Translations under genes and position numbers: made by a program
In this document: positions 1 to 64,000 of the stretch, one piece after another
How the letters are laid out: each line of letters begins with the position of its first letter
Position numbering within the stretch: position 1 is the stretch's first letter
The notes under the pieces: model-generated
Told to the model about the DNA's origin: nothing
Database searches by the model: none
The model's input: the letters and a program-made list of their open reading frames with translations, nothing else
Assembly: GCF_003722335.1 (NCBI RefSeq)
Contig: NZ_CP026100.1
Location: 4,748,001 to 4,812,000 of the forward strand
Reading direction: 5' to 3'
From: Caulobacter flavus
Lineage (GTDB): Bacteria > Pseudomonadota > Alphaproteobacteria > Caulobacterales > Caulobacteraceae
Length of the DNA stretch: 64,000 nucleotides

Positions 1-153
1 CTGCGCGACGTGTCGGGCTCGGCGACGCCGACCCTCTTCGCGGTCGGACCGATCACGCGCGGCGCCTGGTGGGAAATCAACGCCGTACCCGACATCCGCG
101 GCCAGGCGGCGCTGGTGGCGCAGGCCGTGCTCGGCGCGACGCGGCGCCCCTAG
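1..153 (+). CDS. C-terminal end of a FAD/NAD(P)-binding protein (partial)
   Basis: Only the last 50 codons lie in the window and the 5' part is off the left edge. The visible tail contains LFAVGPITRGAWWEINAVPD, which resembles the C-terminal block of the NAD_binding_9-type FAD/NAD(P)-binding proteins (COG4529 group). The tail fits the end of a two-dinucleotide-binding flavoprotein, but no catalytic motif is visible. The stop codon overlaps the stop of the convergent LysR gene by four bases. The assignment rests on one short motif and is tentative. Confidence 0.45.
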   Translation: MRDVSGSATPTLFAVGPITRGAWWEINAVPDIRGQAALVAQAVLGATRRP

Positions 154-986
154 AGCTCCAGCGCCGCCGTGTGGATCAGTTCCGACAGCTTGCCGATCGA
201 CGGATGCGGGGCCGGACCGGTGCGGCGCACATAGGCCACCTTGGGCAGACTGGGCAGAGCGGCGTCGGCGATCGGCTGGGCGTCGGGGCGGAACAGGCTG
301 GTGCGGCAGGTGACTGCCAGGCCCGACTGCACCGCCGCGCGCAGGGCCGACAGGCTGGGCGTCTCCAGCGCCACGCGGTAGGGCCGCCCTTCCCGCTCCA
401 GCGCCGCCAGGGCCGCGTCGCGGAAGCGGCAAGGCGCCTCAAGGATGGCGACCGGCAGGACGTCTAGCTGGGCGAGATCCGGGTCGCCATGCCAGACCAT
501 AGGCACGGTGCGGGCGGCGGCCGGGTCGTCGTAGGCGCCCATGCACAGGATCACGTCCAGCCGGTCGCTGCGCAGCAGTTCCAGAAGCTCGGGAGACCCC
601 GCCACCCGCACCTGCAGCTGGGTGTCGGGGTTTAGCTTGGCGAAGCGGGCCAGGACGCCCGACAGCAGGGTCTCGGCGAAGTCCTGCACCAGCCCCACCC
701 GCGCCGGCCCGGCCAGGGCGTCGCCCGTGAGGGCCACCACCGCCCGGTCGTTCAGCGCCAGTATATCGCGGGCGTGACCCAGCAGGGTCTGGCCCGCCGG
801 AGTGAGCGACAGCCGCCGCCCCTCGCGGTGGAACAGCGGCGTCAGAACGGTCTCTTCCAGCCGCTTCATCTGCAGGCTGAGCGCCGACTGCGTGACGAAG
901 ACGCGCTCGGTGGCGCGCAGCATCGAACCGCTGTCGACGATGGCCACGAAGCTGCGGAGAAGTTCGGTCGGAAGGTTGGTCGGCAT
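150..986 (-). CDS. LysR-family transcriptional regulator
   Basis: The protein has 278 residues, slightly short of the usual 290-310. The N-terminal winged helix-turn-helix (about residues 5-65) includes LLRSFVAIVDSGSMLRATE and FVTQSALSLQMKRLEE, typical of the LysR DNA-binding domain. The rest is a LysR substrate-binding domain. The gene is divergent from the organosulfur operon that begins at 1126, with a T-N11-A motif between them. That arrangement suggests it controls the operon, sensing a sulfur metabolite as CysB or Cbl do. The effector cannot be read from the sequence. Family assignment is secure and the target is inferred. Confidence 0.85.
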   Translation of the reverse strand: MPTNLPTELLRSFVAIVDSGSMLRATERVFVTQSALSLQMKRLEETVLTPLFHREGRRLSLTPAGQTLLGHARDILALNDRAVVALTGDALAGPARVGLVQDFAETLLSGVLARFAKLNPDTQLQVRVAGSPELLELLRSDRLDVILCMGAYDDPAAARTVPMVWHGDPDLAQLDVLPVAILEAPCRFRDAALAALEREGRPYRVALETPSLSALRAAVQSGLAVTCRTSLFRPDAQPIADAALPSLPKVAYVRRTGPAPHPSIGKLSELIHTAALEL

Positions 987-1005
987 CTGGCGTCCCGTCT
1001 GACCC

Positions 1006-1055
1006 CTTGAGGAACTCTAATAAGACCCCTGAGGATAAGTCTATTGATCGAGTAG
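1006..1055. promoter_or_regulatory. Divergent control region with LysR-type operator motifs
   Basis: CTATTGATCGAGTAG at 1041-1055 has the LysR T-N11-A form (T1042, A1054) with CTA/TAG arms. Just upstream, 1006-1032 reads CTTGAGG-N7-ATAAGACCCCTGA and recurs near 59320. The AT-rich stretch lies between the divergent LysR gene and the ABC permease. No convincing -35/-10 pair was seen for either gene, which fits activator-dependent transcription. Confidence 0.45.
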
Positions 1056-1125
1056 GAATTCAGCGTCCATCTCTGTGAAGCAACGGCGCCCCCGCCGCAA
1101 CGGTCACAGCGATGGAAGCGACCCG

Positions 1126-1935
1126 ATGTCTTTGGCGATCGCCGATAGAATTTCTTCAGCCAGATCATTCAGATGGCCACGCCTGTCGCGCGCCCGGTGG
1201 CTGTCGCCGGTGCTGCTGCTGGCCTTGTGGGAACTGGGATCGCGGCTAGGGGTGATCCCCGAGCGCGTGCTGGCCGCACCCTCGACGGTGGCGGAAACCT
1301 TCCGGGCGCTGACCACCTCAGGCGAGCTTCCCGCCAACCTGCTGGTGTCGCTGGCGCGCGCCGCCGCCGGCCTGTCGATCGCCCTCGTCGTGGCGGTCAC
1401 CCTGGGCCTGGCGGCGGGGCTGTCTCGCCTGGGCGAGACGGCGATCGACCCGCTGATGCAGATCAAGCGGACCATTCCGTCCCTGGCCCTGACCCCTCTC
1501 TTCATCGTCTGGTTCGGCATCGGCGAGACGCCGAAGATCGTGCTGATCGCCGTGGCGACCACATTCCCGATCTATCTCAACCTGTTCGCCGGGGTGCGCG
1601 GCATCGACGTGCGGCTGGTCGAGGCAGCTCGCAGCTTCGGCCTGTCGGGCTGGAGCCTGGTGCGCGAGGTGATCCTGCCCGGCGCCCTGCCCTCGTTCTT
1701 CGTGGGCCTGCGCTACGCCCTGGGCGTCTCGGTGCTGGTGCTGGTGGTGGCCGAGCAGATCAACGCCCAGGCCGGCCTTGGCCACCTGATCAACAACGCC
1801 CGCGACTTCATGCGGACCGACATCATCGTCGTCTGCCTGCTCGTCTACGCCCTGCTCGGCCTCGGCGCCGACGCCCTCGTCCGCACGCTGGAGCGCCGCG
1901 CTCTGGCCTGGCGGCCCAGCCTCGTGGAGCAATGA
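1126..1935 (+). CDS. ABC transporter permease, SsuC/TauC type
   Basis: This is a 269-residue BPD_transp_1 permease with about six membrane segments. The EAA-loop region reads EAARSFGLSGWSLVREVILP followed by GALPSFFVGLRYALG, characteristic of nitrate/sulfonate/taurine permeases. It would form the inner-membrane channel with the ATPase at 1932 and the substrate-binding lipoprotein at 5742. I chose ATG 1126, preceded by GGAAG. An in-frame GTG at 1075 would add a charged 17-residue leader. The stop overlaps the next start (ATGA). Sulfonate-like specificity is inferred from the neighbouring desulfurisation genes. Confidence 0.85.
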   Translation: MSLAIADRISSARSFRWPRLSRARWLSPVLLLALWELGSRLGVIPERVLAAPSTVAETFRALTTSGELPANLLVSLARAAAGLSIALVVAVTLGLAAGLSRLGETAIDPLMQIKRTIPSLALTPLFIVWFGIGETPKIVLIAVATTFPIYLNLFAGVRGIDVRLVEAARSFGLSGWSLVREVILPGALPSFFVGLRYALGVSVLVLVVAEQINAQAGLGHLINNARDFMRTDIIVVCLLVYALLGLGADALVRTLERRALAWRPSLVEQ

Positions 1936-2750
1936 CCATGGTCCAGCCGCGCATCCGCCGCCGCGCCTTCGACGCCGTAACGCCCGCGCCGATCGCCACG
2001 CCGGTCGCCCCCGCCGTGAAGCTGACCGGCTTCGTCCGCCAGTTCGGCGACAACCGGGTCATCGACGGCCTCGACCTGTCGATCGCGCCGGGCGAGTTCG
2101 TCGCCCTGCTGGGCGCCAGCGGTTCAGGCAAGACCACCCTGCTGCGCACCCTGGCCGGCCTCGATCCGGTCGGCGACCAGGACGTGACGACGCCCGACAC
2201 CCGCGCCGTGGTGTTCCAGGACGCCCGCCTGCTGCCGTGGAAGAAGGTCTGGCGCAACGTGGCGCTGGGCCTGAAAGACAAAGGGGTCCGGGCCAGGGCG
2301 GAGGCGGCGCTGAAGGAGGTCGGCCTCGGCCACCGGCTGGACGCCTGGCCCTCCACGCTGTCGGGCGGCGAGGCCCAGCGCACGGCCCTGGCCCGCGCCC
2401 TCGTACGCGAACCGGGCCTGCTGCTGCTCGACGAGCCGTTCGCGGCCCTCGACGCCCTGACCCGGCTGAAGATGCATGACCTGGTGCTCAATCTCTGGAA
2501 CGAGCACAAGCCGGCCGTTCTGCTGGTCACCCACGACGTCGACGAGGCCATCGCCCTGGCCGACCGCGTGCTGGTGCTGAACAAGGGCAGGATCGCCGCC
2601 GAGGAGCATATCGCCCTGGAGCGCCCGCGCGCGCCGGACGCCCGCTTCCAGACCATTCGCCGCCGCTTGCTGGGCCACCTGGGCGTCGAGGCCCCGGCCC
2701 CGCACGAGGCCGCCCTGATCGCCTTCCCGACCGGCGAGGCCGTGCAGTGA
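1932..2750 (+). CDS. ABC transporter ATP-binding protein, SsuB/TauB type
   Basis: The protein has 272 residues. It carries Walker A GASGSGKT (about 61-68), Q-loop VVFQDARLLPW, signature LSGGEAQR, Walker B LLLLDEPFAALD and switch histidine in LLVTHDVDEA. The layout and the LLPWKKVWRNV segment are typical of SsuB/TauB ATPases. It energises the transporter with the permease at 1126. The start overlaps the permease stop and its own stop overlaps a GTG start (GTGA), so translation is probably coupled. ATG 1938 is an alternative start two codons in. Confidence 0.88.
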   Translation: MTMVQPRIRRRAFDAVTPAPIATPVAPAVKLTGFVRQFGDNRVIDGLDLSIAPGEFVALLGASGSGKTTLLRTLAGLDPVGDQDVTTPDTRAVVFQDARLLPWKKVWRNVALGLKDKGVRARAEAALKEVGLGHRLDAWPSTLSGGEAQRTALARALVREPGLLLLDEPFAALDALTRLKMHDLVLNLWNEHKPAVLLVTHDVDEAIALADRVLVLNKGRIAAEEHIALERPRAPDARFQTIRRRLLGHLGVEAPAPHEAALIAFPTGEAVQ

Positions 2751-3934
2751 GCAGCGCCGCCGCCCGCAAGCTGGAGCCCGCGCCCCACCTGCCCGACCTC
2801 GACGCGGTTCTGCCGCGCCTGACGGAGGCCTTCGCCGCCACCGCCGGCCGCCACGACCGCGAGGCCAGCTTTCCCTTCGCCAACTTCCAGGCCCTGCACG
2901 AGGCGGGCCTGCTGGCGCTGACCGCGCCCAAGCGCCTGGGGGGGCTGGAAAGCGACCTGCCCACGGCGCTGAAGGTGGTCTCGGCCGTCGCGCGGGGCGA
3001 ACCGGCCACGGCGCTGGTGCTGGTCATGCAGTACCTGTTCCACGCCTCGGTCGAGGGCCGCTCGGGCTGGCCCGAGCACCTCAAGCAGCGGGTGATCGGC
3101 GACGCCATCGCGCACGGCGCCCTGATCAACGCCCTGCGGGTCGAGCCCGACCTTGGCACTCCCGCCCGCGGCGGTCTTCCGGCCACCATCGCCCGCCGCA
3201 CGCCGGAAGGCTGGCGGATCAGCGGCCGCAAGATCTACTCCACCGGTTCGTCCGCCTTGACCTGGTTCGTGGTTTGGGCCCGCAGCGACGGCGAACCCGC
3301 TCAAGGGGGGCCCCTGGTCGGCGGCTGGTTGGTGCGAGCCGATACGCCCGGCGTGGTCATCGAGGAGACCTGGGACCATCTGGGCCTGCGGGCCAGCGCC
3401 AGCCACGACGTGATCTTCGAGGATGTGCTGGTCCCGCTGGACCACGCGCTGGATCCCCAGCCCCTGGGCGCGCCGCCGCCCTATCCGGCGGCGTTCGGAA
3501 CCTGGTCGTCGGTGCTGACGGCAGCGATCTACGACGCGGTGGCCCGCGCCGCTCGCGACTGGCTGGCTGACTTCCTGATCAGCCGCAGGCCGGCCAACCT
3601 TGGCGCCAGCCTGTCGACCCTGCCCCGCTTCCAGGAGGCGCTGGGCGAGATCGACGGCCTGCTGCTGGCCAACCGCGTGCTGCTGGACAGCGCCGCGCGC
3701 GGCGACACGGCGGCCGGCGAAAGCGGCCTCGTCAAGCACCTGGTCACCGAGAACGCCATCACCGTGGTTGAGAAGGCCCTGAAGCTAACCGGCAATCCCG
3801 GCCTGACCCGCGCCAATCCGCTGGAACGCCATCACCGCGACGTGCTGTGCGGCCGGGTGCACACGCCCCAGGCCGACGTGGTGCTGACCGGGGCCGGGCG
3901 TGCGGGGTTCGCGGAACGCGAGGCCGTGCGATGA
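2747..3934 (+). CDS. Acyl-CoA dehydrogenase-fold flavoenzyme, SfnB/DszC-like
   Basis: This 395-residue protein has the acyl-CoA dehydrogenase N-terminal helical, middle beta and C-terminal helical domains. FLAG: RKIYSTGSSALTWFVVWA is the flavin-contacting middle region, and GNPGLTRANPLERHHRDVL near the C-terminus matches the group of flavin monooxygenases that includes DszC and SfnB. Members near sulfonate genes oxidise or desulfurise organosulfur compounds with reduced flavin. The reductase at 13057 could supply that flavin. It uses a GTG start overlapping the ATPase stop and ends overlapping the dehydrogenase start. The actual substrate is unknown. Confidence 0.75.
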   Translation: MSSAAARKLEPAPHLPDLDAVLPRLTEAFAATAGRHDREASFPFANFQALHEAGLLALTAPKRLGGLESDLPTALKVVSAVARGEPATALVLVMQYLFHASVEGRSGWPEHLKQRVIGDAIAHGALINALRVEPDLGTPARGGLPATIARRTPEGWRISGRKIYSTGSSALTWFVVWARSDGEPAQGGPLVGGWLVRADTPGVVIEETWDHLGLRASASHDVIFEDVLVPLDHALDPQPLGAPPPYPAAFGTWSSVLTAAIYDAVARAARDWLADFLISRRPANLGASLSTLPRFQEALGEIDGLLLANRVLLDSAARGDTAAGESGLVKHLVTENAITVVEKALKLTGNPGLTRANPLERHHRDVLCGRVHTPQADVVLTGAGRAGFAEREAVR

Positions 3935-4881
3935 GCCGACTCGTCGTCGCCAGCCAGCTGCCCGAGGTGTTCAACAGCGTCTTCGCCCAGCATGCGGCCG
4001 ACGCCGAGATCATCGCCGTGCCGCCCGGCCTGACCGCGCCCCTGCCGCCCTCGGCCAAGGTTCTGGTGGCCGCGCCGTTCCGCAAGGCCGGCGGCGTGCT
4101 GCCCGCCAAGGCTCCGCCCGGCTGGCCGTTCGACGTGCGCTGGGTTCAGCTGGTCTCGGTGGGCATCGACTTCTATCCGGACTGGCTGTTCGACGGCCCG
4201 GTCGTGACCTCGGCGCGCGGCTCTTCGGCCGTGGCGCTGGCCGAGTTCGCCCTGGCGGCGATCCTGGCCGACGCCAAGCGCCTGCCCGAGATCTGGATCG
4301 ACAGGGCCGAGCGCTGGACGCCCCAGCCGCTGAAGCTCATCTCCGGCACGACGCTGGGCATCGTCGGCTTCGGCGCCATCGGCGAGGCCCTGGCGCCGCG
4401 CGCCCAGGCCCTGGGGCTGAACGTCGTCGCCACCCGCCGCTCGGACAAGCCGATCCCGGTGGCCGGGGTCGAACGCGTGGCGGACCTGAAGACCCTGTTC
4501 GCCCGCAGCGACCACGTGGTGCTGGCCGCTCCGGCGACGCCGCAGACCGAGCGCCTGATCGGCCGCGAGGTGCTGGCCCACGCCAAGCCCGGCCTGCACC
4601 TGATCAACATCGCCCGCGGCGCGCTGATCGACGACGACGCCCTGCTGGCGGCGCTGGACGACGGCCGCGTCGGCCGCGCCAGCCTGGACGTCACCTTCCC
4701 CGAGCCGCTGACCGACGGGCACCCGTTCTACGGCCATCCGAAGGTTCGGCTTTCGCCCCACACCTCGGTGCACACGCCCGACACCCGCATCAACCTGGCG
4801 ACCCAGTTCGCCGAGAACCTCGCCCGCTTCCGCGCCGGCGCGCCCCTGGCCGACGTCGTCGACCTGTCGCGCGGCTACTGA
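3931..4881 (+). CDS. D-isomer-specific 2-hydroxyacid dehydrogenase
   Basis: The protein has 316 residues. The NAD-binding fold shows GTTLGIVGFGAIGEAL, then LINIARGALIDDDALLAAL with the catalytic Arg region, and LDVTFPEPLTDGHPFYGHPKVRLSPHTS with the Glu and His of the catalytic set. The family reduces 2-oxoacids or oxidises D-2-hydroxyacids. Within this operon it may process a sulfur-bearing or desulfonated carbon skeleton such as a lactate analogue, which is inference. ATG 3931 overlaps the upstream TGA. A longer in-frame extension upstream only reads through the preceding gene. Confidence 0.85.
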   Translation: MSRLVVASQLPEVFNSVFAQHAADAEIIAVPPGLTAPLPPSAKVLVAAPFRKAGGVLPAKAPPGWPFDVRWVQLVSVGIDFYPDWLFDGPVVTSARGSSAVALAEFALAAILADAKRLPEIWIDRAERWTPQPLKLISGTTLGIVGFGAIGEALAPRAQALGLNVVATRRSDKPIPVAGVERVADLKTLFARSDHVVLAAPATPQTERLIGREVLAHAKPGLHLINIARGALIDDDALLAALDDGRVGRASLDVTFPEPLTDGHPFYGHPKVRLSPHTSVHTPDTRINLATQFAENLARFRAGAPLADVVDLSRGY

Positions 4882-4899
4882 CAACAAGGACATTTCGCG

Positions 4900-5742
4900 A
4901 TGACCGCGATCCCATCGCCCCGGGGCTTTGCCGCCGCCGGCCCGCACCCTGCCAAGATAGAGACCGTGCTGCCGCCGTTCGGCGCACGCGAGATCCCCCA
5001 GCAGCCGACGCTCGAGCTGGAGCGGCTCTATCGCAAGCAGCGCCTGGCCGCCGGCTACCGGCTGTTCGGCCGCCATGGCTTCGACATGGGCGGCGCGGGC
5101 CACATCACCGCCCGCGACCCGGAACTGACCGACCATTTCTGGGTCAATCCGCTGGGCGTGCACTTCTCGCGCATCAAGGTTTCGGACCTGATGCTGGTCA
5201 GCCACGCGGGCGAGATCGTCCAGCCGCCGGCCAAGTCGCCCGCCCGCCTGAACCGGGCCGCCTTCGCCATCCATTCCCAGCTGCACGAGGCCCGTCCCGA
5301 CGTGGTGGCCGCGGCCCACTCGCACTCGCTGTACGGCAAGGCCTGGTCAGCGCTGGGGCGGCTGCTGGATCCGCTGACCCAGGACTCGGCGGCCTTCTAC
5401 GACGACCACGCCCTGTTCGAGGAGTTCTCGGGCGTGGTGCTCGACACCAGCGAGGGCCAGAAGATCGCCAGGGCCCTGGGACCGAAGAAGGCGGTGATCC
5501 TGCAGAACCACGGGATTCTGACCGTCGGCCAGTCGGTCGAGGCCGCTGTCTGGCGCTACCTCGCCCTGGAGAACGCCTGCCAGGCCCAGCTGCTGGCCGA
5601 GGCCGCCGGCCCGACCAAGCCGATGTCGCCCGAGGTGGCCAGGCACACCGCCAGCCAGGTCGGCACGGAGCTCGGCGGCGTCTACGCCTTCCAGCCCTAC
5701 TGGGACATCGTCACCGAAGAAGAGCCGGACCTGTTCGACTGA
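4900..5742 (+). CDS. Class II aldolase/adducin family protein
   Basis: The protein has 280 residues with an aldolase II domain spanning about 45-245. FDMGGAGHITARDPE, VAAAHSHSLYGKAWSAL (His-x-His metal ligands) and LQNHGILTVGQSVEAA (third His) give a complete divalent-metal site. Relatives include fuculose-phosphate aldolase and uncharacterised proteins common beside sulfur or ABC genes. An AAGGA site precedes ATG 4900, and its stop overlaps the next ATG. Retro-aldol or decarboxylation chemistry on the carbon backbone left after desulfurisation is plausible but unproven. Confidence 0.8.
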   Translation: MTAIPSPRGFAAAGPHPAKIETVLPPFGAREIPQQPTLELERLYRKQRLAAGYRLFGRHGFDMGGAGHITARDPELTDHFWVNPLGVHFSRIKVSDLMLVSHAGEIVQPPAKSPARLNRAAFAIHSQLHEARPDVVAAAHSHSLYGKAWSALGRLLDPLTQDSAAFYDDHALFEEFSGVVLDTSEGQKIARALGPKKAVILQNHGILTVGQSVEAAVWRYLALENACQAQLLAEAAGPTKPMSPEVARHTASQVGTELGGVYAFQPYWDIVTEEEPDLFD

Positions 5743-6755
5743 TGACCGGCCTTTCCCTGTCCCGCCGCGACCTGATGGCCGGCGGCCTTTCGATCGCGGG
5801 CCTGTCCATGGCCGGCCTGACCACCGTCAATCTGGCGGCCTGCTCGCCCACGGGCGACGACAGGGCCGGCTCGCTGGCCGACCTGACGCTGAGGGTCGCC
5901 ACCTATCGCGGCAATCCCGAGAGCTTCTTCGCCGAGGCGGGCATCCAGGACCCGTCCTACAAACTGGCCCGCACCCAGTTCGCCGGCGGCAACCTGATCG
6001 CCGAGGCGATCAACGCCCGGGCGCTGGACTTCGGCGGCATGAGCGAGATCCCGCCGATCTTCGTCGCCGCCCAGCCCGGCAACCAGGTCCGCATCGTCGG
6101 GGTGCTGCGCGGCGACGTGAACAACCAGGTCGTACTGGTTCCCAAGGGCTCGCCGGTCGGCGACTTCAGGCAGCTGAAGGGCAAGCGCGTCGGCTACGTG
6201 AAGGCCACGACCTCGCACTACATCCTGCTGCGCCTGCTGCAGGAGGCGGGCCTTTCCTGGAACGACATCCAGCCGGTGGCGCTGAGCCCGCAGGACGGCC
6301 TGGCGGCCTTCCAGAGCGGGGCGCTGGACGCCTGGGTGATCTACGGTGTCATCGTCTACCAGGCCCGCGAGGCCGAGGCGCGGGTGCTGCGCACGGCGCT
6401 GGGCATACTGTCGGGCAACTATCTGATCACCGCGGCCAAAGAGGCGCTGGACGACCCGGTGCGGTTCCAGGCGCTGGGCGACTATGTCAGCCGCTACAAG
6501 CGGGTGTTCGACTGGATCAACGCCGACGGCGAGCGCTGGGCCCAGGCCCGGGCCAAGGTCACCGGCGTCAAGGCCGACTACTACGCCCAGGAGTTCCGCG
6601 AGAAGTCGTCGCTGAACTATCTGGAGCCGATCAGCGAGGCGGCCATCGCCTCGCAGCAGGCCGTGGCCGACACCTTCGCCGCCGCCAAGATCATTCCTGC
6701 CCGGGTCGACGTGCGGCCGCTGTGGGATGACCGGCTCTCATCGTTTCTGAAATGA
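5742..6755 (+). CDS. ABC transporter substrate-binding lipoprotein, SsuA/TauA-like
   Basis: The protein has 337 residues. The N-terminus has a twin-arginine motif SRRDLM (residues 7-12), a hydrophobic stretch, then a lipobox LAAC (31-34), so it is probably a Tat-exported lipoprotein. The remainder is a type 2 periplasmic binding fold (NMT1/SsuA-like), with LKGKRVGYVKATTSHYILLR and AFQSGALDAWVIYG as landmarks. It would deliver a sulfonate-like ligand to the 1126/1932 transporter. The ATG overlaps the aldolase stop. Having the binding protein away from the permease genes, after the enzymes, is less usual. Confidence 0.85.
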   Translation: MTGLSLSRRDLMAGGLSIAGLSMAGLTTVNLAACSPTGDDRAGSLADLTLRVATYRGNPESFFAEAGIQDPSYKLARTQFAGGNLIAEAINARALDFGGMSEIPPIFVAAQPGNQVRIVGVLRGDVNNQVVLVPKGSPVGDFRQLKGKRVGYVKATTSHYILLRLLQEAGLSWNDIQPVALSPQDGLAAFQSGALDAWVIYGVIVYQAREAEARVLRTALGILSGNYLITAAKEALDDPVRFQALGDYVSRYKRVFDWINADGERWAQARAKVTGVKADYYAQEFREKSSLNYLEPISEAAIASQQAVADTFAAAKIIPARVDVRPLWDDRLSSFLK

Positions 6756-6887
6756 TGTCGAGCATCGCAAATATATCCGATGACTTCAGACGATATGAGC
6801 GGAGCTATCCGTTCGATCATTTTATATTCGTTGAGAAAAGCGCCCTCACAAACACAAATCCCCATCGAACAAGTCGGGGATAAATCC

Positions 6888-9071
6888 GTGCAGACCTTCA
6901 AGCTTCAACTTCTAGCTTTCACTTCCGGCCTCGCCGTCACCAGCGTGGCCTTGGCCGCCGAACCCGCGCCGGCCGCCAATACCGACGACGCCGGCTCGGC
7001 CGCCGTCGAGCAGGTGATCGTCACCGCCGAGCGCCGCGCCACCGACCTGCAGAAGACCGCCATCGCCATCTCGGCCTTCGGCCCGCAGGTGCTGGCCGAC
7101 CGCAAGGTCGACAACATCCGCGATCTGGCTGGCCAGATCCCGAACCTGTCGATCAGCCGCGTCACCATCAGCCACACCACCCAGACCTACGCCCTGCGGG
7201 GCGTCGGCGAGGCCGATCCGATCCAGGAGCCGGTGCTGGCGGTCTATGTCGACGACGTCTACGTGCCCCGCCAGATCGGCTCGATGATCGAGTTCAACGA
7301 CCTGGAGCGCATCGAGGTGCTGCGCGGGCCGCAAGGCACGCTCTACGGCCGCAACTCCAGCGCCGGCGCCCTGCGGATCATCACCCGCGACCCGGGCGAC
7401 GCCTTCCGGGCCAAGGCCGAGGTGGGGCTGGGCAGCTACGGCGCGGTCGACGTGCGGGCCCTGCTCGAGGGGCCGATCGTCGAGGGCAAGCTGGCCGGCA
7501 GCCTGTCGTACATCCACCACAAGCGCGACGGGGTGACCTTCGACCCGACGCTGAACCACGACGTCAACCGCATCGACCTGGACGCCTGGCGCGCCAAGCT
7601 GCGCTGGACGCCGACCGAAAAGCTGGACGTCCTGTTCACCCTGAACGCCCTGCGTGACCGCAGCGACACCCGCAGCTACATCCCGGTCAACCAGCCGGGC
7701 GGCGGGTTCGACAAGCGCCGCTCCTATTCCGAAGTGGAGCCGACCCAGGACCTGGACCAGATCAGCGGCTCGATCCGCGTCCAGTACGCGCTGAACGACA
7801 ACCTCAAGATCAAGTCGATCACCGCCTACGGCGGCTTCAACCTCAATCCCGTCAACTACGACAACGACGGCGAGGCGGCGCTGATCCAGAAGAACCTGAT
7901 CCACTACAACGACCAGTACGTCACCCAGGAAGTCCAGCTGAACGGCGACTACGGCCGCCTGACCTTCACCAGCGGGCTGTTCTACCTGCACGAACGCTTC
8001 TTCGTGGAGCGCGACGGCTACAGCCGCCGCAACGCCCAGGCCACCGATCCGGCGGTGACGCCCGGCAACTACAACTTCGCCCGCGCCCACAACGTGACCA
8101 ACACCGACGCCTACGCCCTGTTCGGCGAGGCGACCTACGCGGTGACCGACCGCTTCAGCCTGACCGGCGGCCTGCGCTGGACCAACGAGGAGAAGGAATT
8201 CGTCTTCGACAACAAGGTGCTGAACCTGGCCGGCCAGGTGATCGGCCAGTCGATCGCGGGGACGGCCGACAAGACCTGGTCGGCGATCACGCCCAAGCTG
8301 ACCGCCCAGTACCAGTGGACCCCGGACGTCTCGCAGTACGTCAGCTACTCCAAGGGCTTCAAGTCGGGCGGCTTCGACAACCGGGCCACGCGCCTGGACC
8401 TGGCCACCCTGCCCTTCGCGCCCGAGGACGTGACCACCTTCGAGGCGGGCCTGAAGACCCAAGCCTTCGACCGCCGCCTGCGGGCCAACCTGGCGGCGTT
8501 CTACAACGACTATCAGGACCTGCAGGTGTCGTTCTACGACCCGGCCTATGTGGGCAGCCGCCGCGGCAACGCAGGCCAGGCCCACACCTACGGCGTCGAA
8601 CTGGAGACCCAGGCGCGGCCGACCGATCGGGTGGGCCTGAACTTCAACGTCGGCTGGTTGTTCGCGGTCTATGACGACTACAAGGGCGCCGGCGGCGCGG
8701 GCGTGAACGCCGACGGCAACCGCCTGCTGAACTCGCCGCGCTGGAACCTGTCGGGCGGCGTCACCTGGGACGTGCCAGTCGAGGTTCCGGGATCGGTGCG
8801 CGTGGGCCTGGACGCCCAGTGGCAGAGCGGCGTCGTCAGCAGCGCCACCCCGTCGGCCGGCGGCCAGCACGACATCCCCTCGCAAGGCTTCCTGAACGGC
8901 ACGATCACCTGGACCGCGCCGGACCCGCACTGGGCCGTGCAGCTGTCGGCGCGCAACATCCTCGACAGCGACAAGCCGGTGTCCTCGACCTACACCCCGT
9001 CGACGGCCGTCTACTACCAGAACTTCCCCGACCCGCGGACCTGGCTGGTCACGCTGAAGTACGCGCTGTGA
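6888..9071 (+). CDS. TonB-dependent receptor of the organosulfur operon
   Basis: The protein has 727 residues. From GTG 6888 (GGGGA seven bases upstream) the N-terminus is a clean signal peptide ending ALA-AEPAP. A longer ATG reading from 6780 would bury it. A TonB-box-like VEQVIVTAE follows, then a plug domain (about 45-155, with EVLRGPQGTLYGRNSSAGAL) and a 22-strand barrel ending in Leu. It should carry a bulky or scarce organosulfur compound across the outer membrane for the ABC transporter upstream. The 132-base gap before it is AT-rich and may hold an internal promoter. Confidence 0.88.
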   Translation: MQTFKLQLLAFTSGLAVTSVALAAEPAPAANTDDAGSAAVEQVIVTAERRATDLQKTAIAISAFGPQVLADRKVDNIRDLAGQIPNLSISRVTISHTTQTYALRGVGEADPIQEPVLAVYVDDVYVPRQIGSMIEFNDLERIEVLRGPQGTLYGRNSSAGALRIITRDPGDAFRAKAEVGLGSYGAVDVRALLEGPIVEGKLAGSLSYIHHKRDGVTFDPTLNHDVNRIDLDAWRAKLRWTPTEKLDVLFTLNALRDRSDTRSYIPVNQPGGGFDKRRSYSEVEPTQDLDQISGSIRVQYALNDNLKIKSITAYGGFNLNPVNYDNDGEAALIQKNLIHYNDQYVTQEVQLNGDYGRLTFTSGLFYLHERFFVERDGYSRRNAQATDPAVTPGNYNFARAHNVTNTDAYALFGEATYAVTDRFSLTGGLRWTNEEKEFVFDNKVLNLAGQVIGQSIAGTADKTWSAITPKLTAQYQWTPDVSQYVSYSKGFKSGGFDNRATRLDLATLPFAPEDVTTFEAGLKTQAFDRRLRANLAAFYNDYQDLQVSFYDPAYVGSRRGNAGQAHTYGVELETQARPTDRVGLNFNVGWLFAVYDDYKGAGGAGVNADGNRLLNSPRWNLSGGVTWDVPVEVPGSVRVGLDAQWQSGVVSSATPSAGGQHDIPSQGFLNGTITWTAPDPHWAVQLSARNILDSDKPVSSTYTPSTAVYYQNFPDPRTWLVTLKYAL

Positions 9072-9075
9072 CGGC

Positions 9076-9690
9076 ATGAGCAGCGCCCCCAACCTTCACC
9101 GTCTGGCCCAGTTTGTCGGCGACCTCGGCGCCCTGCTCGACCGAACGGGCGACGAGGCCACGATCCTGCGCGAGGGCGAGGCCCTGCTGGCCGGACTGAT
9201 CGCCCAGGACGACTGGCTGCCTGACGCCTACGCCGTTCCCAGCCCGGCCCGCTACCAGCAGTACCTGCTGCATTGCGACAGCCGCGAGCGGTTCAGCGTG
9301 GTCAGCTTCGTCTGGGGTCCGGGCCAGGCCACGCCCGTGCACGACCACACGGTCTGGGGCCTGGTAGGGGTGCTGCGGGGCGCCGAGCTGTCTCAGCCCT
9401 ATCGCCGCGACGGCGAGGCCCTAGTCGCCGACGGCCCGGCCCACCGGCTGGAGCGCGGCCAGGTCGAGGCGGTCTCGCCCACCGTCGGCGACGTGCACCA
9501 GGTCACCAACGCCTTCGACGACCAGGCCTCGATCAGCATCCACGTCTACGGGGCCAATATCGGCGCGGTCCGCCGCGCCACCTACGACGCCGAGGGACGC
9601 AGCAAGCCCTTCGTCTCCGGCTACTCCAACGACACTCTCCCCAACCTGTGGGACCGGTCCCGGCCGGTCCCCGTCGAGGCCGCGCCATGA
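9076..9690 (+). CDS. Cysteine dioxygenase-type thiol dioxygenase
   Basis: The protein has 204 residues with a cupin fold of the CDO_I family. The iron ligands are visible as His89 and His91 in PVHDHTVWG and His141 in GDVHQVTNAF. H156-V-Y158 in SISIHVYG matches the conserved His/Tyr pair of thiol dioxygenases. The position equivalent to the mammalian crosslinking Cys is Gly, as in bacterial enzymes. The family adds O2 to a thiol to give a sulfinate. It starts four bases after the receptor stop and overlaps the rhodanese start. Substrate could be cysteine, 3-mercaptopropionate or another small thiol. Confidence 0.82.
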   Translation: MSSAPNLHRLAQFVGDLGALLDRTGDEATILREGEALLAGLIAQDDWLPDAYAVPSPARYQQYLLHCDSRERFSVVSFVWGPGQATPVHDHTVWGLVGVLRGAELSQPYRRDGEALVADGPAHRLERGQVEAVSPTVGDVHQVTNAFDDQASISIHVYGANIGAVRRATYDAEGRSKPFVSGYSNDTLPNLWDRSRPVPVEAAP

Positions 9691-11267
9691 CCCTGCCCGT
9701 CGTCACGCCCCGCGAGGTCCGCCAGGACCTGATCGCCCGCCGCGAGATCGCCCTCCTGGACCTGCGCGAGGAGGATCCGTTCGCCAAGGCCCACCCGCTG
9801 TTCGCCTCGCAGCTGCCGCTCTCGCGGCTCGAGGTCGAGATCCTCGACCGCGTGCCCCGCAAGGAGACGCGCATCGTGCTGTACGACGACGGCGAAGGGC
9901 TGGTCTCGCCGGCCGGCAAGCGGCTGGCGGCGCTGGGCTACGCCAATGTCCGCGCGCTGGCTGGGGGGCTGCAAGGCTGGAAGGACGCCGGCTACGAGCT
10001 GTTCCAGGACGTCAACTCCTACAGCAAGGCGTTCGGCGAGCTGGTCGAGGCCCAGCGGCACACCCCGTCGCTGCCCGCCCAGGAGGTGCAGGCCCGCATC
10101 GACGCCAAGGCCGACCAGGTGATCCTCGACGCCCGCCGGTTCGAGGAATACGCGGTGATGAGCATCCCGGGCGGGGTCAGCACGCCGGGCGCCGAACTGG
10201 TGCTGCGGGCGCGGGAACTGGCGCCCGATCCTTCGACCACGATCATCGTCAACTGCGCGGGCCGCACCCGCAGCCTGATCGGCGCCCAGTCGCTGGTCAA
10301 CGCCGGCGTGCCCAACCCCGTCTTCGCCCTGCGCAACGGCACGATCGGCTGGACCCTGGCCCAGCAGAGCCTGGAGCATGGTCAAAGCCGCAGGTTCCCC
10401 GACGTCTCGAACCAGACCCTGGAAGAAGCCCGCGCCAAGGCCCGCGACGTGGCCTATCGCGCCGGCGTGCGGCGCATCGACGCCGAGGGACTGGCGGACT
10501 TGGCCGCCGACCGCAAGCGCACGCTCTACCGCTTCGACGTGCGCACGCCGGACGAGTACGCCAAGGGCCATCTGCCCGGATTCCGCAGCGCGCCGGGCGG
10601 CCAGCTGGTGCAGGAGACCGACGTCTTCGCCCCCGTGCGCGGCGGTCGCATCGTGCTGGCCGACGACCTGGGTCCGCGCGCCGACATGACCGCCTCGTGG
10701 CTCGCGCAGCTGGGCTGGGAGGTCTACGTGCTGGAGGGCGGCTTCGAGGGCGAACTGGGCATCGGCCCCTGGACGCCGGCCCAGCCGCCGCACCTGCCGG
10801 TGGTCGAGACGATCCTGCCGCGCGCGCTCTCCGAAGCCCTGGCCGAAGAGACCGTGGTGGTGCTGGACCTCGCGCCCAGCCCGGCCCACCGCAAGGGCCA
10901 CGTCCCCGGCGCCTGGTTCGCGATCCGCGCCCAGCTGGCCGAGGCCCTGGAGCGCGTCCCGGAAGGCAAGCCGATCGTCCTGACCTCGCCCGACGGGGTG
11001 CTGGCGCGCCTGGCCGCGCCGGAGCTGGAGGAGATCGCCGACCAGCCGGTGCGGGTGCTCGACGGCGGCACGGCCGCCTGGGTCGCCGCCGGCCGGGCGC
11101 TGGAAACCGGGTTGCCTCGGGCCGCCAGCGATCCGACCGACATCTACAAGCGCCCCTACGAGGGAACCGACAACGCCGCCGAGGCCATGCAGGCCTATCT
11201 CGACTGGGAGTTCGGCCTGGTCGACCAGCTGGCCCGCGACGGGTCGCACGGCTTCTACGTGATCTGA
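9687..11267 (+). CDS. Four-domain rhodanese-like sulfurtransferase
   Basis: The protein has 526 residues with four tandem rhodanese-like domains, roughly 1-105, 120-235, 265-375 and 385-490. Only the second has an active-site cysteine, Cys190 in VNCAGRTRSLIGA. The corresponding loops read YDDGEGL in domain 1, ADDLGPR in domain 3 and TSPDGVL in domain 4. So one persulfide-carrying site is surrounded by three apparently inactive domains. It is translationally coupled to the dioxygenase (ATGA), suggesting sulfane sulfur or sulfite is passed between them. Partner and product are inferred. Confidence 0.82.
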   Translation: MTLPVVTPREVRQDLIARREIALLDLREEDPFAKAHPLFASQLPLSRLEVEILDRVPRKETRIVLYDDGEGLVSPAGKRLAALGYANVRALAGGLQGWKDAGYELFQDVNSYSKAFGELVEAQRHTPSLPAQEVQARIDAKADQVILDARRFEEYAVMSIPGGVSTPGAELVLRARELAPDPSTTIIVNCAGRTRSLIGAQSLVNAGVPNPVFALRNGTIGWTLAQQSLEHGQSRRFPDVSNQTLEEARAKARDVAYRAGVRRIDAEGLADLAADRKRTLYRFDVRTPDEYAKGHLPGFRSAPGGQLVQETDVFAPVRGGRIVLADDLGPRADMTASWLAQLGWEVYVLEGGFEGELGIGPWTPAQPPHLPVVETILPRALSEALAEETVVVLDLAPSPAHRKGHVPGAWFAIRAQLAEALERVPEGKPIVLTSPDGVLARLAAPELEEIADQPVRVLDGGTAAWVAAGRALETGLPRAASDPTDIYKRPYEGTDNAAEAMQAYLDWEFGLVDQLARDGSHGFYVI

Positions 11268-11276
11268 GGTCCCGCC

Positions 11277-11924
11277 ATGACCCTGACCCTCTACATCGCG
11301 CCCGGCAGCTCCTCGCTGGCCCCGCTGGTGGCGCTCGAAGAGATCGGCGTCGCCTACGAGGTGCGCCGGCTCGACCTTTCGGCCGGCGACCAGCGCAAGC
11401 CCGAGTACCTGCGGGTCAATCCCAAGGGCCGCGTGCCCACCCTGCTGGTCGGCGCCGAGCCGGTCACCGAGGTGCTGGCGATCCTGACGTACCTCGCCCA
11501 CCGCTACCCGCACAGCGAGCTGCTGCCGCTGCTGGAGCCGCTGAAGCTGGCCCACGCCTACGAGGTGATGAGCTGGTTCGCCAGCACCGTGCACGTGGCC
11601 TTCGCCCAGATCGCCCGGCCCGAGCGCTACGCCGACGACGAGGCGGTGAAGGCCGCCCTGGCCACGCCCGGCGAGGCCCGCTTCGCCCGCACCCTGGCCG
11701 ACATCGAGCGGCTGGCCCAGGAGCCGAGTCCCTGGCTGCTGGGCCAGCATTTCAGCGTCGTCGACGCCTACGCCCTGGTGATCTGGCGCTGGGCCGAGCG
11801 CCGCCAGATCGACCTTTCGACCTATCCCGCCTGGAGCGCCAAGGCCGCCCGCGCCTTCGCCCGCCCCTCCGTCGTGCGCGCCCTGCGCAAGGAGACGGCC
11901 CAGGCGCCGACCCACGCCCACTGA
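11277..11924 (+). CDS. Glutathione S-transferase family protein
   Basis: The protein has 215 residues. The thioredoxin-like N-terminal domain begins MTLTLYIAPGSSSLAPLVAL, with serines at the usual catalytic position, and contains the cis-Pro motif GRVPTLL. The all-helical C-terminal domain includes LAQEPSPWLLGQHFSVVDAYALVIW. It resembles beta-type bacterial GSTs. In this operon it may conjugate or deglutathionylate a sulfur substrate before oxidation, which is inference. It begins nine bases after the rhodanese stop, so it belongs to the same transcript. Confidence 0.85.
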   Translation: MTLTLYIAPGSSSLAPLVALEEIGVAYEVRRLDLSAGDQRKPEYLRVNPKGRVPTLLVGAEPVTEVLAILTYLAHRYPHSELLPLLEPLKLAHAYEVMSWFASTVHVAFAQIARPERYADDEAVKAALATPGEARFARTLADIERLAQEPSPWLLGQHFSVVDAYALVIWRWAERRQIDLSTYPAWSAKAARAFARPSVVRALRKETAQAPTHAH

Positions 11925-11957
11925 CCAACCCCTTCCTCGAACCTTCGGGAGTCTCCC

Positions 11958-13052
11958 ATGAGCGTCGAATTCATCGGTATCATCCACACCCAGAACGTCT
12001 CGGAGATCCATCCGCCAGCCGGCCCGGTCATCGACGTCGACTATGTCGAGAAGATCGCCCGCGCCCATGACGAAGGCGGCTTCGACCGCGCCCTCGTGGC
12101 CTTCCACTCGACCGGTCCGGAAAGCCAGCTGGTGGTGGCGCACGCGGCCTCGGTGACCAAGAAGCTGAACTTCATGATCGCCCACCGGCCGGGCTTCACC
12201 CAGCCGACCCTGGCGGCCCGGCAGCTGGCGACGCTGGACCACTTCACCGGCGGCCGCGTGGCGGTGCACATCATCACCGGCGGCTCGGACGAGGAACTGG
12301 CCAAGGACGGCGACCACCTGACCAAGGACGAGCGCTACGCCCGCACCAGCGAATATCTCGACATCGTCCGTGCCGAATGGGCCAGCGACAAGCCCTTCGA
12401 CTACGAGGGCAAGTACTACAAGGTCGACCAGGGCTTCGGCGCGGTGAAGCCGCTGCGCGCGCCGCAGATCCCGGTCTATTTCGGAGGCTCCTCGGAGGCG
12501 GCGATCCCGGTGGCCGGCAAGCACGCCGACATCTTCGCCCTGTGGGGCGAGACCCAGGCGCAGGTGGCCGAGACCATCGCCCGGGTGCGCCACGCGGCGG
12601 CCAAGCACGGCCGGCAGGTGAAGTTCTCGCTGTCGCTGCGGCCGATCATCGCCGAGACGGAAGAGGCCGCCTGGGCCCGCGCCGACGAGATCGTCGCCCG
12701 CACCAAGGCCCTGCGCGAGGCCGCCGGCCTGCCGACCAGCGGCCACCACCCGCCCAACGCCGGCTCGCAGCGCCTGCTGGACGCGGCCGCGCAAGGCTCG
12801 CGTCTCGACAAGCGTCTGTGGACGGGGGTCGCGGCCGTCACCGGCGCGGCGGGCAACTCCACGGGCCTGGTCGGCACGCCGCAGCAGGTGGCCGAAGCGC
12901 TGCTGGACTACTACGACCTTGGCGTCACCACCTTCCTGATCCGGGGCTTCGATCCCGTCGAGGACGCCATCGCCTATGGTCGTGACCTGCTGCCGCTGGT
13001 GCGCAGGCTGGTGGCCGAGCGCGAGGCGGCGCCGGCGGCCGCGGCGAGCTGA
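11958..13052 (+). CDS. LLM-class FMNH2-dependent monooxygenase, SsuD-like
   Basis: The protein has 364 residues with a bacterial luciferase-like TIM barrel. Landmarks include LVAFHSTGPESQLVVAHAA, DHFTGGRVAVHIITGG, YLDIVRAEWASDKPFDYEGKYY and the C-terminal LVGTPQQVAEALLDYYDLGV with RGFDP, as in alkanesulfonate monooxygenase SsuD. This class uses reduced FMN and O2 to cleave C-S bonds and release sulfite. A GGGAG site sits ahead of ATG 11958. It is followed four bases later by a flavin reductase, the expected electron partner. The exact sulfonate or sulfone is unknown. Confidence 0.87.
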   Translation: MSVEFIGIIHTQNVSEIHPPAGPVIDVDYVEKIARAHDEGGFDRALVAFHSTGPESQLVVAHAASVTKKLNFMIAHRPGFTQPTLAARQLATLDHFTGGRVAVHIITGGSDEELAKDGDHLTKDERYARTSEYLDIVRAEWASDKPFDYEGKYYKVDQGFGAVKPLRAPQIPVYFGGSSEAAIPVAGKHADIFALWGETQAQVAETIARVRHAAAKHGRQVKFSLSLRPIIAETEEAAWARADEIVARTKALREAAGLPTSGHHPPNAGSQRLLDAAAQGSRLDKRLWTGVAAVTGAAGNSTGLVGTPQQVAEALLDYYDLGVTTFLIRGFDPVEDAIAYGRDLLPLVRRLVAEREAAPAAAAS

Positions 13053-13056
13053 CGTC

Positions 13057-13560
13057 ATGGCTCCGTACGACGCCGGCTCTCCGGTCCAGGCGCCGGAGAC
13101 CGATTTCCGCGACGTGCTGGCCCACCTGGCGAGCGGCGTCGCCATCGTCGCCTGCTGGGACGGCGATGCGCCGCGCGGCCTGCTGGTCAGCTCGATCACC
13201 GGCCTTTCGGTCGCCCCGCCGCGCTTCCTGTTCTGCGTGCGCAAGGAGGCGGGCTGCCACGACGCGCTGCTGGCGCGCCCCGACCTGTCGGTGGCGCTGC
13301 TGGGCGCGGCCGACGAGGACGAGGCCCTGCGCTTCGCGTCGGGCTCGCGGGCCCACGAGCGGTTCGATCCCGCCCGCTGGCGCCTGCGCCGCCCCACGCC
13401 GCCGGTGTTCGCCGGCGGGGTGGCGCGGGCCGTCTGCCGGGTGGACGCCGTGGTCGACGCCGGCAGCCACTCGATCTTCATCGTCGAGGCCGAGCACGTG
13501 GGCTTTTCGCCGGCGCCGGCCCTGGTGGCGTGGAACCGGGGGCTGACGGCGGTGGGGTGA
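13057..13560 (+). CDS. NAD(P)H:flavin oxidoreductase (flavin reductase-like domain)
   Basis: The protein has 167 residues and the flavin_reduct split-barrel fold. It contains LAHLASGVAIVAC, GLLVSSITGLSVAPPRFLFCV (flavin-contacting) and HSIFIVEAEHVGF. Such short reductases supply free FMNH2 to two-component monooxygenases, here the SsuD-like enzyme at 11958 and possibly the DszC-like enzyme at 2747. ATG 13057 lies four bases after the preceding stop. It is the last gene of the organosulfur operon, followed by a large inverted repeat and the convergent riboflavin operon. Confidence 0.87.
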   Translation: MAPYDAGSPVQAPETDFRDVLAHLASGVAIVACWDGDAPRGLLVSSITGLSVAPPRFLFCVRKEAGCHDALLARPDLSVALLGAADEDEALRFASGSRAHERFDPARWRLRRPTPPVFAGGVARAVCRVDAVVDAGSHSIFIVEAEHVGFSPAPALVAWNRGLTAVG

Positions 13561-13586
13561 GGGCCAACGGCCCGTCCCTCAAGATG

Positions 13587-13713
13587 CTCCCCCTGAAGGG
13601 GGAGCTGTCGCGAAGCGACTGAGGGGGAAGTAGTTGTTCACGGTGGCGGCGTCGCTGAGTCATCAGCGACTTCCCCCTCCGGCCCTCCGGGCCACCTCCC
13701 CCTTCAGGGGGAG
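13587..13713. repeat. Long intergenic inverted repeat with internal hairpin and GANTC site
   Basis: CTCCCCCTGAAGGGGGAG (13587-13604) recurs inverted at 13696-13713, and GAGGGGGAAGT (13621-13631) pairs with ACTTCCCCCTC (13669-13679). A central hairpin at 13651-13670 has perfect 8-base arms GTCGCTGA/TCAGCGAC around a GTCA loop and includes GAGTC, a CcrM-type GANTC site. The element fills the gap between two convergent operons and could also terminate both. It resembles the long intergenic repeats described from Caulobacter genomes. Confidence 0.8.
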
Positions 13714-13727
13714 GGTCTGCAGCGAGT

Positions 13728-14177
13728 TCACCCCGCCTTGATCCTCCTCAACGCCCTAACCGCCCCAAGACACGCCGCGGCGGCTTCGCGGCCCTTGTTG
13801 GCGGCGTCGTCGCGGCTGCGGACCAGGGCCTGGTCGTCGTCGTAGGTGGTCAGGACGCCGAAGGTGATCGGGGTCTCGGTGGCCAGGCCCGCCTGCATCA
13901 GGCCGATACTGGCGCCAAGGCTGATGAACTCGAAGTGGGCGGTGTCGCCCTTGATTACGCAGCCCAGGCAGACGACGCCGTCATAGCGGCCGGTGCGGGC
14001 CAGGGCCTGGGCCAGCAGCGGCAGCTCGAAGGCGCCGGGCGCGTCGATGACGTCGCCGTCGGCGACGGGCGCGCCGCCTTCCTGGAGTTCGGCCAGAGCG
14101 CCCCGCAGCAGGCCGCCGGTGACCTCGGGGTTGAAGCCGCTGACGACGACGGCGACGCGGGGAGCGGGTTGGGTCAT
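13728..14177 (-). CDS. ribH: 6,7-dimethyl-8-ribityllumazine synthase
   Basis: The protein has 149 residues, the normal size. GFNPEVTGGLLRGALAEL, DAPGAFELPLLAQAL, CLGCVIKGDTAHFEFIS (with catalytic His) and PITFGVLTTYDDDQAL are the family motifs. It condenses 5-amino-6-ribitylamino-uracil with 3,4-dihydroxybutanone 4-phosphate. It is the last gene of ribD-ribE-ribBA-ribH and begins 14 bases after ribBA. It is soluble and usually forms an icosahedral or decameric shell. Confidence 0.96.
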   Translation of the reverse strand: MTQPAPRVAVVVSGFNPEVTGGLLRGALAELQEGGAPVADGDVIDAPGAFELPLLAQALARTGRYDGVVCLGCVIKGDTAHFEFISLGASIGLMQAGLATETPITFGVLTTYDDDQALVRSRDDAANKGREAAAACLGAVRALRRIKAG

Positions 14178-14191
14178 GAAGGCGATCCGGT

Positions 14192-15382
14192 TCAGGAGGC
14201 GCGGGCCAGGCCGTGGCCCAGCTTGTCGCGCTTGGCGGCGAGGTAGGCGGCGTTGTGCGGGGTGACGGGCGCCAGCAGCGGAAGCTGCTCGACCACCTCG
14301 ATCCCGCCCGCGCGCAGGGCGGCGGCCTTGCGCGGATTGTTGCTGAGCAGGCGGAGGCGGCCGACGCCCAGCGCCGCGAGCATGGCCACGGCGGCGGCGT
14401 AGTCGCGGGGGTCGTCGGCGAACCCCAGGGCGTGGTTGGCCTCGACGGTGTCGAGCCCGCCGTCCTGCAGGGCATAGGCGGCGATCTTGTTGGCCAGGCC
14501 AACGCCCCTGCCCTCGTGGCCGCGCAGATAGACGATCGCCCCGCCCTCCTCGCCGATGCGCCGCATCGAGGCCTGCAGCTGGGCGCCGCAGTCGCAGCGC
14601 TGCGAGCCCAGAGCGTCGCCGGTGAGGCATTCGGAATGCACCCGCACCAGCGGGGCCGCGCCCAGCGGTCCCTTCAGCAGGACGAGGTGCTCGACGCCGC
14701 TGGCGCGATCGCGGAAGGCGCGGACCTCGAACTCGCCGCCGTGAGCCGACGGCAGATGCGCGGCGGCGACCGGCTCGACCGCTGCGACCCGCAGGTGCGC
14801 GACCAGTTCGGCGATGGTCAGGATCGGCAGGTCGTGGCGGGCGCCGAAGACCTCCAGGTCGTCGCGCCGGGCCATGGTCCCGTCGTCGTTCATCACCTCG
14901 CAGATGACGGCGGCGGGGGTAAGGCCGGCCAGCTTCATCAGCTCGACCGAGGCCTCGGTGTGGCCGGCGCGAGCCAGCACCCCGCCCGGCACGGCCCGCA
15001 GCGGAAAAACGTGGCCGGGCGAGACCAGATCGGCGGGCCCGGCATCGGGCGCGACGGCGGCCTGGATGGTCAGCGCCCGGTCGAAGGCCGAGATGCCGGT
15101 GTCGACGCCGACCGCCGCCTCGATCGAGACGGTGAAGGCGGTGCTGCGCCGGGTCTTGTTATCGGCGACCATCGGCGGCAGGCCAAGGCGGTCGACGGCC
15201 CGCGGCTCCATGGCCAGGCAGATCAGGCCGCTGGCGGCCTTGGCCATGAAGGCGATGGCGGCGGCGTCGGCGAACTGGGCGCCGAGCACCAGGTCGCCCT
15301 CGTTCTCGCGATCCTCGTCGTCGACGAGGATGATCATGCCGCCCGCCTTCAGGCGTTCGAGGGCGTCAGATAGGCGTGACAT
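14192..15382 (-). CDS. ribBA: Bifunctional DHBP synthase / GTP cyclohydrolase II
   Basis: The protein has 396 residues. The N-terminal RibB half (about 1-205) carries the acidic loop DDEDRENEGDLV. The C-terminal RibA half keeps the zinc cysteines in ECLTGDALGSQRCDCGAQ, plus LRGHEGRGVGLANKI. Both halves therefore look active. It supplies both precursors of riboflavin, from ribulose 5-phosphate and GTP. ATG 15382 lies inside the 3' end of ribE, overlapping it by 34 bases. Longer upstream readings only run through ribE. Confidence 0.95.
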   Translation of the reverse strand: MSRLSDALERLKAGGMIILVDDEDRENEGDLVLGAQFADAAAIAFMAKAASGLICLAMEPRAVDRLGLPPMVADNKTRRSTAFTVSIEAAVGVDTGISAFDRALTIQAAVAPDAGPADLVSPGHVFPLRAVPGGVLARAGHTEASVELMKLAGLTPAAVICEVMNDDGTMARRDDLEVFGARHDLPILTIAELVAHLRVAAVEPVAAAHLPSAHGGEFEVRAFRDRASGVEHLVLLKGPLGAAPLVRVHSECLTGDALGSQRCDCGAQLQASMRRIGEEGGAIVYLRGHEGRGVGLANKIAAYALQDGGLDTVEANHALGFADDPRDYAAAVAMLAALGVGRLRLLSNNPRKAAALRAGGIEVVEQLPLLAPVTPHNAAYLAAKRDKLGHGLARAS

Positions 15383-15972
15383 AGCCGCTCCACGTATTTG
15401 GCCAGCACGTCGACCTCGACATTGATCGGGTCGCCGACGGCGGCGTGCTGCAGGTTGGTGTGGGTCCAGGTGTGGGGGATGATCGTGAGCCCGACCGGAA
15501 AACGTCCCTGCCCGTCCGGCGAGCCGACGTGGTTGAGGGTCAGACTGATCCCGTCCAGCGCGATCGAGCCCTTCTCGACGCAGAAGGCCCGCAAGGCGGC
15601 CGGCAGGCTCAAGGTCAGCCGGCACGAACCGCCGTCGTCGATCACCTCGGCCAGGCGCGCGACGCCGTCGACATGGCCCTGGACCAGATGGCCCGAAAGG
15701 CGGGTCGAGAGGGTCACGGCCCGTTCGAGGTTGAGGCGCGCGCCGGGCCCCGCCGCGCCCAGGCTGGTGCGGGCCAGGGTCTCGGGACTGACGAAGAAGT
15801 CGGCGCCGCCGCTCTCGTCATGGCGGACCACGGTCAGGCAGACGCCATTGACCGCGACGCTTTCGCCCAGCGCCAGGTCGGGAAAGCCGGTGGCCAGCGA
15901 CAGACGCAGGGCGCCGTCCTCGGGGGCGACGGCGACGACCTCGCCCAGGGTTTCGATGATGCCGGAGAACAT
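15349..15972 (-). CDS. ribE: Riboflavin synthase, alpha chain
   Basis: The protein has 207 residues and starts with the characteristic MFSGIIETLG. It has the two-fold internal repeat of lumazine-binding domains: GESVAVNGVCLTVV in the first half and KGSIALDGISLTLN in the second. It dismutates two molecules of 6,7-dimethyl-8-ribityllumazine to riboflavin. It lies nine bases downstream of ribD and overlaps ribBA by 34 bases, so the three genes are one transcript. Confidence 0.95.
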   Translation of the reverse strand: MFSGIIETLGEVVAVAPEDGALRLSLATGFPDLALGESVAVNGVCLTVVRHDESGGADFFVSPETLARTSLGAAGPGARLNLERAVTLSTRLSGHLVQGHVDGVARLAEVIDDGGSCRLTLSLPAALRAFCVEKGSIALDGISLTLNHVGSPDGQGRFPVGLTIIPHTWTHTNLQHAAVGDPINVEVDVLAKYVERLCHAYLTPSNA

Positions 15973-15981
15973 GGGGCTCCT

Positions 15982-16944
15982 TCAGGCGGCCGGCCGGCGA
16001 AGGACGGTCTCGACGGTGTCGGGATCGCCGGGCCGGGCGGCCTTGGTGATGACGACACGCTCGTCCCAGAGGCCAGCGTCGAGGAAGGCGGCCGACAGGG
16101 TCGGGCCGGCCTCGACCAGGGCCTCCAGGGCGCCGCCGGCGGCTAGGTCGGCCAGCAGCGCGGGGATGTCGGCGTGGACGGAAGGTTCGAGGCCGCGCTC
16201 GCGGGCGGCGTCCAGATAGGCGCGCGGCACGCGGCCCCGGCGGTCGAGAATGGCCAGGCGCCGGGGTGCGCGGCGCGGATCGGCCACGCGGCGCACGGTC
16301 AGCAGCGGCGCGTCGGCCAGGATCGTGCCCGAGCCGGTGATCACCGCGTCGGCGCGGCGGCGCAGGGCGTGGGCCAGATCGAGCGAGGCCTCCGAGGCGA
16401 AGGTCTTCGCCCCGGTCGGCGGGATCATCGAGCCGTCGGTAGTGAAGGCCTGCTTGACGGTCAGCCACGGGCGACCTTGCGTGGCGCGCATGGCGAAGGG
16501 GGCGATCAACCGAGCGCTCTCGGCGGCCAGGGGGCCGGCGACGAAGGCGATGTCGAGGCCGGCCGTCGCCAGACGCCGCGCGCCGCCGCCGGCGACGGCG
16601 GGGTTGGGGTCGCGGGCGCCGATCCAGACGGCCCGGGCGGGGCTGGCCAGGATCGCCTCGACGCACGGCGGCGTGCGGCCGTGGTGGTTGCAAGGCTCCA
16701 GGGTGACGACAAGCGTGTGGACCTCGTCCCAACGGTCGCGGCATGCGGCGAGCGCCGCCGCCTCGGCATGCGGCAGGCCCGCGCCCTGGTGGGCTTCCAC
16801 CGCCAGCACCGCACCGTCGGCGGCCAGCACGGCGCAGCCCACCGGGGGGTTGGGCGCGGTGGCGCCGGCCAGTTGCGAAGCGGCGTCGAGCGCGAGCCGG
16901 AAGGCCTGGGCGATGGCCGGTGGTGGAGGCGAAAAAGCCGTCAT
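15982..16944 (-). CDS. ribD: Bifunctional riboflavin deaminase/reductase
   Basis: The protein has 320 residues. The N-terminal deaminase has HAEAAAL and TLEPCNHHGRTPPC zinc motifs. The C-terminal reductase domain contains RPWLTVKQAFTTDGSM and LVEAGPTLSAAFLDAGLWDE. It catalyses the second and third steps from the GTP cyclohydrolase II product. It leads the riboflavin operon and is divergent from the GntR gene across a 144-base gap. No FMN-riboswitch core sequence is visible upstream. A palindrome overlaps a good -10 candidate (GCTCTAAC, minus strand, 17017-17010). Confidence 0.94.
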   Translation of the reverse strand: MTAFSPPPPAIAQAFRLALDAASQLAGATAPNPPVGCAVLAADGAVLAVEAHQGAGLPHAEAAALAACRDRWDEVHTLVVTLEPCNHHGRTPPCVEAILASPARAVWIGARDPNPAVAGGGARRLATAGLDIAFVAGPLAAESARLIAPFAMRATQGRPWLTVKQAFTTDGSMIPPTGAKTFASEASLDLAHALRRRADAVITGSGTILADAPLLTVRRVADPRRAPRRLAILDRRGRVPRAYLDAARERGLEPSVHADIPALLADLAAGGALEALVEAGPTLSAAFLDAGLWDERVVITKAARPGDPDTVETVLRRPAA

Positions 16945-16983
16945 GGCGGGGAGTTAGGCCCCGCTTCTCATCCCCGCCAAGCG

Positions 16984-17017
16984 TTGGTCGCTTTTCGAAA
17001 CTCTTACATGTTAGAGC
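16984..17017. promoter_or_regulatory. Divergent ribD/gntR promoters with 16-base palindrome
   Basis: CTCTTACATGTTAGAG at 17001-17016 is palindromic except for one symmetric mismatched pair (14 of 16 positions). On the plus strand TTGGTCG (16984-16990) stands 12 bases before CTTACATG, a weak fit to the Caulobacter promoter. On the minus strand GCTCTAAC matches 7 of 8 positions of GCTANAWC. One bound dimer would cover both -10 elements. The GntR protein encoded next door is the obvious candidate. Confidence 0.55.
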
Positions 17018-17088
17018 CCACGGGAAATGACGGCGGCGCGTTTTGCGCCTACGAGCGTGAGCATGCGCGCGCAGCCCCCGAGCCGGCC

Positions 17089-17763
17089 ATGAAGGGCCCC
17101 CTGAACAGCGTCGAGCCCCATGGCGACTGGGCCCCGGGGCTGCAGAAGGCGCGGCTTTACGAGCTGATCCTGCAGGACATCATCCTGGGCGAGCTGCCAC
17201 CGATGCAGGTGCTGGAGGAAAAGGCCCTGGCCGTCCGCTACGCCGGCGGCGTGGCCGGGGTGCGCGAGGCGCTGGGACGGCTGGCCATCGAGGGACTGGT
17301 GGTGCGCCGGCCGCGCGTGGGCACGATCGTCGCGCCTATGGACGTCGCCGAGATCGAGCACGCCTTCGAGGTGCGGCGGATGCTGGAAGGCCGCACGGCC
17401 GCCCTGGCCGCCCGCAACCGCCGTCCGGCCGACCTGGTGGCGATCACCGCCGCCTTCGAGGGCGCCGAGGCCGCGATCGAAGCCGGCGACTTCCGGGCCA
17501 TGCTGGCCATGGACCATGCCTTCCACCGCGCGGTGGCCTTCGCGGCCCAGAACCCCACCCTCGCCCGCTTCGTCATCGCCCTGCAGAACGTCGCGACGCG
17601 GTTCTGGATCTGGCAGATGGAGAAGCAGACGCCGGAGGAGCAGATGGCCGACGTGGTGCTGCACCGGGCCCTGGCCCAGGCCATCGTCGACCGCGATCCT
17701 GCCGCCGCCGAGGCCATCTGCGCCCAACTGATCGGCGAGCCGCCCAGCGCCCAACGCGCCTGA
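17089..17763 (+). CDS. GntR-family regulator, FadR/FCD subfamily
   Basis: The protein has 224 residues from ATG 17089. The N-terminal winged helix includes YELILQDIILGELPPMQVLEEKALA and GVREALGRLAIEGLVVRRPRVGTIVAP. The C-terminal FCD helical domain contains FEVRRMLEGRTAALAARNR and AMDHAFHRAVAFAAQNP, with the acidic and His residues that bind metal in FCD proteins. An earlier in-frame ATG at 17008 sits inside a probable operator and -10, so I reject it. It probably autoregulates and may also control ribD. The ligand is unknown. Confidence 0.85.
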   Translation: MKGPLNSVEPHGDWAPGLQKARLYELILQDIILGELPPMQVLEEKALAVRYAGGVAGVREALGRLAIEGLVVRRPRVGTIVAPMDVAEIEHAFEVRRMLEGRTAALAARNRRPADLVAITAAFEGAEAAIEAGDFRAMLAMDHAFHRAVAFAAQNPTLARFVIALQNVATRFWIWQMEKQTPEEQMADVVLHRALAQAIVDRDPAAAEAICAQLIGEPPSAQRA

Positions 17764-17809
17764 CATCGCCCATGATGGGCGAAAAATAGGCCGACCCCGG
17801 GTTGCGCAT

Positions 17810-17824
17810 TGTTACGTTATAACA
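17810..17824. promoter_or_regulatory. Zur-type operator upstream of the zinc receptor gene
   Basis: TGTTACGTTATAACA matches 12 of the 14 defined positions of the known Zur box TGTTATANTATAACA, and has 5-base arms TGTTA/TAACA. It overlaps GTTATAAC (17816-17823), a 7-of-8 match to the Caulobacter -10 element, so zinc-loaded Zur would block RNA polymerase. It lies 41 bases before the start of a His-rich TonB-dependent receptor. Confidence 0.7.
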
Positions 17825-17864
17825 TAGTTGACCTGCGATCGTTTTCAGATGGGGTCAGCGTTCC

Positions 17865-19913
17865 ATGCAACTTCGAAGCATCCTTCTCGCCGCCGGCAGC
17901 CTCTCGGCCTTCGCCGCTCCGACCTGGGCGCTGGCGGCGCAATCGGGCCCCGGCGCGACCGACGTCGAGGGCGTGGTGGTCACCGCCGACCCGCTGGGCC
18001 GCTCGGGCAAGGAGGTGATCTCCAGCGTCGCGGTGCTGACCGGCGAGGAACTGGTGCAGCGCCGCCAGGCGACGCTGGGCGAGACGCTGAACGGCCTGCC
18101 CGGCGTCAATTCCGACACCTTCGGCGGCGGCGCCAGCCGGCCGGTGATCCGTGGCCAGACCGCCCCGCGCGTGAAGGTGCTGAGCGAGGGCGCGGCGCTG
18201 ATGGACGCCTCGGAGGTGTCGCCCGACCACGCCGTCTCCGGCGAGCCGCTGCTGCTGGACGGCGTCGAGATCCTGCGCGGCCCCAGCGCCCTGCTCTACG
18301 GCGGCGGCGCGATCGGCGGGGCGGTCAACCTGATCGACCGCAAAATCCCGACCCAGATCCCGCCCCTGGGCGGCGACGGCGTGGCCGAGGTGCGCTTCGG
18401 CTCGGCCGACAACGAGCGGGCCGGCGTCCTGGGCCTGACGGCGGGCGTGGGCCAGTTCGCGGTGCGCATCGAGGCGGCCGGCCGCAAGGCCGACGACTAC
18501 GAGGCTCCCGACTTCGACAGCTCGACCGTGCCGGGCACCTTCAACCGCACCTCGACGGCGACCCTGGGCCTGTCGTGGATCGGCTCGCGCGGCTATCTCG
18601 GCGCGGCCTACACCCAGCAGGACAGCAAGTACGGCCTGCCCGGCCACAGCCACGAGTACGAGTCCTGCCACCCGCACGGGACCACCCTGCACTGCGGCGG
18701 CCACGACGATCATGGCGACGAGGACGACCACGATCACGACCATGAGGGCGAAGAACACGGCGCGCCGGTCGTCGACCTGCTGAGCAAGCGCCTCGACGTG
18801 CGCGGCGAGATCAACGACCCGTTCGCCGGCGTCGAGCGTATCCGCCTGCGGGCCGGCTACACCGACTATCGCCATCACGAGATCGAGGAAGGCGCGATCG
18901 CCACCACCTTCGGCAACGAGGGCTACGACGCCCGGGTCGAGGTGCAGCACGCGCCGATCGGCGGCGTGCGCGGCGTGGTCGGCGTGCAGGTGGGCAAGAG
19001 CGACTTCTCGGCCGTCGGTGAGGAGGCCTTCATTCCGCAAAGCCGCACCAAGACTTCGGCGCTGTTCGTGGTCGAGGAATACGTGGCCGGCGACTGGCGC
19101 TTCGAAGGCGCCTTGCGCCAGGAGTGGCAGGACGCCAGCGCGCTTGGCCGCGCGGACGCCGAGCACAAGCCGTTCTCGGCCTCGGCCGCGGCCAGCTGGA
19201 CCTTCACGCCGGGCTACGTGGCCTCGCTGTCGGTCGCCCGCTCGCAACGCGCCCCCAGCGCCCAGGAGCTCTATGCCCGGGGCGTGCACCTGGCGACCAA
19301 CACCTACGAGATCGGCTCGGCCGACCTGGACGTCGAGACCGCCGCATCGGTCGAACTGGGCCTGCGCAAGACGCAAGGGGCCACGACCTTCTCGGCCAGC
19401 GTCTACCGCTACGAATACGACGGCTACATCTATGCCGACACGCTGGACCGCTACGAGGACTTCCGCCTGGTGCGCTACGCACAGGACGACGCCCGCTTCA
19501 CCGGCGTCGAGGGCCAGGTGACGCAGAAGCTGAAGCCCTGGCTGTCGGTGACGGCGTTCGGCGACTACGTGCGGGCCAAGCTGAAGGACGGCGGCGGCGA
19601 CCTGCCGCGCGTTCCGGCCGGCCGCCTGGGCCTGCGGGGCGACGCCAAGAGCGGCGCCTGGAGCGGGAATGTCGAGTACGTGCGGGTCTTCGACCAGGAC
19701 CGCGTCGCGGTCTTCGAAAGCGAGACCCCGGGCTACGACATGGTCAACGCCACCCTGGCCTACGACCTGCCGATGGGTCCGGTGATCGGCCAGATGTTCC
19801 TGCGCGGAACCAACCTGCTGGACGAGAAAGCCCTGAACCACGCTTCGTTCGTCAGCACCGCAGCCCCGCTGCGCGGGCGAAACCTGGTGCTGGGCCTGCG
19901 GGCGCTGTTCTAG
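17865..19913 (+). CDS. znuD: Zinc-type TonB-dependent receptor, ZnuD-like
   Basis: The protein has 682 residues: signal peptide to about 25, plug domain about 45-160 (EILRGPSALLYGGGAIGGAV), then a beta-barrel ending RALF. Between about 261 and 298 an extracellular loop holds at least a dozen His with Asp/Glu and two Cys (SCHPHG, LHCGGH, DDHDHDHEGEEHG). This His-rich loop is the hallmark of ZnuD zinc receptors. With the Zur-like box upstream, the gene most likely imports zinc across the outer membrane under zinc limitation. Cobalt or nickel cannot be excluded. Confidence 0.85.
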   Translation: MQLRSILLAAGSLSAFAAPTWALAAQSGPGATDVEGVVVTADPLGRSGKEVISSVAVLTGEELVQRRQATLGETLNGLPGVNSDTFGGGASRPVIRGQTAPRVKVLSEGAALMDASEVSPDHAVSGEPLLLDGVEILRGPSALLYGGGAIGGAVNLIDRKIPTQIPPLGGDGVAEVRFGSADNERAGVLGLTAGVGQFAVRIEAAGRKADDYEAPDFDSSTVPGTFNRTSTATLGLSWIGSRGYLGAAYTQQDSKYGLPGHSHEYESCHPHGTTLHCGGHDDHGDEDDHDHDHEGEEHGAPVVDLLSKRLDVRGEINDPFAGVERIRLRAGYTDYRHHEIEEGAIATTFGNEGYDARVEVQHAPIGGVRGVVGVQVGKSDFSAVGEEAFIPQSRTKTSALFVVEEYVAGDWRFEGALRQEWQDASALGRADAEHKPFSASAAASWTFTPGYVASLSVARSQRAPSAQELYARGVHLATNTYEIGSADLDVETAASVELGLRKTQGATTFSASVYRYEYDGYIYADTLDRYEDFRLVRYAQDDARFTGVEGQVTQKLKPWLSVTAFGDYVRAKLKDGGGDLPRVPAGRLGLRGDAKSGAWSGNVEYVRVFDQDRVAVFESETPGYDMVNATLAYDLPMGPVIGQMFLRGTNLLDEKALNHASFVSTAAPLRGRNLVLGLRALF

Positions 19914-19927
19914 GACGGCGCAAACTT

Positions 19928-19958
19928 GGAGACGCCATCCCCCTCCCCGGGCGTCTCC
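19928..19958 (+). terminator. Hairpin after znuD
   Basis: GGAGACGCC and GGCGTCTCC form a perfect 9-base stem with a 13-base C-rich loop, 15 bases after the znuD stop. No U-run follows, so it may act as an mRNA 3'-end stabiliser or a Rho-assisted terminator. Confidence 0.55.
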
Positions 19959-19962
19959 AACC

Positions 19963-20081
19963 ACTCGTCATCCCGGCCGCAGCGTAGCGGAGAGCCGGGA
20001 CCCAGGAGCCGGCGCATTGCGGTCGCGCCTGGGTCCCGGGTCTGCGGACCGCTTCGCGGTCCTTCGCCCGGGATGACGAGT
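19963..20081. repeat. REP-like long inverted repeat
   Basis: ACTCGTCATCCCGG (19963-19976) and CCGGGATGACGAGT (20068-20081) are perfect 14-base inverted arms. Inside, GCCGGGACCCAGGAG and CGCCTGGGTCCCGGG pair as well, giving a long cruciform. The element fills the gap between two convergent genes. The CGTCATCCCGG end is a common motif of dispersed intergenic repeats in alphaproteobacteria. Confidence 0.75.
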
Positions 20082-20082
20082 T

Positions 20083-22392
20083 TTAATCCGCCTTGGCGAC
20101 CACGGCGCCCGGCGTGATCTTCACGCTGTGCACGGCCCACATCGGCTCGATGGCCTTGCTGGCGAAGGTGAAACAGATGTCGCCCTTGCCGCGCGGCGGG
20201 GCGTCGACGACGATCTTGGTCAGGGCCGAGTTCCTGGACGCTTCCGTCAACGGCACGGTGGCCAGGCGCGGACCCTTGCAGCCGAAGCGCACCTCCAGCT
20301 CGCCCTCGGGACGCGACGGCGGCCGCACCGGCAGCGGCTCCAGCTTGTTGCCGAGCTGGAAGTTGTAGGGCAGTTGGCCGACCGTGACGGTCAGCTTGGC
20401 GCCGTTCGAGAGGTCGGCGTCCTTCCAGATCCAGCACGGATTGAGGATGTCGAGCAGGAAGGTCGCACGCTCGCCCTTGTCGTTGGCGCCATCGTCCTCG
20501 AGATTGAGGATCAGGCCCTCGGTGCAGCGGGTCAGCTGGTGCGAGCGGCGGGTCAGGGCGGTGTCGGCCGTGACGTTCCAGGCCCGCACGCGGCCCAGCG
20601 GATGCTTGCCCTGGAAGGTCCGGGCCTTCAGCTGGGCGCCGGCCGCAAGCTTCAGCGGCGCGGCGTAGCGCGGCGAGGCCGCCGTCGGCTCGGAGCCGTC
20701 GGTGGTGTAGCGCACCTCGCCGACCTGCAGGCCGGTGTCGAGGCTGGCGCCGATCTCGCCCCCCTTGGGCCAGTCGAAGGCCGCCTGCGGTTCGAACGGC
20801 ACGGTGTCGTAGGCCAGGCCCAGGTCGGACAGGCGGCCCAGCGTCGCCGGCAGGCGATCCTCGAAGCCGGCCCAGCCCTGCTTGTCGCGCGGGGTCCAGG
20901 CGTTTTCGGCCAGGGCCGCCAGGCGCGGGAACAGCATCGCCACCGCCCGCTCGTCGGTGCGGATGTGCTCGCTGAACATCGTGGCCTGCATGCCCAGCAC
21001 GTGCTTGTGCTGCTCGGGCGTCAGCTCGGACGGCTCGGCGTCGAAGGCGTAGACGGTCTTCAGCGTCGAGAGCTTGCCACGACCGGGCGGCTCGTCGGGC
21101 GAGGTGCTCTGGCGATGGTCGAAATAGAGAACCGGCCCCGGCGCCAGCACCGTGTCGTGGCCCTGCTTGGCGGCAGCGACCGCGCCCTCCAGCCCGCGCC
21201 ATGACATGACGGTGGCGTTGGGCGCCAGCCCCCCTTCTAGGATCTCGTCCCAGCCGACCAGACGGCGGCCCTTGGCGTTGAGATGCTTTTCGATGCGCTG
21301 GATGAAATAGCTCTGCAGGGCGTGCTCGTCGGCCAGGCCCAGTTCCTTCATGCGGGCCTGGATCTTGGGCGAGGCTTCCCACTGGGCCTTCAGCGCCTCG
21401 TCGCCGCCGACGTGGATGTATTCCGACGGGAAGATCGCCATCACCTCGTCGAGAACGTCCTCCAGGAAAGCGAAGGTCTCGTCGTCGACGTTGAAGATGT
21501 CGGGATAGACACCCCAGTCGGCCATGACGCGATCGGCCGCCGGGCGCGTACCCAGCCGCGGATAGCTGGAGATCGCCGCCTGGGCGTGGCCCGGCATCTC
21601 GATCTCGGGCACCACGACGATGCTGCGGGCGGCGGCGTAGGCGACGATCTCGCGCGCCTGGTCCTGGGTGTAGAAGCCGCCGTAGCGGACCTCCTCGCCC
21701 GAGGCCTTGTAGCCCGCCGCCCCGGCCGGACGCCGCCAGGCGCCGTGGTCGGTGAGGTTCGGATACTTCTTGATCTCCAGCCGCCAGCCCTGGTCGTCGG
21801 TCAGATGCCAGTGCAGCGTGTTGAGCTTGAGGCTGGCCATGCCGTCGATGATCCGCCTGATCGTCGGCAGGCTCTGATAGTGGCGGGTGCTGTCCAGCAT
21901 CAGGCCGCGCCAGGAAAAGCGCGGGGCGTCCTCGATGCTGATGGCCTGCACGCGGAGCGGCGCGCCGGCCTTGTCCTTGCCTTGTGCGGGGCCCGCCAAC
22001 TGCCACAGCGACACCGCGCCGTAGAACAGGCCCGCCTTGTCCTTGGCGCGGATCTCGGCGCGCCTGGACGAGACGTCGAGGGCGTAGGCCTCGCCTTCCG
22101 GGCCTGCGCGCGACAGCACGACGCCGCCGGCGCCGACGCCCTCCTTGATGGCGAGGCGCACGCCGCGCGTGGCCGCCAGGGTGTCGACCAGCCACTGTGC
22201 CGCGCCCCGGGCCTGCTCGTCGCCCGCCGGGATCCAGACCGTGTCGCCGGCGCGCAGGGTCAGCACGCCCTGGGCCGGCGCGATCCTGGCCGGAGCCGGG
22301 GTCACGGCGAAGGCCTGGGCGGCCAGGGCCGGCGCGGGCGCGAGGGCGGCGAGCGCGACGACAGCTGCGACGGGTCGTATGGACAAAGGCAT
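20083..22392 (-). CDS. Beta-N-acetylhexosaminidase, GH20
   Basis: The protein has 769 residues with a signal peptide (to about 25, APALA-AQ). A GH20b-like domain is followed by the GH20 catalytic barrel with LNTLHWHLTDDQGWRLEIKKYPNLT and the catalytic Asp-Glu pair D331-E332 in YIHVGGDEALK. The C-terminal third has a chitobiase-type domain (EVRYTTDGSEP) and a carbohydrate-binding-like tail. It removes terminal GlcNAc/GalNAc from chitooligosaccharides, glycans or muropeptides in the periplasm or outside. It starts 23 bases after the DUF1349 gene, in the same transcript. Confidence 0.92.
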   Translation of the reverse strand: MPLSIRPVAAVVALAALAPAPALAAQAFAVTPAPARIAPAQGVLTLRAGDTVWIPAGDEQARGAAQWLVDTLAATRGVRLAIKEGVGAGGVVLSRAGPEGEAYALDVSSRRAEIRAKDKAGLFYGAVSLWQLAGPAQGKDKAGAPLRVQAISIEDAPRFSWRGLMLDSTRHYQSLPTIRRIIDGMASLKLNTLHWHLTDDQGWRLEIKKYPNLTDHGAWRRPAGAAGYKASGEEVRYGGFYTQDQAREIVAYAAARSIVVVPEIEMPGHAQAAISSYPRLGTRPAADRVMADWGVYPDIFNVDDETFAFLEDVLDEVMAIFPSEYIHVGGDEALKAQWEASPKIQARMKELGLADEHALQSYFIQRIEKHLNAKGRRLVGWDEILEGGLAPNATVMSWRGLEGAVAAAKQGHDTVLAPGPVLYFDHRQSTSPDEPPGRGKLSTLKTVYAFDAEPSELTPEQHKHVLGMQATMFSEHIRTDERAVAMLFPRLAALAENAWTPRDKQGWAGFEDRLPATLGRLSDLGLAYDTVPFEPQAAFDWPKGGEIGASLDTGLQVGEVRYTTDGSEPTAASPRYAAPLKLAAGAQLKARTFQGKHPLGRVRAWNVTADTALTRRSHQLTRCTEGLILNLEDDGANDKGERATFLLDILNPCWIWKDADLSNGAKLTVTVGQLPYNFQLGNKLEPLPVRPPSRPEGELEVRFGCKGPRLATVPLTEASRNSALTKIVVDAPPRGKGDICFTFASKAIEPMWAVHSVKITPGAVVAKAD

Positions 22393-22415
22393 GGTCAGCT
22401 CCCAGCGGCCTCTTT

Positions 22416-23045
22416 TCAGAGGCTCTTGATCGTTATGTTTGAAATCCGGGCTTCGAAGCCCTTGCCGGCCGGCGAGGCGCACATGACGCCCAGGTCCACC
22501 GCGTCCGGCATCGGCAGGTGGCCAAGCCGCGTGTCGACGAAGGCCCCCTCGCCCACCGCATGGGCGCAGAACAGGGTCTGGCCCGAGCGCCGCAGCTTGA
22601 CCCGCACGGCCGGGGCCGTGGGGATCACCAGCGACGAGCCGTCGGACCAGTCGCGGGTGAAGACGGTGGCCGAGTGAAGCTCGCCCCCCAGGCGCTCGAC
22701 CCCGGTCTTCATCCAGAGGTCGGGCGCCAGGCGCAGCATCAGGCCGGTCTGGTCGGCGTCGGCGGCGTAGTCGCCGGCCAGGACGGCGGTCATCTCGAAG
22801 TCGCCGGACTGCCGGCGAAACCAGAAGTGGCCGTTGTCGATCAGCGGCCCGCCGGCCGTGCGACGCCAGAAGTCGGTTCCAGCCCCGGCCTCGCAGACCA
22901 GGGTCCCGTCGTTCCAGGCCCAGGTTCGCGGCGCGTTCAGCCATGACCAGCCGTCGGCGGCGCGGGCCATGGCCGGTCCGGCGAGGGCGACGGCGGCCGC
23001 TCCGGCCAGGACGCCGCGACGGTCGAGGACGGGCTCAGACGACAA
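22416..23045 (-). CDS. DUF1349 concanavalin-like protein with Tat-type signal
   Basis: The protein has 209 residues. The N-terminus has LDRRGVLAGAAAVALAGPAMARA, a twin-arginine-like signal. The mature part is a DUF1349 beta-sandwich with DFWRRTAGG, NGHFWFRRQSGDFEMTAVL, DQTGLMLR and DWSDGSSL. DUF1349 proteins are concanavalin-like and often accompany carbohydrate genes, but no catalytic function is established. It overlaps the permease gene by 11 bases and precedes the hexosaminidase. A role in binding a sugar substrate in the periplasm is a guess. Confidence 0.75.
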   Translation of the reverse strand: MSSEPVLDRRGVLAGAAAVALAGPAMARAADGWSWLNAPRTWAWNDGTLVCEAGAGTDFWRRTAGGPLIDNGHFWFRRQSGDFEMTAVLAGDYAADADQTGLMLRLAPDLWMKTGVERLGGELHSATVFTRDWSDGSSLVIPTAPAVRVKLRRSGQTLFCAHAVGEGAFVDTRLGHLPMPDAVDLGVMCASPAGKGFEARISNITIKSL

Positions 23046-24366
23046 GGCTCAGCCCCAGCACGCAGATCAGGCCGACGATGCCGACGACGCTCTCCATCAC
23101 CGTCCAGGACAGCAGGGTCTCCTTGAGGCTGAGGCCGAAATACTCCTTGAACAGCCAGAAGCCCGGGTCGTTGATGTGCGAGAACATCAGGCTGCCGGCG
23201 CCGATGGCCAGCACCATCAGGTTGGGATCGACGCCGGTCGTGGCCATCACCGGCTGGATCAGGCCGGCGGCGGTGAGGCCCGCGATGGTGGCCGAGCCGA
23301 GGGCGACGCGGATGACCATGGCGATCAGCCAGCCCAGCACCAGCGGGTGCAGCGGCAGGGAGCCCAGCCAGCCGCCCAGGGTGGCGCTGACGCCGCTGTC
23401 GACGAACACCTGCTTGAGCGCCCCGGCGCCGGCCAGGATCAGCAGGATCGAGGCCACGTCCTTGAGGGCGTCGCCATAGCGCTGCATCTGCATCGGGACG
23501 CCGATCCCGCGCAGCACGCCCAGGCTGAAGGTGGCGTAGATCAGGCACAGCGTCAGGACGACGGCGGGATGGCCGACGAAGCCGATCAGGTCGTGGGTCG
23601 GCGACGGGCCCCTGAAGGCGACCAACAGCGCCGTGGTGGCGGCGATCAGCACCACCGGCAGCAGCGCGGTCGTGAAACTGTTGATCGGGCCGGGGCCGGC
23701 GGCGGCCGGGGCCTCCTCGGCGGCGAACGGCGAGTCCGCGGCCGGTCCGCCCAGCGGCAGCAGGTTGACGCGCTTGAGCACCAGGGTCAGCAGCGGGCCG
23801 CCGACCATCAGGGCGGCGATGCTGACGATCAGGCCGTAGCCGAGGGTCAGGCCGGTGTCGGCGCCGAACAGGGTGACGAGGGCCGCCGGCGACGGGTGCG
23901 GCGGCAGGTAGCCGTGGGCCACCGACAGGCCCGACAGCAACGGCAGGCCCACATAGACCGGCGGCAGGTCAGCCCGCTTGGCGATCGAGAAGATCAGCGG
24001 GATCATCACCACGAAGCCAACGCTGTAGAACAGCGGGATGCCGACGATCAGGCCGGTCATGGCCATGGCCAGCAGGATGAAGCGCAGGCCCACCGCGCCG
24101 ATCAGGGCGCGGGCGATGCTCTGGGCGGCGCCGCTGTCGGCGATGGCGCGGCCGAACATGGCGCCCAGGCAGATGATCGCCACCAGGCCGCCCAGCATGT
24201 CGCCGACACCCTTCTCCAGCGACTTGGGGATCTGGGCCAGCGGCATGCCGAACATGACGGCGCCGCCGAGGGCCACCACAAGGAAGGCCAGGAACGGCGG
24301 GACCTTGCCCCAGGCGATCAGCACCACCAGCAGCGCGATCAACGCGACTACGCCAAGCACCATCAT
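23035..24366 (-). CDS. GntP-family permease (gluconate/D-serine type)
   Basis: The protein has 443 residues and about 12 membrane segments. GYLPPHPSPAALVTLFGAD and GSLMFSHINDPGFWLFKEYFGLS are signature stretches of the GntP family, which includes gluconate permeases and the D-serine transporter DsdX. The neighbours include an N-acyl-D-aminoacylase, RidA and a D-amino-acid dehydratase/aldolase, so a D-amino acid or N-acyl derivative is a more likely substrate here than gluconate. I start at the first of two tandem ATGs. Longer upstream readings pass through a strong hairpin. Confidence 0.88.
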   Translation of the reverse strand: MMVLGVVALIALLVVLIAWGKVPPFLAFLVVALGGAVMFGMPLAQIPKSLEKGVGDMLGGLVAIICLGAMFGRAIADSGAAQSIARALIGAVGLRFILLAMAMTGLIVGIPLFYSVGFVVMIPLIFSIAKRADLPPVYVGLPLLSGLSVAHGYLPPHPSPAALVTLFGADTGLTLGYGLIVSIAALMVGGPLLTLVLKRVNLLPLGGPAADSPFAAEEAPAAAGPGPINSFTTALLPVVLIAATTALLVAFRGPSPTHDLIGFVGHPAVVLTLCLIYATFSLGVLRGIGVPMQMQRYGDALKDVASILLILAGAGALKQVFVDSGVSATLGGWLGSLPLHPLVLGWLIAMVIRVALGSATIAGLTAAGLIQPVMATTGVDPNLMVLAIGAGSLMFSHINDPGFWLFKEYFGLSLKETLLSWTVMESVVGIVGLICVLGLSLVV

Positions 24367-24424
24367 GGTCGGACCACCCTGAGCCCCGCGGGCGACGTTT
24401 CGCTCCGCGGTGGAAGGAAAGAGC

Positions 24425-24464
24425 GATTCCCCGGCGCCGTGGGGTTTTGTGGCGCCGGGGAATC
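24425..24464. terminator. Strong hairpin between TBDR and GntP genes
   Basis: GATTCCCCGGCGCC and GGCGCCGGGGAATC form a perfect 14-base stem around a 12-base loop. No U-tract follows on the minus strand. It may terminate or attenuate read-through from the receptor gene, or process the mRNA so that the receptor and permease are made at different levels. Confidence 0.6.
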
Positions 24465-24548
24465 TAAAGCCGGACAAGGCAGGGGAAACCGCCTTGGGGC
24501 TGAGGCCCGGCCGCTTACCGGGGAGGGAGTGGCTTCGCGGCCGGTGAA

Positions 24549-24572
24549 GGGCGCGCTCGCAGAAGCGCGCCC
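24549..24572 (-). terminator. Hairpin just after the TBDR gene
   Basis: GGGCGCGCT and AGCGCGCCC form a perfect 9-base stem with a 6-base loop, 11 bases past the receptor stop on the minus strand. It lacks a U-run, so its terminator role is only probable. Confidence 0.5.
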
Positions 24573-24583
24573 CAACTCGACGA

Positions 24584-27514
24584 TCAGAACCGCAGGCGCA
24601 CGCCCGCGCGGTACATCCGACCGATGGTGTCGTAGAGGTAGGGGTTGACGCCCGGGCTGACGTTGGTGGTCGGCGCGGCGACCGGATCCTCGTCGAACAG
24701 GTTGTCGACCTTGAAGTAGGCGGTGACGTTGTCGTTGACGTCGTAGGTGCCGCCGAGGTCGACGTAGGTCGCCCCCTCCATGTGGTTGTTGTCGATGGTG
24801 CGGCGCTGCACGGTCGAGACCGGGCAGTTGGTCTGGCACTCGATGTATTCGTTGTTGTAGACGCCGTCGCTGATCCAGCGCTGGTAGAGGGTCAGGCTGA
24901 GGCGGTCGAGCGCCCAGGTCTGGCTGAAGGTCGCCTTCCAGTCGGGCGTGTTGGACAGGTTCACGCCGGCGCTCTCGACCGGGATCGTGCCAAGCACGCC
25001 CGAGGTGGTCTTGAAGCTCATGACGTGGGTGGCCAGCGCGCGGATCGACAGCGTGCCCGGCAGGCCCCAGTCTTCCAGGTTCTTGCGGTAGATCGCCTCC
25101 AGGTCGACGCCCTTGGTGCGCATGGTGGCGACGTTGAAGGCCTGCACCCGCACGAAGTTGGTGTTGGGCTGAGTGCTGGTCAGCAGCATCGCCCCGCAGA
25201 TCTCCTGGTTGCCGGCGACGCACAGGTCGACCAGGTCCTGGGCGGCAAGCGAGTTGATAGCGCCGTCGACCTTGATGTCGAAATAGTCGGCCGAGAAGCT
25301 GAAGCCCGGCAGCCAGGCCGGCTCGGCCAGGACGACGCCGACCTCGGTGTTGCGGGCGATCTCGGGGCGCAGGTTGCTGTTGCCGACGATCTCCTGGAGG
25401 ACGTTCACCGCCGTGCCCTTGTAGAGGACGGTGGCGTTGGTCACGACCGGCGGCGCGAACAGCTCGCCCAGGTTCGGGGCGCGGATGTCGCGCGAGGTCA
25501 CCGCCCGCAGGCGCAGGCCCTGGACCGGCGTCTTCCAGACGCCGCCCAGCTTCCACGTCGTGACGTTGCCCGAGGTGCTGTACTTGGTCTGGCGAACCGC
25601 GCCGTTGATGTTGGCCTCGCCGAGGGTCTCGGACTGCAGGACCGGCACGTTGGCTTCGAGGTAGCCTTCGACGACGTTATAGGAGCCGTGGCCGCCGTGG
25701 TAGTTGCCGGCGTACCAGTTGTTGCCGGCCACGCGCAGCAGCGGATCGGCCTTGTAGTCGTCGGTGTAGCCGTTGTCGGCCGTGGCGCCGTCGCCGTAGG
25801 GGTCGCCGACGGTCTTGTACTTCTCCTCGCGCCATTCCAGGCCGGCGGCGATGGCCACCGGGCCGGCCCACGACTGCAGCGGCTCGCCGGTGACGTTGAA
25901 CGCGGCGACGGACTGGTTCTGCTTGGAGCGCTGGCGCGGCCCGTTCTCGGGCATCACGTAGGCCCGGGCGGCCGGATCCTGGGTGACGTTGCCGATGATG
26001 TTCAGCGGCACGCAGCCGTTGGCGCGGGCGATCGGGTCACGGCAGATCACCGTGCCGTTCGGGCCGGCGATGGCGTCGATGGCGGCGTTGTAGCGCGGCG
26101 TCAGGGTGATGTTGTCGACGTCGATGCTGATGCGGTTCACGCCGTAGGCGTAGTAGGCGTCATAGCTCCACGACGTGCCGAACACCTCGCGGCTGCCGCT
26201 GGCGCCGAGCACGAAGCGTTCCTGCTCGCGCTTGACGTTGACGTCGATGGGACCGAACGCGCCGTTGCTGGTGCCCATCTGGAAGCTGGTGATGTTGTTG
26301 TTGACGCAGGCCGTGCGGATGGCGGCCGGCACGAACGGGTTCTCGCACTGGATGGTCAGGCCGGTGCGCTCGGCGCCGACGTTGGGCTGGTTGAGCGAGT
26401 TCACCTGGGCGAAGTTGGTGGTCAGGTAGATCTCGTCGTCGTCGCCCCACTTGTAGCTGACGCGGCCGTAGGCGACCTTGCGCTTGAGGCGCGCGGCCAG
26501 GGTCGGCGAGGCGCCGATGCCGCCCGACAGGTCGCCGCCGACGCAGAACGGAGCGAAGCAGCCGGTGACGCCGCCAGCGCCGTTGGGCGTGCCGCCCGAG
26601 CCGTACTGGAACTGATAGGGCGCGCCGCCCTGACCGAAGGCGATGCCTTGCAGCGGTCCGTTCGTGATCAGGCCGTACTTGGCGTACTGGATCTGCTGGG
26701 CGCCCTTGATGACGCGGTACTGCGGCAGGCCGTCGGTGGTCGAGGCCAGCGGACGCACCTGGATGGCGGGCGTCTCGTACCAGTCGCGGCCGCCGGCCTG
26801 CTGCTCGCCGAAGCCGCCGGCCAGGACGCCGGCCTCGCGGCTGTACTCGACGCTGCCGATGACGCGCAGGCGATCGTCCATGAAGGCGTCGCCGAACGCG
26901 GCCTGGGCCACGAAGGTGTCGTTGTCGCGGTACTTGCTCTCGCCGCCTTCGAGGCGGGCCTTGAAGCCCTCGAAGGTCTTGTCGGTCACGAAGTTGACGA
27001 CGCCGCCGATGGCGTCCGAACCATACGAGGCCGAGGCGCCGCCGGTGACCACGTCGACCTGCTTGATCAGCAGTTGCGGGAACTGGCTGACGTCGGAGAC
27101 GCCGTTGATGTTGGCCGGGGTGACGCGCTGGCCGTCCAGCAGGGTCAGGGTGCGGATGGGGCCAAGGCCCCGCAGGCTGAACGAACTCAGGCCCTGCATG
27201 CCGCTGCTGGTGCTGTTGACGAAGACCGTCTTGCCGGTGCTGCCCTGCAGGGCCGGCATCTGGACGATGGCCTGGAAGACGTTGGGCTGCGAGGCCTTCT
27301 CGAGGTCCTCGGCGGTGACGGTGGTGGTCGGCGTCGGCTGGGTGAAGCCGCGCGAGGCGATGCGCGAACCGGTGACGACGACTTCAGAGACGGTGGCGTC
27401 GCCTTCGGCCGCGGGCGCTTCGGCCTGCTGCGCCGCATGGGCCATCGCCCCCCAGGACAACAGCGCCAGAGCCGAGACCGTGCCGGCGTAGGTTCGGCGA
27501 TTCAATTTCAACAA
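24584..27514 (-). CDS. TonB-dependent receptor of the amino-sugar/D-amino-acid cluster
   Basis: The protein has 976 residues, long for the class. It begins at TTG 27514 (a second TTG follows at once), with AAGGGGG seven bases upstream. The signal peptide ends MAHA-AQQ. A TonB-box-like SEVVVTGSRI leads into a plug with TLTLLDGQRVTP and VVTGGASASYGSDAIGGVVNF, of the large carbohydrate/peptide TBDR group. The barrel ends RLRF. It lies upstream of the GntP-DUF1349-GH20 genes and probably imports the oligomer they process. The ligand is unknown. The TTG start may keep expression low. Confidence 0.88.
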   Translation of the reverse strand: MLKLNRRTYAGTVSALALLSWGAMAHAAQQAEAPAAEGDATVSEVVVTGSRIASRGFTQPTPTTTVTAEDLEKASQPNVFQAIVQMPALQGSTGKTVFVNSTSSGMQGLSSFSLRGLGPIRTLTLLDGQRVTPANINGVSDVSQFPQLLIKQVDVVTGGASASYGSDAIGGVVNFVTDKTFEGFKARLEGGESKYRDNDTFVAQAAFGDAFMDDRLRVIGSVEYSREAGVLAGGFGEQQAGGRDWYETPAIQVRPLASTTDGLPQYRVIKGAQQIQYAKYGLITNGPLQGIAFGQGGAPYQFQYGSGGTPNGAGGVTGCFAPFCVGGDLSGGIGASPTLAARLKRKVAYGRVSYKWGDDDEIYLTTNFAQVNSLNQPNVGAERTGLTIQCENPFVPAAIRTACVNNNITSFQMGTSNGAFGPIDVNVKREQERFVLGASGSREVFGTSWSYDAYYAYGVNRISIDVDNITLTPRYNAAIDAIAGPNGTVICRDPIARANGCVPLNIIGNVTQDPAARAYVMPENGPRQRSKQNQSVAAFNVTGEPLQSWAGPVAIAAGLEWREEKYKTVGDPYGDGATADNGYTDDYKADPLLRVAGNNWYAGNYHGGHGSYNVVEGYLEANVPVLQSETLGEANINGAVRQTKYSTSGNVTTWKLGGVWKTPVQGLRLRAVTSRDIRAPNLGELFAPPVVTNATVLYKGTAVNVLQEIVGNSNLRPEIARNTEVGVVLAEPAWLPGFSFSADYFDIKVDGAINSLAAQDLVDLCVAGNQEICGAMLLTSTQPNTNFVRVQAFNVATMRTKGVDLEAIYRKNLEDWGLPGTLSIRALATHVMSFKTTSGVLGTIPVESAGVNLSNTPDWKATFSQTWALDRLSLTLYQRWISDGVYNNEYIECQTNCPVSTVQRRTIDNNHMEGATYVDLGGTYDVNDNVTAYFKVDNLFDEDPVAAPTTNVSPGVNPYLYDTIGRMYRAGVRLRF

Positions 27515-28028
27515 CTTCCAGCCCCCTTGCTCGAGGAGTTCGAGCCCGGGCGCACTGATGGCGCTCTCTGAACCCGACTCCAGATAAATGTTATTACTTC
27601 CCTGCTCGCGCAGAGACGCTCTTTATGTTTTCGAATGTCGGACAATCACGCGCGGATACTGTTGCGAACCGCGCCGCCGCCTTCAATTCCCGCCCCATTC
27701 AGGACGCAGGAAGGATTGTCACAGCCCCTATATAACGTCAATCACAAAACATTCATTTATGTAGCAATCATAAAAACATTGCCTAAGGGCGCACCTGGAA
27801 CCGGCAATAATTCCTTATTTTTCAATGACAAGAACGGCGCCCAGAAATGCGGCGCCGATGAAAGATACGCTTTCAAAGCGACGCGAGCACGCTTTCGCGC
27901 ACACGCCAGACGCTTGAGACCGCTATCAAGAGAAGATCAAATTCCGAGCGCACGAATAGGCGATCAGGCGCCACGACCAAACATACGGCCGCAAGGTGCG
28001 CAGAAGAGATCGCCGGACGCGGCCCCGA
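27515..28028. other. 514-base AT-richer intergenic region upstream of the TBDR
   Basis: This gap separates the end of the RpiR gene from the leftward receptor gene. Its GC content falls clearly below the surroundings at about 27580-27830. On the minus strand GCTACATA (27765-27758) matches 7 of 8 positions of the Caulobacter -10 element, but no good -35 precedes it. That would leave a 5' leader of roughly 235 bases. A plus-strand open frame crosses here but its composition and basic C-terminal part look non-coding. Confidence 0.5.
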
Positions 28029-28967
28029 TCAGTCGCCGATCGGCTGCTGAGGCGCGATTCCGTGGAGCCAGGCGACGCTGCCCCGGGCCCGACGCAGCAT
28101 CTGGTGCGCCCGCTCGCCGAGCGATGCGGCGACGGCGTAGGCCAGGCGGTCGATGACGAACAGCTGGGCGAAGCGCATCGGGTTGGGCTGGAACTCCTCC
28201 ACGCCCGACGGCGACAGCCCCACGTGCAGGCAGATGTCGGCGTCGCGGCCCAGCGGCGAGTCCGCGTCGGTGATGGCGATGCAGACGGCCTTGTAGTGCT
28301 TGGCCAGCTCCATGCTCTCCTGCAGCTCGCGCGGGCGGCCGGTGGAGGACAGGAACAGCGCCACGTCGCCGGGCGACAGGATGGCGGCCGACATCCGCTG
28401 GGCGTAGCCGTCGGTGAACACCATGGCCGGCACGTCGAGGCGGAACAGGCGGTTGTGGATCTCGCTGGCCAGGGCGGCCGAACTGCCGCCGATTCCGTAG
28501 ACGACCACGCGCGCGGCCTTGGCGATGGCCAGGGCGGCGGCCTGCAGGTCGTTCTCGTTCAAAGTCTCGCGCGTGCGCCCGAGGGCGTCGATGATGGTGT
28601 CGAACAGGCGGTCGGCGACAGCGGCGTCGGCGCCCGAGGCGGCGACCGGATCGGGCCTGGCCGGCGCCGGCCGCGCCGCCCGCTCGCGCTGGTCGGTGAC
28701 GGCCTGGGCGTGCGCCAGCTCCTGGATCAGGCGGAACTTCAGGTCCTTGAAGCCCTCGCAGCCCACGGTGCGGCAGAAGCGCAGGACGGTGGGCTCGCTG
28801 ACGCCCAGATCGGTGGCGACCGACTTGACGCTGGCGCGGACGAACTCGTGCGGGGACTTCAGGATCAGCTTGGCGATCTTGAGGTCGGAGCGCGTCATCG
28901 CCTCCATCATCGCCTCGATGCGCGGAAGGATGTCGCCGTCGTCGACGGCGCTTTCAGACTGACTCAT
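28029..28967 (-). CDS. RpiR/MurR-family regulator with SIS domain
   Basis: The protein has 312 residues. The N-terminal RpiR helix-turn-helix includes ASVKSVATDLGVSEPTVLRFCRTVGCEGFKDLK. The C-terminal SIS domain includes VVVYGIGGSSAALASEI and DVALFLSSTGRPRELQE, which binds phosphosugars or amino-sugar metabolites. I use ATG 28967 (AAGGG seven bases upstream) rather than an earlier in-frame start at 29018. It is divergent from ridA. Its SIS domain and the hexosaminidase nearby suggest it senses an amino-sugar phosphate and controls this cluster. Confidence 0.87.
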   Translation of the reverse strand: MSQSESAVDDGDILPRIEAMMEAMTRSDLKIAKLILKSPHEFVRASVKSVATDLGVSEPTVLRFCRTVGCEGFKDLKFRLIQELAHAQAVTDQRERAARPAPARPDPVAASGADAAVADRLFDTIIDALGRTRETLNENDLQAAALAIAKAARVVVYGIGGSSAALASEIHNRLFRLDVPAMVFTDGYAQRMSAAILSPGDVALFLSSTGRPRELQESMELAKHYKAVCIAITDADSPLGRDADICLHVGLSPSGVEEFQPNPMRFAQLFVIDRLAYAVAASLGERAHQMLRRARGSVAWLHGIAPQQPIGD

Positions 28968-29074
28968 CCCCCAATCCCTTCGCCCAGGCAACGCACGCTC
29001 ACCGACAGATACCGACAACGATGTCGCGCCGCAATCAAGGTCGCCGGCTTGCCGACACCAAGAATGATAGTTTT

Positions 29075-29102
29075 GCTACATTTTCGTTGACACCGCTACA
29101 TC
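29075..29102 (+). promoter_or_regulatory. Candidate promoter elements for ridA
   Basis: GCTACATC at 29095-29102 matches the Caulobacter -10 consensus GCTANAWC at all eight positions, and GCTACATT at 29075-29082 matches at seven. The two are exactly 20 bases apart. TTGACA lies between them at 29087-29092, too close to serve as -35 for the second. They stand 50-77 bases before the ridA start. Confidence 0.4.
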
Positions 29103-29151
29103 CGACATGGCTCCTGAGGATCGGAACTCGACCTTGAGTCAGGAGAATTTC

Positions 29152-29541
29152 GTGTCCATCCAACGCATCGGCGCGGCCACCACGGGCACCGGCGGCAACG
29201 CCCTGCCCTTCTGCCAGGCCACGGTCGCCAACGGCTTCGTCTTCGTCTCGGGCCAGGTGCCGATGGACGAGAACGGCGTGCTGGTCGACGGCGGCGTCGT
29301 GCCCCAGACCCACAAGGTCATCGAGAACATCGTCGGCATCCTGGCCAAGGCCGGCTGCACCCTGAAGGACGTGGTCAAGGCCAATGTCTGGCTGGACGAC
29401 GCCCGCGACTTTCACGCCTTCAACCGCGTCTACAACAGCTATTTCGGCGACGCCCTGCCGGCCCGCGCCTGCGTGCAGTCGCCGATGATGGTCGACTGCA
29501 AGGTCGAGATCGAGGTCATCGCCCTGGTTCCGCAGGCCTGA
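29152..29541 (+). CDS. ridA: RidA-family enamine/imine deaminase
   Basis: The protein has 129 residues from GTG 29152, which has AGGAG six bases upstream. A longer ATG reading from 29107 would add a non-homologous leader. Motifs GFVFVSGQVPMDENG, LKDVVKANVWLDD, FNRVYNSYFGDALPARACVQ (with the active-site Arg) and VEIEVIALVPQ define RidA/YjgF. The family hydrolyses reactive 2-aminoacrylate and similar imines released by PLP dehydratases. That fits its place five bases before a D-amino-acid dehydratase/aldolase-like gene. Confidence 0.93.
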   Translation: MSIQRIGAATTGTGGNALPFCQATVANGFVFVSGQVPMDENGVLVDGGVVPQTHKVIENIVGILAKAGCTLKDVVKANVWLDDARDFHAFNRVYNSYFGDALPARACVQSPMMVDCKVEIEVIALVPQA

Positions 29542-29546
29542 CGCCG

Positions 29547-30842
29547 ATGCTGTCGCCCGCCGAACTCGACGCCCTGCCCCTCGCGCCCGGAACCAAGGCC
29601 GTCCCGCTGGACGGCTCGGTGCGGACGCTCGGCGATCTGGCCGGACGGGGCCTGTCTCTGCTCGGCGGCGACATCCCGATGCCGGCCGCGGTGCTCAAGC
29701 GCGCCGCGATCGACAACAACCTGTCGGTCATGCAGGCTTATGTCGACGCGGCGGGCGCGAAGCTGGCGCCGCACGCCAAGACCACCATGTGCCCGCAACT
29801 GCTGGCGCGGCAGATCGAGGGCGGCGCCTGGGGCCTGACGGCGGCGACCATGACCCAGCTGAAGCTGTGCCACCAGATCGGCGCGCCGCGCCTGATCCTG
29901 GCCAACCAGCTGGTCGGCCGCGCCGAGATCGAGTGCCTGCGCGACCTGACGACCGCCGCGCCGCTGCGGCCGGTGTACGTGCTGGTCGACGGCGAGGCCG
30001 GCGTGCGGGAGATCTCCGGGATCTTCGCCGCCGCGCCCGACGCCCCGCCCGCCCGCCTGCTGATCGAACTGGGCATGGCCGACGGCCGCTGCGGCGTGCG
30101 CTCGGTCGAGCAGGGCGTGGCCCTGGCCCGCCTGATCCACGACCTGCCCGGTGTCGAGCTGCACGGCGTCGAAGGCTACGAGGGCCTGGTGTTCAGCGAC
30201 CACGCCGCGCAGGACGCCGTGGCGGTCGACGCCTATCTCGACGGCCTGACCGGCCTGCACCACGCCCTGCGCGCCGAAGGTCTGTACGCGGCCGGCGAGG
30301 TGGTGCTGACGGCCGGCGGCTCGGCCTATTACGACCTGGTGGCCCGCGCCCTGGCGGGCGAAGCGCCCGGCGCGACGATCGTGCTGCGCAGCGGCTGCTA
30401 CGTGACCCACGACAGCGGCTTCTACCGCGAACTGCTGGCCCGCATGGACGCCCGCGAGGACGTCCACGGCGCGGTCGGCGCGCCGCCGCGCCTGCGGCCG
30501 GCGCTGGAGGTCTGGACGCGGGTGATCTCGCGCCCGCAGCCGGACATGGCCATGGTCATGATGGGCAAGCGCGACGTCTCGTTCGACATCCACCTGCCGA
30601 CGGCCCGCCGCTGGTTCCGTCCCGGCCTGCACCAGGAAGCGCAGGCCGTCGACGGGATCGTCACCGCCAAGCTGGCCGACCAGCACGGCTTCCTCACGAT
30701 CGCCCCCGACGCCGACCTGGCCGTCGGCGACCTGCTCGGCTTCGAGATCTCCCACCCCTGCACGACCTTCGACAAGTGGTCGGTGCTGCTGGAGGTGGAC
30801 GAGGCCTACGGCGTGCTGGGCGGCCTGAAGACCTTTTTCTGA
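29547..30842 (+). CDS. D-serine dehydratase / D-threonine aldolase-like PLP enzyme
   Basis: The protein has 431 residues with an alanine-racemase-type N-terminal barrel. The PLP lysine is K78 in LAPHAKTTMCPQL. The C-terminal DSD/D-Thr-aldolase-like domain ends with HPCTTFDKWSVLLEV, whose His-x-Cys resembles the metal site of eukaryotic-type D-serine dehydratases. It likely deaminates or cleaves free D-amino acids. RidA upstream removes the imine by-product, and the N-acyl-D-aminoacylase downstream makes the free substrate. Which D-amino acid is used is not evident. Confidence 0.85.
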   Translation: MLSPAELDALPLAPGTKAVPLDGSVRTLGDLAGRGLSLLGGDIPMPAAVLKRAAIDNNLSVMQAYVDAAGAKLAPHAKTTMCPQLLARQIEGGAWGLTAATMTQLKLCHQIGAPRLILANQLVGRAEIECLRDLTTAAPLRPVYVLVDGEAGVREISGIFAAAPDAPPARLLIELGMADGRCGVRSVEQGVALARLIHDLPGVELHGVEGYEGLVFSDHAAQDAVAVDAYLDGLTGLHHALRAEGLYAAGEVVLTAGGSAYYDLVARALAGEAPGATIVLRSGCYVTHDSGFYRELLARMDAREDVHGAVGAPPRLRPALEVWTRVISRPQPDMAMVMMGKRDVSFDIHLPTARRWFRPGLHQEAQAVDGIVTAKLADQHGFLTIAPDADLAVGDLLGFEISHPCTTFDKWSVLLEVDEAYGVLGGLKTFF

Positions 30843-30874
30843 GTGACCGTTCCTTGAGTGATCAGACGCACGCC

Positions 30875-32326
30875 ATGGCCAGCCCCCTCCCCTCCGCCGA
30901 CATCGTCCTGAAGGGCGGCACGGTCATCGACGGCAGCGGCGCGCCGGCCTTCGTCGCCGACGTCGCCCTGGCCGGCGACACCATCGTCGCGGTGGGGCCC
31001 TCGCTGCCGATCGGGACGGCCCAGGCGATCGACGTCTCGGGCCTGGTTGTGGCGCCGGGCTTCATCGACGTGCACACCCACGACGATCTCGTCTGCATCA
31101 CCCAGCCCGACATGCTGCCCAAGATCAGCCAGGGTGTGACGACGGTCGTTGCCGGCAACTGCGGGATCTCGGCCCCGCTGCTGCGCTTCGACGAGGCGGT
31201 GGCCGAACCGTTCAACCTGCTGGGCGCGCGCGAGGACTTCGCCTACGCCGCCTTCGCCGACTATCGCCGCGCCATCGAGGCGGCCGCGCCGCGCGTCAAC
31301 GTGGCGGCCCTGGTCGGCCATTCGACGCTGCGGGTGCTGTGCATGGACGACCTGGAGCGTCCCGCCACCCCGGCCGAGCGCGAGCGGATGGACGCCCTGC
31401 TGCGCGACGCCCTGGCCGAAGGCGCCCTGGGCATGAGCTCGGGCGTGTTCTACGCCCCGGCCTGGGCGGCGGACCTGGAGGAACTGCAGGCCCTGGCCCG
31501 CACGGTCGCCGAAGCCGGCGGCGTCTACACCGCCCATATCCGCGACGAGCGCGAGGGCATCATCGAGGCGCTGAAGGAAGCCTTCGCCGTGGCCGCGCCC
31601 AGCGGCGCGCCGCTCATCCTGTCGCACCACAAGTGCGCGGGCGTGCGCAACTGGGGTCGCGCGGCCGAGACCCTGGGCCTGATCGACCAGACCCGCCAGG
31701 GCCAGCCGGTGCACCTGGACTGCTATCCCTACACCGCCGGCTCGACGATCATCCGGCCCGACCTGGCCGACGGCGAGGTCGAGATCCTGGTCAACTGGTC
31801 CGAGCCGCACCCGGAGATGGCCGGCCGCACCCTGGCGGCGATCGCGGCCGACTGGGGCCTGTCGCAGCCGGCCGCAGCGGAGCGGCTGATGCCCGGCGGC
31901 GCCAGCTACTTCCAGATGGCCGAAGCCGACATGCGCTCGATCCTGGCCCACCCCTGCTGCATGGTGGGCTCGGACGGGCTGCCGCACGACAAGCGCCCGC
32001 ACCCGCGCCTGTGGGGCGCGTTCCCGCGCGTGCTGGGCCACTACGCCCGCGACCAGAAGCTGATCAGCCTGGAGGCCGCGGTCCACAAGATGACGGGCCT
32101 GGCCGCCGACACCTTCCGCCTGGCCGGTCGCGGCCGCGTGGCCGTGGGGATGAAGGCCGACCTGACGGTGTTCGACGCCGACGCGATCATCGACCAGGCC
32201 ACCTACGAGGCCCCCACCCGCCCGGCCAAGGGCGTGGAGCAGGTGTTCGTCAACGGGTCGCTGGCCTGGAGCGGCGGCGGCGTCGTCGGCCGGCGGTCGG
32301 GCCGCTTCCTGCGATCGGCGACCTGA
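30875..32326 (+). CDS. N-acyl-D-amino-acid deacylase
   Basis: The protein has 483 residues of the amidohydrolase superfamily. The metal site has H67-T-H69-D-D, Cys96 in VAGNCGIS, and LILSHHKCAG. The active-site Asp is in MVGSDGLPHDKRPHPRLWGAFPR, a D-aminoacylase signature. The C-terminal GVEQVFVNG is typical. The enzyme frees D-amino acids from N-acyl (often N-acetyl) derivatives. ATG 30875 lies 32 bases after the PLP-enzyme gene. An upstream in-frame TTG at 30855 is possible. Confidence 0.92.
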   Translation: MASPLPSADIVLKGGTVIDGSGAPAFVADVALAGDTIVAVGPSLPIGTAQAIDVSGLVVAPGFIDVHTHDDLVCITQPDMLPKISQGVTTVVAGNCGISAPLLRFDEAVAEPFNLLGAREDFAYAAFADYRRAIEAAAPRVNVAALVGHSTLRVLCMDDLERPATPAERERMDALLRDALAEGALGMSSGVFYAPAWAADLEELQALARTVAEAGGVYTAHIRDEREGIIEALKEAFAVAAPSGAPLILSHHKCAGVRNWGRAAETLGLIDQTRQGQPVHLDCYPYTAGSTIIRPDLADGEVEILVNWSEPHPEMAGRTLAAIAADWGLSQPAAAERLMPGGASYFQMAEADMRSILAHPCCMVGSDGLPHDKRPHPRLWGAFPRVLGHYARDQKLISLEAAVHKMTGLAADTFRLAGRGRVAVGMKADLTVFDADAIIDQATYEAPTRPAKGVEQVFVNGSLAWSGGGVVGRRSGRFLRSAT

Positions 32327-32329
32327 GTT

Positions 32330-33217
32330 TCAGCGCGCGGTGTCGTGTTTGTCGCGACGCCGCACGCCCATCAGCAGGCGCGCCTCGAGCCGCTTGCGCA
32401 GGGCCGCGTAGTAGGCGCTGAGGAAGTCGTAGTCGTCTTCCTGGGCCAGGCGCGTCCAGCCGATCTTGCCGGCGATGCGGTCGGCCACGGCGCGCATGGT
32501 CTTGCGATCGCGCTCGCGCAGCACGTCCTCGAGGACGTGCAGCTCCTTGGCGCCGTAGGCGTCGATCTGTTCCAGGGTGAAGGCGTAGCGCTGCAGGCGC
32601 TCGGCCCCCTCGTCGGCCATGTCGCGCATCAGCTTGCGCTTGGGCGCGCGAACGACCCAGGTGCCGCCGATCAGGTCGCCGGCCCGCAGGCGGTCCTTGT
32701 TGAACAGCGGGAACAACACGAACACACCGGCCCAGGTGATCCCCAGCAGGTACATCCAGCCCTCGACGCCGCCGCCCTCCACCCCGGCCGGGGCGAACAG
32801 CATGCTGATCGGGATGAAGACCTCAAGCTCGCGCATGGCGTTGCGGGCGAAGATCGCGCCCGGGCGCAGGCGGCCGCCGTCGCGGGCGGCGACGCGGATG
32901 CCCATGGCCCGCTTGCCCGGCGTGGCGGCCGCGGCGCTCAGCTCGAAGCCGACGAAGTAGAAGTTGCGCAGCAGGAAGAAGCCGAGCAGCCACACCACCG
33001 CGATCATCTCCGCGCCCTTCAGCCCGGCTGCGGCCAGGGCCCCTACGCCGATCAGGCCGATCAGCAGCGAAGCGACGATCAGCACCAGCAGCATGATGGC
33101 CGCGTCCACGAAGAAGGCGGCGGCGCGCTGACTGGCGTCGGCCAGCTGCAGGCGAAGGTCGACGCCTTCGGGCGTGACGAAGGCGCGCGTCAGCTTGAGA
33201 GTGGTCGCCTCGCTCAT
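32330..33217 (-). CDS. RDD-family membrane protein of the MoxR operon
   Basis: The protein has 295 residues. An RDD domain (about 20-165) with two to three membrane segments includes QRAAAFFVDAAIMLLVLI, ATPGKRAMGIRV and DLIGGTWVV. A soluble basic C-terminal extension of about 110 residues follows (EQIDAYGAKELHVLEDVL), a common feature of RDD proteins encoded next to MoxR. Its start overlaps the SpoIIM-like gene stop (ATGA). Function is unknown. It is the last gene of the six-gene operon. Confidence 0.85.
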   Translation of the reverse strand: MSEATTLKLTRAFVTPEGVDLRLQLADASQRAAAFFVDAAIMLLVLIVASLLIGLIGVGALAAAGLKGAEMIAVVWLLGFFLLRNFYFVGFELSAAAATPGKRAMGIRVAARDGGRLRPGAIFARNAMRELEVFIPISMLFAPAGVEGGGVEGWMYLLGITWAGVFVLFPLFNKDRLRAGDLIGGTWVVRAPKRKLMRDMADEGAERLQRYAFTLEQIDAYGAKELHVLEDVLRERDRKTMRAVADRIAGKIGWTRLAQEDDYDFLSAYYAALRKRLEARLLMGVRRRDKHDTAR

Positions 33218-34221
33218 GCCTTCGCCCCCCGGCGCGGCGCGTAGAAATAGAGGCCCCAGATCAGGGCCGTGACCGCCGCCACGCCGTAGCGGGCCGGCGT
33301 CCAGACGATCAGCTGGCGGCCGAAACCCTCCAGCAGTCCCGCGAAGAACAGCATCACCACCACCCCGCCCATGACGGTGGCGGCGTGACGTCCGGCCTGG
33401 GCCGCCGCGTCGAGGCGGCTGCGCTCGCCGGGGAAGGCCACGGTCCAGCCGATCTTCAGGCCGGCCGCGCCGGCCAGGCAGACGGCGAACAGCTCGGTCA
33501 CCCCGTGGATCGCCAGCCAGCCCCCGGCCTCGACGCCCAGTCCGCGGCTGGCGAACAGCGCGAAAAACACCCCCAGCATGACGCCGTTGTAGATCACCAG
33601 CATCGCGGTGGGCACGCACAGCGCGAAGCCCAACGCGAAAGCCAGCAGCGCGACCTGGGCGTTGTGGGTGAACAGGAAGGTGGCGAACATCGAAAGGCCG
33701 CTGCTCGACTTGGTCCCGTCGAGGGTGGCGCGCAGCATCTCGGTGGTCGCGGCCGGATCGCGCCCACCGGTCATCTCCTTGGGCATGAAGGCGTAGTACC
33801 ACTCGGCGTCTTGGCCGAAGAGCCAGGCCCCCACCAGGGCGCCGATCACCATCAGCCCCACGCTGACCAGGGTCTCGCGCCACAGGCCGCGCACCGCCGC
33901 CGGCCAGCCGCCGGCGAAGAAGGTCGCCAGCTGGCCGCGCAGGGTCTCGCGCGAGCCGTAGACGAAGAAGTAGGCCCGGGCGCAGAGCATCTCCAGGTAC
34001 TCGATCATGCCGCGATCGAGCGAGGTGGCGCGGGCGACCGACAGCGACGACAGGGCCGACCGGTAGAGCACCGGCGCGGCCAGGATCTCCTCTTCGGAGA
34101 GGCTGGCCATCGAGCCCTTCTCGACCTTCTCCATCAGCCGTTCCAGCCGCCGCCAGTCGGCCTCGCGCTCCTGGCGGAAACGCTGGCTCTTCAGGCGGCC
34201 GTCGACCTTGACGTCGATCAC
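33214..34221 (-). CDS. SpoIIM/DUF95 family membrane protein
   Basis: The protein has 335 residues starting at GTG 34221, overlapping the DUF58 stop (GTGA). The N-terminal helical part ([20 protein letters not shown]) is followed by about five membrane segments of the stage-II-sporulation-M type, with SSGLSMFATFLFTHNAQVALLAF and ASRGLGVEAGGWLAIHGVTELFAVCLAG. It occurs with MoxR, DUF58 and RDD genes in many non-sporulating bacteria. Probably an inner-membrane component. No enzymatic role is known. Confidence 0.87.
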   Translation of the reverse strand: MIDVKVDGRLKSQRFRQEREADWRRLERLMEKVEKGSMASLSEEEILAAPVLYRSALSSLSVARATSLDRGMIEYLEMLCARAYFFVYGSRETLRGQLATFFAGGWPAAVRGLWRETLVSVGLMVIGALVGAWLFGQDAEWYYAFMPKEMTGGRDPAATTEMLRATLDGTKSSSGLSMFATFLFTHNAQVALLAFALGFALCVPTAMLVIYNGVMLGVFFALFASRGLGVEAGGWLAIHGVTELFAVCLAGAAGLKIGWTVAFPGERSRLDAAAQAGRHAATVMGGVVVMLFFAGLLEGFGRQLIVWTPARYGVAAVTALIWGLYFYAPRRGAKA

Positions 34222-35527
34222 AGGAGATCCCTCCGCTTGAGGTCGACATAGGTGTTGATCAGCGCCGGGCCGATACGGTCGGCCGGGGCCTCGACGATGT
34301 GCGCGCCCATGCGGCGCAGCCGGGCGACGACCGCCTCGCGCTCGCGCAGAAGGCTGGCCGAGACGACGGCGCGCGAGATGTCGGCCGGTTCGAACGGCTC
34401 GGCGGCGGCCATGGCCTCGAGCTCCTCGTCCTGCATCACCACGAACAGCACCAGGTGCCGACGCAGCAGATGGGCCGAGGCCTCGATCATCAGCTCGGCG
34501 GCGGTCGGGTCGGTGAAGTCGGTGAAGACCACCACCAGCGAGCGCCGGCGCAGCTTGGCCGCCAGGGTGTTGAGCGCCAGGGTGTAGTTGGTTTCCTCGG
34601 CCGAATAGTCGATGCGGCCGGCCGCGTGCTGCAGCTGACGGAAGGCGTCCAGGCCGCTGACCACGCCGGTGAGCAGACGGGGCGCGGAGTCGAACGAATA
34701 GAACCCCGCCCGGTCGCCGGCCCGCAGGCAGGCATAGGCGAGCAGCAGGCCGGCGTTGATGGCGCGGTCGACCTTGGGCGCGCCGCCCACCGGCTCGCAC
34801 ATGGCACGGCCGCCGTCGATGGCCATGACCACGTGGTGGTTGCGCTCGGTCCGGAACTCCTTGGCCAGCAGGTTCAGGTGGCGCGCCGACTGCTTCCAGT
34901 CGATGGCGCGCGGATCCATGCCGGTCTGGAACTCTCTGAGGGCCTCGAACTCCGAGCCCTCGCCGCGGTCGATCTGGGTCTTGCTGCCCATCATCGCGTC
35001 GCGGGCCAGCATCCGGACGGCCTCCTCGCGCACGCCCTGCAGGTCGGTGCCGGCCGGGGCGTCGATGTCGAGCGCGAAGGTCTGTTGCTTCCAGACCAGG
35101 CCCAGGGGGCCGGTCCAGCGCACCCACAGGCGGTGCAGCTTGCCCTCCCCGCGCCGCTCGGGCGTCAAGGAGAAGTCGAAGGTCGCCGCGCGGCTCTCGA
35201 CCTGGCTGCGCGCGAAGCGGGGCTGCAGGCCCAGGCGATCGTCGGCGTCCAGCGCCGCCTCGGCGCGGCCGGGAACCGGGCCCTTGGCGAACCGGGCAGT
35301 GAAGGCGATGGCGGCGGTGCGGGCCACCGACAGGAACGGCCGCTGGGTCTCGTCGAGAACCAGGCGCGAGCGCGAGCCGCCCGACAGGGCGTCGGCGACC
35401 ATGGCCAGCAGCATGACCCCGATCCAGATCGGTCCGGCCAGCCAGCCGGCCGGCGCGAGCACGCCGACCGCCAGCGCCGCCGGAACTCCGGCGGCGACGG
35501 CGACGACGGCGCGGCGCGTGGGATAGA

Positions 35528-35531
<4 letters not shown>
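34218..35531 (-). CDS. DUF58 domain protein (vWA-type)
   Basis: The protein has 437 residues with two membrane segments near the N-terminus ([22 protein letters not shown]). The DUF58 signature [26 protein letters not shown] is at about 200-225, followed by a vWA-like fold ([21 protein letters not shown]). Its partner is the MoxR ATPase immediately upstream, with a four-base overlap. MoxR/vWA pairs act as chaperone-like modules in envelope or complex assembly. Confidence 0.88.
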
Positions 35532-36470
<939 letters not shown>

Positions 36471-36484
<14 letters not shown>

Positions 36485-37697
36485 GGATGAGCTCCTGCTT
36501 CCAAGTATGGAGATCGCGCGCCACGGCCATCAGGTCGGACGGCGAGGCCGTCAGCGCCCGATCGGCCAGCGCCGAATAGGTGTGGGTCGCGCCGACCGTG
36601 CGGCTGACGCGATCGAGAAAATCCACGAGGTCCTGGCCGTCGAGGCCGCGCGGCGCGCCGATGGCGCGGGCGGCCGACGCCTGGATCAGGCGGGCGTAGA
36701 GCCGCGCCATGCGATGCTCGCGACGGGCCAGACGCACCAGGCCCGCGGTGTTGTCGGCCAGCGCCGTCTTGCCCAGGGCCACCGCGCGACGCGAGCGCAG
36801 CGGCGGGCCGAAGCGCGCGAAGGCCTGGGCGCCGGCCAGCAGGGCCAGCGCCACGGCCACCAGGGTCGCCCCCAGCAGAGGCGGCTCGACGATCAGGCGC
36901 ATCAGGCTGCGGGTGCGCTTGAAGCCGTGCAGCGTGACGTCGAACACCACAGGCGAGCCGTCGTCGCGGATCAGGTTCAGCATGGCCACGGCCGTGCGCG
37001 CGCCGTCGGCGGTCTTTAGGCCCTGGGTGTTGAGATAGTCGGGATCGGCCAGGACATAGGTCCAGCTGTCGTCGCGCATGGCCATCACCACGCCGCCGTC
37101 CTGGTCGAGCAGCACCGGCGTCCAGCCCGGTCCCGCCAGGGTGCGCGCGCCCTTGATCGTCACCGGCGCGCCGAACGCCTCGCCCGACGGGCGGCGCAGG
37201 CGCACCGTGCGCTTGTCCTTGGCCTCGTTGACCTTCAGGTCCTTGCGCAGTTTCGGCGGCAGCACCGACAGCGCCTCGGCGCCCTCGTTGTCGCCGAAGG
37301 TCGTCACCCAGCCGCGATGCTTGGGATCGGGCCGCGCCTCCCACTTGGGCAGCACCACCAGCGTCGGGCCGATGTGGTCGTTGCGCTCCAGCGGCACGGG
37401 CGACATGCCGGCCGACGGCGTCAGGACCAGCAACGCCTCCTCGGCCGAGGCCGGCAGGTCGCCGCGGCTGGTCAGCACCGGCTGGCCCATCAGGCTGAGC
37501 AGTCGCGAGATCGCGCCGAAGCCGACGGACGAGCGCGACAGGGCGTGCCCGCCGCCGTCGTCGCCCTTGCGCAGCTCGGGCGCGTAGGCCGATAGCACGG
37601 CCAGGCCGCTGAACGAGACGACGCCCACCAGGACCAGCACCAGCATGGTCATCGGCGAGAACATGCCGTGAGACTTGGAGGCGCTCATCCGCGCCAT
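36471..37697 (-). CDS. DUF4350 domain membrane protein
   Basis: The protein has 408 residues. One N-terminal membrane segment ([24 protein letters not shown]) precedes a periplasmic DUF4350-like region with [22 protein letters not shown] and [11 protein letters not shown] second segment lies at about 275-295 ([21 protein letters not shown]), with a cytosolic C-terminal tail. It resembles a GATase/ABC-2-associated fold in which the glutaminase site is absent. It is part of the MoxR operon, overlapping both neighbours. Confidence 0.8.
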
Positions 37698-38311
37698 CCG
37701 TCAGGCAGGGCGAAGGCCTCATAGGCCGCGCGGCACTGGGCGAAGTCGTCGGCCCCGACCGGGCGGCCGCCGAACAGCCCCCGCTCGACCAGCCGCGCGA
37801 TGCCGACGAAGGCCGAGCGGGCCGCGTCGGGAATGGCCGGCAGCGCGGCGATCTCGCGCGCGGTCAGCGAGATCTTCACCGACCGGGGTCGGCGCTTCTC
37901 GATGTCCTGGACGCTGCGCAGCAGGATCAGGTGGGCGGCCTCGACGAACAGGCCCCGGGCCGCCAGCTCGTCGGCGGCGGCCAGCAGGTCGCGGGCGTCG
38001 GCCGCGTCGGGACGCCAGCCGGCGTCCTCGACCACCAGCGGCTTGACCGCCCGCGGCGGCGGGGCCCAGATCCTCAGGAGCTCGCGAACGATGGCGTAGA
38101 TGATCAGCGCCGCGAGCACCGCCAGGGCGCCCCAGAACACCCACTTCAGGTACGGCAGAAGGAATTCGAGGAACTTGCCGACGTAGCGCAGCCACTCGGG
38201 GATCTTTGGCGGCACGAACGCCGCCTGGTCGAACTGGAAACCGGCGTCCTTCGCCAGCCGTGCGTGCGCCGCGACGACCGCGTCGTCCGACGCCCCTCTC
38301 GAAACTGTCAC
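37685..38311 (-). CDS. DUF4129-like membrane protein, first gene of the MoxR operon
   Basis: The protein has 208 residues from GTG 38311. One membrane segment (YLKWVFWGALAVLAALIIYAIV) lies at about 55-75, followed by a cytosolic domain with DARDLLAAADELAARGLFVEAAHLILLRSVQDIEKR and SLTAREIA, the DUF4129 pattern. It is usually the first gene in DUF4129-DUF4350-MoxR-DUF58 operons, as here. The 131-base gap upstream shows no clear promoter. The role is unknown. Confidence 0.8.
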   Translation of the reverse strand: MTVSRGASDDAVVAAHARLAKDAGFQFDQAAFVPPKIPEWLRYVGKFLEFLLPYLKWVFWGALAVLAALIIYAIVRELLRIWAPPPRAVKPLVVEDAGWRPDAADARDLLAAADELAARGLFVEAAHLILLRSVQDIEKRRPRSVKISLTAREIAALPAIPDAARSAFVGIARLVERGLFGGRPVGADDFAQCRAAYEAFALPDGWRG

Positions 38312-38442
38312 GCGCCGGAAACCCGCATTCGCCCCCTCGACGCCAGGAGCAAGCCCGGCGCGAACACTCGACTCAACTCTACAGCGTGACGCCGGCTTGG
38401 CTAGCCGTAACCGGTGACAATCTGTGGTTCGATAACCCGCCT

Positions 38443-39219
38443 TCAGCCGACGAAGAACTCCACGGGCGCCAGCACCTCGACCGGGTCGCCGGGCACCTCT
38501 TCGGGCGGCGGCGGCATGGGCGAAGCGCGGCGGATGGTGGCCAGCGCCTCGTCGTCGAGCAGCGGATAGCCCGATCCCTTGGCCACCCGGGCCGACAGCA
38601 CCCGTCCGCCGCGATCGACGGTGAAGGCGATGTGAACCACGCCCTCCTGCCCCGCGCTCTGGGCGCGACGGGGATAGCGCTTGTAGGCCTTGAGGCGGCC
38701 CAGGATCAGGCCGCGCCAGCTGATCGCCGCGTCGCGGGCGCTGGCGGCCGAGGTGCGCTGCGCGGCCGCGACCGGCGCCGGCGGGGCGGCCACGGCGGGC
38801 GGCGCGGAGGCCTCGCGGGGCGTCGAGGGTCGCGCCAGGGCGTCGCCTTCCGCCGCGCGGGCGTCGGACCGCAGCTGCGGCGGCAGCACGCCGCGCGGAT
38901 CGGGCGGACGATCGATCGCCTTGAGCGGCGCGGGCGTGGCGGCGGCGGCCGGGCTGGCCTTGGCTTCCGGTCCCGGCGGCCGCTCGTCCTTAGGGCGCGG
39001 CGGCGCGACCGGCGCCACGGCGAACTCGACCGCAATCGCCTCGATCGGCGCGGCCGGCGGCATCTCCGGCCGGCTCAGCCGCAGATAGACGCCCAGCAAC
39101 AGGCCCACGTGCAGCACCACCGCGCCCGACAGGGCCAGGCTCCAGCGCCGCTTTCGCCCCGTGGCGGCGGGCGGCTCGTACGGGATCTCCAGCACCGTCA
39201 TGGGCAGGGCCTGCAGCAT
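38443..39219 (-). CDS. tonB: TonB energy transducer
   Basis: The protein has 258 residues. An N-terminal membrane anchor (SLALSGAVVLHVGLLLGVYL, about 27-47) is followed by a Pro/Ala-rich periplasmic linker. The C-terminal TonB domain contains YPRRAQSAGQEGVVHIAFTVDRGGRVL and SGYPLLDDEALATIRRASP. It couples the proton-motive force (via ExbBD encoded elsewhere) to an outer-membrane receptor. Its ATG overlaps the Slam-gene stop (ATGA), so it is probably dedicated to the receptor at 41652. An in-frame ATG six codons later is an alternative. Confidence 0.92.
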   Translation of the reverse strand: MLQALPMTVLEIPYEPPAATGRKRRWSLALSGAVVLHVGLLLGVYLRLSRPEMPPAAPIEAIAVEFAVAPVAPPRPKDERPPGPEAKASPAAAATPAPLKAIDRPPDPRGVLPPQLRSDARAAEGDALARPSTPREASAPPAVAAPPAPVAAAQRTSAASARDAAISWRGLILGRLKAYKRYPRRAQSAGQEGVVHIAFTVDRGGRVLSARVAKGSGYPLLDDEALATIRRASPMPPPPEEVPGDPVEVLAPVEFFVG

Positions 39220-40715
39220 CAGAACACCCTTTCCAGCTTCAGGCTGGCGGCGGTCTTCTCGTAGGAGAACAGCCAGTCGATGCTGCTGGCGACCTTGGCG
39301 TACTGCACCGTCAGGCTGGGCGTGAAGCCGCCGGGCGTCTTCCAGCGCGGCGCGCGCAGGATGGCCGTGAAGGTCTGCTCGTCGTCGCGGCGACGCGCCT
39401 CCAGCGTCTTGTTGACGGCGTCCCAGCGCTTGCGGCGGGCCGAGGCGAACAACGTGCCGTTCAGTCCCTTGACGGTCGGCGTCGCGGCCCCCAGGCGCAG
39501 GCCGGCCTGACGATAGGCGTTGACCGCGCGATCGGCGTCCTTGTCGAGCAGGTCCATGCCGCCGAACAACGTCCAGCCGCCGGCAAGGCCGCGCCAGGCG
39601 GTCAGGAACAGCGAGGCCTGGTCGCCGTCCAGGGCCGAGAACGAAGCCCGGCTGTAGCGCATAGCCTTGTAGTCGGCCTCCAGCTTGACCAGGGTCGAGG
39701 CCCCCAGCCCCCGGGAGATCTCGGCATGCAGGCCCGGCGCCTCGTACAGCCGTTCCGCGCCCAGGGTCGCGACATCCAGCGACGGGGCGACGCCGAACGC
39801 CAGCCGCGCGGTGCGGTAGTCGAAGCCGGCCTGTGCCACGAGCGTGGCCTGGTTGTAGCGCCCCTCCTCGGGATAGAGCTCGCCATAGGCCATGCCCCGG
39901 AACGTCAGGCCGCCCGAGCCGCGCATCGGCAGGCGGCGATTGAGCACACTCTCGAAATTGACCGTGGCGGCGCCCAGGGGATCGGGCGTCTTGCGGTCGA
40001 AGAAGCAGACGCCCTCCGGTCCCGGCAGCAGGCAGGCATAGCTGCCCGAGGCCTGGTTGATGTTGGAGTTCCAGCCCGGTCCCAGCGCGAACTGGCCGGT
40101 CCAGCCGCGACGGCGCTTCAGCGCGCTCAGGAAGGTCTCGACGCTGCGGCGCACGCCCGCGGCGCGCGGGTCATCGGCCGGAAGCTCGGCCTTGATCGCC
40201 AGGAACATCGCCTCGGCCTCGCGGTCGCGCTGGTTCTCGAACAGCACGCGGGCCAGTTCGATGCGGCCCGGCTGGAAGTCCGGCTGCAGGGCCAGAAGCT
40301 GGCGAAAGCTGCGTTCGGCGCCGCGCAGGTCGCCGTCCTGGCGCGCCAGTTGGCCCTGGGCGTAGCTGACCAGCATCGGGTCGCGCTCGGGCAAGGCCAG
40401 ATAGGCCTTGAGGAACCGGCGGGCGTCGGCCCACTGGCGGCGGGCCAGCGACAGGTAGAGCGCCTTGCCGACGTCGTCGGCGCCGGGCCCGACCGCATAG
40501 GCTTGGCCGTCGATGACCAGCACGTCGGGCGCGGTCTCCTGACGAGTCCTGGCCTCGCGCTCGGCGGCGCGGCGCGACAGTTCCTGGTCGAGACGCAGGC
40601 GGGTGTCGTCGTCGACCTGGGCGTGGGCGCCGCCGGCCAGGGCCAGAACGACGAAAGCCGCGCAGCCGGCGGCGACGCGGAACGGAAAACGCTGGGGCAC
40701 GGACGACCTGCTCAT
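39219..40715 (-). CDS. Slam (type XI secretion) outer-membrane translocon, DUF560
   Basis: The protein has 498 residues. The signal peptide ends GGAHA-QVD. A periplasmic TPR-like region (about 75-210) contains LRGAERSFRQLLALQPDFQPGRIELARVLFENQRD. A C-terminal 14-strand-type barrel (about 215-498) starts WTGQFALGPGWNSNINQA and ends LERVF with a terminal Phe for BAM recognition. This is the surface-lipoprotein-assembly-modulator architecture. Slams export substrates with a small TbpB-like barrel, and such a substrate is encoded 61 bases upstream. TonB follows directly. Confidence 0.88.
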   Translation of the reverse strand: MSRSSVPQRFPFRVAAGCAAFVVLALAGGAHAQVDDDTRLRLDQELSRRAAEREARTRQETAPDVLVIDGQAYAVGPGADDVGKALYLSLARRQWADARRFLKAYLALPERDPMLVSYAQGQLARQDGDLRGAERSFRQLLALQPDFQPGRIELARVLFENQRDREAEAMFLAIKAELPADDPRAAGVRRSVETFLSALKRRRGWTGQFALGPGWNSNINQASGSYACLLPGPEGVCFFDRKTPDPLGAATVNFESVLNRRLPMRGSGGLTFRGMAYGELYPEEGRYNQATLVAQAGFDYRTARLAFGVAPSLDVATLGAERLYEAPGLHAEISRGLGASTLVKLEADYKAMRYSRASFSALDGDQASLFLTAWRGLAGGWTLFGGMDLLDKDADRAVNAYRQAGLRLGAATPTVKGLNGTLFASARRKRWDAVNKTLEARRRDDEQTFTAILRAPRWKTPGGFTPSLTVQYAKVASSIDWLFSYEKTAASLKLERVF

Positions 40716-40740
40716 CGCAAGAACTTGGGGGCAAGAGCTC

Positions 40741-40768
40741 GGGGCGAAGGCCGGCTGGCCTCCGCCCC
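40741..40768 (-). terminator. Hairpin between hemophilin-like and Slam genes
   Basis: GGGGCGAAGGCC and GGCCTCCGCCCC form a 12-base stem with one mismatch around a 4-base loop, nine bases past the hemophilin-like stop on the minus strand. It has no U-run. It could attenuate transcription so that much more substrate than translocon is made. Confidence 0.6.
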
Positions 40769-40776
40769 TCGCATCA

Positions 40777-41541
40777 TCAGTTCTTCGTGCCGCCGAAGGC
40801 GGTGTCGTAGACGCTGTTGCCGCCGAAGGTGACCAGACCGGCCAGGGCCGCGGCGTTGGCGCCGAAGAACTTGCCGCTGACTTCGCCGCCCGAGGCCAGG
40901 GTGGAAGCCCCCTGCGTCGCCGTGGCGTTGGCCGTGGTGCTGGCGATGGTCAGGCCGGAGATGCCCACCGAGCCGATGTCGACCTTGTAGCCGGTCGTGG
41001 CGCTCTGGACGTAGCCGCCCAGCGTGCCGGCGGTGAAGTCGGCGTTGAAGGTCCCTTCCAGGATGCCGTTGGTGGCGTAGTCGCTGAGGCCCTTCACGGT
41101 GTAGCTGGCCGTGCCCGAGCCCGCGGTGGCGCCGGTGTCGTCGCCGACGTAGTAGACGGTGTGGGTGCCGTCATTGGCGTTGGCGGTGTCGGACCATTCG
41201 CCGAACCACAGGTCGCCGGTGCTGACCTTGGCGAAGTTGAACACGCCCATGCCGTTGTGGCTGCCCGGCGCGGTCGACGGGTTGTTGATCGTGCTGACGC
41301 CGCCCGACGGCGGGGCCGAGGCCGACAGACCCTGGAAGTCGACATAGGCCGACAGGCCGATCGAGGCGACGGACACGCCGGCCTTGCCGGCCGTGTGCGG
41401 ACCCGCGTTGATCACGCTGGCGCCCACCTTCAGGTGGGTCTCGTCGGTGGACTCGCCGACGATGCCGGCATGGGCTACGCCGGCCAGGGCGACGGCCGTG
41501 ACGGAGGCCAGGATCAGCGTCTTGAAGGTCGAACGGTGCAT
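40777..41541 (-). CDS. Secreted Slam-dependent hemophilin-like protein
   Basis: The protein has 254 residues with a Sec signal peptide cleaved near AHA-GIVGES and no lipobox, so it should be released rather than anchored. The N-terminal half is a Gly/Ser/Asn-rich beta domain (SAPPSGGVSTINNPSTAPGS, GVFNFAKVSTGDLWFGEWSD). The C-terminal half is a TbpB-type small barrel ending with GGEVSGKFFGANAAALAGL and DTAFGGTKN, the signature Slam substrates use for recognition. GGAGAAGA precedes ATG 41541. Relatives (hemophilin, HphA) bind heme. Heme as ligand here is inferred. No obvious heme-ligating motif can be read. Confidence 0.82.
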   Translation of the reverse strand: MHRSTFKTLILASVTAVALAGVAHAGIVGESTDETHLKVGASVINAGPHTAGKAGVSVASIGLSAYVDFQGLSASAPPSGGVSTINNPSTAPGSHNGMGVFNFAKVSTGDLWFGEWSDTANANDGTHTVYYVGDDTGATAGSGTASYTVKGLSDYATNGILEGTFNADFTAGTLGGYVQSATTGYKVDIGSVGISGLTIASTTANATATQGASTLASGGEVSGKFFGANAAALAGLVTFGGNSVYDTAFGGTKN

Positions 41542-41607
41542 ATCGTCTTCTCCGAGGCTTGGTTGACGGGTCCCTCCATGGAGACCCTGGGGCATCGCGG
41601 CGCCCGC

Positions 41608-41630
41608 CGCGTCGGTAGGGAGCCGACGCG
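41608..41630 (-). terminator. Hairpin between the TBDR and the hemophilin-like gene
   Basis: CGCGTCGG and CCGACGCG form a perfect 8-base stem with a 7-base loop, 22 bases past the receptor stop on the minus strand. No U-run is visible. It probably sets relative expression of receptor and secreted protein. Confidence 0.5.
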
Positions 41631-41651
41631 CCGAAAGCCGTGAATGGGGGG

Positions 41652-44630
41652 TCAGTAGCGGGCGGTCATGCTGAGCTTCAGCGTGCGCCCGGGGGCCGGC
41701 TGGGCCGTGCGGGTCAGGGGATCGGTGTAGTAGCGGTCGTTGAGGTTGGTCCCGACCAGCTCGAACCGGACCTTCTCGTTGAGCTTGAAGTTGGCGTAGG
41801 CGTCGACCGTGACGATGTCGTCCCACAGGTAGGGCGTGTTCAGCGCCCAGCCGTCGACGCGGGTGGCGGTGGCGCCGCCGATGAAGCGGTCGAGTTCGGG
41901 ATTGTCGTAGCCGCTATAGTAGGCGCCGCGCAGGCCGACCTCGAGCCGGCGCCGCAGGAAGCGGGCGCCCAGGTTGAGGTTGGCCGAGTTCTCGGGCGTG
42001 GCCTGGGTGAGCAGGTAGCCGCCGACGAAGCCGAAGTTCACGCAGTCGGGCACGATGCCGGTGTTGGGCTGCTTGAGGATCGCCTGCTGGCGGTCGCAGA
42101 CCTTGTTCTTGAAGTTGTGGGCGGCGGAGAAGTCGGCGAACAGGCGGCCGTTGTCGTAGCGGGCCTGCAGCTCCAGCCCCTCGATGATCTGCTTTTCCAG
42201 GTTGGAGAGCTGCAGCTGCGTGCCGCGTTCGATGATGTTGCTGGTGCGGTTGCGGAACCAGGTCAGCTTGACGTCGGCGCGCTGGCCCTCGGGCAGCGAC
42301 AGCAGGGCCGACAGGTCGTGGACGTAGGCGACTTCCCAGGTGCGGGCGTGTTCGGGCTTCAGCGGCCGGGTCGGATCGATGGCGGCCGAGAAGCCGACCG
42401 TGCTCTCGAACAGGCTCGGGAACCGATAGGCCTCGGCGTAGCGGACATAGGCGCGGGCGTTGGGCGTGAAGTTGAAGGTCGCCGACGCGGCCGGGGTCCA
42501 GCCGTCGCCGCGCTGGGTGCGGCTGACGGCGGTGACCGGCGCCTGGTTCACCGTGGCCACGCAGTAGCCGGTGGCGCCGGCGACGGTGTTGAGGAAGCCG
42601 TTGACGCAAGGGTTGGTCGCCCTGGTCAGCTTGCCCGTGCTGTCACGCTCCCAGGGGATGCGGGTGGTCACGGTGCGGCCGTTGACCAGAGCGCGATAGG
42701 CCACCGTGGCGTCGGTGAAGACGTAGTTGGTGAAGACCACGCCCTTGGCGATCTGCTCGTCCAGGAAGTCGTCGAACGCCCAGTAGTGCGAGTAGCGCGC
42801 GCCGGCGGTCAGGGTCAGCTCGCTGACGGGCCGCCATTCGAGATTGGCGTGGACGTTGTATTCCTCGCGCCGGCCAGCCCGGGGGTACTGGCGCCAGCCG
42901 TCGAACGTGCCGCCCCACTCGTCGGGCGAGGTCAGCTTCTCGTGCTGCCAGTCGCCGGCGACCACCAGGTCGAGGGTCGGCGCCAGCCGCGTCTTGTTGC
43001 TGAGCGACAGGCCGTAGCGGTCGTTCTTGGCGTTGGCCAGCGCGGTGTTCTTGATGATCGGGTTGGCGGCGTTCTGGGCCCAGTTGGGGAAGCCGCCGGC
43101 GCTGTAGGTGTGGCTGTTGGTGCGGGTCAGCCAGACCGACGTCTTCAGGTCCACCCAGCGGCCGCCGGGCTTGAGCCGGTAGTCGACGTTCCAGGCGGTG
43201 GCGTGCACCTCGCCCAGCGGCCACTGCACCTTGCCCATGCCGTTGTTGGCCACGGTGATGATCCGCGAGGGCATGATCTCGCCGTAGGTCGAAACGGTGT
43301 CGCGCACGCCGAACTTCAGCTGCTGGCTGTCGCTGATCTTCCAGACCAGCTTGCCCAGCCACGAACTCATTTCGCTGGAGGTGTTGGGGACCTCGTTGCC
43401 GGGCTGGTAGTTGAAGGCCAGGCGCTTGATCAGGTCCTGCGGGCCCGACGGCATGGGCAGGTTGGTCTGCTTGTAGTAGTCGGCCTCGCTCTCGCCGGCG
43501 AAGTAGTTGCCGCGCTCGCGCCAGGCGTAGGCGACCAGCCACTCGACGTCGTCGCCGCGGCCGGCGATCGCCAGGCGCGCGGCCCGGTCGCCCAGCGACA
43601 GGGTGTCGTTGTCGGACGAGGTGCGCGGCGTCACCTGCACGTAGGGATCGTTGTAGGGACTGCCCGGAAAGCCCGTGGTTCCGGTCGCGCCGGGAAAGCC
43701 GGGCACGTTGCGATAGTCCTGGCCGGTCAGCAGGGTCGGCAGGCGCGGCTTGGTGGAGTTGTCGCCGCCCTCGATACGGACCTCGGCGCCGTAGCGCTCG
43801 CCCTCGCGCAGGATGTCGCGCGGCGCCAGGGTGTCGATGACCACCGCCCCGCCGACGGAGCTATGGACGCCGGCGGTCAGGGACGGACCTTTCAGCACCT
43901 GCACGCCGCCGACCAGGCTGGGGTCGATGTAGCTGCGGTTGTTGGCGCCGTTGTAGCCGCGCCAGACCGTCAGCGCCTGCTCACCGCCGTCGATGATGAC
44001 CGGCACGCGGCCGGGGCCCTCGATGCCGCGCACGCTGGGATCAAGCGCGCCGCTGTTGCGGGCGTCGCCGCTGTAGACGCCGACCATGCCCTTGAGCACG
44101 TCGGCGGGGCTGACGCCCTTGTAGCGCTCGACCTGGGCCTTGCCGGCATAGGTCGAGGCGCCGTCCAGGTCGTAGACGCCGTCGTAGCCGAGAGCGTCGC
44201 GGGCGTTGAGGGCTTCGCCGCCGCCGGCCGCGCCCTCCACGCGCAGGGCGTCGGTGACGACGGCGCCCTTGCCGCTCGGCGCGGCTTCCAGGGTGACGAC
44301 GCCCGGACGCACCTCGCGCCAGGTGAAGCCGCTGCCGGCCAGCAGGCGCGAAAGGATCTCGCCCTGGCTGAAGCGGCCGCGCACGGCCGGCGCGCGGCGG
44401 CCGTACGGCGCCTCGACGGCGTAGACGATCTGGACGCGGGTCTGCAGCGAGAACTGGCTCAGCGCCTGGGGCAGCGGCTGGGCCGGGATGTCGACCGCGA
44501 AGGCCGCGCTCTCCTGGGCGGCGGCGGGAAGTGCGTTCAGGGCCAGCGGGCTGGTCGAGGCCAGGGCGAGGCATAGCGACAGCCGGCGGATACGCGGAAG
44601 CAGGCCGGGGCGGGTAACAGGCGTCGTCAT
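41652..44630 (-). CDS. FecA-type TonB-dependent receptor with STN signalling domain
   Basis: The protein has 992 residues. After a signal peptide (to about 39, AAA-QES) comes an N-terminal STN domain (about 46-116, VDIPAQPLPQALSQFSLQTRVQIVY), which signals to FecR-type anti-sigma factors. The plug includes RGIEGPGRVPVIIDGG and VLKGPSLTAGVHSSVGGAVVI. The barrel ends SMTARY with terminal aromatic. It is flanked by FecI/FecR upstream and the hemophilin-like/Slam/TonB genes downstream. The canonical FRAP/NPNL heme-receptor motif is not clear (YRFPSLFES is the nearest), so the heme call depends on context. Confidence 0.87.
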   Translation of the reverse strand: MTTPVTRPGLLPRIRRLSLCLALASTSPLALNALPAAAQESAAFAVDIPAQPLPQALSQFSLQTRVQIVYAVEAPYGRRAPAVRGRFSQGEILSRLLAGSGFTWREVRPGVVTLEAAPSGKGAVVTDALRVEGAAGGGEALNARDALGYDGVYDLDGASTYAGKAQVERYKGVSPADVLKGMVGVYSGDARNSGALDPSVRGIEGPGRVPVIIDGGEQALTVWRGYNGANNRSYIDPSLVGGVQVLKGPSLTAGVHSSVGGAVVIDTLAPRDILREGERYGAEVRIEGGDNSTKPRLPTLLTGQDYRNVPGFPGATGTTGFPGSPYNDPYVQVTPRTSSDNDTLSLGDRAARLAIAGRGDDVEWLVAYAWRERGNYFAGESEADYYKQTNLPMPSGPQDLIKRLAFNYQPGNEVPNTSSEMSSWLGKLVWKISDSQQLKFGVRDTVSTYGEIMPSRIITVANNGMGKVQWPLGEVHATAWNVDYRLKPGGRWVDLKTSVWLTRTNSHTYSAGGFPNWAQNAANPIIKNTALANAKNDRYGLSLSNKTRLAPTLDLVVAGDWQHEKLTSPDEWGGTFDGWRQYPRAGRREEYNVHANLEWRPVSELTLTAGARYSHYWAFDDFLDEQIAKGVVFTNYVFTDATVAYRALVNGRTVTTRIPWERDSTGKLTRATNPCVNGFLNTVAGATGYCVATVNQAPVTAVSRTQRGDGWTPAASATFNFTPNARAYVRYAEAYRFPSLFESTVGFSAAIDPTRPLKPEHARTWEVAYVHDLSALLSLPEGQRADVKLTWFRNRTSNIIERGTQLQLSNLEKQIIEGLELQARYDNGRLFADFSAAHNFKNKVCDRQQAILKQPNTGIVPDCVNFGFVGGYLLTQATPENSANLNLGARFLRRRLEVGLRGAYYSGYDNPELDRFIGGATATRVDGWALNTPYLWDDIVTVDAYANFKLNEKVRFELVGTNLNDRYYTDPLTRTAQPAPGRTLKLSMTARY

Positions 44631-44665
44631 GTCTCGGGTCGGTCTCGTCTCGTGGGTCGCCCATT

Positions 44666-44684
44666 ATTGCGAGCGACACTCAAT
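44666..44684. promoter_or_regulatory. Second Fur-box-like site, upstream of the receptor gene
   Basis: ATTGCGAGCGACACTCAAT agrees with the Fur-box-like sequence before the sigma gene (46352-46370) at 13 of 19 positions and is partly palindromic. It lies 36 bases before the receptor start. Direct Fur control of the receptor, in addition to the sigma factor, is plausible. Confidence 0.45.
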
Positions 44685-44769
44685 TGCATCTTGTGATGGA
44701 GAGACGAAACCCGACGGCGCGATCCCCTAGCGACCCCGCCGATTTTTTTGCCGTGACGTTACGAGACAA

Positions 44770-45735
44770 TCAGTAGAGCAGGACGAAGCCGCCCAGGCGC
44801 GCGGCGCGCAGGTTCAGCGAGGCGGCCAGGGCGTCGATGGCGGCGTCGGGCCGGCCGACGTCGAACACGCCCGAGACCGGCCGCGCGGCCAGGGCCTGCC
44901 CGCGCACGAACACCTTGCCGCGCCGGTAGCGGCCGATCTCGTCGACCACTTCGGCAAGCGGCCGGTGATAGACGACCAGCCTGCCCTGCCGCCAGGCGTC
45001 GACCGCCGCCGGATCCTCCAGGGCCGCGGCCTTGGGCGCCGCGCCGTCCAGCAAGGCCCCCTGCCCGGCCCGCAGCACCGCGACGCCCCGTCCGCTCGCC
45101 GGCTCGACCCGCACCGCGCCGCGCAGGACGCTGACGCGGGCCGCGTCGCTCTCCAGCCGCACGTCGAAGGCCGTGCCCAGCACCCGAGCGCTGCCAGCCC
45201 GGCTCTCGACCACGAACGGCCGCGACGGATCGTGGACGACGTCGAAGAAGGCCTCGCCCTTCACCAGCCGCACGCGGCGACCTTCGGGACCGTAGCGGAC
45301 GTCGAGCACCGCGCCGGTGTTGAGCGTGACCGCGCTGCCGTCGGCCAGCACCTGCCGGCGCACCTGCCCGACCTCGGCGATCAGATGGTTCGGATCAGCG
45401 GGCGCGAAGGCCTTGAAGGCCACGCCGGTCCCGAGCGCCAGAACCAGGCAGGCCGCGGCGGCGGCCGGGATCCGCCAGGGACGGCGGCCCGATCTCACCG
45501 ATGGCGCGAGAGCCCGACCACGGCGCGGCTGGAACGGCTGGCTGGCCTGGGGCGCGGTCACCGCGCCGATCAGCGACAGCACGTGGTCGGCCTCGGCCAT
45601 CGCCTGGGCCCGCTCGGGATCGACCGCCAGCCAGGCGGCGTGACCGGCCATGTCCGCTCCGTCGCGCAGGCGCAGCGCCCGTCGCGCCGCCGCGTCGAAC
45701 AGAGCCTCTTCCCCGCTTTTGTCCTTGTCGCTCAT
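44770..45735 (-). CDS. FecR-type anti-sigma factor / signal transducer
   Basis: The protein has 321 residues. An N-terminal DUF4880 segment (about 5-45) is followed by a membrane helix (PAAAAACLVLALGTGVAF, about 90-107). The periplasmic FecR domain contains VRRQVLADGSAVTLNTGAVLDVRYGPEGRRVRLVKGEAFFDV, and a C-terminal STN-like region has VSGVFDVGRPDAAIDALAASLNL. It senses the receptor's STN domain and controls the adjacent ECF sigma factor. An earlier ATG at 45801 overlaps the sigma stop. Its 22 extra codons have low third-position GC, so I use ATG 45735. Confidence 0.9.
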   Translation of the reverse strand: MSDKDKSGEEALFDAAARRALRLRDGADMAGHAAWLAVDPERAQAMAEADHVLSLIGAVTAPQASQPFQPRRGRALAPSVRSGRRPWRIPAAAAACLVLALGTGVAFKAFAPADPNHLIAEVGQVRRQVLADGSAVTLNTGAVLDVRYGPEGRRVRLVKGEAFFDVVHDPSRPFVVESRAGSARVLGTAFDVRLESDAARVSVLRGAVRVEPASGRGVAVLRAGQGALLDGAAPKAAALEDPAAVDAWRQGRLVVYHRPLAEVVDEIGRYRRGKVFVRGQALAARPVSGVFDVGRPDAAIDALAASLNLRAARLGGFVLLY

Positions 45736-45793
45736 GTGGGCTTTTGGTCCTCCCGATGGACAGGACGAACCGGCGCCCGCGCTTCCCCTAGTC

Positions 45794-46339
45794 TCATCCA
45801 TCGCCGCGCGCTTCCTTCAGCCTGCGGCGGCAGTGGCTCATGGCCTTGGCGAGGTGGTTCTCGACCGTGCGCGGCGAGATCCCTAGGCGATCGGCCACCT
45901 GCTGCATGGTCAGGTCGTGGCCGCGATAGAGCAGGATCACCTGCCGGCACTTGTCGGGCAGTTCGGCGATGGCGGCCTGGACGATGGCGATCTCCTGGCG
46001 GCCGGCCAGCACCTGGAACGCCGAGGGCGCGTCGCTGCCAGCGTCCAGCGGCAGGTCACCGGGCGTGACCCGCCTGGCCTGCGCCGCCGCCTGCCTCTGC
46101 CGGTCCACGACGAGGTTGGCGATGATCCGACGCAGGTAGCTCAACGGATTGCGCACCGCCGCGCCGTCGAAGCCCGGCGCGCGGGTCAGGTCCGACAGCT
46201 TGAGCCACGTGTCCTGCATGACGTCGTCGGCCAGGCTGGCCGAACGGGCCTTGCGGGCGGCGAAGCGACGGAGATCCTCGTAGTGGGCTTCCAGCAGGCC
46301 GGTCAGGTCGGAAGCCTTTCCCCTCTGGCCAGATCCCAT
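45794..46339 (-). CDS. FecI-type ECF RNA polymerase sigma factor
   Basis: The protein has 181 residues. Region 2 includes HYEDLRRFAARKARSASLADDVMQDTWLKL and LSYLRRIIANLVVDRQR. Region 4 includes VQAAIAELPDKCRQVILLYRGHDLTMQQVADRLGISPRTVENHLAKAMSHCR. It would direct polymerase to the receptor promoter when the receptor signals through FecR. An ATG at 46369 is in frame but lies inside the Fur box, so I start at 46339 with GGGGTGG upstream. A perfect housekeeping promoter precedes it. Confidence 0.92.
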   Translation of the reverse strand: MGSGQRGKASDLTGLLEAHYEDLRRFAARKARSASLADDVMQDTWLKLSDLTRAPGFDGAAVRNPLSYLRRIIANLVVDRQRQAAAQARRVTPGDLPLDAGSDAPSAFQVLAGRQEIAIVQAAIAELPDKCRQVILLYRGHDLTMQQVADRLGISPRTVENHLAKAMSHCRRRLKEARGDG

Positions 46340-46351
46340 TACGCCACCCCA

Positions 46352-46370
46352 AATGAGAACGACTCTCATT
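46352..46370. promoter_or_regulatory. Fur box upstream of the ECF sigma gene
   Basis: AATGAGAACGACTCTCATT has perfect 7-base inverted arms AATGAGA/TCTCATT around five bases, the usual Fur-box form. It sits 11 bases downstream of a strong -10 element, where bound Fur-Fe would block transcription. The sigma, FecR and receptor genes should therefore be on only in iron shortage. Confidence 0.75.
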
Positions 46371-46380
46371 ACCGCGCCAT

Positions 46381-46409
46381 GATCTAGCGATCTCGCCGCC
46401 GCGCGTCAA
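46381..46409 (-). promoter_or_regulatory. Housekeeping promoter of the ECF sigma gene
   Basis: On the minus strand TTGACGC (46409-46403), a 14-base spacer and GCTAGATC (46388-46381) match the Caulobacter housekeeping consensus TTGACGS-N10-14-GCTANAWC at every defined position. Transcription would start near 46374, beside the Fur box. Confidence 0.8.
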
Positions 46410-46435
46410 AGGCGACCTCGCCCGTCCGGGCCCGA

Positions 46436-47347
46436 TCAGGGCAGCGGGACGCCCCGGCTGGCGGTCAGGATCGCGTACCACTGGGCCCGGGTCATGTGGA
46501 CGCGCAGGGCGTCGGCGGCCGCCTTGATCCGCTCGGGCGTCTGCGAGCCGACGATCGGGATCGGCCGTGACGGATGGGCCATGATCCACGCCAGGGCGAC
46601 GGCGGCTCGGTCGACGTGTTGGGGCCGGGCCACGGCGTCGAGCGCGTCGATCACCGCCCGCCCGCGGTCGTCGATCCCCTCGCCCGTCAGGCGCCCACCG
46701 CCCAGCGGCGACCAGGCCAGCACGGCCATGTCGCGCTCCAGCGCCTGGTCGAGCACGCCGTCCGACAAGGGCTCGATGGCCAGGGGCGAGAACTCCGGCT
46801 GGATGCTGGCCAGCGGGAACGGCAGATGCGCCTGCAGGGCCGCGACCTGGCTGGGCAGGTAGTTGGACACGCCGACCGCGTCGATCTTGCCCTGCTCGCG
46901 CAGCTTGACCAGGGCGCTCGCCACCTCGGCCGGATGGGCCAGCACATCGGGACGGTGGACCTGGTAGAGGTCGATCTTCTCGACGCCCAGGCGCTGCAGC
47001 GAGGCCTCGCAGGCGCTGACCAGGTAGTCGGCGCTGGAGTTGTAGGGCACGCCGAGGATGATGCCGCCCTTGGAGGCCAGGACGAACTTCTCGCGCAGGT
47101 GCGGGGCGTCGTGCAGCACCTTGCCCAGCAGCACCTCGGCCGAACCGAAGCCGTACGGCGTGTCGGCGCCGTAGATGTCGGCGGTGTCGAGCAGGGTGAT
47201 CCCGCCTTCGAGCGCCGTCTCGACCAGATGGCGGGCGTCGGCGACGGACTCGCCCTTGAAGCGCCACATGCCCCAGGCCAGCGGCGACACGACAAGGCCG
47301 CTCTTGCCGAGCGGGCGGGCTTGGTGGGGCTGGCGGTCGTCGAGCAT
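46436..47347 (-). CDS. Aldo/keto reductase
   Basis: The protein has 303 residues with the AKR TIM barrel. LLDTADIYGADTPYGFGSAEVLLG carries the catalytic Asp and Tyr, LASKGGI the Lys, and LYQVHRPD the His. The C-terminal cofactor part has IPIVGSQTPERIKAAADAL. It is closest in style to the YdhF-like oxidoreductases that reduce carbonyls with NADPH. I use ATG 47347. An in-frame extension upstream is not supported by a ribosome site. Its gene is divergent from a broken dipeptidase gene and has no evident tie to the iron operon. Confidence 0.9.
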   Translation of the reverse strand: MLDDRQPHQARPLGKSGLVVSPLAWGMWRFKGESVADARHLVETALEGGITLLDTADIYGADTPYGFGSAEVLLGKVLHDAPHLREKFVLASKGGIILGVPYNSSADYLVSACEASLQRLGVEKIDLYQVHRPDVLAHPAEVASALVKLREQGKIDAVGVSNYLPSQVAALQAHLPFPLASIQPEFSPLAIEPLSDGVLDQALERDMAVLAWSPLGGGRLTGEGIDDRGRAVIDALDAVARPQHVDRAAVALAWIMAHPSRPIPIVGSQTPERIKAAADALRVHMTRAQWYAILTASRGVPLP

Positions 47348-47558
47348 GGGAAACGCACTCTCGGTTCGAAATGAACGCCGGAGATGACCGGCGTCCGGCC
47401 GTCGGCGCAAGCTTTACCGACGGCAATATCGAGCATGAGAACACCGCGTTGGTCGGGACGGCCGGGCGGCGGCTAGCGTCGGCGGGCCTTCACACGCGCG
47501 CCGAGGGGCCCGGCGCGGCGCGATGCGCCCTCCCGACAACGACAAGAAAGACGACGCC

Positions 47559-48535
47559 ATGCTTCGCCCCATCCTTCTGGCCACGGCCGCCGCACTGGCC
47601 CTGACGAGCGCGGCGCCCGCGCTGGCCGCCGACCACGACGCCGCCGCCGTTCACGCCCGCACCCTGGTGCTGGACAGCCATGTGGACGTACCCGCCGACC
47701 TGGGCGTTGGGGCGCACGAGGCGGCCGTCGACAGCGACGGGCAGGTCGACCTGCCCAAGCTGGAGCGCGGCGGGGTCGACGCCGCCGTGCTGGCGGTGTT
47801 CGTGGCGCAGGGGCCGCGCACGCCGGAAGGCTACGCCCAGGCCCGCAAGGACGCCGACGCCAAGCTGACCGCTATCCGCGCCATCGCCGAGCGTCATCCG
47901 GATCGTGCCGTGCTGGCCCTGAAGGCCGACGACGTCGAGGCCGCGGCCGAGGCCGGCAAACGGGCGATCGTGGTCGGCTTCCTCAACGCCTATCCGTTCG
48001 GCGAGGACGTGTGGCCAGCCACTCGGGCGTGCAGGCGATCGTCGACAATCCGCGCAACCTGTCGGACGCCGAACTCGACGCCATCGCCGCCAAGGGCGGG
48101 GTCGTACAGATCGTCGCCTTCGGTCCCTATCTGGTCCGGCTGACCGATACCCTGCGGCCGAAGGTGGCCGCCCTGCGCGCCCAGTACGGTCTGCCCGCCG
48201 CCTTCGTCCGCGCCGCCGACGGGACCGAGGCTCTGTCGCCCGAGAAGCGCAAGGACTACAGCCACGCCGTCACCGACATCCTGCCCAAGGCGACGGTGAA
48301 GGACCTCGTGGACTCCGTCGACTACACGGTCAAACGCGTGGGCGTCGATCACGTGGGCCTGTCGTCCGACTTCAACCACGGCGGCGGGGTGGTCGGCTGG
48401 GCCAACGAGGGCGAGGCCGGCAACGTCACCGCCGAACTGGTGGCGCGCGGCTATTCGGAGGCCGACATCGGCAAGCTGTGGGGCGGCAACTACCTGCGCG
48501 TCTTCCGCGCCGTGGAGCAGACGGCCAAGCGCTGA
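47559..48535 (+). pseudogene. Membrane dipeptidase (peptidase M19) with internal deletion and frameshift
   Basis: Codons from 47559 encode a signal peptide (to about 23, PALA-AD) and the M19 start with LVLDSHVDVPADLG, up to VVGFLNAYPFGEDV. At about 48008 the frame changes, and homology resumes at 48011 with VASHSGVQAIVDNPRNLSDAEL and runs to the normal end (LSSDFNHGGGVVGW, GGNYLRVF). Intact family members have roughly 80 more residues between these points, including metal ligands. The gene has therefore lost an internal segment not divisible by three and cannot make active enzyme. An assembly error is possible. Confidence 0.8.
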
Positions 48536-48546
48536 TCGGCACGAAG

Positions 48547-48582
48547 AAAGCCCGCCAGACCTCTGACCTGGCGGGCTTTTTC
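48547..48582. terminator. Bidirectional Rho-independent terminator
   Basis: AAAGCCCGCCAG and CTGGCGGGCTTT form a perfect 12-base stem with a 9-base loop. T-runs follow on the plus strand, and the matching A-run lies on the other side. It sits between the convergent dipeptidase remnant and metY-like gene and serves both. Confidence 0.9.
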
Positions 48583-48583
48583 G

Positions 48584-49900
48584 TCATTCGGCCGCGACGC
48601 GGAGGCCTTCCGAAGCGGCCAGGGCCTGGTCGAGGTCGGCCAGGATGTCGTCGATGTGCTCCAGGCCGATCGACAGGCGCACATAACCGTCGGAGACGCC
48701 GGTGGCGGCCTGGTCCTCGGCGCTGAGCTGGGAATGGGTGGTCGAGGCCGGATGGATGGCCAGGCTGCGCGCGTCGCCGATATTGGCCACGTGGTAGAAC
48801 AGCTTCAGAGCGTCGATGAACCGCTTTCCGGTCTCGCGACCGCCGGCCAGCTCGAAGCCGACGAGGCCGCCGTAGCCGCCCGACAGGTAGCGGTCGGCCC
48901 GCTCGCGGCGCAGGCCGTCCTGGGCCGTCGGATAGATCACCTGGATCACCTCGGGGCGCCTGGCCAGGAAGTCGGCCACGCCTTGCGCGTTCTGCGAATG
49001 GCGGGCGATGCGCAGCGGCAGGGTCTCCAGGCCCTGCAGGATCTGGAAGGCGTTGAACGGCGACAGCGCCGCGCCCAGGTCGCGCAGCAGCACGGTGCGG
49101 GCCCGCAGGACGTAGGCGATGGGGCCGAGCGGCTTCGCCGCCTGCGCCCAGACCGCGCCGTGATAGCTGGGGTCGGGGGTGTTGAGCAGCGGCTGGCGCT
49201 CGGGATGGGCCTCCCAGTCGAAATTGCCGCCGTCGATGATGACGCCGCCGATCGAGGTGCCGTGGCCGCCGATGTACTTGGTGGTGGAATAGACGACGAT
49301 CGCCGCGCCGTGCTCCAGCGGCCGCGCCAGCAGGGGCGCGGCGGTGTTGTCGACGATCAGCGGGATCCCGTGCGCGCGACCGATGGCGGCGACCTCGGCG
49401 ATCGGGAAGACGGTCAGCTTCGGATTGGGCAGGGTCTCGGCGTAGTAGGCGCGCGTGCGCTCGTCGGTGGCGCGGGCGAAGGCCTGCGGGTCCTCCGGAT
49501 CGACGAAGCGGACCTCGATCCCCTGATCGCGCAGGGTGTTGGCGAAGAGGTTCCAGGTGCCGCCATAGAGGTCGGTCGAGCTGACGATGTTGTCGCCGGC
49601 CCGGGCCAGGTTCTGGATGGCGAAGGCGGAAGCGGCTTGGCCGGACGCCACGGCCAGGGCCGCCGCGCCGCCCTCCAGAGCGGCAAGCCGCTGCTCCAGG
49701 ATGTCGATCGTGGGGTTGCCGATCCGGGTGTAGATGTTGCCCAGCTGGCGCAGGGCGAAGAGGTCGGCCGCGTGCTCGGCGCTCTGGAACTGGTACGAGG
49801 TGGTCTGGTAGATGGGCGGCGCAACGGCGCCCGTAGTCGGGTCGGCCCGCCAGCCGGCGTGCAGGGCCAGGGTCTCGGGATGGAGCTTGCGGTCGGACAT
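48584..49900 (-). CDS. metY: O-acetylhomoserine sulfhydrylase-type PLP enzyme
   Basis: The protein has 438 residues of the Cys/Met metabolism PLP family. The PLP lysine is K208 in VVYSTTKYIGGHG. IYTRIGNPTIDILEQRLAALEGG and the C-terminal NIGDARSLAIHPASTTHSQLS are typical of O-acetylhomoserine (thiol)-lyases, which make homocysteine from O-acetylhomoserine and sulfide. It stands alone between a terminator and the ilvD terminator. It links to the organosulfur operon only through shared sulfide use. Cystathionine gamma-synthase activity is a less likely alternative. Confidence 0.88.
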   Translation of the reverse strand: MSDRKLHPETLALHAGWRADPTTGAVAPPIYQTTSYQFQSAEHAADLFALRQLGNIYTRIGNPTIDILEQRLAALEGGAAALAVASGQAASAFAIQNLARAGDNIVSSTDLYGGTWNLFANTLRDQGIEVRFVDPEDPQAFARATDERTRAYYAETLPNPKLTVFPIAEVAAIGRAHGIPLIVDNTAAPLLARPLEHGAAIVVYSTTKYIGGHGTSIGGVIIDGGNFDWEAHPERQPLLNTPDPSYHGAVWAQAAKPLGPIAYVLRARTVLLRDLGAALSPFNAFQILQGLETLPLRIARHSQNAQGVADFLARRPEVIQVIYPTAQDGLRRERADRYLSGGYGGLVGFELAGGRETGKRFIDALKLFYHVANIGDARSLAIHPASTTHSQLSAEDQAATGVSDGYVRLSIGLEHIDDILADLDQALAASEGLRVAAE

Positions 49901-50011
49901 CGGCTTCTCCTGAAGCTTTTTACGTCGATGCCGAAAACCTGACCCGGACCGCCCTCCTCCGCACGACCGATATTCTCGCCGCGCGGGCAGAAAAACTCAC
50001 CCCAGGATTGC

Positions 50012-50040
50012 GCGGCCGAGCCCTAAGCGAGCCCGGCCGC
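50012..50040 (-). terminator. Hairpin after ilvD
   Basis: GCGGCCG and CGGCCGC form a 7-base perfect stem whose inner bases (GGGCTCGCTTAGGGCTC on the minus strand) can extend it. It starts eight bases beyond the ilvD stop. No strong U-run follows. Confidence 0.55.
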
Positions 50041-50048
50041 TTTCGATC

Positions 50049-51905
50049 CTAGTTCTGGCGCTCGACCTGCGAGACGTCGCGCACCGCGCCGCGGGCGGCG
50101 TTGGTGGTCATGGCCGCATAGGCGCGCAGGGCCGGCGAGACCTCGCGCTTGCGGTCCTTGGGCTTCCAGGCGTCCTTGCCGCGCGCCAGCTGGGCGTCGC
50201 GACGCTCGGCCAGCATGGCGTCGGAGACTTTCAGCTGGATGCTGCGGTTGGGGATGTCGATCAGGATGCTGTCGCCGGTCTCGACCAGGGCGATCAGGCC
50301 GCCCTCGCCGGCTTCCGGCGAGACGTGGCCGATCGACAGGCCCGACGTGCCGCCCGAGAAGCGGCCGTCGGTGATCAGGGCGCAGGCCGCGCCCAGGCCC
50401 TTCGATTTCAGGTAGGTCGTAGGATACAGCATCTCCTGCATGCCCGGGCCGCCCTTGGGACCCTCATAGCGGATGACCACGACCTCGCCGGCCACGACCT
50501 TGCCGCCCAGGATGCCGCTGACGGCGTCTTCCTGGCTCTCGAACACCCGGGCCGTGCCGCGGAAGGTCAGGATCGACTCGTCGACCCCGGCCGTCTTCAC
50601 GATGCAGCCTTCCGGCGCCAGGTTGCCGAACAGGACGGCCAGGCCCCCGTCCTTGGAGAACGGGTGCTCGACCGAGCGGATGACGCCCTTCTCGCGGTCG
50701 AGGTCCAGCTCTTCCCAGCGGGCGGCCTGGCTGAAGGCGACCTGGGTCGGCTTGCCGCCCGGAGCGGCGCGGAAGAACTCCTGGGCCGTGCCGCTGTTGG
50801 TGCGGCCGATGTCCCAGCGGGCCAGGGATTCAGCCATGGTGGCGGCGTGGACGGTGGGCTGGCTGGCGTCGATCAGGCCGCCCTTCTCCAGCTCGCCCAG
50901 GATGGCTGGCACCCCGCCGGCGCGGTGGACGTCCTCCATATGCACGTCGCTCTTGGCCGGGGCCACCTTCGACAGGCAGGGCACGCGGCGCGACAGGCGG
51001 TCGATGTCGGCCATCGAGAACTCGACGCCGCCCTCGCTGGCGGCGGCCAGCAGGTGCAGCACCGTGTTGGTCGAGCCGCCCATGGCGATATCCAGGCTCA
51101 TGGCGTTCTCGAACGCCTCGCGCGTGGCGATGCCGCGCGGCAGGGCCGTGACGTCCTCCTGCTCGTACCAGCGCTGGCACAGGTCGACGATCAGGCGGCC
51201 GGCTTCCTTGAACAGCGCCTCGCGGTCGGCGTGGGTGGCCAGGACCGAGCCGTTGCCCGGCAGCGACAGGCCCAGGGCCTCGGTCAGGCAGTTCATCGAG
51301 TTGGCGGTGAACATGCCCGAGCACGAGCCGCAGGTCGGGCACGCGGCCTTCTCGATCGCCTCGACCTCTTCGTCGGAATAGCTGTCGTCGGCGGCGACGA
51401 CCATGGCGTCGACCAGGTCCAGCGAGCGGATCGCGCCCTTGACCTGTACCTTGCCGGCCTCCATCGGACCGCCCGAGACGAAGACCACCGGGATGTTGAG
51501 GCGCATGGCGGCCATCAGCATGCCGGGCGTGATCTTGTCGCAGTTGGAGATACAGACGATGGCGTCGGCGCAGTGGGCATTGACCATGTACTCGACCGCG
51601 TCGGCGATCAGTTCGCGGCTGGGCAGCGAGTACAGCATGCCGCCGTGGCCCATGGCGATGCCGTCATCGACGGCGATGGTGTTGAACTCCTTGGCCACGC
51701 CCCCGGCCGCCTCGATCTCGCGAGCGACCAGCTGGCCCAGGTCCTTCAGGTGCACGTGGCCCGGGACGAACTGGGTGAAGCTGTTGGCCACGGCGATGAT
51801 CGGCTTGCCGAAGTCGCTGTCCTTCATGCCAGTGGCGCGCCACAGGCCGCGGGCGCCGGCCATGTTGCGGCCGTGAGTGGAGGTGCGTGAGCGATAGGGA
51901 GGCAT
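50049..51905 (-). CDS. ilvD: Dihydroxy-acid dehydratase
   Basis: The protein has 618 residues. Iron-sulfur and active-site motifs [15 protein letters not shown] and [18 protein letters not shown] are intact, as are [20 protein letters not shown] and the N-terminal [19 protein letters not shown]. It converts 2,3-dihydroxy-isovalerate and its methyl analogue to the 2-oxoacids in valine, leucine and isoleucine synthesis. It is divergent from a LysR gene, the same arrangement as ilvD/ilvR of Caulobacter crescentus, and ends in a hairpin. Confidence 0.97.
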
Positions 51906-52001
51906 GGGTAAATCTCGGTGTCGGCTGTGGGGTTATTACCGCCGCTGACCACGCGAGCAAAATATATTAAAAGCGGCTGATTAGGTCGTTGGAAATATAA
52001 G

Positions 52002-52898
52002 ATGGACGTCCGTCAGTTCCGCCATTTCGCCGCCGTGGCCGAGACCCTGCACTTCGGCCGCGCGGCCGAGCGGCTGCGCATGACCCAGCCCCCGCTCAGC
52101 CAGTCGATCCTGGCTCTCGAGAAGGAACTGGGCGCGCCGCTGTTCGTGCGCACCAAGCGTAACGTGCGGCTGACGCCGCTGGGCGAGCAGTGGCTGCCGC
52201 AGGTGCAGGCGGCGCTGGCGGCGCTCGACGCCCTGCCGGGCGCGGCACGGCGCATGCGCGACGGCCGCAGCGGCTTCCTGGCGCTGTCGTTCGTCAGCAC
52301 CGCCGACTACAGCGTCCTGCCCTCGCTGGTCCGACGCTATTCGCAGGCCTATCCGGAGGTGGAGATCCGCCTTTTCGAGGCGACCAGCGACGTTCAGTTG
52401 CCGGCCCTCGTCGAGGGCGAGCGGCACGCCGGCATCGTCATCCCGCCCACCGACCAGCCGCTGCCCCCTGCCCTGGCCTATCGCCGGCTGCTGCGCGAGC
52501 CGCTGGTGGCGGCCGTGCCCAGCGCCTGGATCGACGAGGGGCGGATCGGCAGCGACGCGGTGCTTTCGGCCGAGGAACTGCTGGCCTCGCCGCTGATCCT
52601 GTTTCCCAAGCATGTGGCGCCGGCTTTCCACGACCTGGTCACCGGCCACTACCGCGCGCTGGGCGGCGACGCCCGCATCGCCCAGGAGGCCATCCAGATG
52701 CAGACGATCATCAGCCTGGTGTCGAGCGGCCTGGGGATCGCGCTCGTCCCCGCCTCGCTGCGCAACCTGGCGCGCACGGGCGTCACCTACGTGCCGCTGG
52801 CCGGGACCGCCCCCGAGCTGGAGACGGGCCTGGCCTGGCGCAAGGGCGAGATCAGCCCGACCCTGGCCAACTTCCTGAAGCTGACCGAGCCGGGCTGA
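52002..52898 (+). CDS. ilvR: LysR-family regulator, IlvR-like
   Basis: The protein has 298 residues. The HTH region is MDVRQFRHFAAVAETLHFGRAAERLRMTQPPLSQSILALE, of the CatR/BenM-like LysR branch, followed by a standard effector domain (SVLPSLVRRYSQAYPEVEI). It is divergent from ilvD across 96 bases that are AT-rich in the middle. IlvR of Caulobacter is a LysR protein controlling ilvD, so the position argues for orthology. The symbol rests on that synteny and on recalled knowledge of the family. Confidence 0.75.
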   Translation: MDVRQFRHFAAVAETLHFGRAAERLRMTQPPLSQSILALEKELGAPLFVRTKRNVRLTPLGEQWLPQVQAALAALDALPGAARRMRDGRSGFLALSFVSTADYSVLPSLVRRYSQAYPEVEIRLFEATSDVQLPALVEGERHAGIVIPPTDQPLPPALAYRRLLREPLVAAVPSAWIDEGRIGSDAVLSAEELLASPLILFPKHVAPAFHDLVTGHYRALGGDARIAQEAIQMQTIISLVSSGLGIALVPASLRNLARTGVTYVPLAGTAPELETGLAWRKGEISPTLANFLKLTEPG

Positions 52899-52911
52899 TC
52901 GCCTGTCGTCC

Positions 52912-55716
52912 CTAGAACTTCGCGCGCACGCCGAAGAAGTAGCGCGAGCCGAAGGTCTCGTTGCCGATCTGACGGGCGTCGGCGTTGTACTCCTGCCGCA
53001 CCTCGTCGGTCAGGTTCACGCCCTCGACGAACACGGTGATGTTGTCGTTGACGTTGTAGCTGGCCGAAACATCAAGCGTGCCGAAGGCCTTGTTGAACTC
53101 GGGCAGGTTGCCGCGGCCGGTCGGGGTGATCAGCCAGTCGCCACGCCAGTTGTAGGATGCACGGGCGCTGACCTTGTCGTTCTCGTAGTAGAGCGAGACG
53201 TTGTAGCTCTTACGCGACAGGCCCGGGAACGGCAGGAGTTCGTTGGTCAGGCGGTTGGTGCCCTTGAAACCCTTGTCCTTCTGGTAGGTGAAGTTGGCCA
53301 GCACGCCCAGGCCGTTGAACGGGCCGGGCAGGAAGTCGAAGGCGTACTGACCGCCGACTTCCAGGCCGTCGATAGTCACCTCGTCTGTGCCGTTGATCGG
53401 ACGGTTGATGGCGTAGGTCTGGCCGTCGATCACCTCGGGCGTCGTCTGGTTGATGATGAACGACGAGATCTCCTTACGGAAATAGGTCGCCGACACGAAG
53501 CTCTCGCGGTTGAAGTACCATTCCAGACCCGCGTCATAGGCCGTGGCCTCAAACGGCTGAAGGTCCGGGTTGCCGCGCGACCCGGTGAAGCCGATCTGAT
53601 CGATGCTGCGTCGCAGGGCCAGTTGGGCCGGCGCGGCGCGTGCCATCACCTTGCTCGCGGCTGCGCGGCCGATCAGCTTGCCCGGGATGAACTCGGCGCG
53701 CAGGTTCAGCGACGGGAGGGTCTTGGTGTAGCCGCCCTCTTCCTCGCCCGGCACGAAGTTGACGATCTCGTCGGGCGTCGTGCCGGTCTGGACGCGATTG
53801 TAGCCCTTCGACAGCGTCTCGGTATCGACCACCCGCACGCCCAGCGTGCCGCTGATCGGCACGCGCAGTTCGTGGAATTCGAAATTGGCCTGGACGTAGG
53901 CGCTGCGGGTCTTCTCCTCGACCGACCAGGTGTCGAGGAAGGCCTGGTAGGTGCCCGGGTCGCCGTAACGGGCGGCCGTGTTGCGGTTGGGATTGACGGC
54001 GTAGACGTCGTTGGTGCGGCCGGCCACGGCGAGGGTCGCCGCATAGGTGGCCATGGTGTTGTCGTTCCATTGGCGGATGCCGCCGGAATAGCCCAGGTCG
54101 CCGGTCTTGAAGAACGGCACGCTTTGCAGCGTCGAGTTGATGTTGACGATCTCCTCAAGCGTCGCGCACGAGGTGTTCACCGCCCCGATGGCGCCGGAGC
54201 TGCCGTCGTTCTGACAGTTCAGACGCGTCGTGCGCTGGTACAGAATCTGGTCGGTTTCGAACTGACGCGCCTGGACGCCGGCCTTGATCGACGTCAGCCA
54301 CGAGCCTTCCGGCTTGTAGGTGATGTTGAACTGCTGGGCCGTCTCTTCGGAGGTGTTGTTGCGCGGGTTGAACAGGGCGTCGATCCGCTTGACGCCCTGG
54401 CCGGTCGTCACGTCCAGGCCCGGGAACGACATGTTCGGCGAGCCCTTGCCGTTCTTGTAGTCGATGACCGCGCGCGGCACGCCGAAGACCGTCGCCGTCG
54501 AATTGATCTCGTTGTTCTGGACTTCGGCGTTCGAGTAGTCGAAGCGAGCGTCGAACACCCACTTGTCGAGCTTCCACTCGCCGCCGACGGCCGTGGTGTA
54601 TTGGGTCCGCTCGAGGTTGCCCAGGATGTTGCGATAGGCCAGGTCGATCGGTAGGTCGGTCGCGCTGACCAGTTCGATGTGATTGACCGTATTGTCGTCG
54701 CCCAGGGTGGTCTTGCTGTAGTCGATCGCGCCGCTGTTGCCCGACAGCTGCAGGAACGAGCTGTTCACCTGCTCGTTGGCCGTGGCGTAGGTGGCGTCGA
54801 AATAGGCCTTGAAGTTGTCGGTCGGACGCCACTCGACCACGGTGCTCAGTGCTTTGCGCTCGGTCTCACGGCGATCGATGATGTAGCGCGGGATATCCGG
54901 GATGAAGTCCAGCTTGCCGTCGCCATTGACGTCGGAGCTGCGGTTGGGAAGCGAGTTTATGCCGGTGGCCGCCGGCGCCCGGTCCAGCCAGCCCGTGGTG
55001 CGGGCGTTGTTGCTGTTGAGGTGACGGTTCTCCCAGGTGCCCGACAGCAGCACGCCCAGCGTGTCGTTGAAGAAGGTGCGGCTGCCGATCAGCGCCAGCT
55101 TGGGGTCGTATTCCTTGGCCAGGTTCGAATAGACGCCCTGGATCGAGCCGGCGACGAAGGGCTTGTTGCTGTCGAACGGACGGCGGGTGATGACCCGCAC
55201 TGTGCCGCCGATGCCGCCTTCGGCCATATCGGCCGTCGGCGACTTGACCACGTCCAGGCGCGAGACGAACTCGACGGGGATGTCACGGAAGTCGACCGCG
55301 CGGTCGCCGCCGCCCACCGTCAGCGACAGGGCCGACGAGCCGTTGATCTCGACGCGGTTGAGGCTGGGATCGGCGCCGCGGATGCTGACGCCGCGGCCTT
55401 CGCCGTCCTGGCGGCTGATCTGCACGCCCGTCACTCGCTGCAGGGCTTCGGACAGGTTCTTGTCGGGGAAGTCGCCGATGTCCTCGGCCGAGATGCTGTC
55501 GACCACCTGGAGGGAGTTGCGCTTGACGTCCATGGCGCTGCGCAGCGAGGCGCGGATGCCGGTGACGACCACTTCCTCCACGGCCTCGGGCTCCGTGGTC
55601 TGGCCCGCGTCCGGCGCGGTCTGGGCGTGAGCGATGGCGGGGGCTGAAAGCAGGACGGCGGCGACGGCGAGGCGCGAGGCGCTGGCCCGCAGCTGGGCGC
55701 TGATTGTGGTCTTCAT
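52912..55716 (-). CDS. TonB-dependent receptor, Caulobacter-type large family
   Basis: The protein has 934 residues from ATG 55716, with GAGAGGA just upstream. An in-frame extension to 55779 is less likely. The signal peptide ends AIAHA-QTA. A TonB-box-like VEEVVVTGIRASLRSAMDVKRNS is followed by the plug ALQRVTGVQISRQDGEGRGVSIRG, the pattern of the large Caulobacter-type TBDR family that often serves plant polysaccharides. The barrel ends VRAKF. It is divergent from rhaT, so an L-rhamnose-containing oligosaccharide is a reasonable guess for its ligand. Confidence 0.88.
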   Translation of the reverse strand: MKTTISAQLRASASRLAVAAVLLSAPAIAHAQTAPDAGQTTEPEAVEEVVVTGIRASLRSAMDVKRNSLQVVDSISAEDIGDFPDKNLSEALQRVTGVQISRQDGEGRGVSIRGADPSLNRVEINGSSALSLTVGGGDRAVDFRDIPVEFVSRLDVVKSPTADMAEGGIGGTVRVITRRPFDSNKPFVAGSIQGVYSNLAKEYDPKLALIGSRTFFNDTLGVLLSGTWENRHLNSNNARTTGWLDRAPAATGINSLPNRSSDVNGDGKLDFIPDIPRYIIDRRETERKALSTVVEWRPTDNFKAYFDATYATANEQVNSSFLQLSGNSGAIDYSKTTLGDDNTVNHIELVSATDLPIDLAYRNILGNLERTQYTTAVGGEWKLDKWVFDARFDYSNAEVQNNEINSTATVFGVPRAVIDYKNGKGSPNMSFPGLDVTTGQGVKRIDALFNPRNNTSEETAQQFNITYKPEGSWLTSIKAGVQARQFETDQILYQRTTRLNCQNDGSSGAIGAVNTSCATLEEIVNINSTLQSVPFFKTGDLGYSGGIRQWNDNTMATYAATLAVAGRTNDVYAVNPNRNTAARYGDPGTYQAFLDTWSVEEKTRSAYVQANFEFHELRVPISGTLGVRVVDTETLSKGYNRVQTGTTPDEIVNFVPGEEEGGYTKTLPSLNLRAEFIPGKLIGRAAASKVMARAAPAQLALRRSIDQIGFTGSRGNPDLQPFEATAYDAGLEWYFNRESFVSATYFRKEISSFIINQTTPEVIDGQTYAINRPINGTDEVTIDGLEVGGQYAFDFLPGPFNGLGVLANFTYQKDKGFKGTNRLTNELLPFPGLSRKSYNVSLYYENDKVSARASYNWRGDWLITPTGRGNLPEFNKAFGTLDVSASYNVNDNITVFVEGVNLTDEVRQEYNADARQIGNETFGSRYFFGVRAKF

Positions 55717-55791
55717 GGCTTCCTCTCCAGTTGCGACTTGTCGTTGCTCAGGGTCATCGGATGACGCCAAGGTCGACAAATTTCATATTAT

Positions 55792-55804
55792 GGGATCAGT
55801 TCCC
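55792..55804. promoter_or_regulatory. Operator-like palindrome between TBDR and rhaT
   Basis: GGGATCAGTTCCC is palindromic at 10 of 13 positions (GGGA/TCCC arms). It sits in the AT-rich part of a 269-base divergent region, 76 bases before the receptor start. It could bind a LacI-type or similar sugar regulator, but none is encoded nearby. Confidence 0.35.
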
Positions 55805-55912
55805 TATAATCGGGACGATAACCGCTTATTTGCACGAATGTCGAGCGCTCCACAGTGTTTCTTGGGAGAAATGCGCCGCACCGTGTTCTCCGGACGCGCC
55901 AGGTCCCGTTCG

Positions 55913-55941
55913 TTGACAAAGCCGCGCCGCGTCGCAATGAT
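55913..55941 (+). promoter_or_regulatory. Candidate promoter for rhaT
   Basis: TTGACA (55913-55918) is followed after 17 bases by AATGAT (55936-55941), a perfect -35 with a 4-of-6 -10. The start codon is 44 bases further on. Confidence 0.45.
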
Positions 55942-55985
55942 CCCAATAATTAGAAAATCGTTTTGATATGTGGGAGTTGACGCCG

Positions 55986-57068
55986 ATGAATCCGCTTATG
56001 GGCGTTTTCTTCCATTGGCTGGGCGGCCTGGCTTCGGCCAGCTTCTACGTGCCCTTCCGCGGCGTGCGGCGCTGGTCGTGGGAGATCTACTGGCTGACCG
56101 GGGGCGTGTTCTCCTGGCTGTTCGCGCCCTGGTTCTTCGCCTCTCTGCAGACCCGCGACCTCCTGGGCGTGATGGGACAGGTCCCGCCGCACATCGCGGG
56201 CCTGTGCATCCTGTTCGGCGTGCTCTGGGGCTTCGGCGGCCTGACCTACGGCCTGACCATGCGGTATCTGGGCCTGTCGCTGGGCATGGCCGTGGTGCTG
56301 GGCCTGTGCACCGTGTTCGGCACCCTGATCCCGCCGCTGGTGCGGGGGACCTTCGCCGACGCCCTGCTGAGCTCCACCTCCGGCCGGATCATCCTGCTGG
56401 GCCTGCTGATGACGGTCGCCGGCATCGTCGTGGTGGCCTGGGCCGGGGCCAAGAAGGACGGCGACCTGTCGCCCGAGGAGAAGCGCGCGGCGGTGGCCGA
56501 GTTCGACTTCAGGAAGGGCCTGGCGGTCGCGATCTTCTCGGGGATCATGTCGGCCTGCTTCGCCTTCGGCCTGGCCGCGGGCGAGCCGATCAAGGCGATC
56601 TCGGCCGCGGCCGGCACCGGCCCGCTGTGGACCGGCCTGCCGGTGCTCTGCCTGGTCATGTTCGGCGGCCTGATCACCAACGGCGTCTGGTGCGCCTTCC
56701 TGATCGCCAAGAACCGCAGCGCCGGCCAATGGCTGGGCCGCACCTCCGGCGCCAAGGAATCCACCGACCATGGATCAGAAGATAGGCCCCCGCTGCTGGC
56801 CAATTACCTGCTCAGCGCCCTGGCGGGCGTGGCCTGGTACTTCCAGTTCTTCTTCTACACCATGGGCGAGAGCCAGATGGGCAAGTTCGGCTTCTCCAGC
56901 TGGACCCTGCACATGGCCAGCATCATCATCTTCGGCACCCTGTGGGGCTTCGCCTTCAAGGAGTGGAAGGACGCCCGCCCCGCCGTGCGCAACATGGTCT
57001 GGGCCGGCGTGGCCCTGCTGGTCGGCGCCACCGTGGTGATCGGCTACGGCAATATGCTGGGGGCGTAA
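55986..57068 (+). CDS. rhaT: L-rhamnose/proton symporter
   Basis: The protein has 360 residues with about ten membrane segments. The start MNPLMGVFFHWLGGLASASFYVPFRGVRRWSWEIYWL and the stretch GLTYGLTMRYLGLSLGMAVVLG are characteristic of RhaT (drug/metabolite transporter superfamily). GGGAG precedes ATG 55986 at a good distance. An ATG two codons earlier lacks a site. It imports L-rhamnose with a proton. No rhamnose catabolic gene is in the window, but a divergent TBDR probably feeds it. Confidence 0.93.
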   Translation: MNPLMGVFFHWLGGLASASFYVPFRGVRRWSWEIYWLTGGVFSWLFAPWFFASLQTRDLLGVMGQVPPHIAGLCILFGVLWGFGGLTYGLTMRYLGLSLGMAVVLGLCTVFGTLIPPLVRGTFADALLSSTSGRIILLGLLMTVAGIVVVAWAGAKKDGDLSPEEKRAAVAEFDFRKGLAVAIFSGIMSACFAFGLAAGEPIKAISAAAGTGPLWTGLPVLCLVMFGGLITNGVWCAFLIAKNRSAGQWLGRTSGAKESTDHGSEDRPPLLANYLLSALAGVAWYFQFFFYTMGESQMGKFGFSSWTLHMASIIIFGTLWGFAFKEWKDARPAVRNMVWAGVALLVGATVVIGYGNMLGA

Positions 57069-57091
57069 GAGCCCCCTCGCCCGCCCCGCCT

Positions 57092-57778
57092 TCAGGTCTC
57101 GATCGGCACGAACGGCTTGGTGTTGGGATAGATCAGCTCGACCGGCGGCTCGCCCTCGCCAGGCTTCTTCATGCCGTAGCCGTTCACCGGCTGCGAGCGG
57201 TTGATCCAGGCCGTGTAGTAGAGGTGGTCCGAGCGGGGATCGTCCGTATTCGGATGCAGCAGGATCGTCAGGCCCAGGCTGTTGAGCTGCAGCCACGGCA
57301 GGATTACGTGCAGCAGGTCGTTGGTGAAGCCGAAGTAGAACGACGGCGTCACGTGCGGGCCGCGCGGCGTCAGGTTCCAGTCGCCCAACTCGACGGTAAA
57401 GCGCTCGGACACCCAGCGGCGCAGCAGGGCCGCCTTCTCCGAGGTGTCCTCGTCGAAATAAACGTGGGCGTGATAGCTCTTGATGTCGGTATAGGCGCGC
57501 GGGCGCTGCGGCAGCGGCGCCTCTCCGGGCCGGATCGAGACCGGCTGCGGCGTGGCCTGTTTCCAGGTGTCGTAGCCCCACGGGCTCTTGCCTCCGGCCG
57601 GCGCGCGCGGCTGGCGCGCGGGCGGCGGAACCGTCGAAGCGTCCTGCGCCCTTGAGGCGCCGGGCGCGGCCAGGCCCGCCGCGGCCGCGACAACGCCGCC
57701 CGCCAGCAGCAGATCGCGGCGCTGCAACTCGGGCTCGACTTGCGCGGCGGCGCGAGCGGCGGGGGTCGGATCGGTCAT
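57092..57778 (-). CDS. DOPA 4,5-dioxygenase-family protein with Tat-type signal
   Basis: The protein has 228 residues. Near the N-terminus LQRRDLLLAGGVVAAAAGLAAPGASRA is a twin-arginine-like signal, so the enzyme should be periplasmic. The mature part has the DOPA-dioxygenase fold with YTDIKSYHAHVYFD (His-x-His), GPHVTPSFYFGF and LTILLHPNTDDPRSDHLYYTAWIN, keeping the metal His residues. The family performs extradiol cleavage of catechols. Most known members are cytosolic. ATG 57817 would give a longer N-region. Convergent with rhaT, with no shared role evident. Confidence 0.8.
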   Translation of the reverse strand: MTDPTPAARAAAQVEPELQRRDLLLAGGVVAAAAGLAAPGASRAQDASTVPPPARQPRAPAGGKSPWGYDTWKQATPQPVSIRPGEAPLPQRPRAYTDIKSYHAHVYFDEDTSEKAALLRRWVSERFTVELGDWNLTPRGPHVTPSFYFGFTNDLLHVILPWLQLNSLGLTILLHPNTDDPRSDHLYYTAWINRSQPVNGYGMKKPGEGEPPVELIYPNTKPFVPIET

Positions 57779-57890
57779 GAGGAAACTCGCACGGACGAAG
57801 CTTGGCTTGAGCCTCATCCAGACCTCATTCCGACCCCTCGCCGCAATTCAGATCTAATCAGTAGGAATTCAGGAAAGCTGACGCCAGCTG

Positions 57891-59132
57891 CTAGCCGCAA
57901 GCCTGGCAAGCCGCCTCGGGCGCAGCCTTGGCGGCGCCGCGACGCACAGCCAGCACCAGGATCACTCCGGCCAGGGCGGCGCTGGCGGCGTAGCCCGGCG
58001 CGCTGAGCGGACCCAGCCGGTCGACCAGCAGGCCGCCCAGCACCGCGCCCAGGGCGATGGCGACCTGGAAGGTCGAGGTCAGCAGGCCTCCGGCCAGTTC
58101 GGCCTGGTCGGTCGCCGCCGATGTCGCCCAGGCCTGGAAGCCGACGGGCAACATGGCGAAGGCGAAGCCCCACAGGGTCAGCGCCAGGGCCGCGATCCAG
58201 CCGATGCTTCCCAGGGCGACGATGGCCGCGGCGGCGACGGCGATCACGCCGGCGCCGCCCAGGATCGACAGACGCGGATCGCGGCCGACCAGCGCCCCGC
58301 CCGCCAGGTTTCCGAAGAAGCCGGCGACGCCGAAGGCCAGCAGGCTGAGCGAGATCGCGGCCACGTCCAGGCCCGCCACCTGCTCGAGCACGGGGCGGAC
58401 GTAGGTGAAGCCGGCGAAGTGGCCCGAGATCACCAGCAGCACGCCGATCAGGGCCGCGGCCACGGCCGGGCGCCGGGCGACCTCGACCAGGCCGCCCAGA
58501 CGCGGAACGGAGGTCGGCGGCAGCCGTGGCAGCGTCAAGGCCTGGGCCGCCAGGGCCGCGAGGCCGACGATCCCGGCGATGACGAAGGCGGCCCGCCAGC
58601 CCAGGGTGTCGCTGACATAGGCGCCCACCGGCGCGGCCGAGACCGTGGCCACCGACACGCCCGTGAAGATCAGCGACATCGCCTTGGGGATCGCCGCGCG
58701 CGGCACCAGCCGCATGCCCAGCGCCGCGGCCATCGACCAGAACCCGCCCAGGGCGGCCCCCAGCAGCACGCGGGCGACCAGCAGCACCGGCAGGCTGTCG
58801 GCGAAGATGGTCAGCAGGTTGGAGATCGCCAGGATCGCCATCAGCCCCAGCATCACCAGACGCCGGTCGAACCGGCCGGTCAGCACCGGCGTCAGCGGCG
58901 CGGCGAAGGCGCCGATCACGGCCGTGGCGGTCACCGCCTGCCCCGCCGCCCCGACGCTGACCCCCAGATCGGCCGCCAGGGGCGTCAGCACGCTGGCGGG
59001 CAGGAACTCCGAGGTCACCAGGGCGAAGACGCCCATCGTCAGGGCGATCACCCCCGGCCAGGCGGCCGGCGGCTCGGCCTCGACCGCCACGTCGACTTCA
59101 TCGAGGCGCTCGGCCAATCCGGAACTCTGCAT
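57891..59132 (-). CDS. MFS transporter, DHA1 family (NepI/AraJ-like)
   Basis: The protein has 413 residues with twelve membrane segments. VIALTMGVFALVTSEFLPASVLTPLAADLGVSVGAAGQAVTA opens the first, and TGRFDRRLVMLGLM is the loop 2-3 motif. It resembles purine-nucleoside or sugar efflux proteins of the DHA1 type. GGAGGG lies just before ATG 59132, and an upstream GTG at 59147 would put that site inside the gene. Substrate is unknown. Its upstream region shares a 27-base motif with the LysR-controlled region near 1006. Confidence 0.87.
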   Translation of the reverse strand: MQSSGLAERLDEVDVAVEAEPPAAWPGVIALTMGVFALVTSEFLPASVLTPLAADLGVSVGAAGQAVTATAVIGAFAAPLTPVLTGRFDRRLVMLGLMAILAISNLLTIFADSLPVLLVARVLLGAALGGFWSMAAALGMRLVPRAAIPKAMSLIFTGVSVATVSAAPVGAYVSDTLGWRAAFVIAGIVGLAALAAQALTLPRLPPTSVPRLGGLVEVARRPAVAAALIGVLLVISGHFAGFTYVRPVLEQVAGLDVAAISLSLLAFGVAGFFGNLAGGALVGRDPRLSILGGAGVIAVAAAAIVALGSIGWIAALALTLWGFAFAMLPVGFQAWATSAATDQAELAGGLLTSTFQVAIALGAVLGGLLVDRLGPLSAPGYAASAALAGVILVLAVRRGAAKAAPEAACQACG

Positions 59133-59459
59133 GCAACCCTCCACCACACAGGCGGGCGCGGCCCGGCCTGAACTGGCGGGATAGGTAAGACCGCAACCTG
59201 ACCTTCGCCGCTTTTCGGCGGGTCAGAAATTCAAGACAGGTCCGCAGAACTTCTCAGGCGGCCCGAGCGACTCGGAAGACGGAGAAAAATATCCCGTTAT
59301 TCCAGTGCCTTACGTCGGACTTGAGGGATGCGGATAAGACCCTTGAACCTTACTCGCTTGGCCTGGACGCGGAATTCGGCCCCGGCCTCTGGACGGCGCG
59401 CGGCGGCGGGCGTTGAATCCTTCGCGCTCGCCATGCGTTGGATGCCCGGAGGAAACGCC
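59133..59459. other. 327-base intergenic region with a motif shared with position 1006
   Basis: The gap between the MFS gene and a small plus-strand gene holds CTTGAGG-N7-ATAAGACCC then TTGA at 59320-59346, matching 1006-1032 at 21 of 27 positions. The stretch around 59270-59350 is AT-richer than its surroundings and probably holds promoters for one or both neighbours. No RNA gene or further ORF is evident. Confidence 0.4.
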
Positions 59460-59690
59460 ATGCTCGAGACCCGCACCTTCCGCGTCCACGCCCTGCACGA
59501 CGGCTGCGACCACGCCCACGGCGTCGATGCGGAGACCTTCGAGGAAGCCGCCGTGGCCTTCATGGAGACCTGGCACCCCGAGGTGGACTCCTACGGCCAG
59601 GCGTCGGTGGTGGTCCGCGACGTCGAGACCGGCGTCGAGCACTGCTTCCGCGTCGATTTCGAAAGCGGCGAGACCGCGCCCTGTCAGTAG
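59460..59690 (+). CDS. Small acidic protein of unknown function
   Basis: The protein has 76 residues from ATG 59460, preceded by GGAGG at eight bases. It is rich in His, Asp, Glu and Val, with VHALHDGCDHAHGVDAETFEEAAVAFMETWHP and VVVRDVETGVEHCFRVDF. It has no signal or membrane segment. It looks like a single compact alpha/beta domain, perhaps similar to small alphaproteobacterial DUF proteins, but I do not recognise the family. Codon usage is strongly GC3-biased, supporting a real gene. Confidence 0.7.
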   Translation: MLETRTFRVHALHDGCDHAHGVDAETFEEAAVAFMETWHPEVDSYGQASVVVRDVETGVEHCFRVDFESGETAPCQ

Positions 59691-59744
59691 ATTTTGGCGG
59701 ACCTGGGCCATGGGTCCGCGCGTTGGTCGATCATGGAAATGTTC

Positions 59745-59927
59745 ATGACTGACCCGATCGCGCCGCCGCAACCCGACCCGACGCCCGGTGCGCCGCCACC
59801 CGAAATCCCGCCGGATGGCCCGCCCCCGGAGATCGACGATCCGGTCGTGCCGTTCGAGGATCCTCCGACACCGCCGCCGCTCGATCCCGGCGACCCGCGT
59901 CCCTACGACACGCCCCTGCGGCAGTAG
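59745..59927 (+). CDS. Short proline-rich protein
   Basis: The protein has 60 residues from ATG 59745. Roughly half are Pro, Asp or Glu (TPGAPPPEIPPDGPPPEIDD, VPFEDPPTPPPLDPGDPRP). It is likely disordered and cytosolic, as no signal is seen. It lies 54 bases after the preceding small gene and ends four bases before the convergent peptidase stop. ATG 59733 is an alternative start. Function unknown. Confidence 0.55.
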   Translation: MTDPIAPPQPDPTPGAPPPEIPPDGPPPEIDDPVVPFEDPPTPPPLDPGDPRPYDTPLRQ

Positions 59928-59930
59928 CCG

Positions 59931-61970
59931 TCAGTCGGTCTCGTCCTTGGCGTCGGGCGCGGCGCTCCAATCGTAGTCCTGGCCAAGGACGCGCTTGCTG
60001 AACCAGTCCATCTGCACGTTCACCTGGAACAGGCGGTGGCGCAGTTCGCGGAAGTTATGCGGCTCGCGCGGGGCCAGGTAGAGCTCGGTCTCGACGCCGA
60101 GGGCCTTGAGCGCCCGGTGCAGCATCACCGACTGCGTCCAGGGCACCCGCTCGTCCTCGGCGCCGGCCAGGATCAGGGTCGGGGTCCTGACCTTGTCGAG
60201 CTGGCTGAGCGGGGAGTTGTCGACATAGAGGTCGCGACGGGCCTGCGAGCCGTAGGGCGGGGTCACGAACCACTCGCTGCGCTGCCAGCGGGTGTCGGAC
60301 GTCAGGTACATCGACGGCCAGTCGACCGCGCCGGCGCCCGAGGACGCGGCCTTGAAGCGGTCGGTGACGGTGATCAGGCGGTTGGTCATGTGGCCGCCGG
60401 CGCTCCAGCCCATGACGCCCAGCCGATCGGGATCGACCAGCCCCTTGGCGATCAGGTTGTCGACGCCCGACAGCACGTCCTTGTCGGCATAGCGGAAATA
60501 GCCGGCGTTCATGCCTTGCAGGAACGCGTCGCCATAGCCGGTGCCGCCCCGGTAGTTGACGCTGAGCGTCATCACGCCCTTGGCCGCCAGCAGCGGGTTG
60601 AAGCGGCCGTAGGAGAAGATGTTGAACACGTCCGACGAGCGCGGACCGCCGTGGCTCTGCACGATCAGCGGGTAGCGGCGGCCCGGCTGGTAGTCGAGGG
60701 GATAGGTCACCAGGCCCTCCAGCGCCTGGCCGTCGGGCGCGGTCCACTGGATCGCCTCCTGGCGCGGCAGACGGAAGCGCTCGGCGACGTCGTCGTTGAG
60801 ATGGGTCACCTGCACCGGCGCTGGCCGCGCCGGATCCAGACGGAAGATCTCGCCCGGCGAGGTCGCCGAGGCCTTGAAGAACACCGCCGTCTTGCCGTCG
60901 CGGGTCAGGGTGACGTCGCCGGCCGCGTGGTCGCCCCGCGCCAGCGGCCGCACGGCCTCGCTCTTCACGTCCACCGCGAACAGCTCGCGGCGCACGCCGG
61001 TGGTGGCGGTGATGTAAATCTCGCGGCCGTCGGCCGACCAGACCGCGTCCTCGATCTCGTAGGGCAGCCCGTGGGCCAGCTCGCGCGGTGCGCCGCCGGC
61101 GACCGGCAGCACGAAGAGGTTGGGATTGACCGTGCCGTAGCGGCCGTTTTCGGCCGTGGCCAGGAACAACGCCGAGCGGCCGTCGGGCGACAGGCGCGGC
61201 GTGCTTTCCTGGAAGTCGTTGTCGGTCAGACGGCGGTCGGCGCCCTTCCCTTCCTTGATCCAGAGTTCGGACTTGGGATTGTCGTCGAGCAGGTCGGACG
61301 GCGCGCGGCGATAGAGGATGGCCTTGCCGTCGGCCGGGAGGTCGAAAGCCTCAACCTCGAACTCGCCCTCGATCACCGGCTCGGCCTTGCCGTCGGCCAG
61401 CGTGATGCGCCACAGGCGGCCGCGCCCCTGCGGGCTCTCGAACGACAGCATGTCGTCCTTCTCGCGCTTGCGCTTGGCCAGCGACTTGCCGTCGGGCGCC
61501 GCGGCCAGGAAGTAGATCGCCGAGCCGTCCGGCGACCAGCGCAGGGACGACGGGCTGGTGCGGACCTTGCCGATGCGCCGGGCCTCGCCGCCGTCGATGG
61601 GCGAGACGTAGATCTGCCGGCCCGCGTCGCCGTCGCGCTTGGCGACGAAGGCGAAGCGCTCGCCGTCCGGTGCCCAGGCCGCGCCCGAGGCGGGCCCCTC
61701 GACCATGCGGCGCGGATCGGAACCGTCCAGACCGACCCGCCAGAGGTCGTCCTGCACGGCGTTGGCCTTCCAGTCGACGCGGCCGACCGAATAGAGGACG
61801 AAGCGGCCGTCGGGCGAGACCTTGGGGTCGGAAAGCTTCTCCAGGCCCACCAGGTCGACGGCGGTCATGGCGCGCGGCGCGACTTGGGTGCGAGGGGCGG
61901 ACCAGGCCGACGGCGCGGCGAGCGCCAGCAGGCCTCCGGCGGCCAGGGCCGCCAGGCGGGACAGGGTCAT
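59931..61970 (-). CDS. S9 family serine peptidase (prolyl oligopeptidase type)
   Basis: The protein has 679 residues with a signal peptide (to about 25, AWSA-PRT). An N-terminal beta-propeller with repeated WSPDG-type blades (about 45-390) leads to an alpha/beta-hydrolase. The catalytic triad is Ser near residue 520 in MGWSAGGHMTNRL, Asp in GAEDERVPW and His in REPHNFRELRH. It resembles S9C acylaminoacyl-peptidases. It cleaves short peptides in the periplasm. It follows a TBDR gene on the same strand, so it may digest peptides that receptor imports. Confidence 0.92.
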   Translation of the reverse strand: MTLSRLAALAAGGLLALAAPSAWSAPRTQVAPRAMTAVDLVGLEKLSDPKVSPDGRFVLYSVGRVDWKANAVQDDLWRVGLDGSDPRRMVEGPASGAAWAPDGERFAFVAKRDGDAGRQIYVSPIDGGEARRIGKVRTSPSSLRWSPDGSAIYFLAAAPDGKSLAKRKREKDDMLSFESPQGRGRLWRITLADGKAEPVIEGEFEVEAFDLPADGKAILYRRAPSDLLDDNPKSELWIKEGKGADRRLTDNDFQESTPRLSPDGRSALFLATAENGRYGTVNPNLFVLPVAGGAPRELAHGLPYEIEDAVWSADGREIYITATTGVRRELFAVDVKSEAVRPLARGDHAAGDVTLTRDGKTAVFFKASATSPGEIFRLDPARPAPVQVTHLNDDVAERFRLPRQEAIQWTAPDGQALEGLVTYPLDYQPGRRYPLIVQSHGGPRSSDVFNIFSYGRFNPLLAAKGVMTLSVNYRGGTGYGDAFLQGMNAGYFRYADKDVLSGVDNLIAKGLVDPDRLGVMGWSAGGHMTNRLITVTDRFKAASSGAGAVDWPSMYLTSDTRWQRSEWFVTPPYGSQARRDLYVDNSPLSQLDKVRTPTLILAGAEDERVPWTQSVMLHRALKALGVETELYLAPREPHNFRELRHRLFQVNVQMDWFSKRVLGQDYDWSAAPDAKDETD

Positions 61971-62027
61971 GGGAAGCTCCGGGAAATGGGCGGCCGACGC
62001 CCTAGAGCGCCGGCCCAGGCAGTCGAA

Positions 62028-62055
62028 GCATGGCGGCGCTGCGCGGCCGCCATGC
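62028..62055 (-). terminator. Hairpin after the right-edge TBDR gene
   Basis: GCATGGCGGC and GCCGCCATGC form a perfect 10-base stem with an 8-base loop, ten bases past the receptor stop on the minus strand. No U-run follows, so it may only reduce read-through into the peptidase gene. Confidence 0.55.
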
Positions 62056-62064
62056 TCCAGGTCG

Positions 62065-64000
62065 TCAGAACGCCAGTTGCAGGCCCAGGGTGAAGGACCG
62101 GCCGGTGACGCCGTAGACGGCGCTGTAGTTGTAGTCGTTGCCCGACTCCGTGCCGCTGGGCAGGAACGGACCTTCGTTGTCGAACACGTTGCGCACGGTG
62201 CCGAAGACGCGCAGGTCCTTGTTCTTCGGATCCGGATAGAACCGCACCGACAGGTCGTGGCGCCAGAAGGCGTCGACGTTGAGGAACAGCGGGTTGGTCA
62301 CGCCCCGCGCGGCGAAGTCGGCCGCCAGGTCGTTGTCGTCCACCGCCTCGCCGATGTAGTTGGCCGTCCACTGCAGGTTCCAGTAGCGGTTGCGCCAGGC
62401 CAGGCTGGCCTTGCCTTCGTGCTCGGAGGTGCCGACTTCGCCCAGATCGTCGGCCACGGTCGTGCCGTCGATGCCCGAATAGCGGGTCTCCAGCTTCAGG
62501 CGGCGGCTGTAGTTGGCCCGGAAGGTGAAGTCGCCCGGCACGTTCCAGCGCTCGAGGTCGAAGCGATAGCGCAGGGCCACGTCGACGCCGCTGGCCCGCA
62601 GGTCGTCGAGGTTCTCCTCCAGGTTCAGGATCCGGGTGATCTGGCCTTCGGCGTCACGGGTGATGACGTTGCAGAAGCGGTTGTCGGTCCCGCCGGCAGC
62701 GCCGTAGCACTCCGACATCAGCTGGGCGTTCGACAGCGACGAGATCGCGTCGGTCACCTTGATGTCGTAGTAGTCGACGCTGAGGTCGAAGCCGTGCAGG
62801 AACGACGGCTGCAGCACGAAACCCACCGTCAGGGTGTCGGCGGTCTCTTCCTTCAGGTCGACATTGCCGCCGTTGGGCGCGTTGACGCTGGTGACCTCGG
62901 ACACGAACGAGCCGTTGGCCGCGATCGCCGCGGCGATGCCGGGGTTGGCGCGGCAGTTCTGCGCGATCTGGCCGGTGGAGCTGGCCGTCACGCCCGAACA
63001 GATGTCGACGATCGAGTCGAAGTCATCGCGGGGCGGCGAATAGAGCTCGGTCGTGTCGGGCGCGCGCTGGGCCCGGCTCCAGGCGGAGCGGAAACGCAGG
63101 CTCTTGACCGGCGCCCACTGCACGCCGCCGCGATAGCTGAGCGTGGTGCCGACGTTCTGGAGATTGTAGTGGGCGACGCGCAGCGCGCCGTCCACCTCCA
63201 GGCGGTAGGCGAACGGCATGTCCTTGAGGATCGGCGCCGAGGCTTCGACGAAGGCTTCGCTGACCTTCACCACGCCGCTGTACTCGGGGATGTAGGCGAA
63301 GTTGGTCAGGCCGTTCTGGGTCAGCTCGTCGGTGGTGGTGCGGGTCTTGTCGCGACGCAACTCGAAGCCGAAGGCCGCCTGGATCGGGCCGGCCGGCAGC
63401 TGGAACAGCTCGCCGGTCATGTGGCCCTCGACGGTGTCCTGGCGGTTCTGCGGCCGGTACCAGACGTTGGCGCGGATGTAGTCGGCCATTTCCGGCGTGA
63501 TCGAGCCGATGCCGAACAGGTTCAGCGCCACGCAGCCGTCGGCGCGAGCCGCGGCGTCCTTGCACTGCACCACCCCGGCAGAGGTGCGCTCGGCGTTGAG
63601 GGCGTTCTTGACGTTGGCCATGTTCAGGCCGTTCCGACGCACCTGGTAGCCGTCGTACTCGCCGTAGCCGTAGGTCAGGCCCCAGTCCCAATCGCCGAAC
63701 ACCTTGCCCTCGGCGCCGAGCCAGCCGCGCAGGGTGGTGCGGCGGTTGTAGATCTCGAGTTCGCCGACCTCGGTCATGCGGCGGCGGAAGCTGATCGACG
63801 AGGTCGAGGCCGAGTAGATCTGCGCCGGCACGAACGGGTTGGCCCGCGCGATGTTGCCGATCGAGAACTCGTCGTTCACGCCATAGGTGGTCGAATTGTA
63901 GAGGCCATAGGGCTCACGCACCGAGTTGGTGCTCACCCGCGAGGCCTGGAACTGTCCCCAGATCTTGAGGTTCGAGTTGACGTCGTAGACGACCTTCAAC
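62065..64000 (-). CDS. TonB-dependent receptor (partial, C-terminal part)
   Basis: About 645 residues of the barrel are present. The signal peptide and plug lie beyond the right edge. Landmarks include LRFRSAWSRAQRAPDTTELYSPPRDD, LKEETADTLTVGF and VDYYDIKVTDAISSLSNAQLMSECYG. It ends GLQLAF with a terminal Phe. The style matches the receptor at 24584, of the large peptide/carbohydrate TBDR group. The S9 peptidase gene follows it, so a peptide ligand is possible. Confidence 0.85.
   Translation of the reverse strand, partial: LKVVYDVNSNLKIWGQFQASRVSTNSVREPYGLYNSTTYGVNDEFSIGNIARANPFVPAQIYSASTSSISFRRRMTEVGELEIYNRRTTLRGWLGAEGKVFGDWDWGLTYGYGEYDGYQVRRNGLNMANVKNALNAERTSAGVVQCKDAAARADGCVALNLFGIGSITPEMADYIRANVWYRPQNRQDTVEGHMTGELFQLPAGPIQAAFGFELRRDKTRTTTDELTQNGLTNFAYIPEYSGVVKVSEAFVEASAPILKDMPFAYRLEVDGALRVAHYNLQNVGTTLSYRGGVQWAPVKSLRFRSAWSRAQRAPDTTELYSPPRDDFDSIVDICSGVTASSTGQIAQNCRANPGIAAAIAANGSFVSEVTSVNAPNGGNVDLKEETADTLTVGFVLQPSFLHGFDLSVDYYDIKVTDAISSLSNAQLMSECYGAAGGTDNRFCNVITRDAEGQITRILNLEENLDDLRASGVDVALRYRFDLERWNVPGDFTFRANYSRRLKLETRYSGIDGTTVADDLGEVGTSEHEGKASLAWRNRYWNLQWTANYIGEAVDDNDLAADFAARGVTNPLFLNVDAFWRHDLSVRFYPDPKNKDLRVFGTVRNVFDNEGPFLPSGTESGNDYNYSAVYGVTGRSFTLGLQLAF

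Follow-up and report, generated by a model that had tools for sequence, protein, structure and literature searches.

In Acinetobacter baumannii, genes for hemophilin-based heme acquisition are grouped in the hemO cluster. As listed in PMC10483418, this comprises an ECF sigma factor, an anti-sigma factor, hphR, hphA, hsmA, a TonB-related gene, a heme oxygenase and a hypothetical gene. The secreted protein, HphA, is reported to hold heme iron through H43 and H106 and to lose heme binding when both are mutated (PMC8560813, Bateman et al.). Soluble cargo and free-living members are already described for subcluster 1B of the type 11 secretion systems (T11SS) in PMC8406197. Here we describe a related locus in Caulobacter, found in a 64-kb window (the whole stretch of DNA analysed). 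The minus strand between 38443 and 46369 carries six genes, in the order FecI sigma factor, FecR, TonB-dependent receptor, secreted protein, Slam and TonB. ORF positions and profile searches place each gene in the family claimed for it and confirm the order given in the first-pass annotation. Pfam and NCBIfam matches for every member also support its description of the block as a Slam/hemophilin system that is complete, FecIR and TonB included. We consider the locus a predicted hemophilin-type heme acquisition system, laid out as the Acinetobacter hemO cluster (probability about 0.9).

The first gene (45794-46369) encodes a predicted FecI-type ECF sigma factor, with matches to Sigma70_r2 (9.5e-10), Sigma70_r4_2 (1.8e-15) and, above cut-off, TIGR02937 sigma70-ECF (1.1e-25). 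It is followed by a FecR-type anti-sigma factor or signal transducer (44770-45801; FecR PF04773, 9.2e-21), which matches PRK09774 FecR at 2.5e-31, under the equivalog cut-off. Both lie upstream of the receptor gene, and the profile matches thus identify a FecIR-type arrangement. The receptor (41652-44630), predicted to be an HphR-type TonB-dependent heme receptor, has barrel (5.7e-35) and plug (2.6e-11) matches and an N-terminal STN-like domain. The latter, at residues 67-116, scores 24.9 bits (E 1.7e-5), below the Pfam cut-off of 28.4. TonB itself is encoded at the far end of the block (38443-39219; TonB_C, 1.8e-18) and exceeds the cut-off for TIGR01352 tonB_Cterm (3e-22).

A Slam profile search of 39219-40715 had been named earlier as a test of the translocon assignment. 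It recovered the SlipAM (DUF560) barrel over the entire profile (1.9e-36; 126.5 bits, cut-off 22; positions 1-288 of 288) and an N-terminal TPR_Slam domain (7.4e-24; 84.6 bits, cut-off 35.2). This gene is predicted to encode the Slam, or type 11 secretion, outer-membrane translocon. Searching 40777-41541 with TbpB-barrel and hemophilin profiles returned HphA_N (115.6 bits, cut-off 22; positions 2-110 of 110), HphA_C (1.7e-23) and TbpB_B_D (1.2e-5). The C-terminal TbpB-like barrel, on which the secreted protein's assignment had been staked beforehand, is present in the structure model as well as in these profile matches. The predicted Slam and hemophilin identities rest on curated profiles, with scores well above their cut-offs. 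The hemophilin contains no cysteine and a lipobox is therefore impossible, as had been proposed for this secreted protein. By the same absence of cysteine, the predicted protein is soluble and non-lipidated. Its signal peptide was assessed by eye only.

To collect relatives, GTDB species genomes were scanned with a single peptide pattern, [GAQ][DE][VL][WY]FGEW; tblastn confirmed 139 loci and 80 were kept. H49 and H95 are the predicted heme ligands of the Caulobacter protein. In a pairwise alignment their partners in the A. baumannii HphA chain are histidines 33 and 96, which correspond to H43 and H106 if the chain numbering is offset by 10 (our own count). Alignment A2 consists of the window hemophilin and 28 loci hand-picked from the 80, and all 29 of its rows have both residues. 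Alignment A1 is more mixed. Here, the position of H49 is histidine in 10 of 13 rows and that of H95 in 11 of 13; the window hemophilin keeps both, and rows lacking the aligned histidines include extra paralogues. Judged by A1, the predicted hemophilin family is not uniform in its axial histidines.

The secreted protein and receptor might instead take another ligand, such as a different metalloporphyrin, a corrinoid or a metal. The first-pass annotation had raised this possibility, citing the lack of a clear FRAP motif in the receptor. FRAP is indeed absent, and the best NCBIfam model for the receptor, TonB-hemin TIGR01785, scores 237.8 bits, under its curated cut-off of 316.85. Furthermore, PMC12282271 gives one T11SS cargo the name cobalt receptor protein CrpC, so such cargo does not always serve heme, and no FecCD importer was found in the genome outside cobalamin genes. 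However, the HphA_N heme-binding domain matches at 1.9e-33 over almost its full length, and both heme ligands are kept. The receptor motif is also not peculiar to this locus. We aligned 18 receptors that adjoin hemophilin genes, from Caulobacter, Sphingomonas, Stenotrophomonas, Vibrio, Xenorhabdus, Acinetobacter and others. The signature R[FYML]P[SAN][LMI]FE, our own description with no published definition, occupies the FRAP position in 18 of 18, and FRAP in 0 of 18. Hence, the altered box characterises the receptor group, Acinetobacter included, and is no evidence against heme. The earlier observation stands but its use as a sign against heme does not, and the suggestion of a ligand other than heme is unsupported. 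We set such a ligand aside as highly improbable. Uptake of heme by the hemophilin/HphR-type receptor route, as predicted from the domains and model, is very probable.

The first-pass annotation had also called the system iron-controlled. In C. crescentus, Fur sites follow a palindromic motif of 19 bp, according to PMC3751524. Upstream of the sigma gene, GGTAATGAGAGTCGTTCTC (46355-46373, minus strand) matches 14 of 19 positions of the Fur consensus. None of 200 shuffled versions of the upstream sequence reached this score. No other site with at least 13 consensus matches occurs in the 64-kb window; a second listed match is the GGTAATGAGAGTCGTTCTC site read on the opposite strand. Of seven other Caulobacter-genus clusters with a readable sigma start, six have 15/19 matches at the same offset, and the seventh has 12/19. 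The predicted box makes iron control of the cluster likely. Since the sigma gene's first ATG (46369) sits within the Fur-like box, we infer that the true start is probably the ATG at 46339. By the same scoring, many Stenotrophomonas and Sphingomonas loci have no good Fur box near the sigma gene. By eye, and unscored, some pre-receptor gaps in these two genera seem to hold one.

Two further elements occupy gaps between genes. Upstream of the receptor gene, AGGGGATC-N14-CGTCT (44702-44728, minus strand) is a candidate FecI-type promoter. In this strict form it is unique within the window and present in all nine Caulobacter-genus clusters; a looser form, AGGG-N12..22-CGTCT, occurs 11 times in the window. 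A FecI promoter common beyond Caulobacter was rejected. Briefly, 14 of the 51 gaps read contain the loose pattern, and 13 of the 14 are Caulobacter rows, with the same genomes entered twice. Outside Caulobacter, only the pre-receptor gap of locus L057 contains it. The receptor-hemophilin gap holds a perfect 8-bp stem, CGCGTCGG / CCGACGCG (41608-41630, minus strand), as part of a predicted fold. The fold is unexceptional (z -1.14; 21 of 200 shuffles equally good). In the gap alignment, a T-A pair of the stem is T-G or C-G in some relatives and A-A, hence broken, in locus L027. Any role of the hairpin in expression is conjectural.

Gene content and order, the predicted fold, the kept ligands and the Fur-like box are read directly here; from them we infer the steps of binding, secretion and signalling. 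Upon iron starvation, Fur would leave its box, allowing FecI and FecR to be made. Hemophilin would be exported by Sec and then pass through the Slam barrel to the cell exterior. There, it would hold heme between H49 and H95, and the loaded protein would dock on the HphR-type receptor, with energy from TonB driving heme import. The STN-like domain of the receptor, with FecR, would free FecI for transcription of the receptor, hemophilin, Slam and tonB genes. Heme would probably be broken down by one of the genome's two heme oxygenases, whose genes lie elsewhere. Several observations count against this explanation: the STN domain and the receptor fall under their respective Pfam and NCBIfam heme cut-offs, the cluster has no PF01126-type oxygenase, the sole FecCD-type importer found is among cobalamin genes, and the axial histidines are not uniform in A1. 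That hemophilin mainly denies heme to competitors, as in Haemophilus haemolyticus, with uptake secondary, would agree with a soluble product and with reported sequestration of heme from a competitor (PMC10964412), but is extremely unlikely for a gene that shares its block with a receptor, TonB and FecIR circuit, an arrangement that fits feeding.

A profile grown from the genome's own two oxygenases found no PF01126-type heme oxygenase in window positions 30001-52000. Nor was one found in any Caulobacter cluster read, of which one (L030) ends at tonB. Among 25 loci with the same six genes, 15 have a heme oxygenase gene by a search with PF01126-type seeds only; the ten without are four Caulobacter and six Vibrionaceae loci. 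Caulobacter is therefore not alone in lacking one. Both of the genome's oxygenases lie outside the cluster, each with an adjoining DUF454 gene. One such pair belongs to a second locus, approximately 55 kb off, that also has FecI, FecR, a heme-type receptor (STN above cut-off) and TonB. This second heme locus contains no site with at least 14 Fur-consensus matches.

Of 21 loci that carry an oxygenase, 18 have the DUF454 gene adjoining or overlapping it (13 under a strict rule and five via extended-ORF overlap). This count leans, since the DUF454 seeds came from L033, L034 and L117, where the pair was already known, and two of the 21 (L033 and L034) are not hemophilin loci. In L117, an Acinetobacter cluster, DUF454 follows the oxygenase, in the slot marked "hypothetical" in the published hemO list. 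A genome search that covered FecCD-type importers found one, between the corrinoid adenosyltransferase gene and CobD/phosphoribosyltransferase genes of cobalamin synthesis. The system could be split. The hemophilin operon would be the front end, the oxygenase-DUF454 pair of the second locus would process the heme, and DUF454 (YbaN-type) would be the missing inner-membrane partner. DUF454 would then partner heme uptake or the oxygenase in bacteria lacking a heme ABC importer. We regard this arrangement as speculative and unlikely. Our literature search found no paper joining DUF454 with heme oxygenase, and papers pairing YbaN with heme do exist. The pairing of DUF454 with the oxygenase is a testable hint about the inner-membrane step.

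A search for HphA_N picked out 9 of 75 Caulobacter genomes, including C. zeae, C. endophyticus, 'C. vibrioides' T5M6, Caulobacter sp. D5 and Caulobacter sp. AP07. An order sample of 398 genomes yielded six carriers, all Caulobacter. A class sample of 385 yielded one, the genome described here, and a phylum sample of 398 yielded nine, this genome counted. The nine genus clusters have identical genes in identical order as far as their contigs extend, L030 being cut at both ends. The flanking AKR, DUF4129 and MoxR genes are the same in six of the eight other clusters. None of these flanks occurs within the 18 kb read around L031, and L030 is too short to judge. Recent horizontal arrival in this strain is unsupported, the G+C content being 0.711 for the cluster and 0.702 for the window. 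Carriage by only 9 of the 75 genomes and the L031 flanks count against a simple vertical story. As a check for an empty site we used G1126, the nearest non-carrier by both flanking proteins, which has them on different contigs.

Gene orders across the 80 loci were called with profiles grown from the same loci, with neighbouring repeats collapsed. The order sigma-fecR-receptor-hphA-slam-tonB occurs exactly in 25, from Caulobacter, Sphingomonas, Novosphingobium, Xanthomonas and relatives, Photobacterium, Salinivibrio, Vibrio and Acinetobacter. A further 21 of 80 have the first five genes with no adjoining tonB found, which does not prove its absence. Five of the 80 loci have other orders and the remainder belong to Xenorhabdus and Photorhabdus, discussed below.

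With the hemO cluster listed in PMC10483418, the six-gene order is already on record. Together with the 25 of 80 loci that share it, this leaves the earlier claim that joining to FecIR and TonB is new unsupported. Among the titles listed in our literature search, none concerned hemophilin, hemophores or T11SS in Caulobacter or alphaproteobacteria; hemophilin surveys from 2024 might list Caulobacter. The recurrence of a full hemophilin circuit, FecIR included, in alpha- and gammaproteobacteria takes it beyond pathogens and symbionts. Caulobacter, a genus with good genetics, is a possible model for Slam-dependent hemophores and surface signalling outside pathogens.

A FastTree phylogeny of Slam plus receptor (midpoint rooted; 74 of 83 loci considered) places four Sphingomonas loci as sister to the Caulobacter clade (support 0.998). 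Six Sphingomonas and Novosphingobium clusters have the same six genes and order as Caulobacter but, unlike the Caulobacter clusters, all six have a heme oxygenase downstream. Stenotrophomonas maltophilia also has an HphA (PDB 8gmm), and most such Stenotrophomonas loci showed no tonB immediately downstream. The Hrp locus of Xenorhabdus (HrpA, HrpB, HrpC and TonB), as described in PMC8406197, likewise combines a soluble, DUF560-secreted hemophilin with a heme receptor and TonB. However, Xenorhabdus and Photorhabdus have the order hphA-slam-receptor-tonB without FecIR (29 of 80 loci), whereas Caulobacter has FecIR. Compared with the Acinetobacter hemO cluster, as listed, the first six genes are the same in order and kind, and HphA, like the Caulobacter hemophilin, is a two-histidine protein. 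The Acinetobacter cluster carries a heme oxygenase, whereas neither a heme oxygenase nor a DUF454 gene was found in the Caulobacter clusters. In addition, A. baumannii HphA is reported with a lipobox motif (PMC8560813), in contrast to the cysteine-free Caulobacter protein. We conclude that the Caulobacter cluster is a new host record of a known system, clear in function and well predicted from its sequence and modelled structure.

The genome that holds the window, G000, is a single contig (C1) of 5,659,202 bases. Near 2.017 Mb on this contig, at locus L035, is a divergent second Slam gene (L035:8885-10156; SlipAM, 4.5e-25). The gene directly after it (L035:10173-12815) encodes an 880-aa protein that matches the TbpB-type barrel profile in three stretches (TbpB_B_D, 8.8e-26). 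Close to the N-terminus, the motif LTAC was judged by eye to be lipobox-like. From its sequence, the product is likely a large surface lipoprotein.

The same genome encodes another FecI, FecR and heme-type receptor set (locus L033; G000:C1:4846000-4862000, locus part 2862-9557). Genes for heme oxygenase, DUF454 and TonB lie there too, in divergent orientation. No Slam or hemophilin genes were found at this locus.

DUF454 adjoins heme oxygenase in 18 of the 21 oxygenase-bearing loci, a count biased by search seeds taken from L033, L034 and L117, in which the pairing had been noticed beforehand. The 21 include L033 and L034, which are not hemophilin loci. Examples of the pairing are L033:8251-8799, L034:8511-9269 and, in the Acinetobacter hemophilin cluster, L117:12917-13342; there are further loci besides. 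DUF454 is a candidate membrane partner in heme use.

Near the cluster in the window, the gene for Peptidase M19, a dipeptidase (47523-48535), is split over two frames. Five relatives have approximately 240 extra bases between its two parts. Hence, the gene looks broken in this strain.

A contig from a MAG labelled Rickettsia endosymbiont of Bradysia coprophila (L059) bears a Stenotrophomonas-like hemophilin cluster. L059 and L060 have equal identity and equal E-value to the query. Placement of the L059 cluster in the Rickettsia MAG is probably a binning error.

Two loci, L036 and L037, each have two hemophilin genes in tandem. In the first copy the second heme histidine is substituted, suggesting a paralogue with a different heme grip or role.
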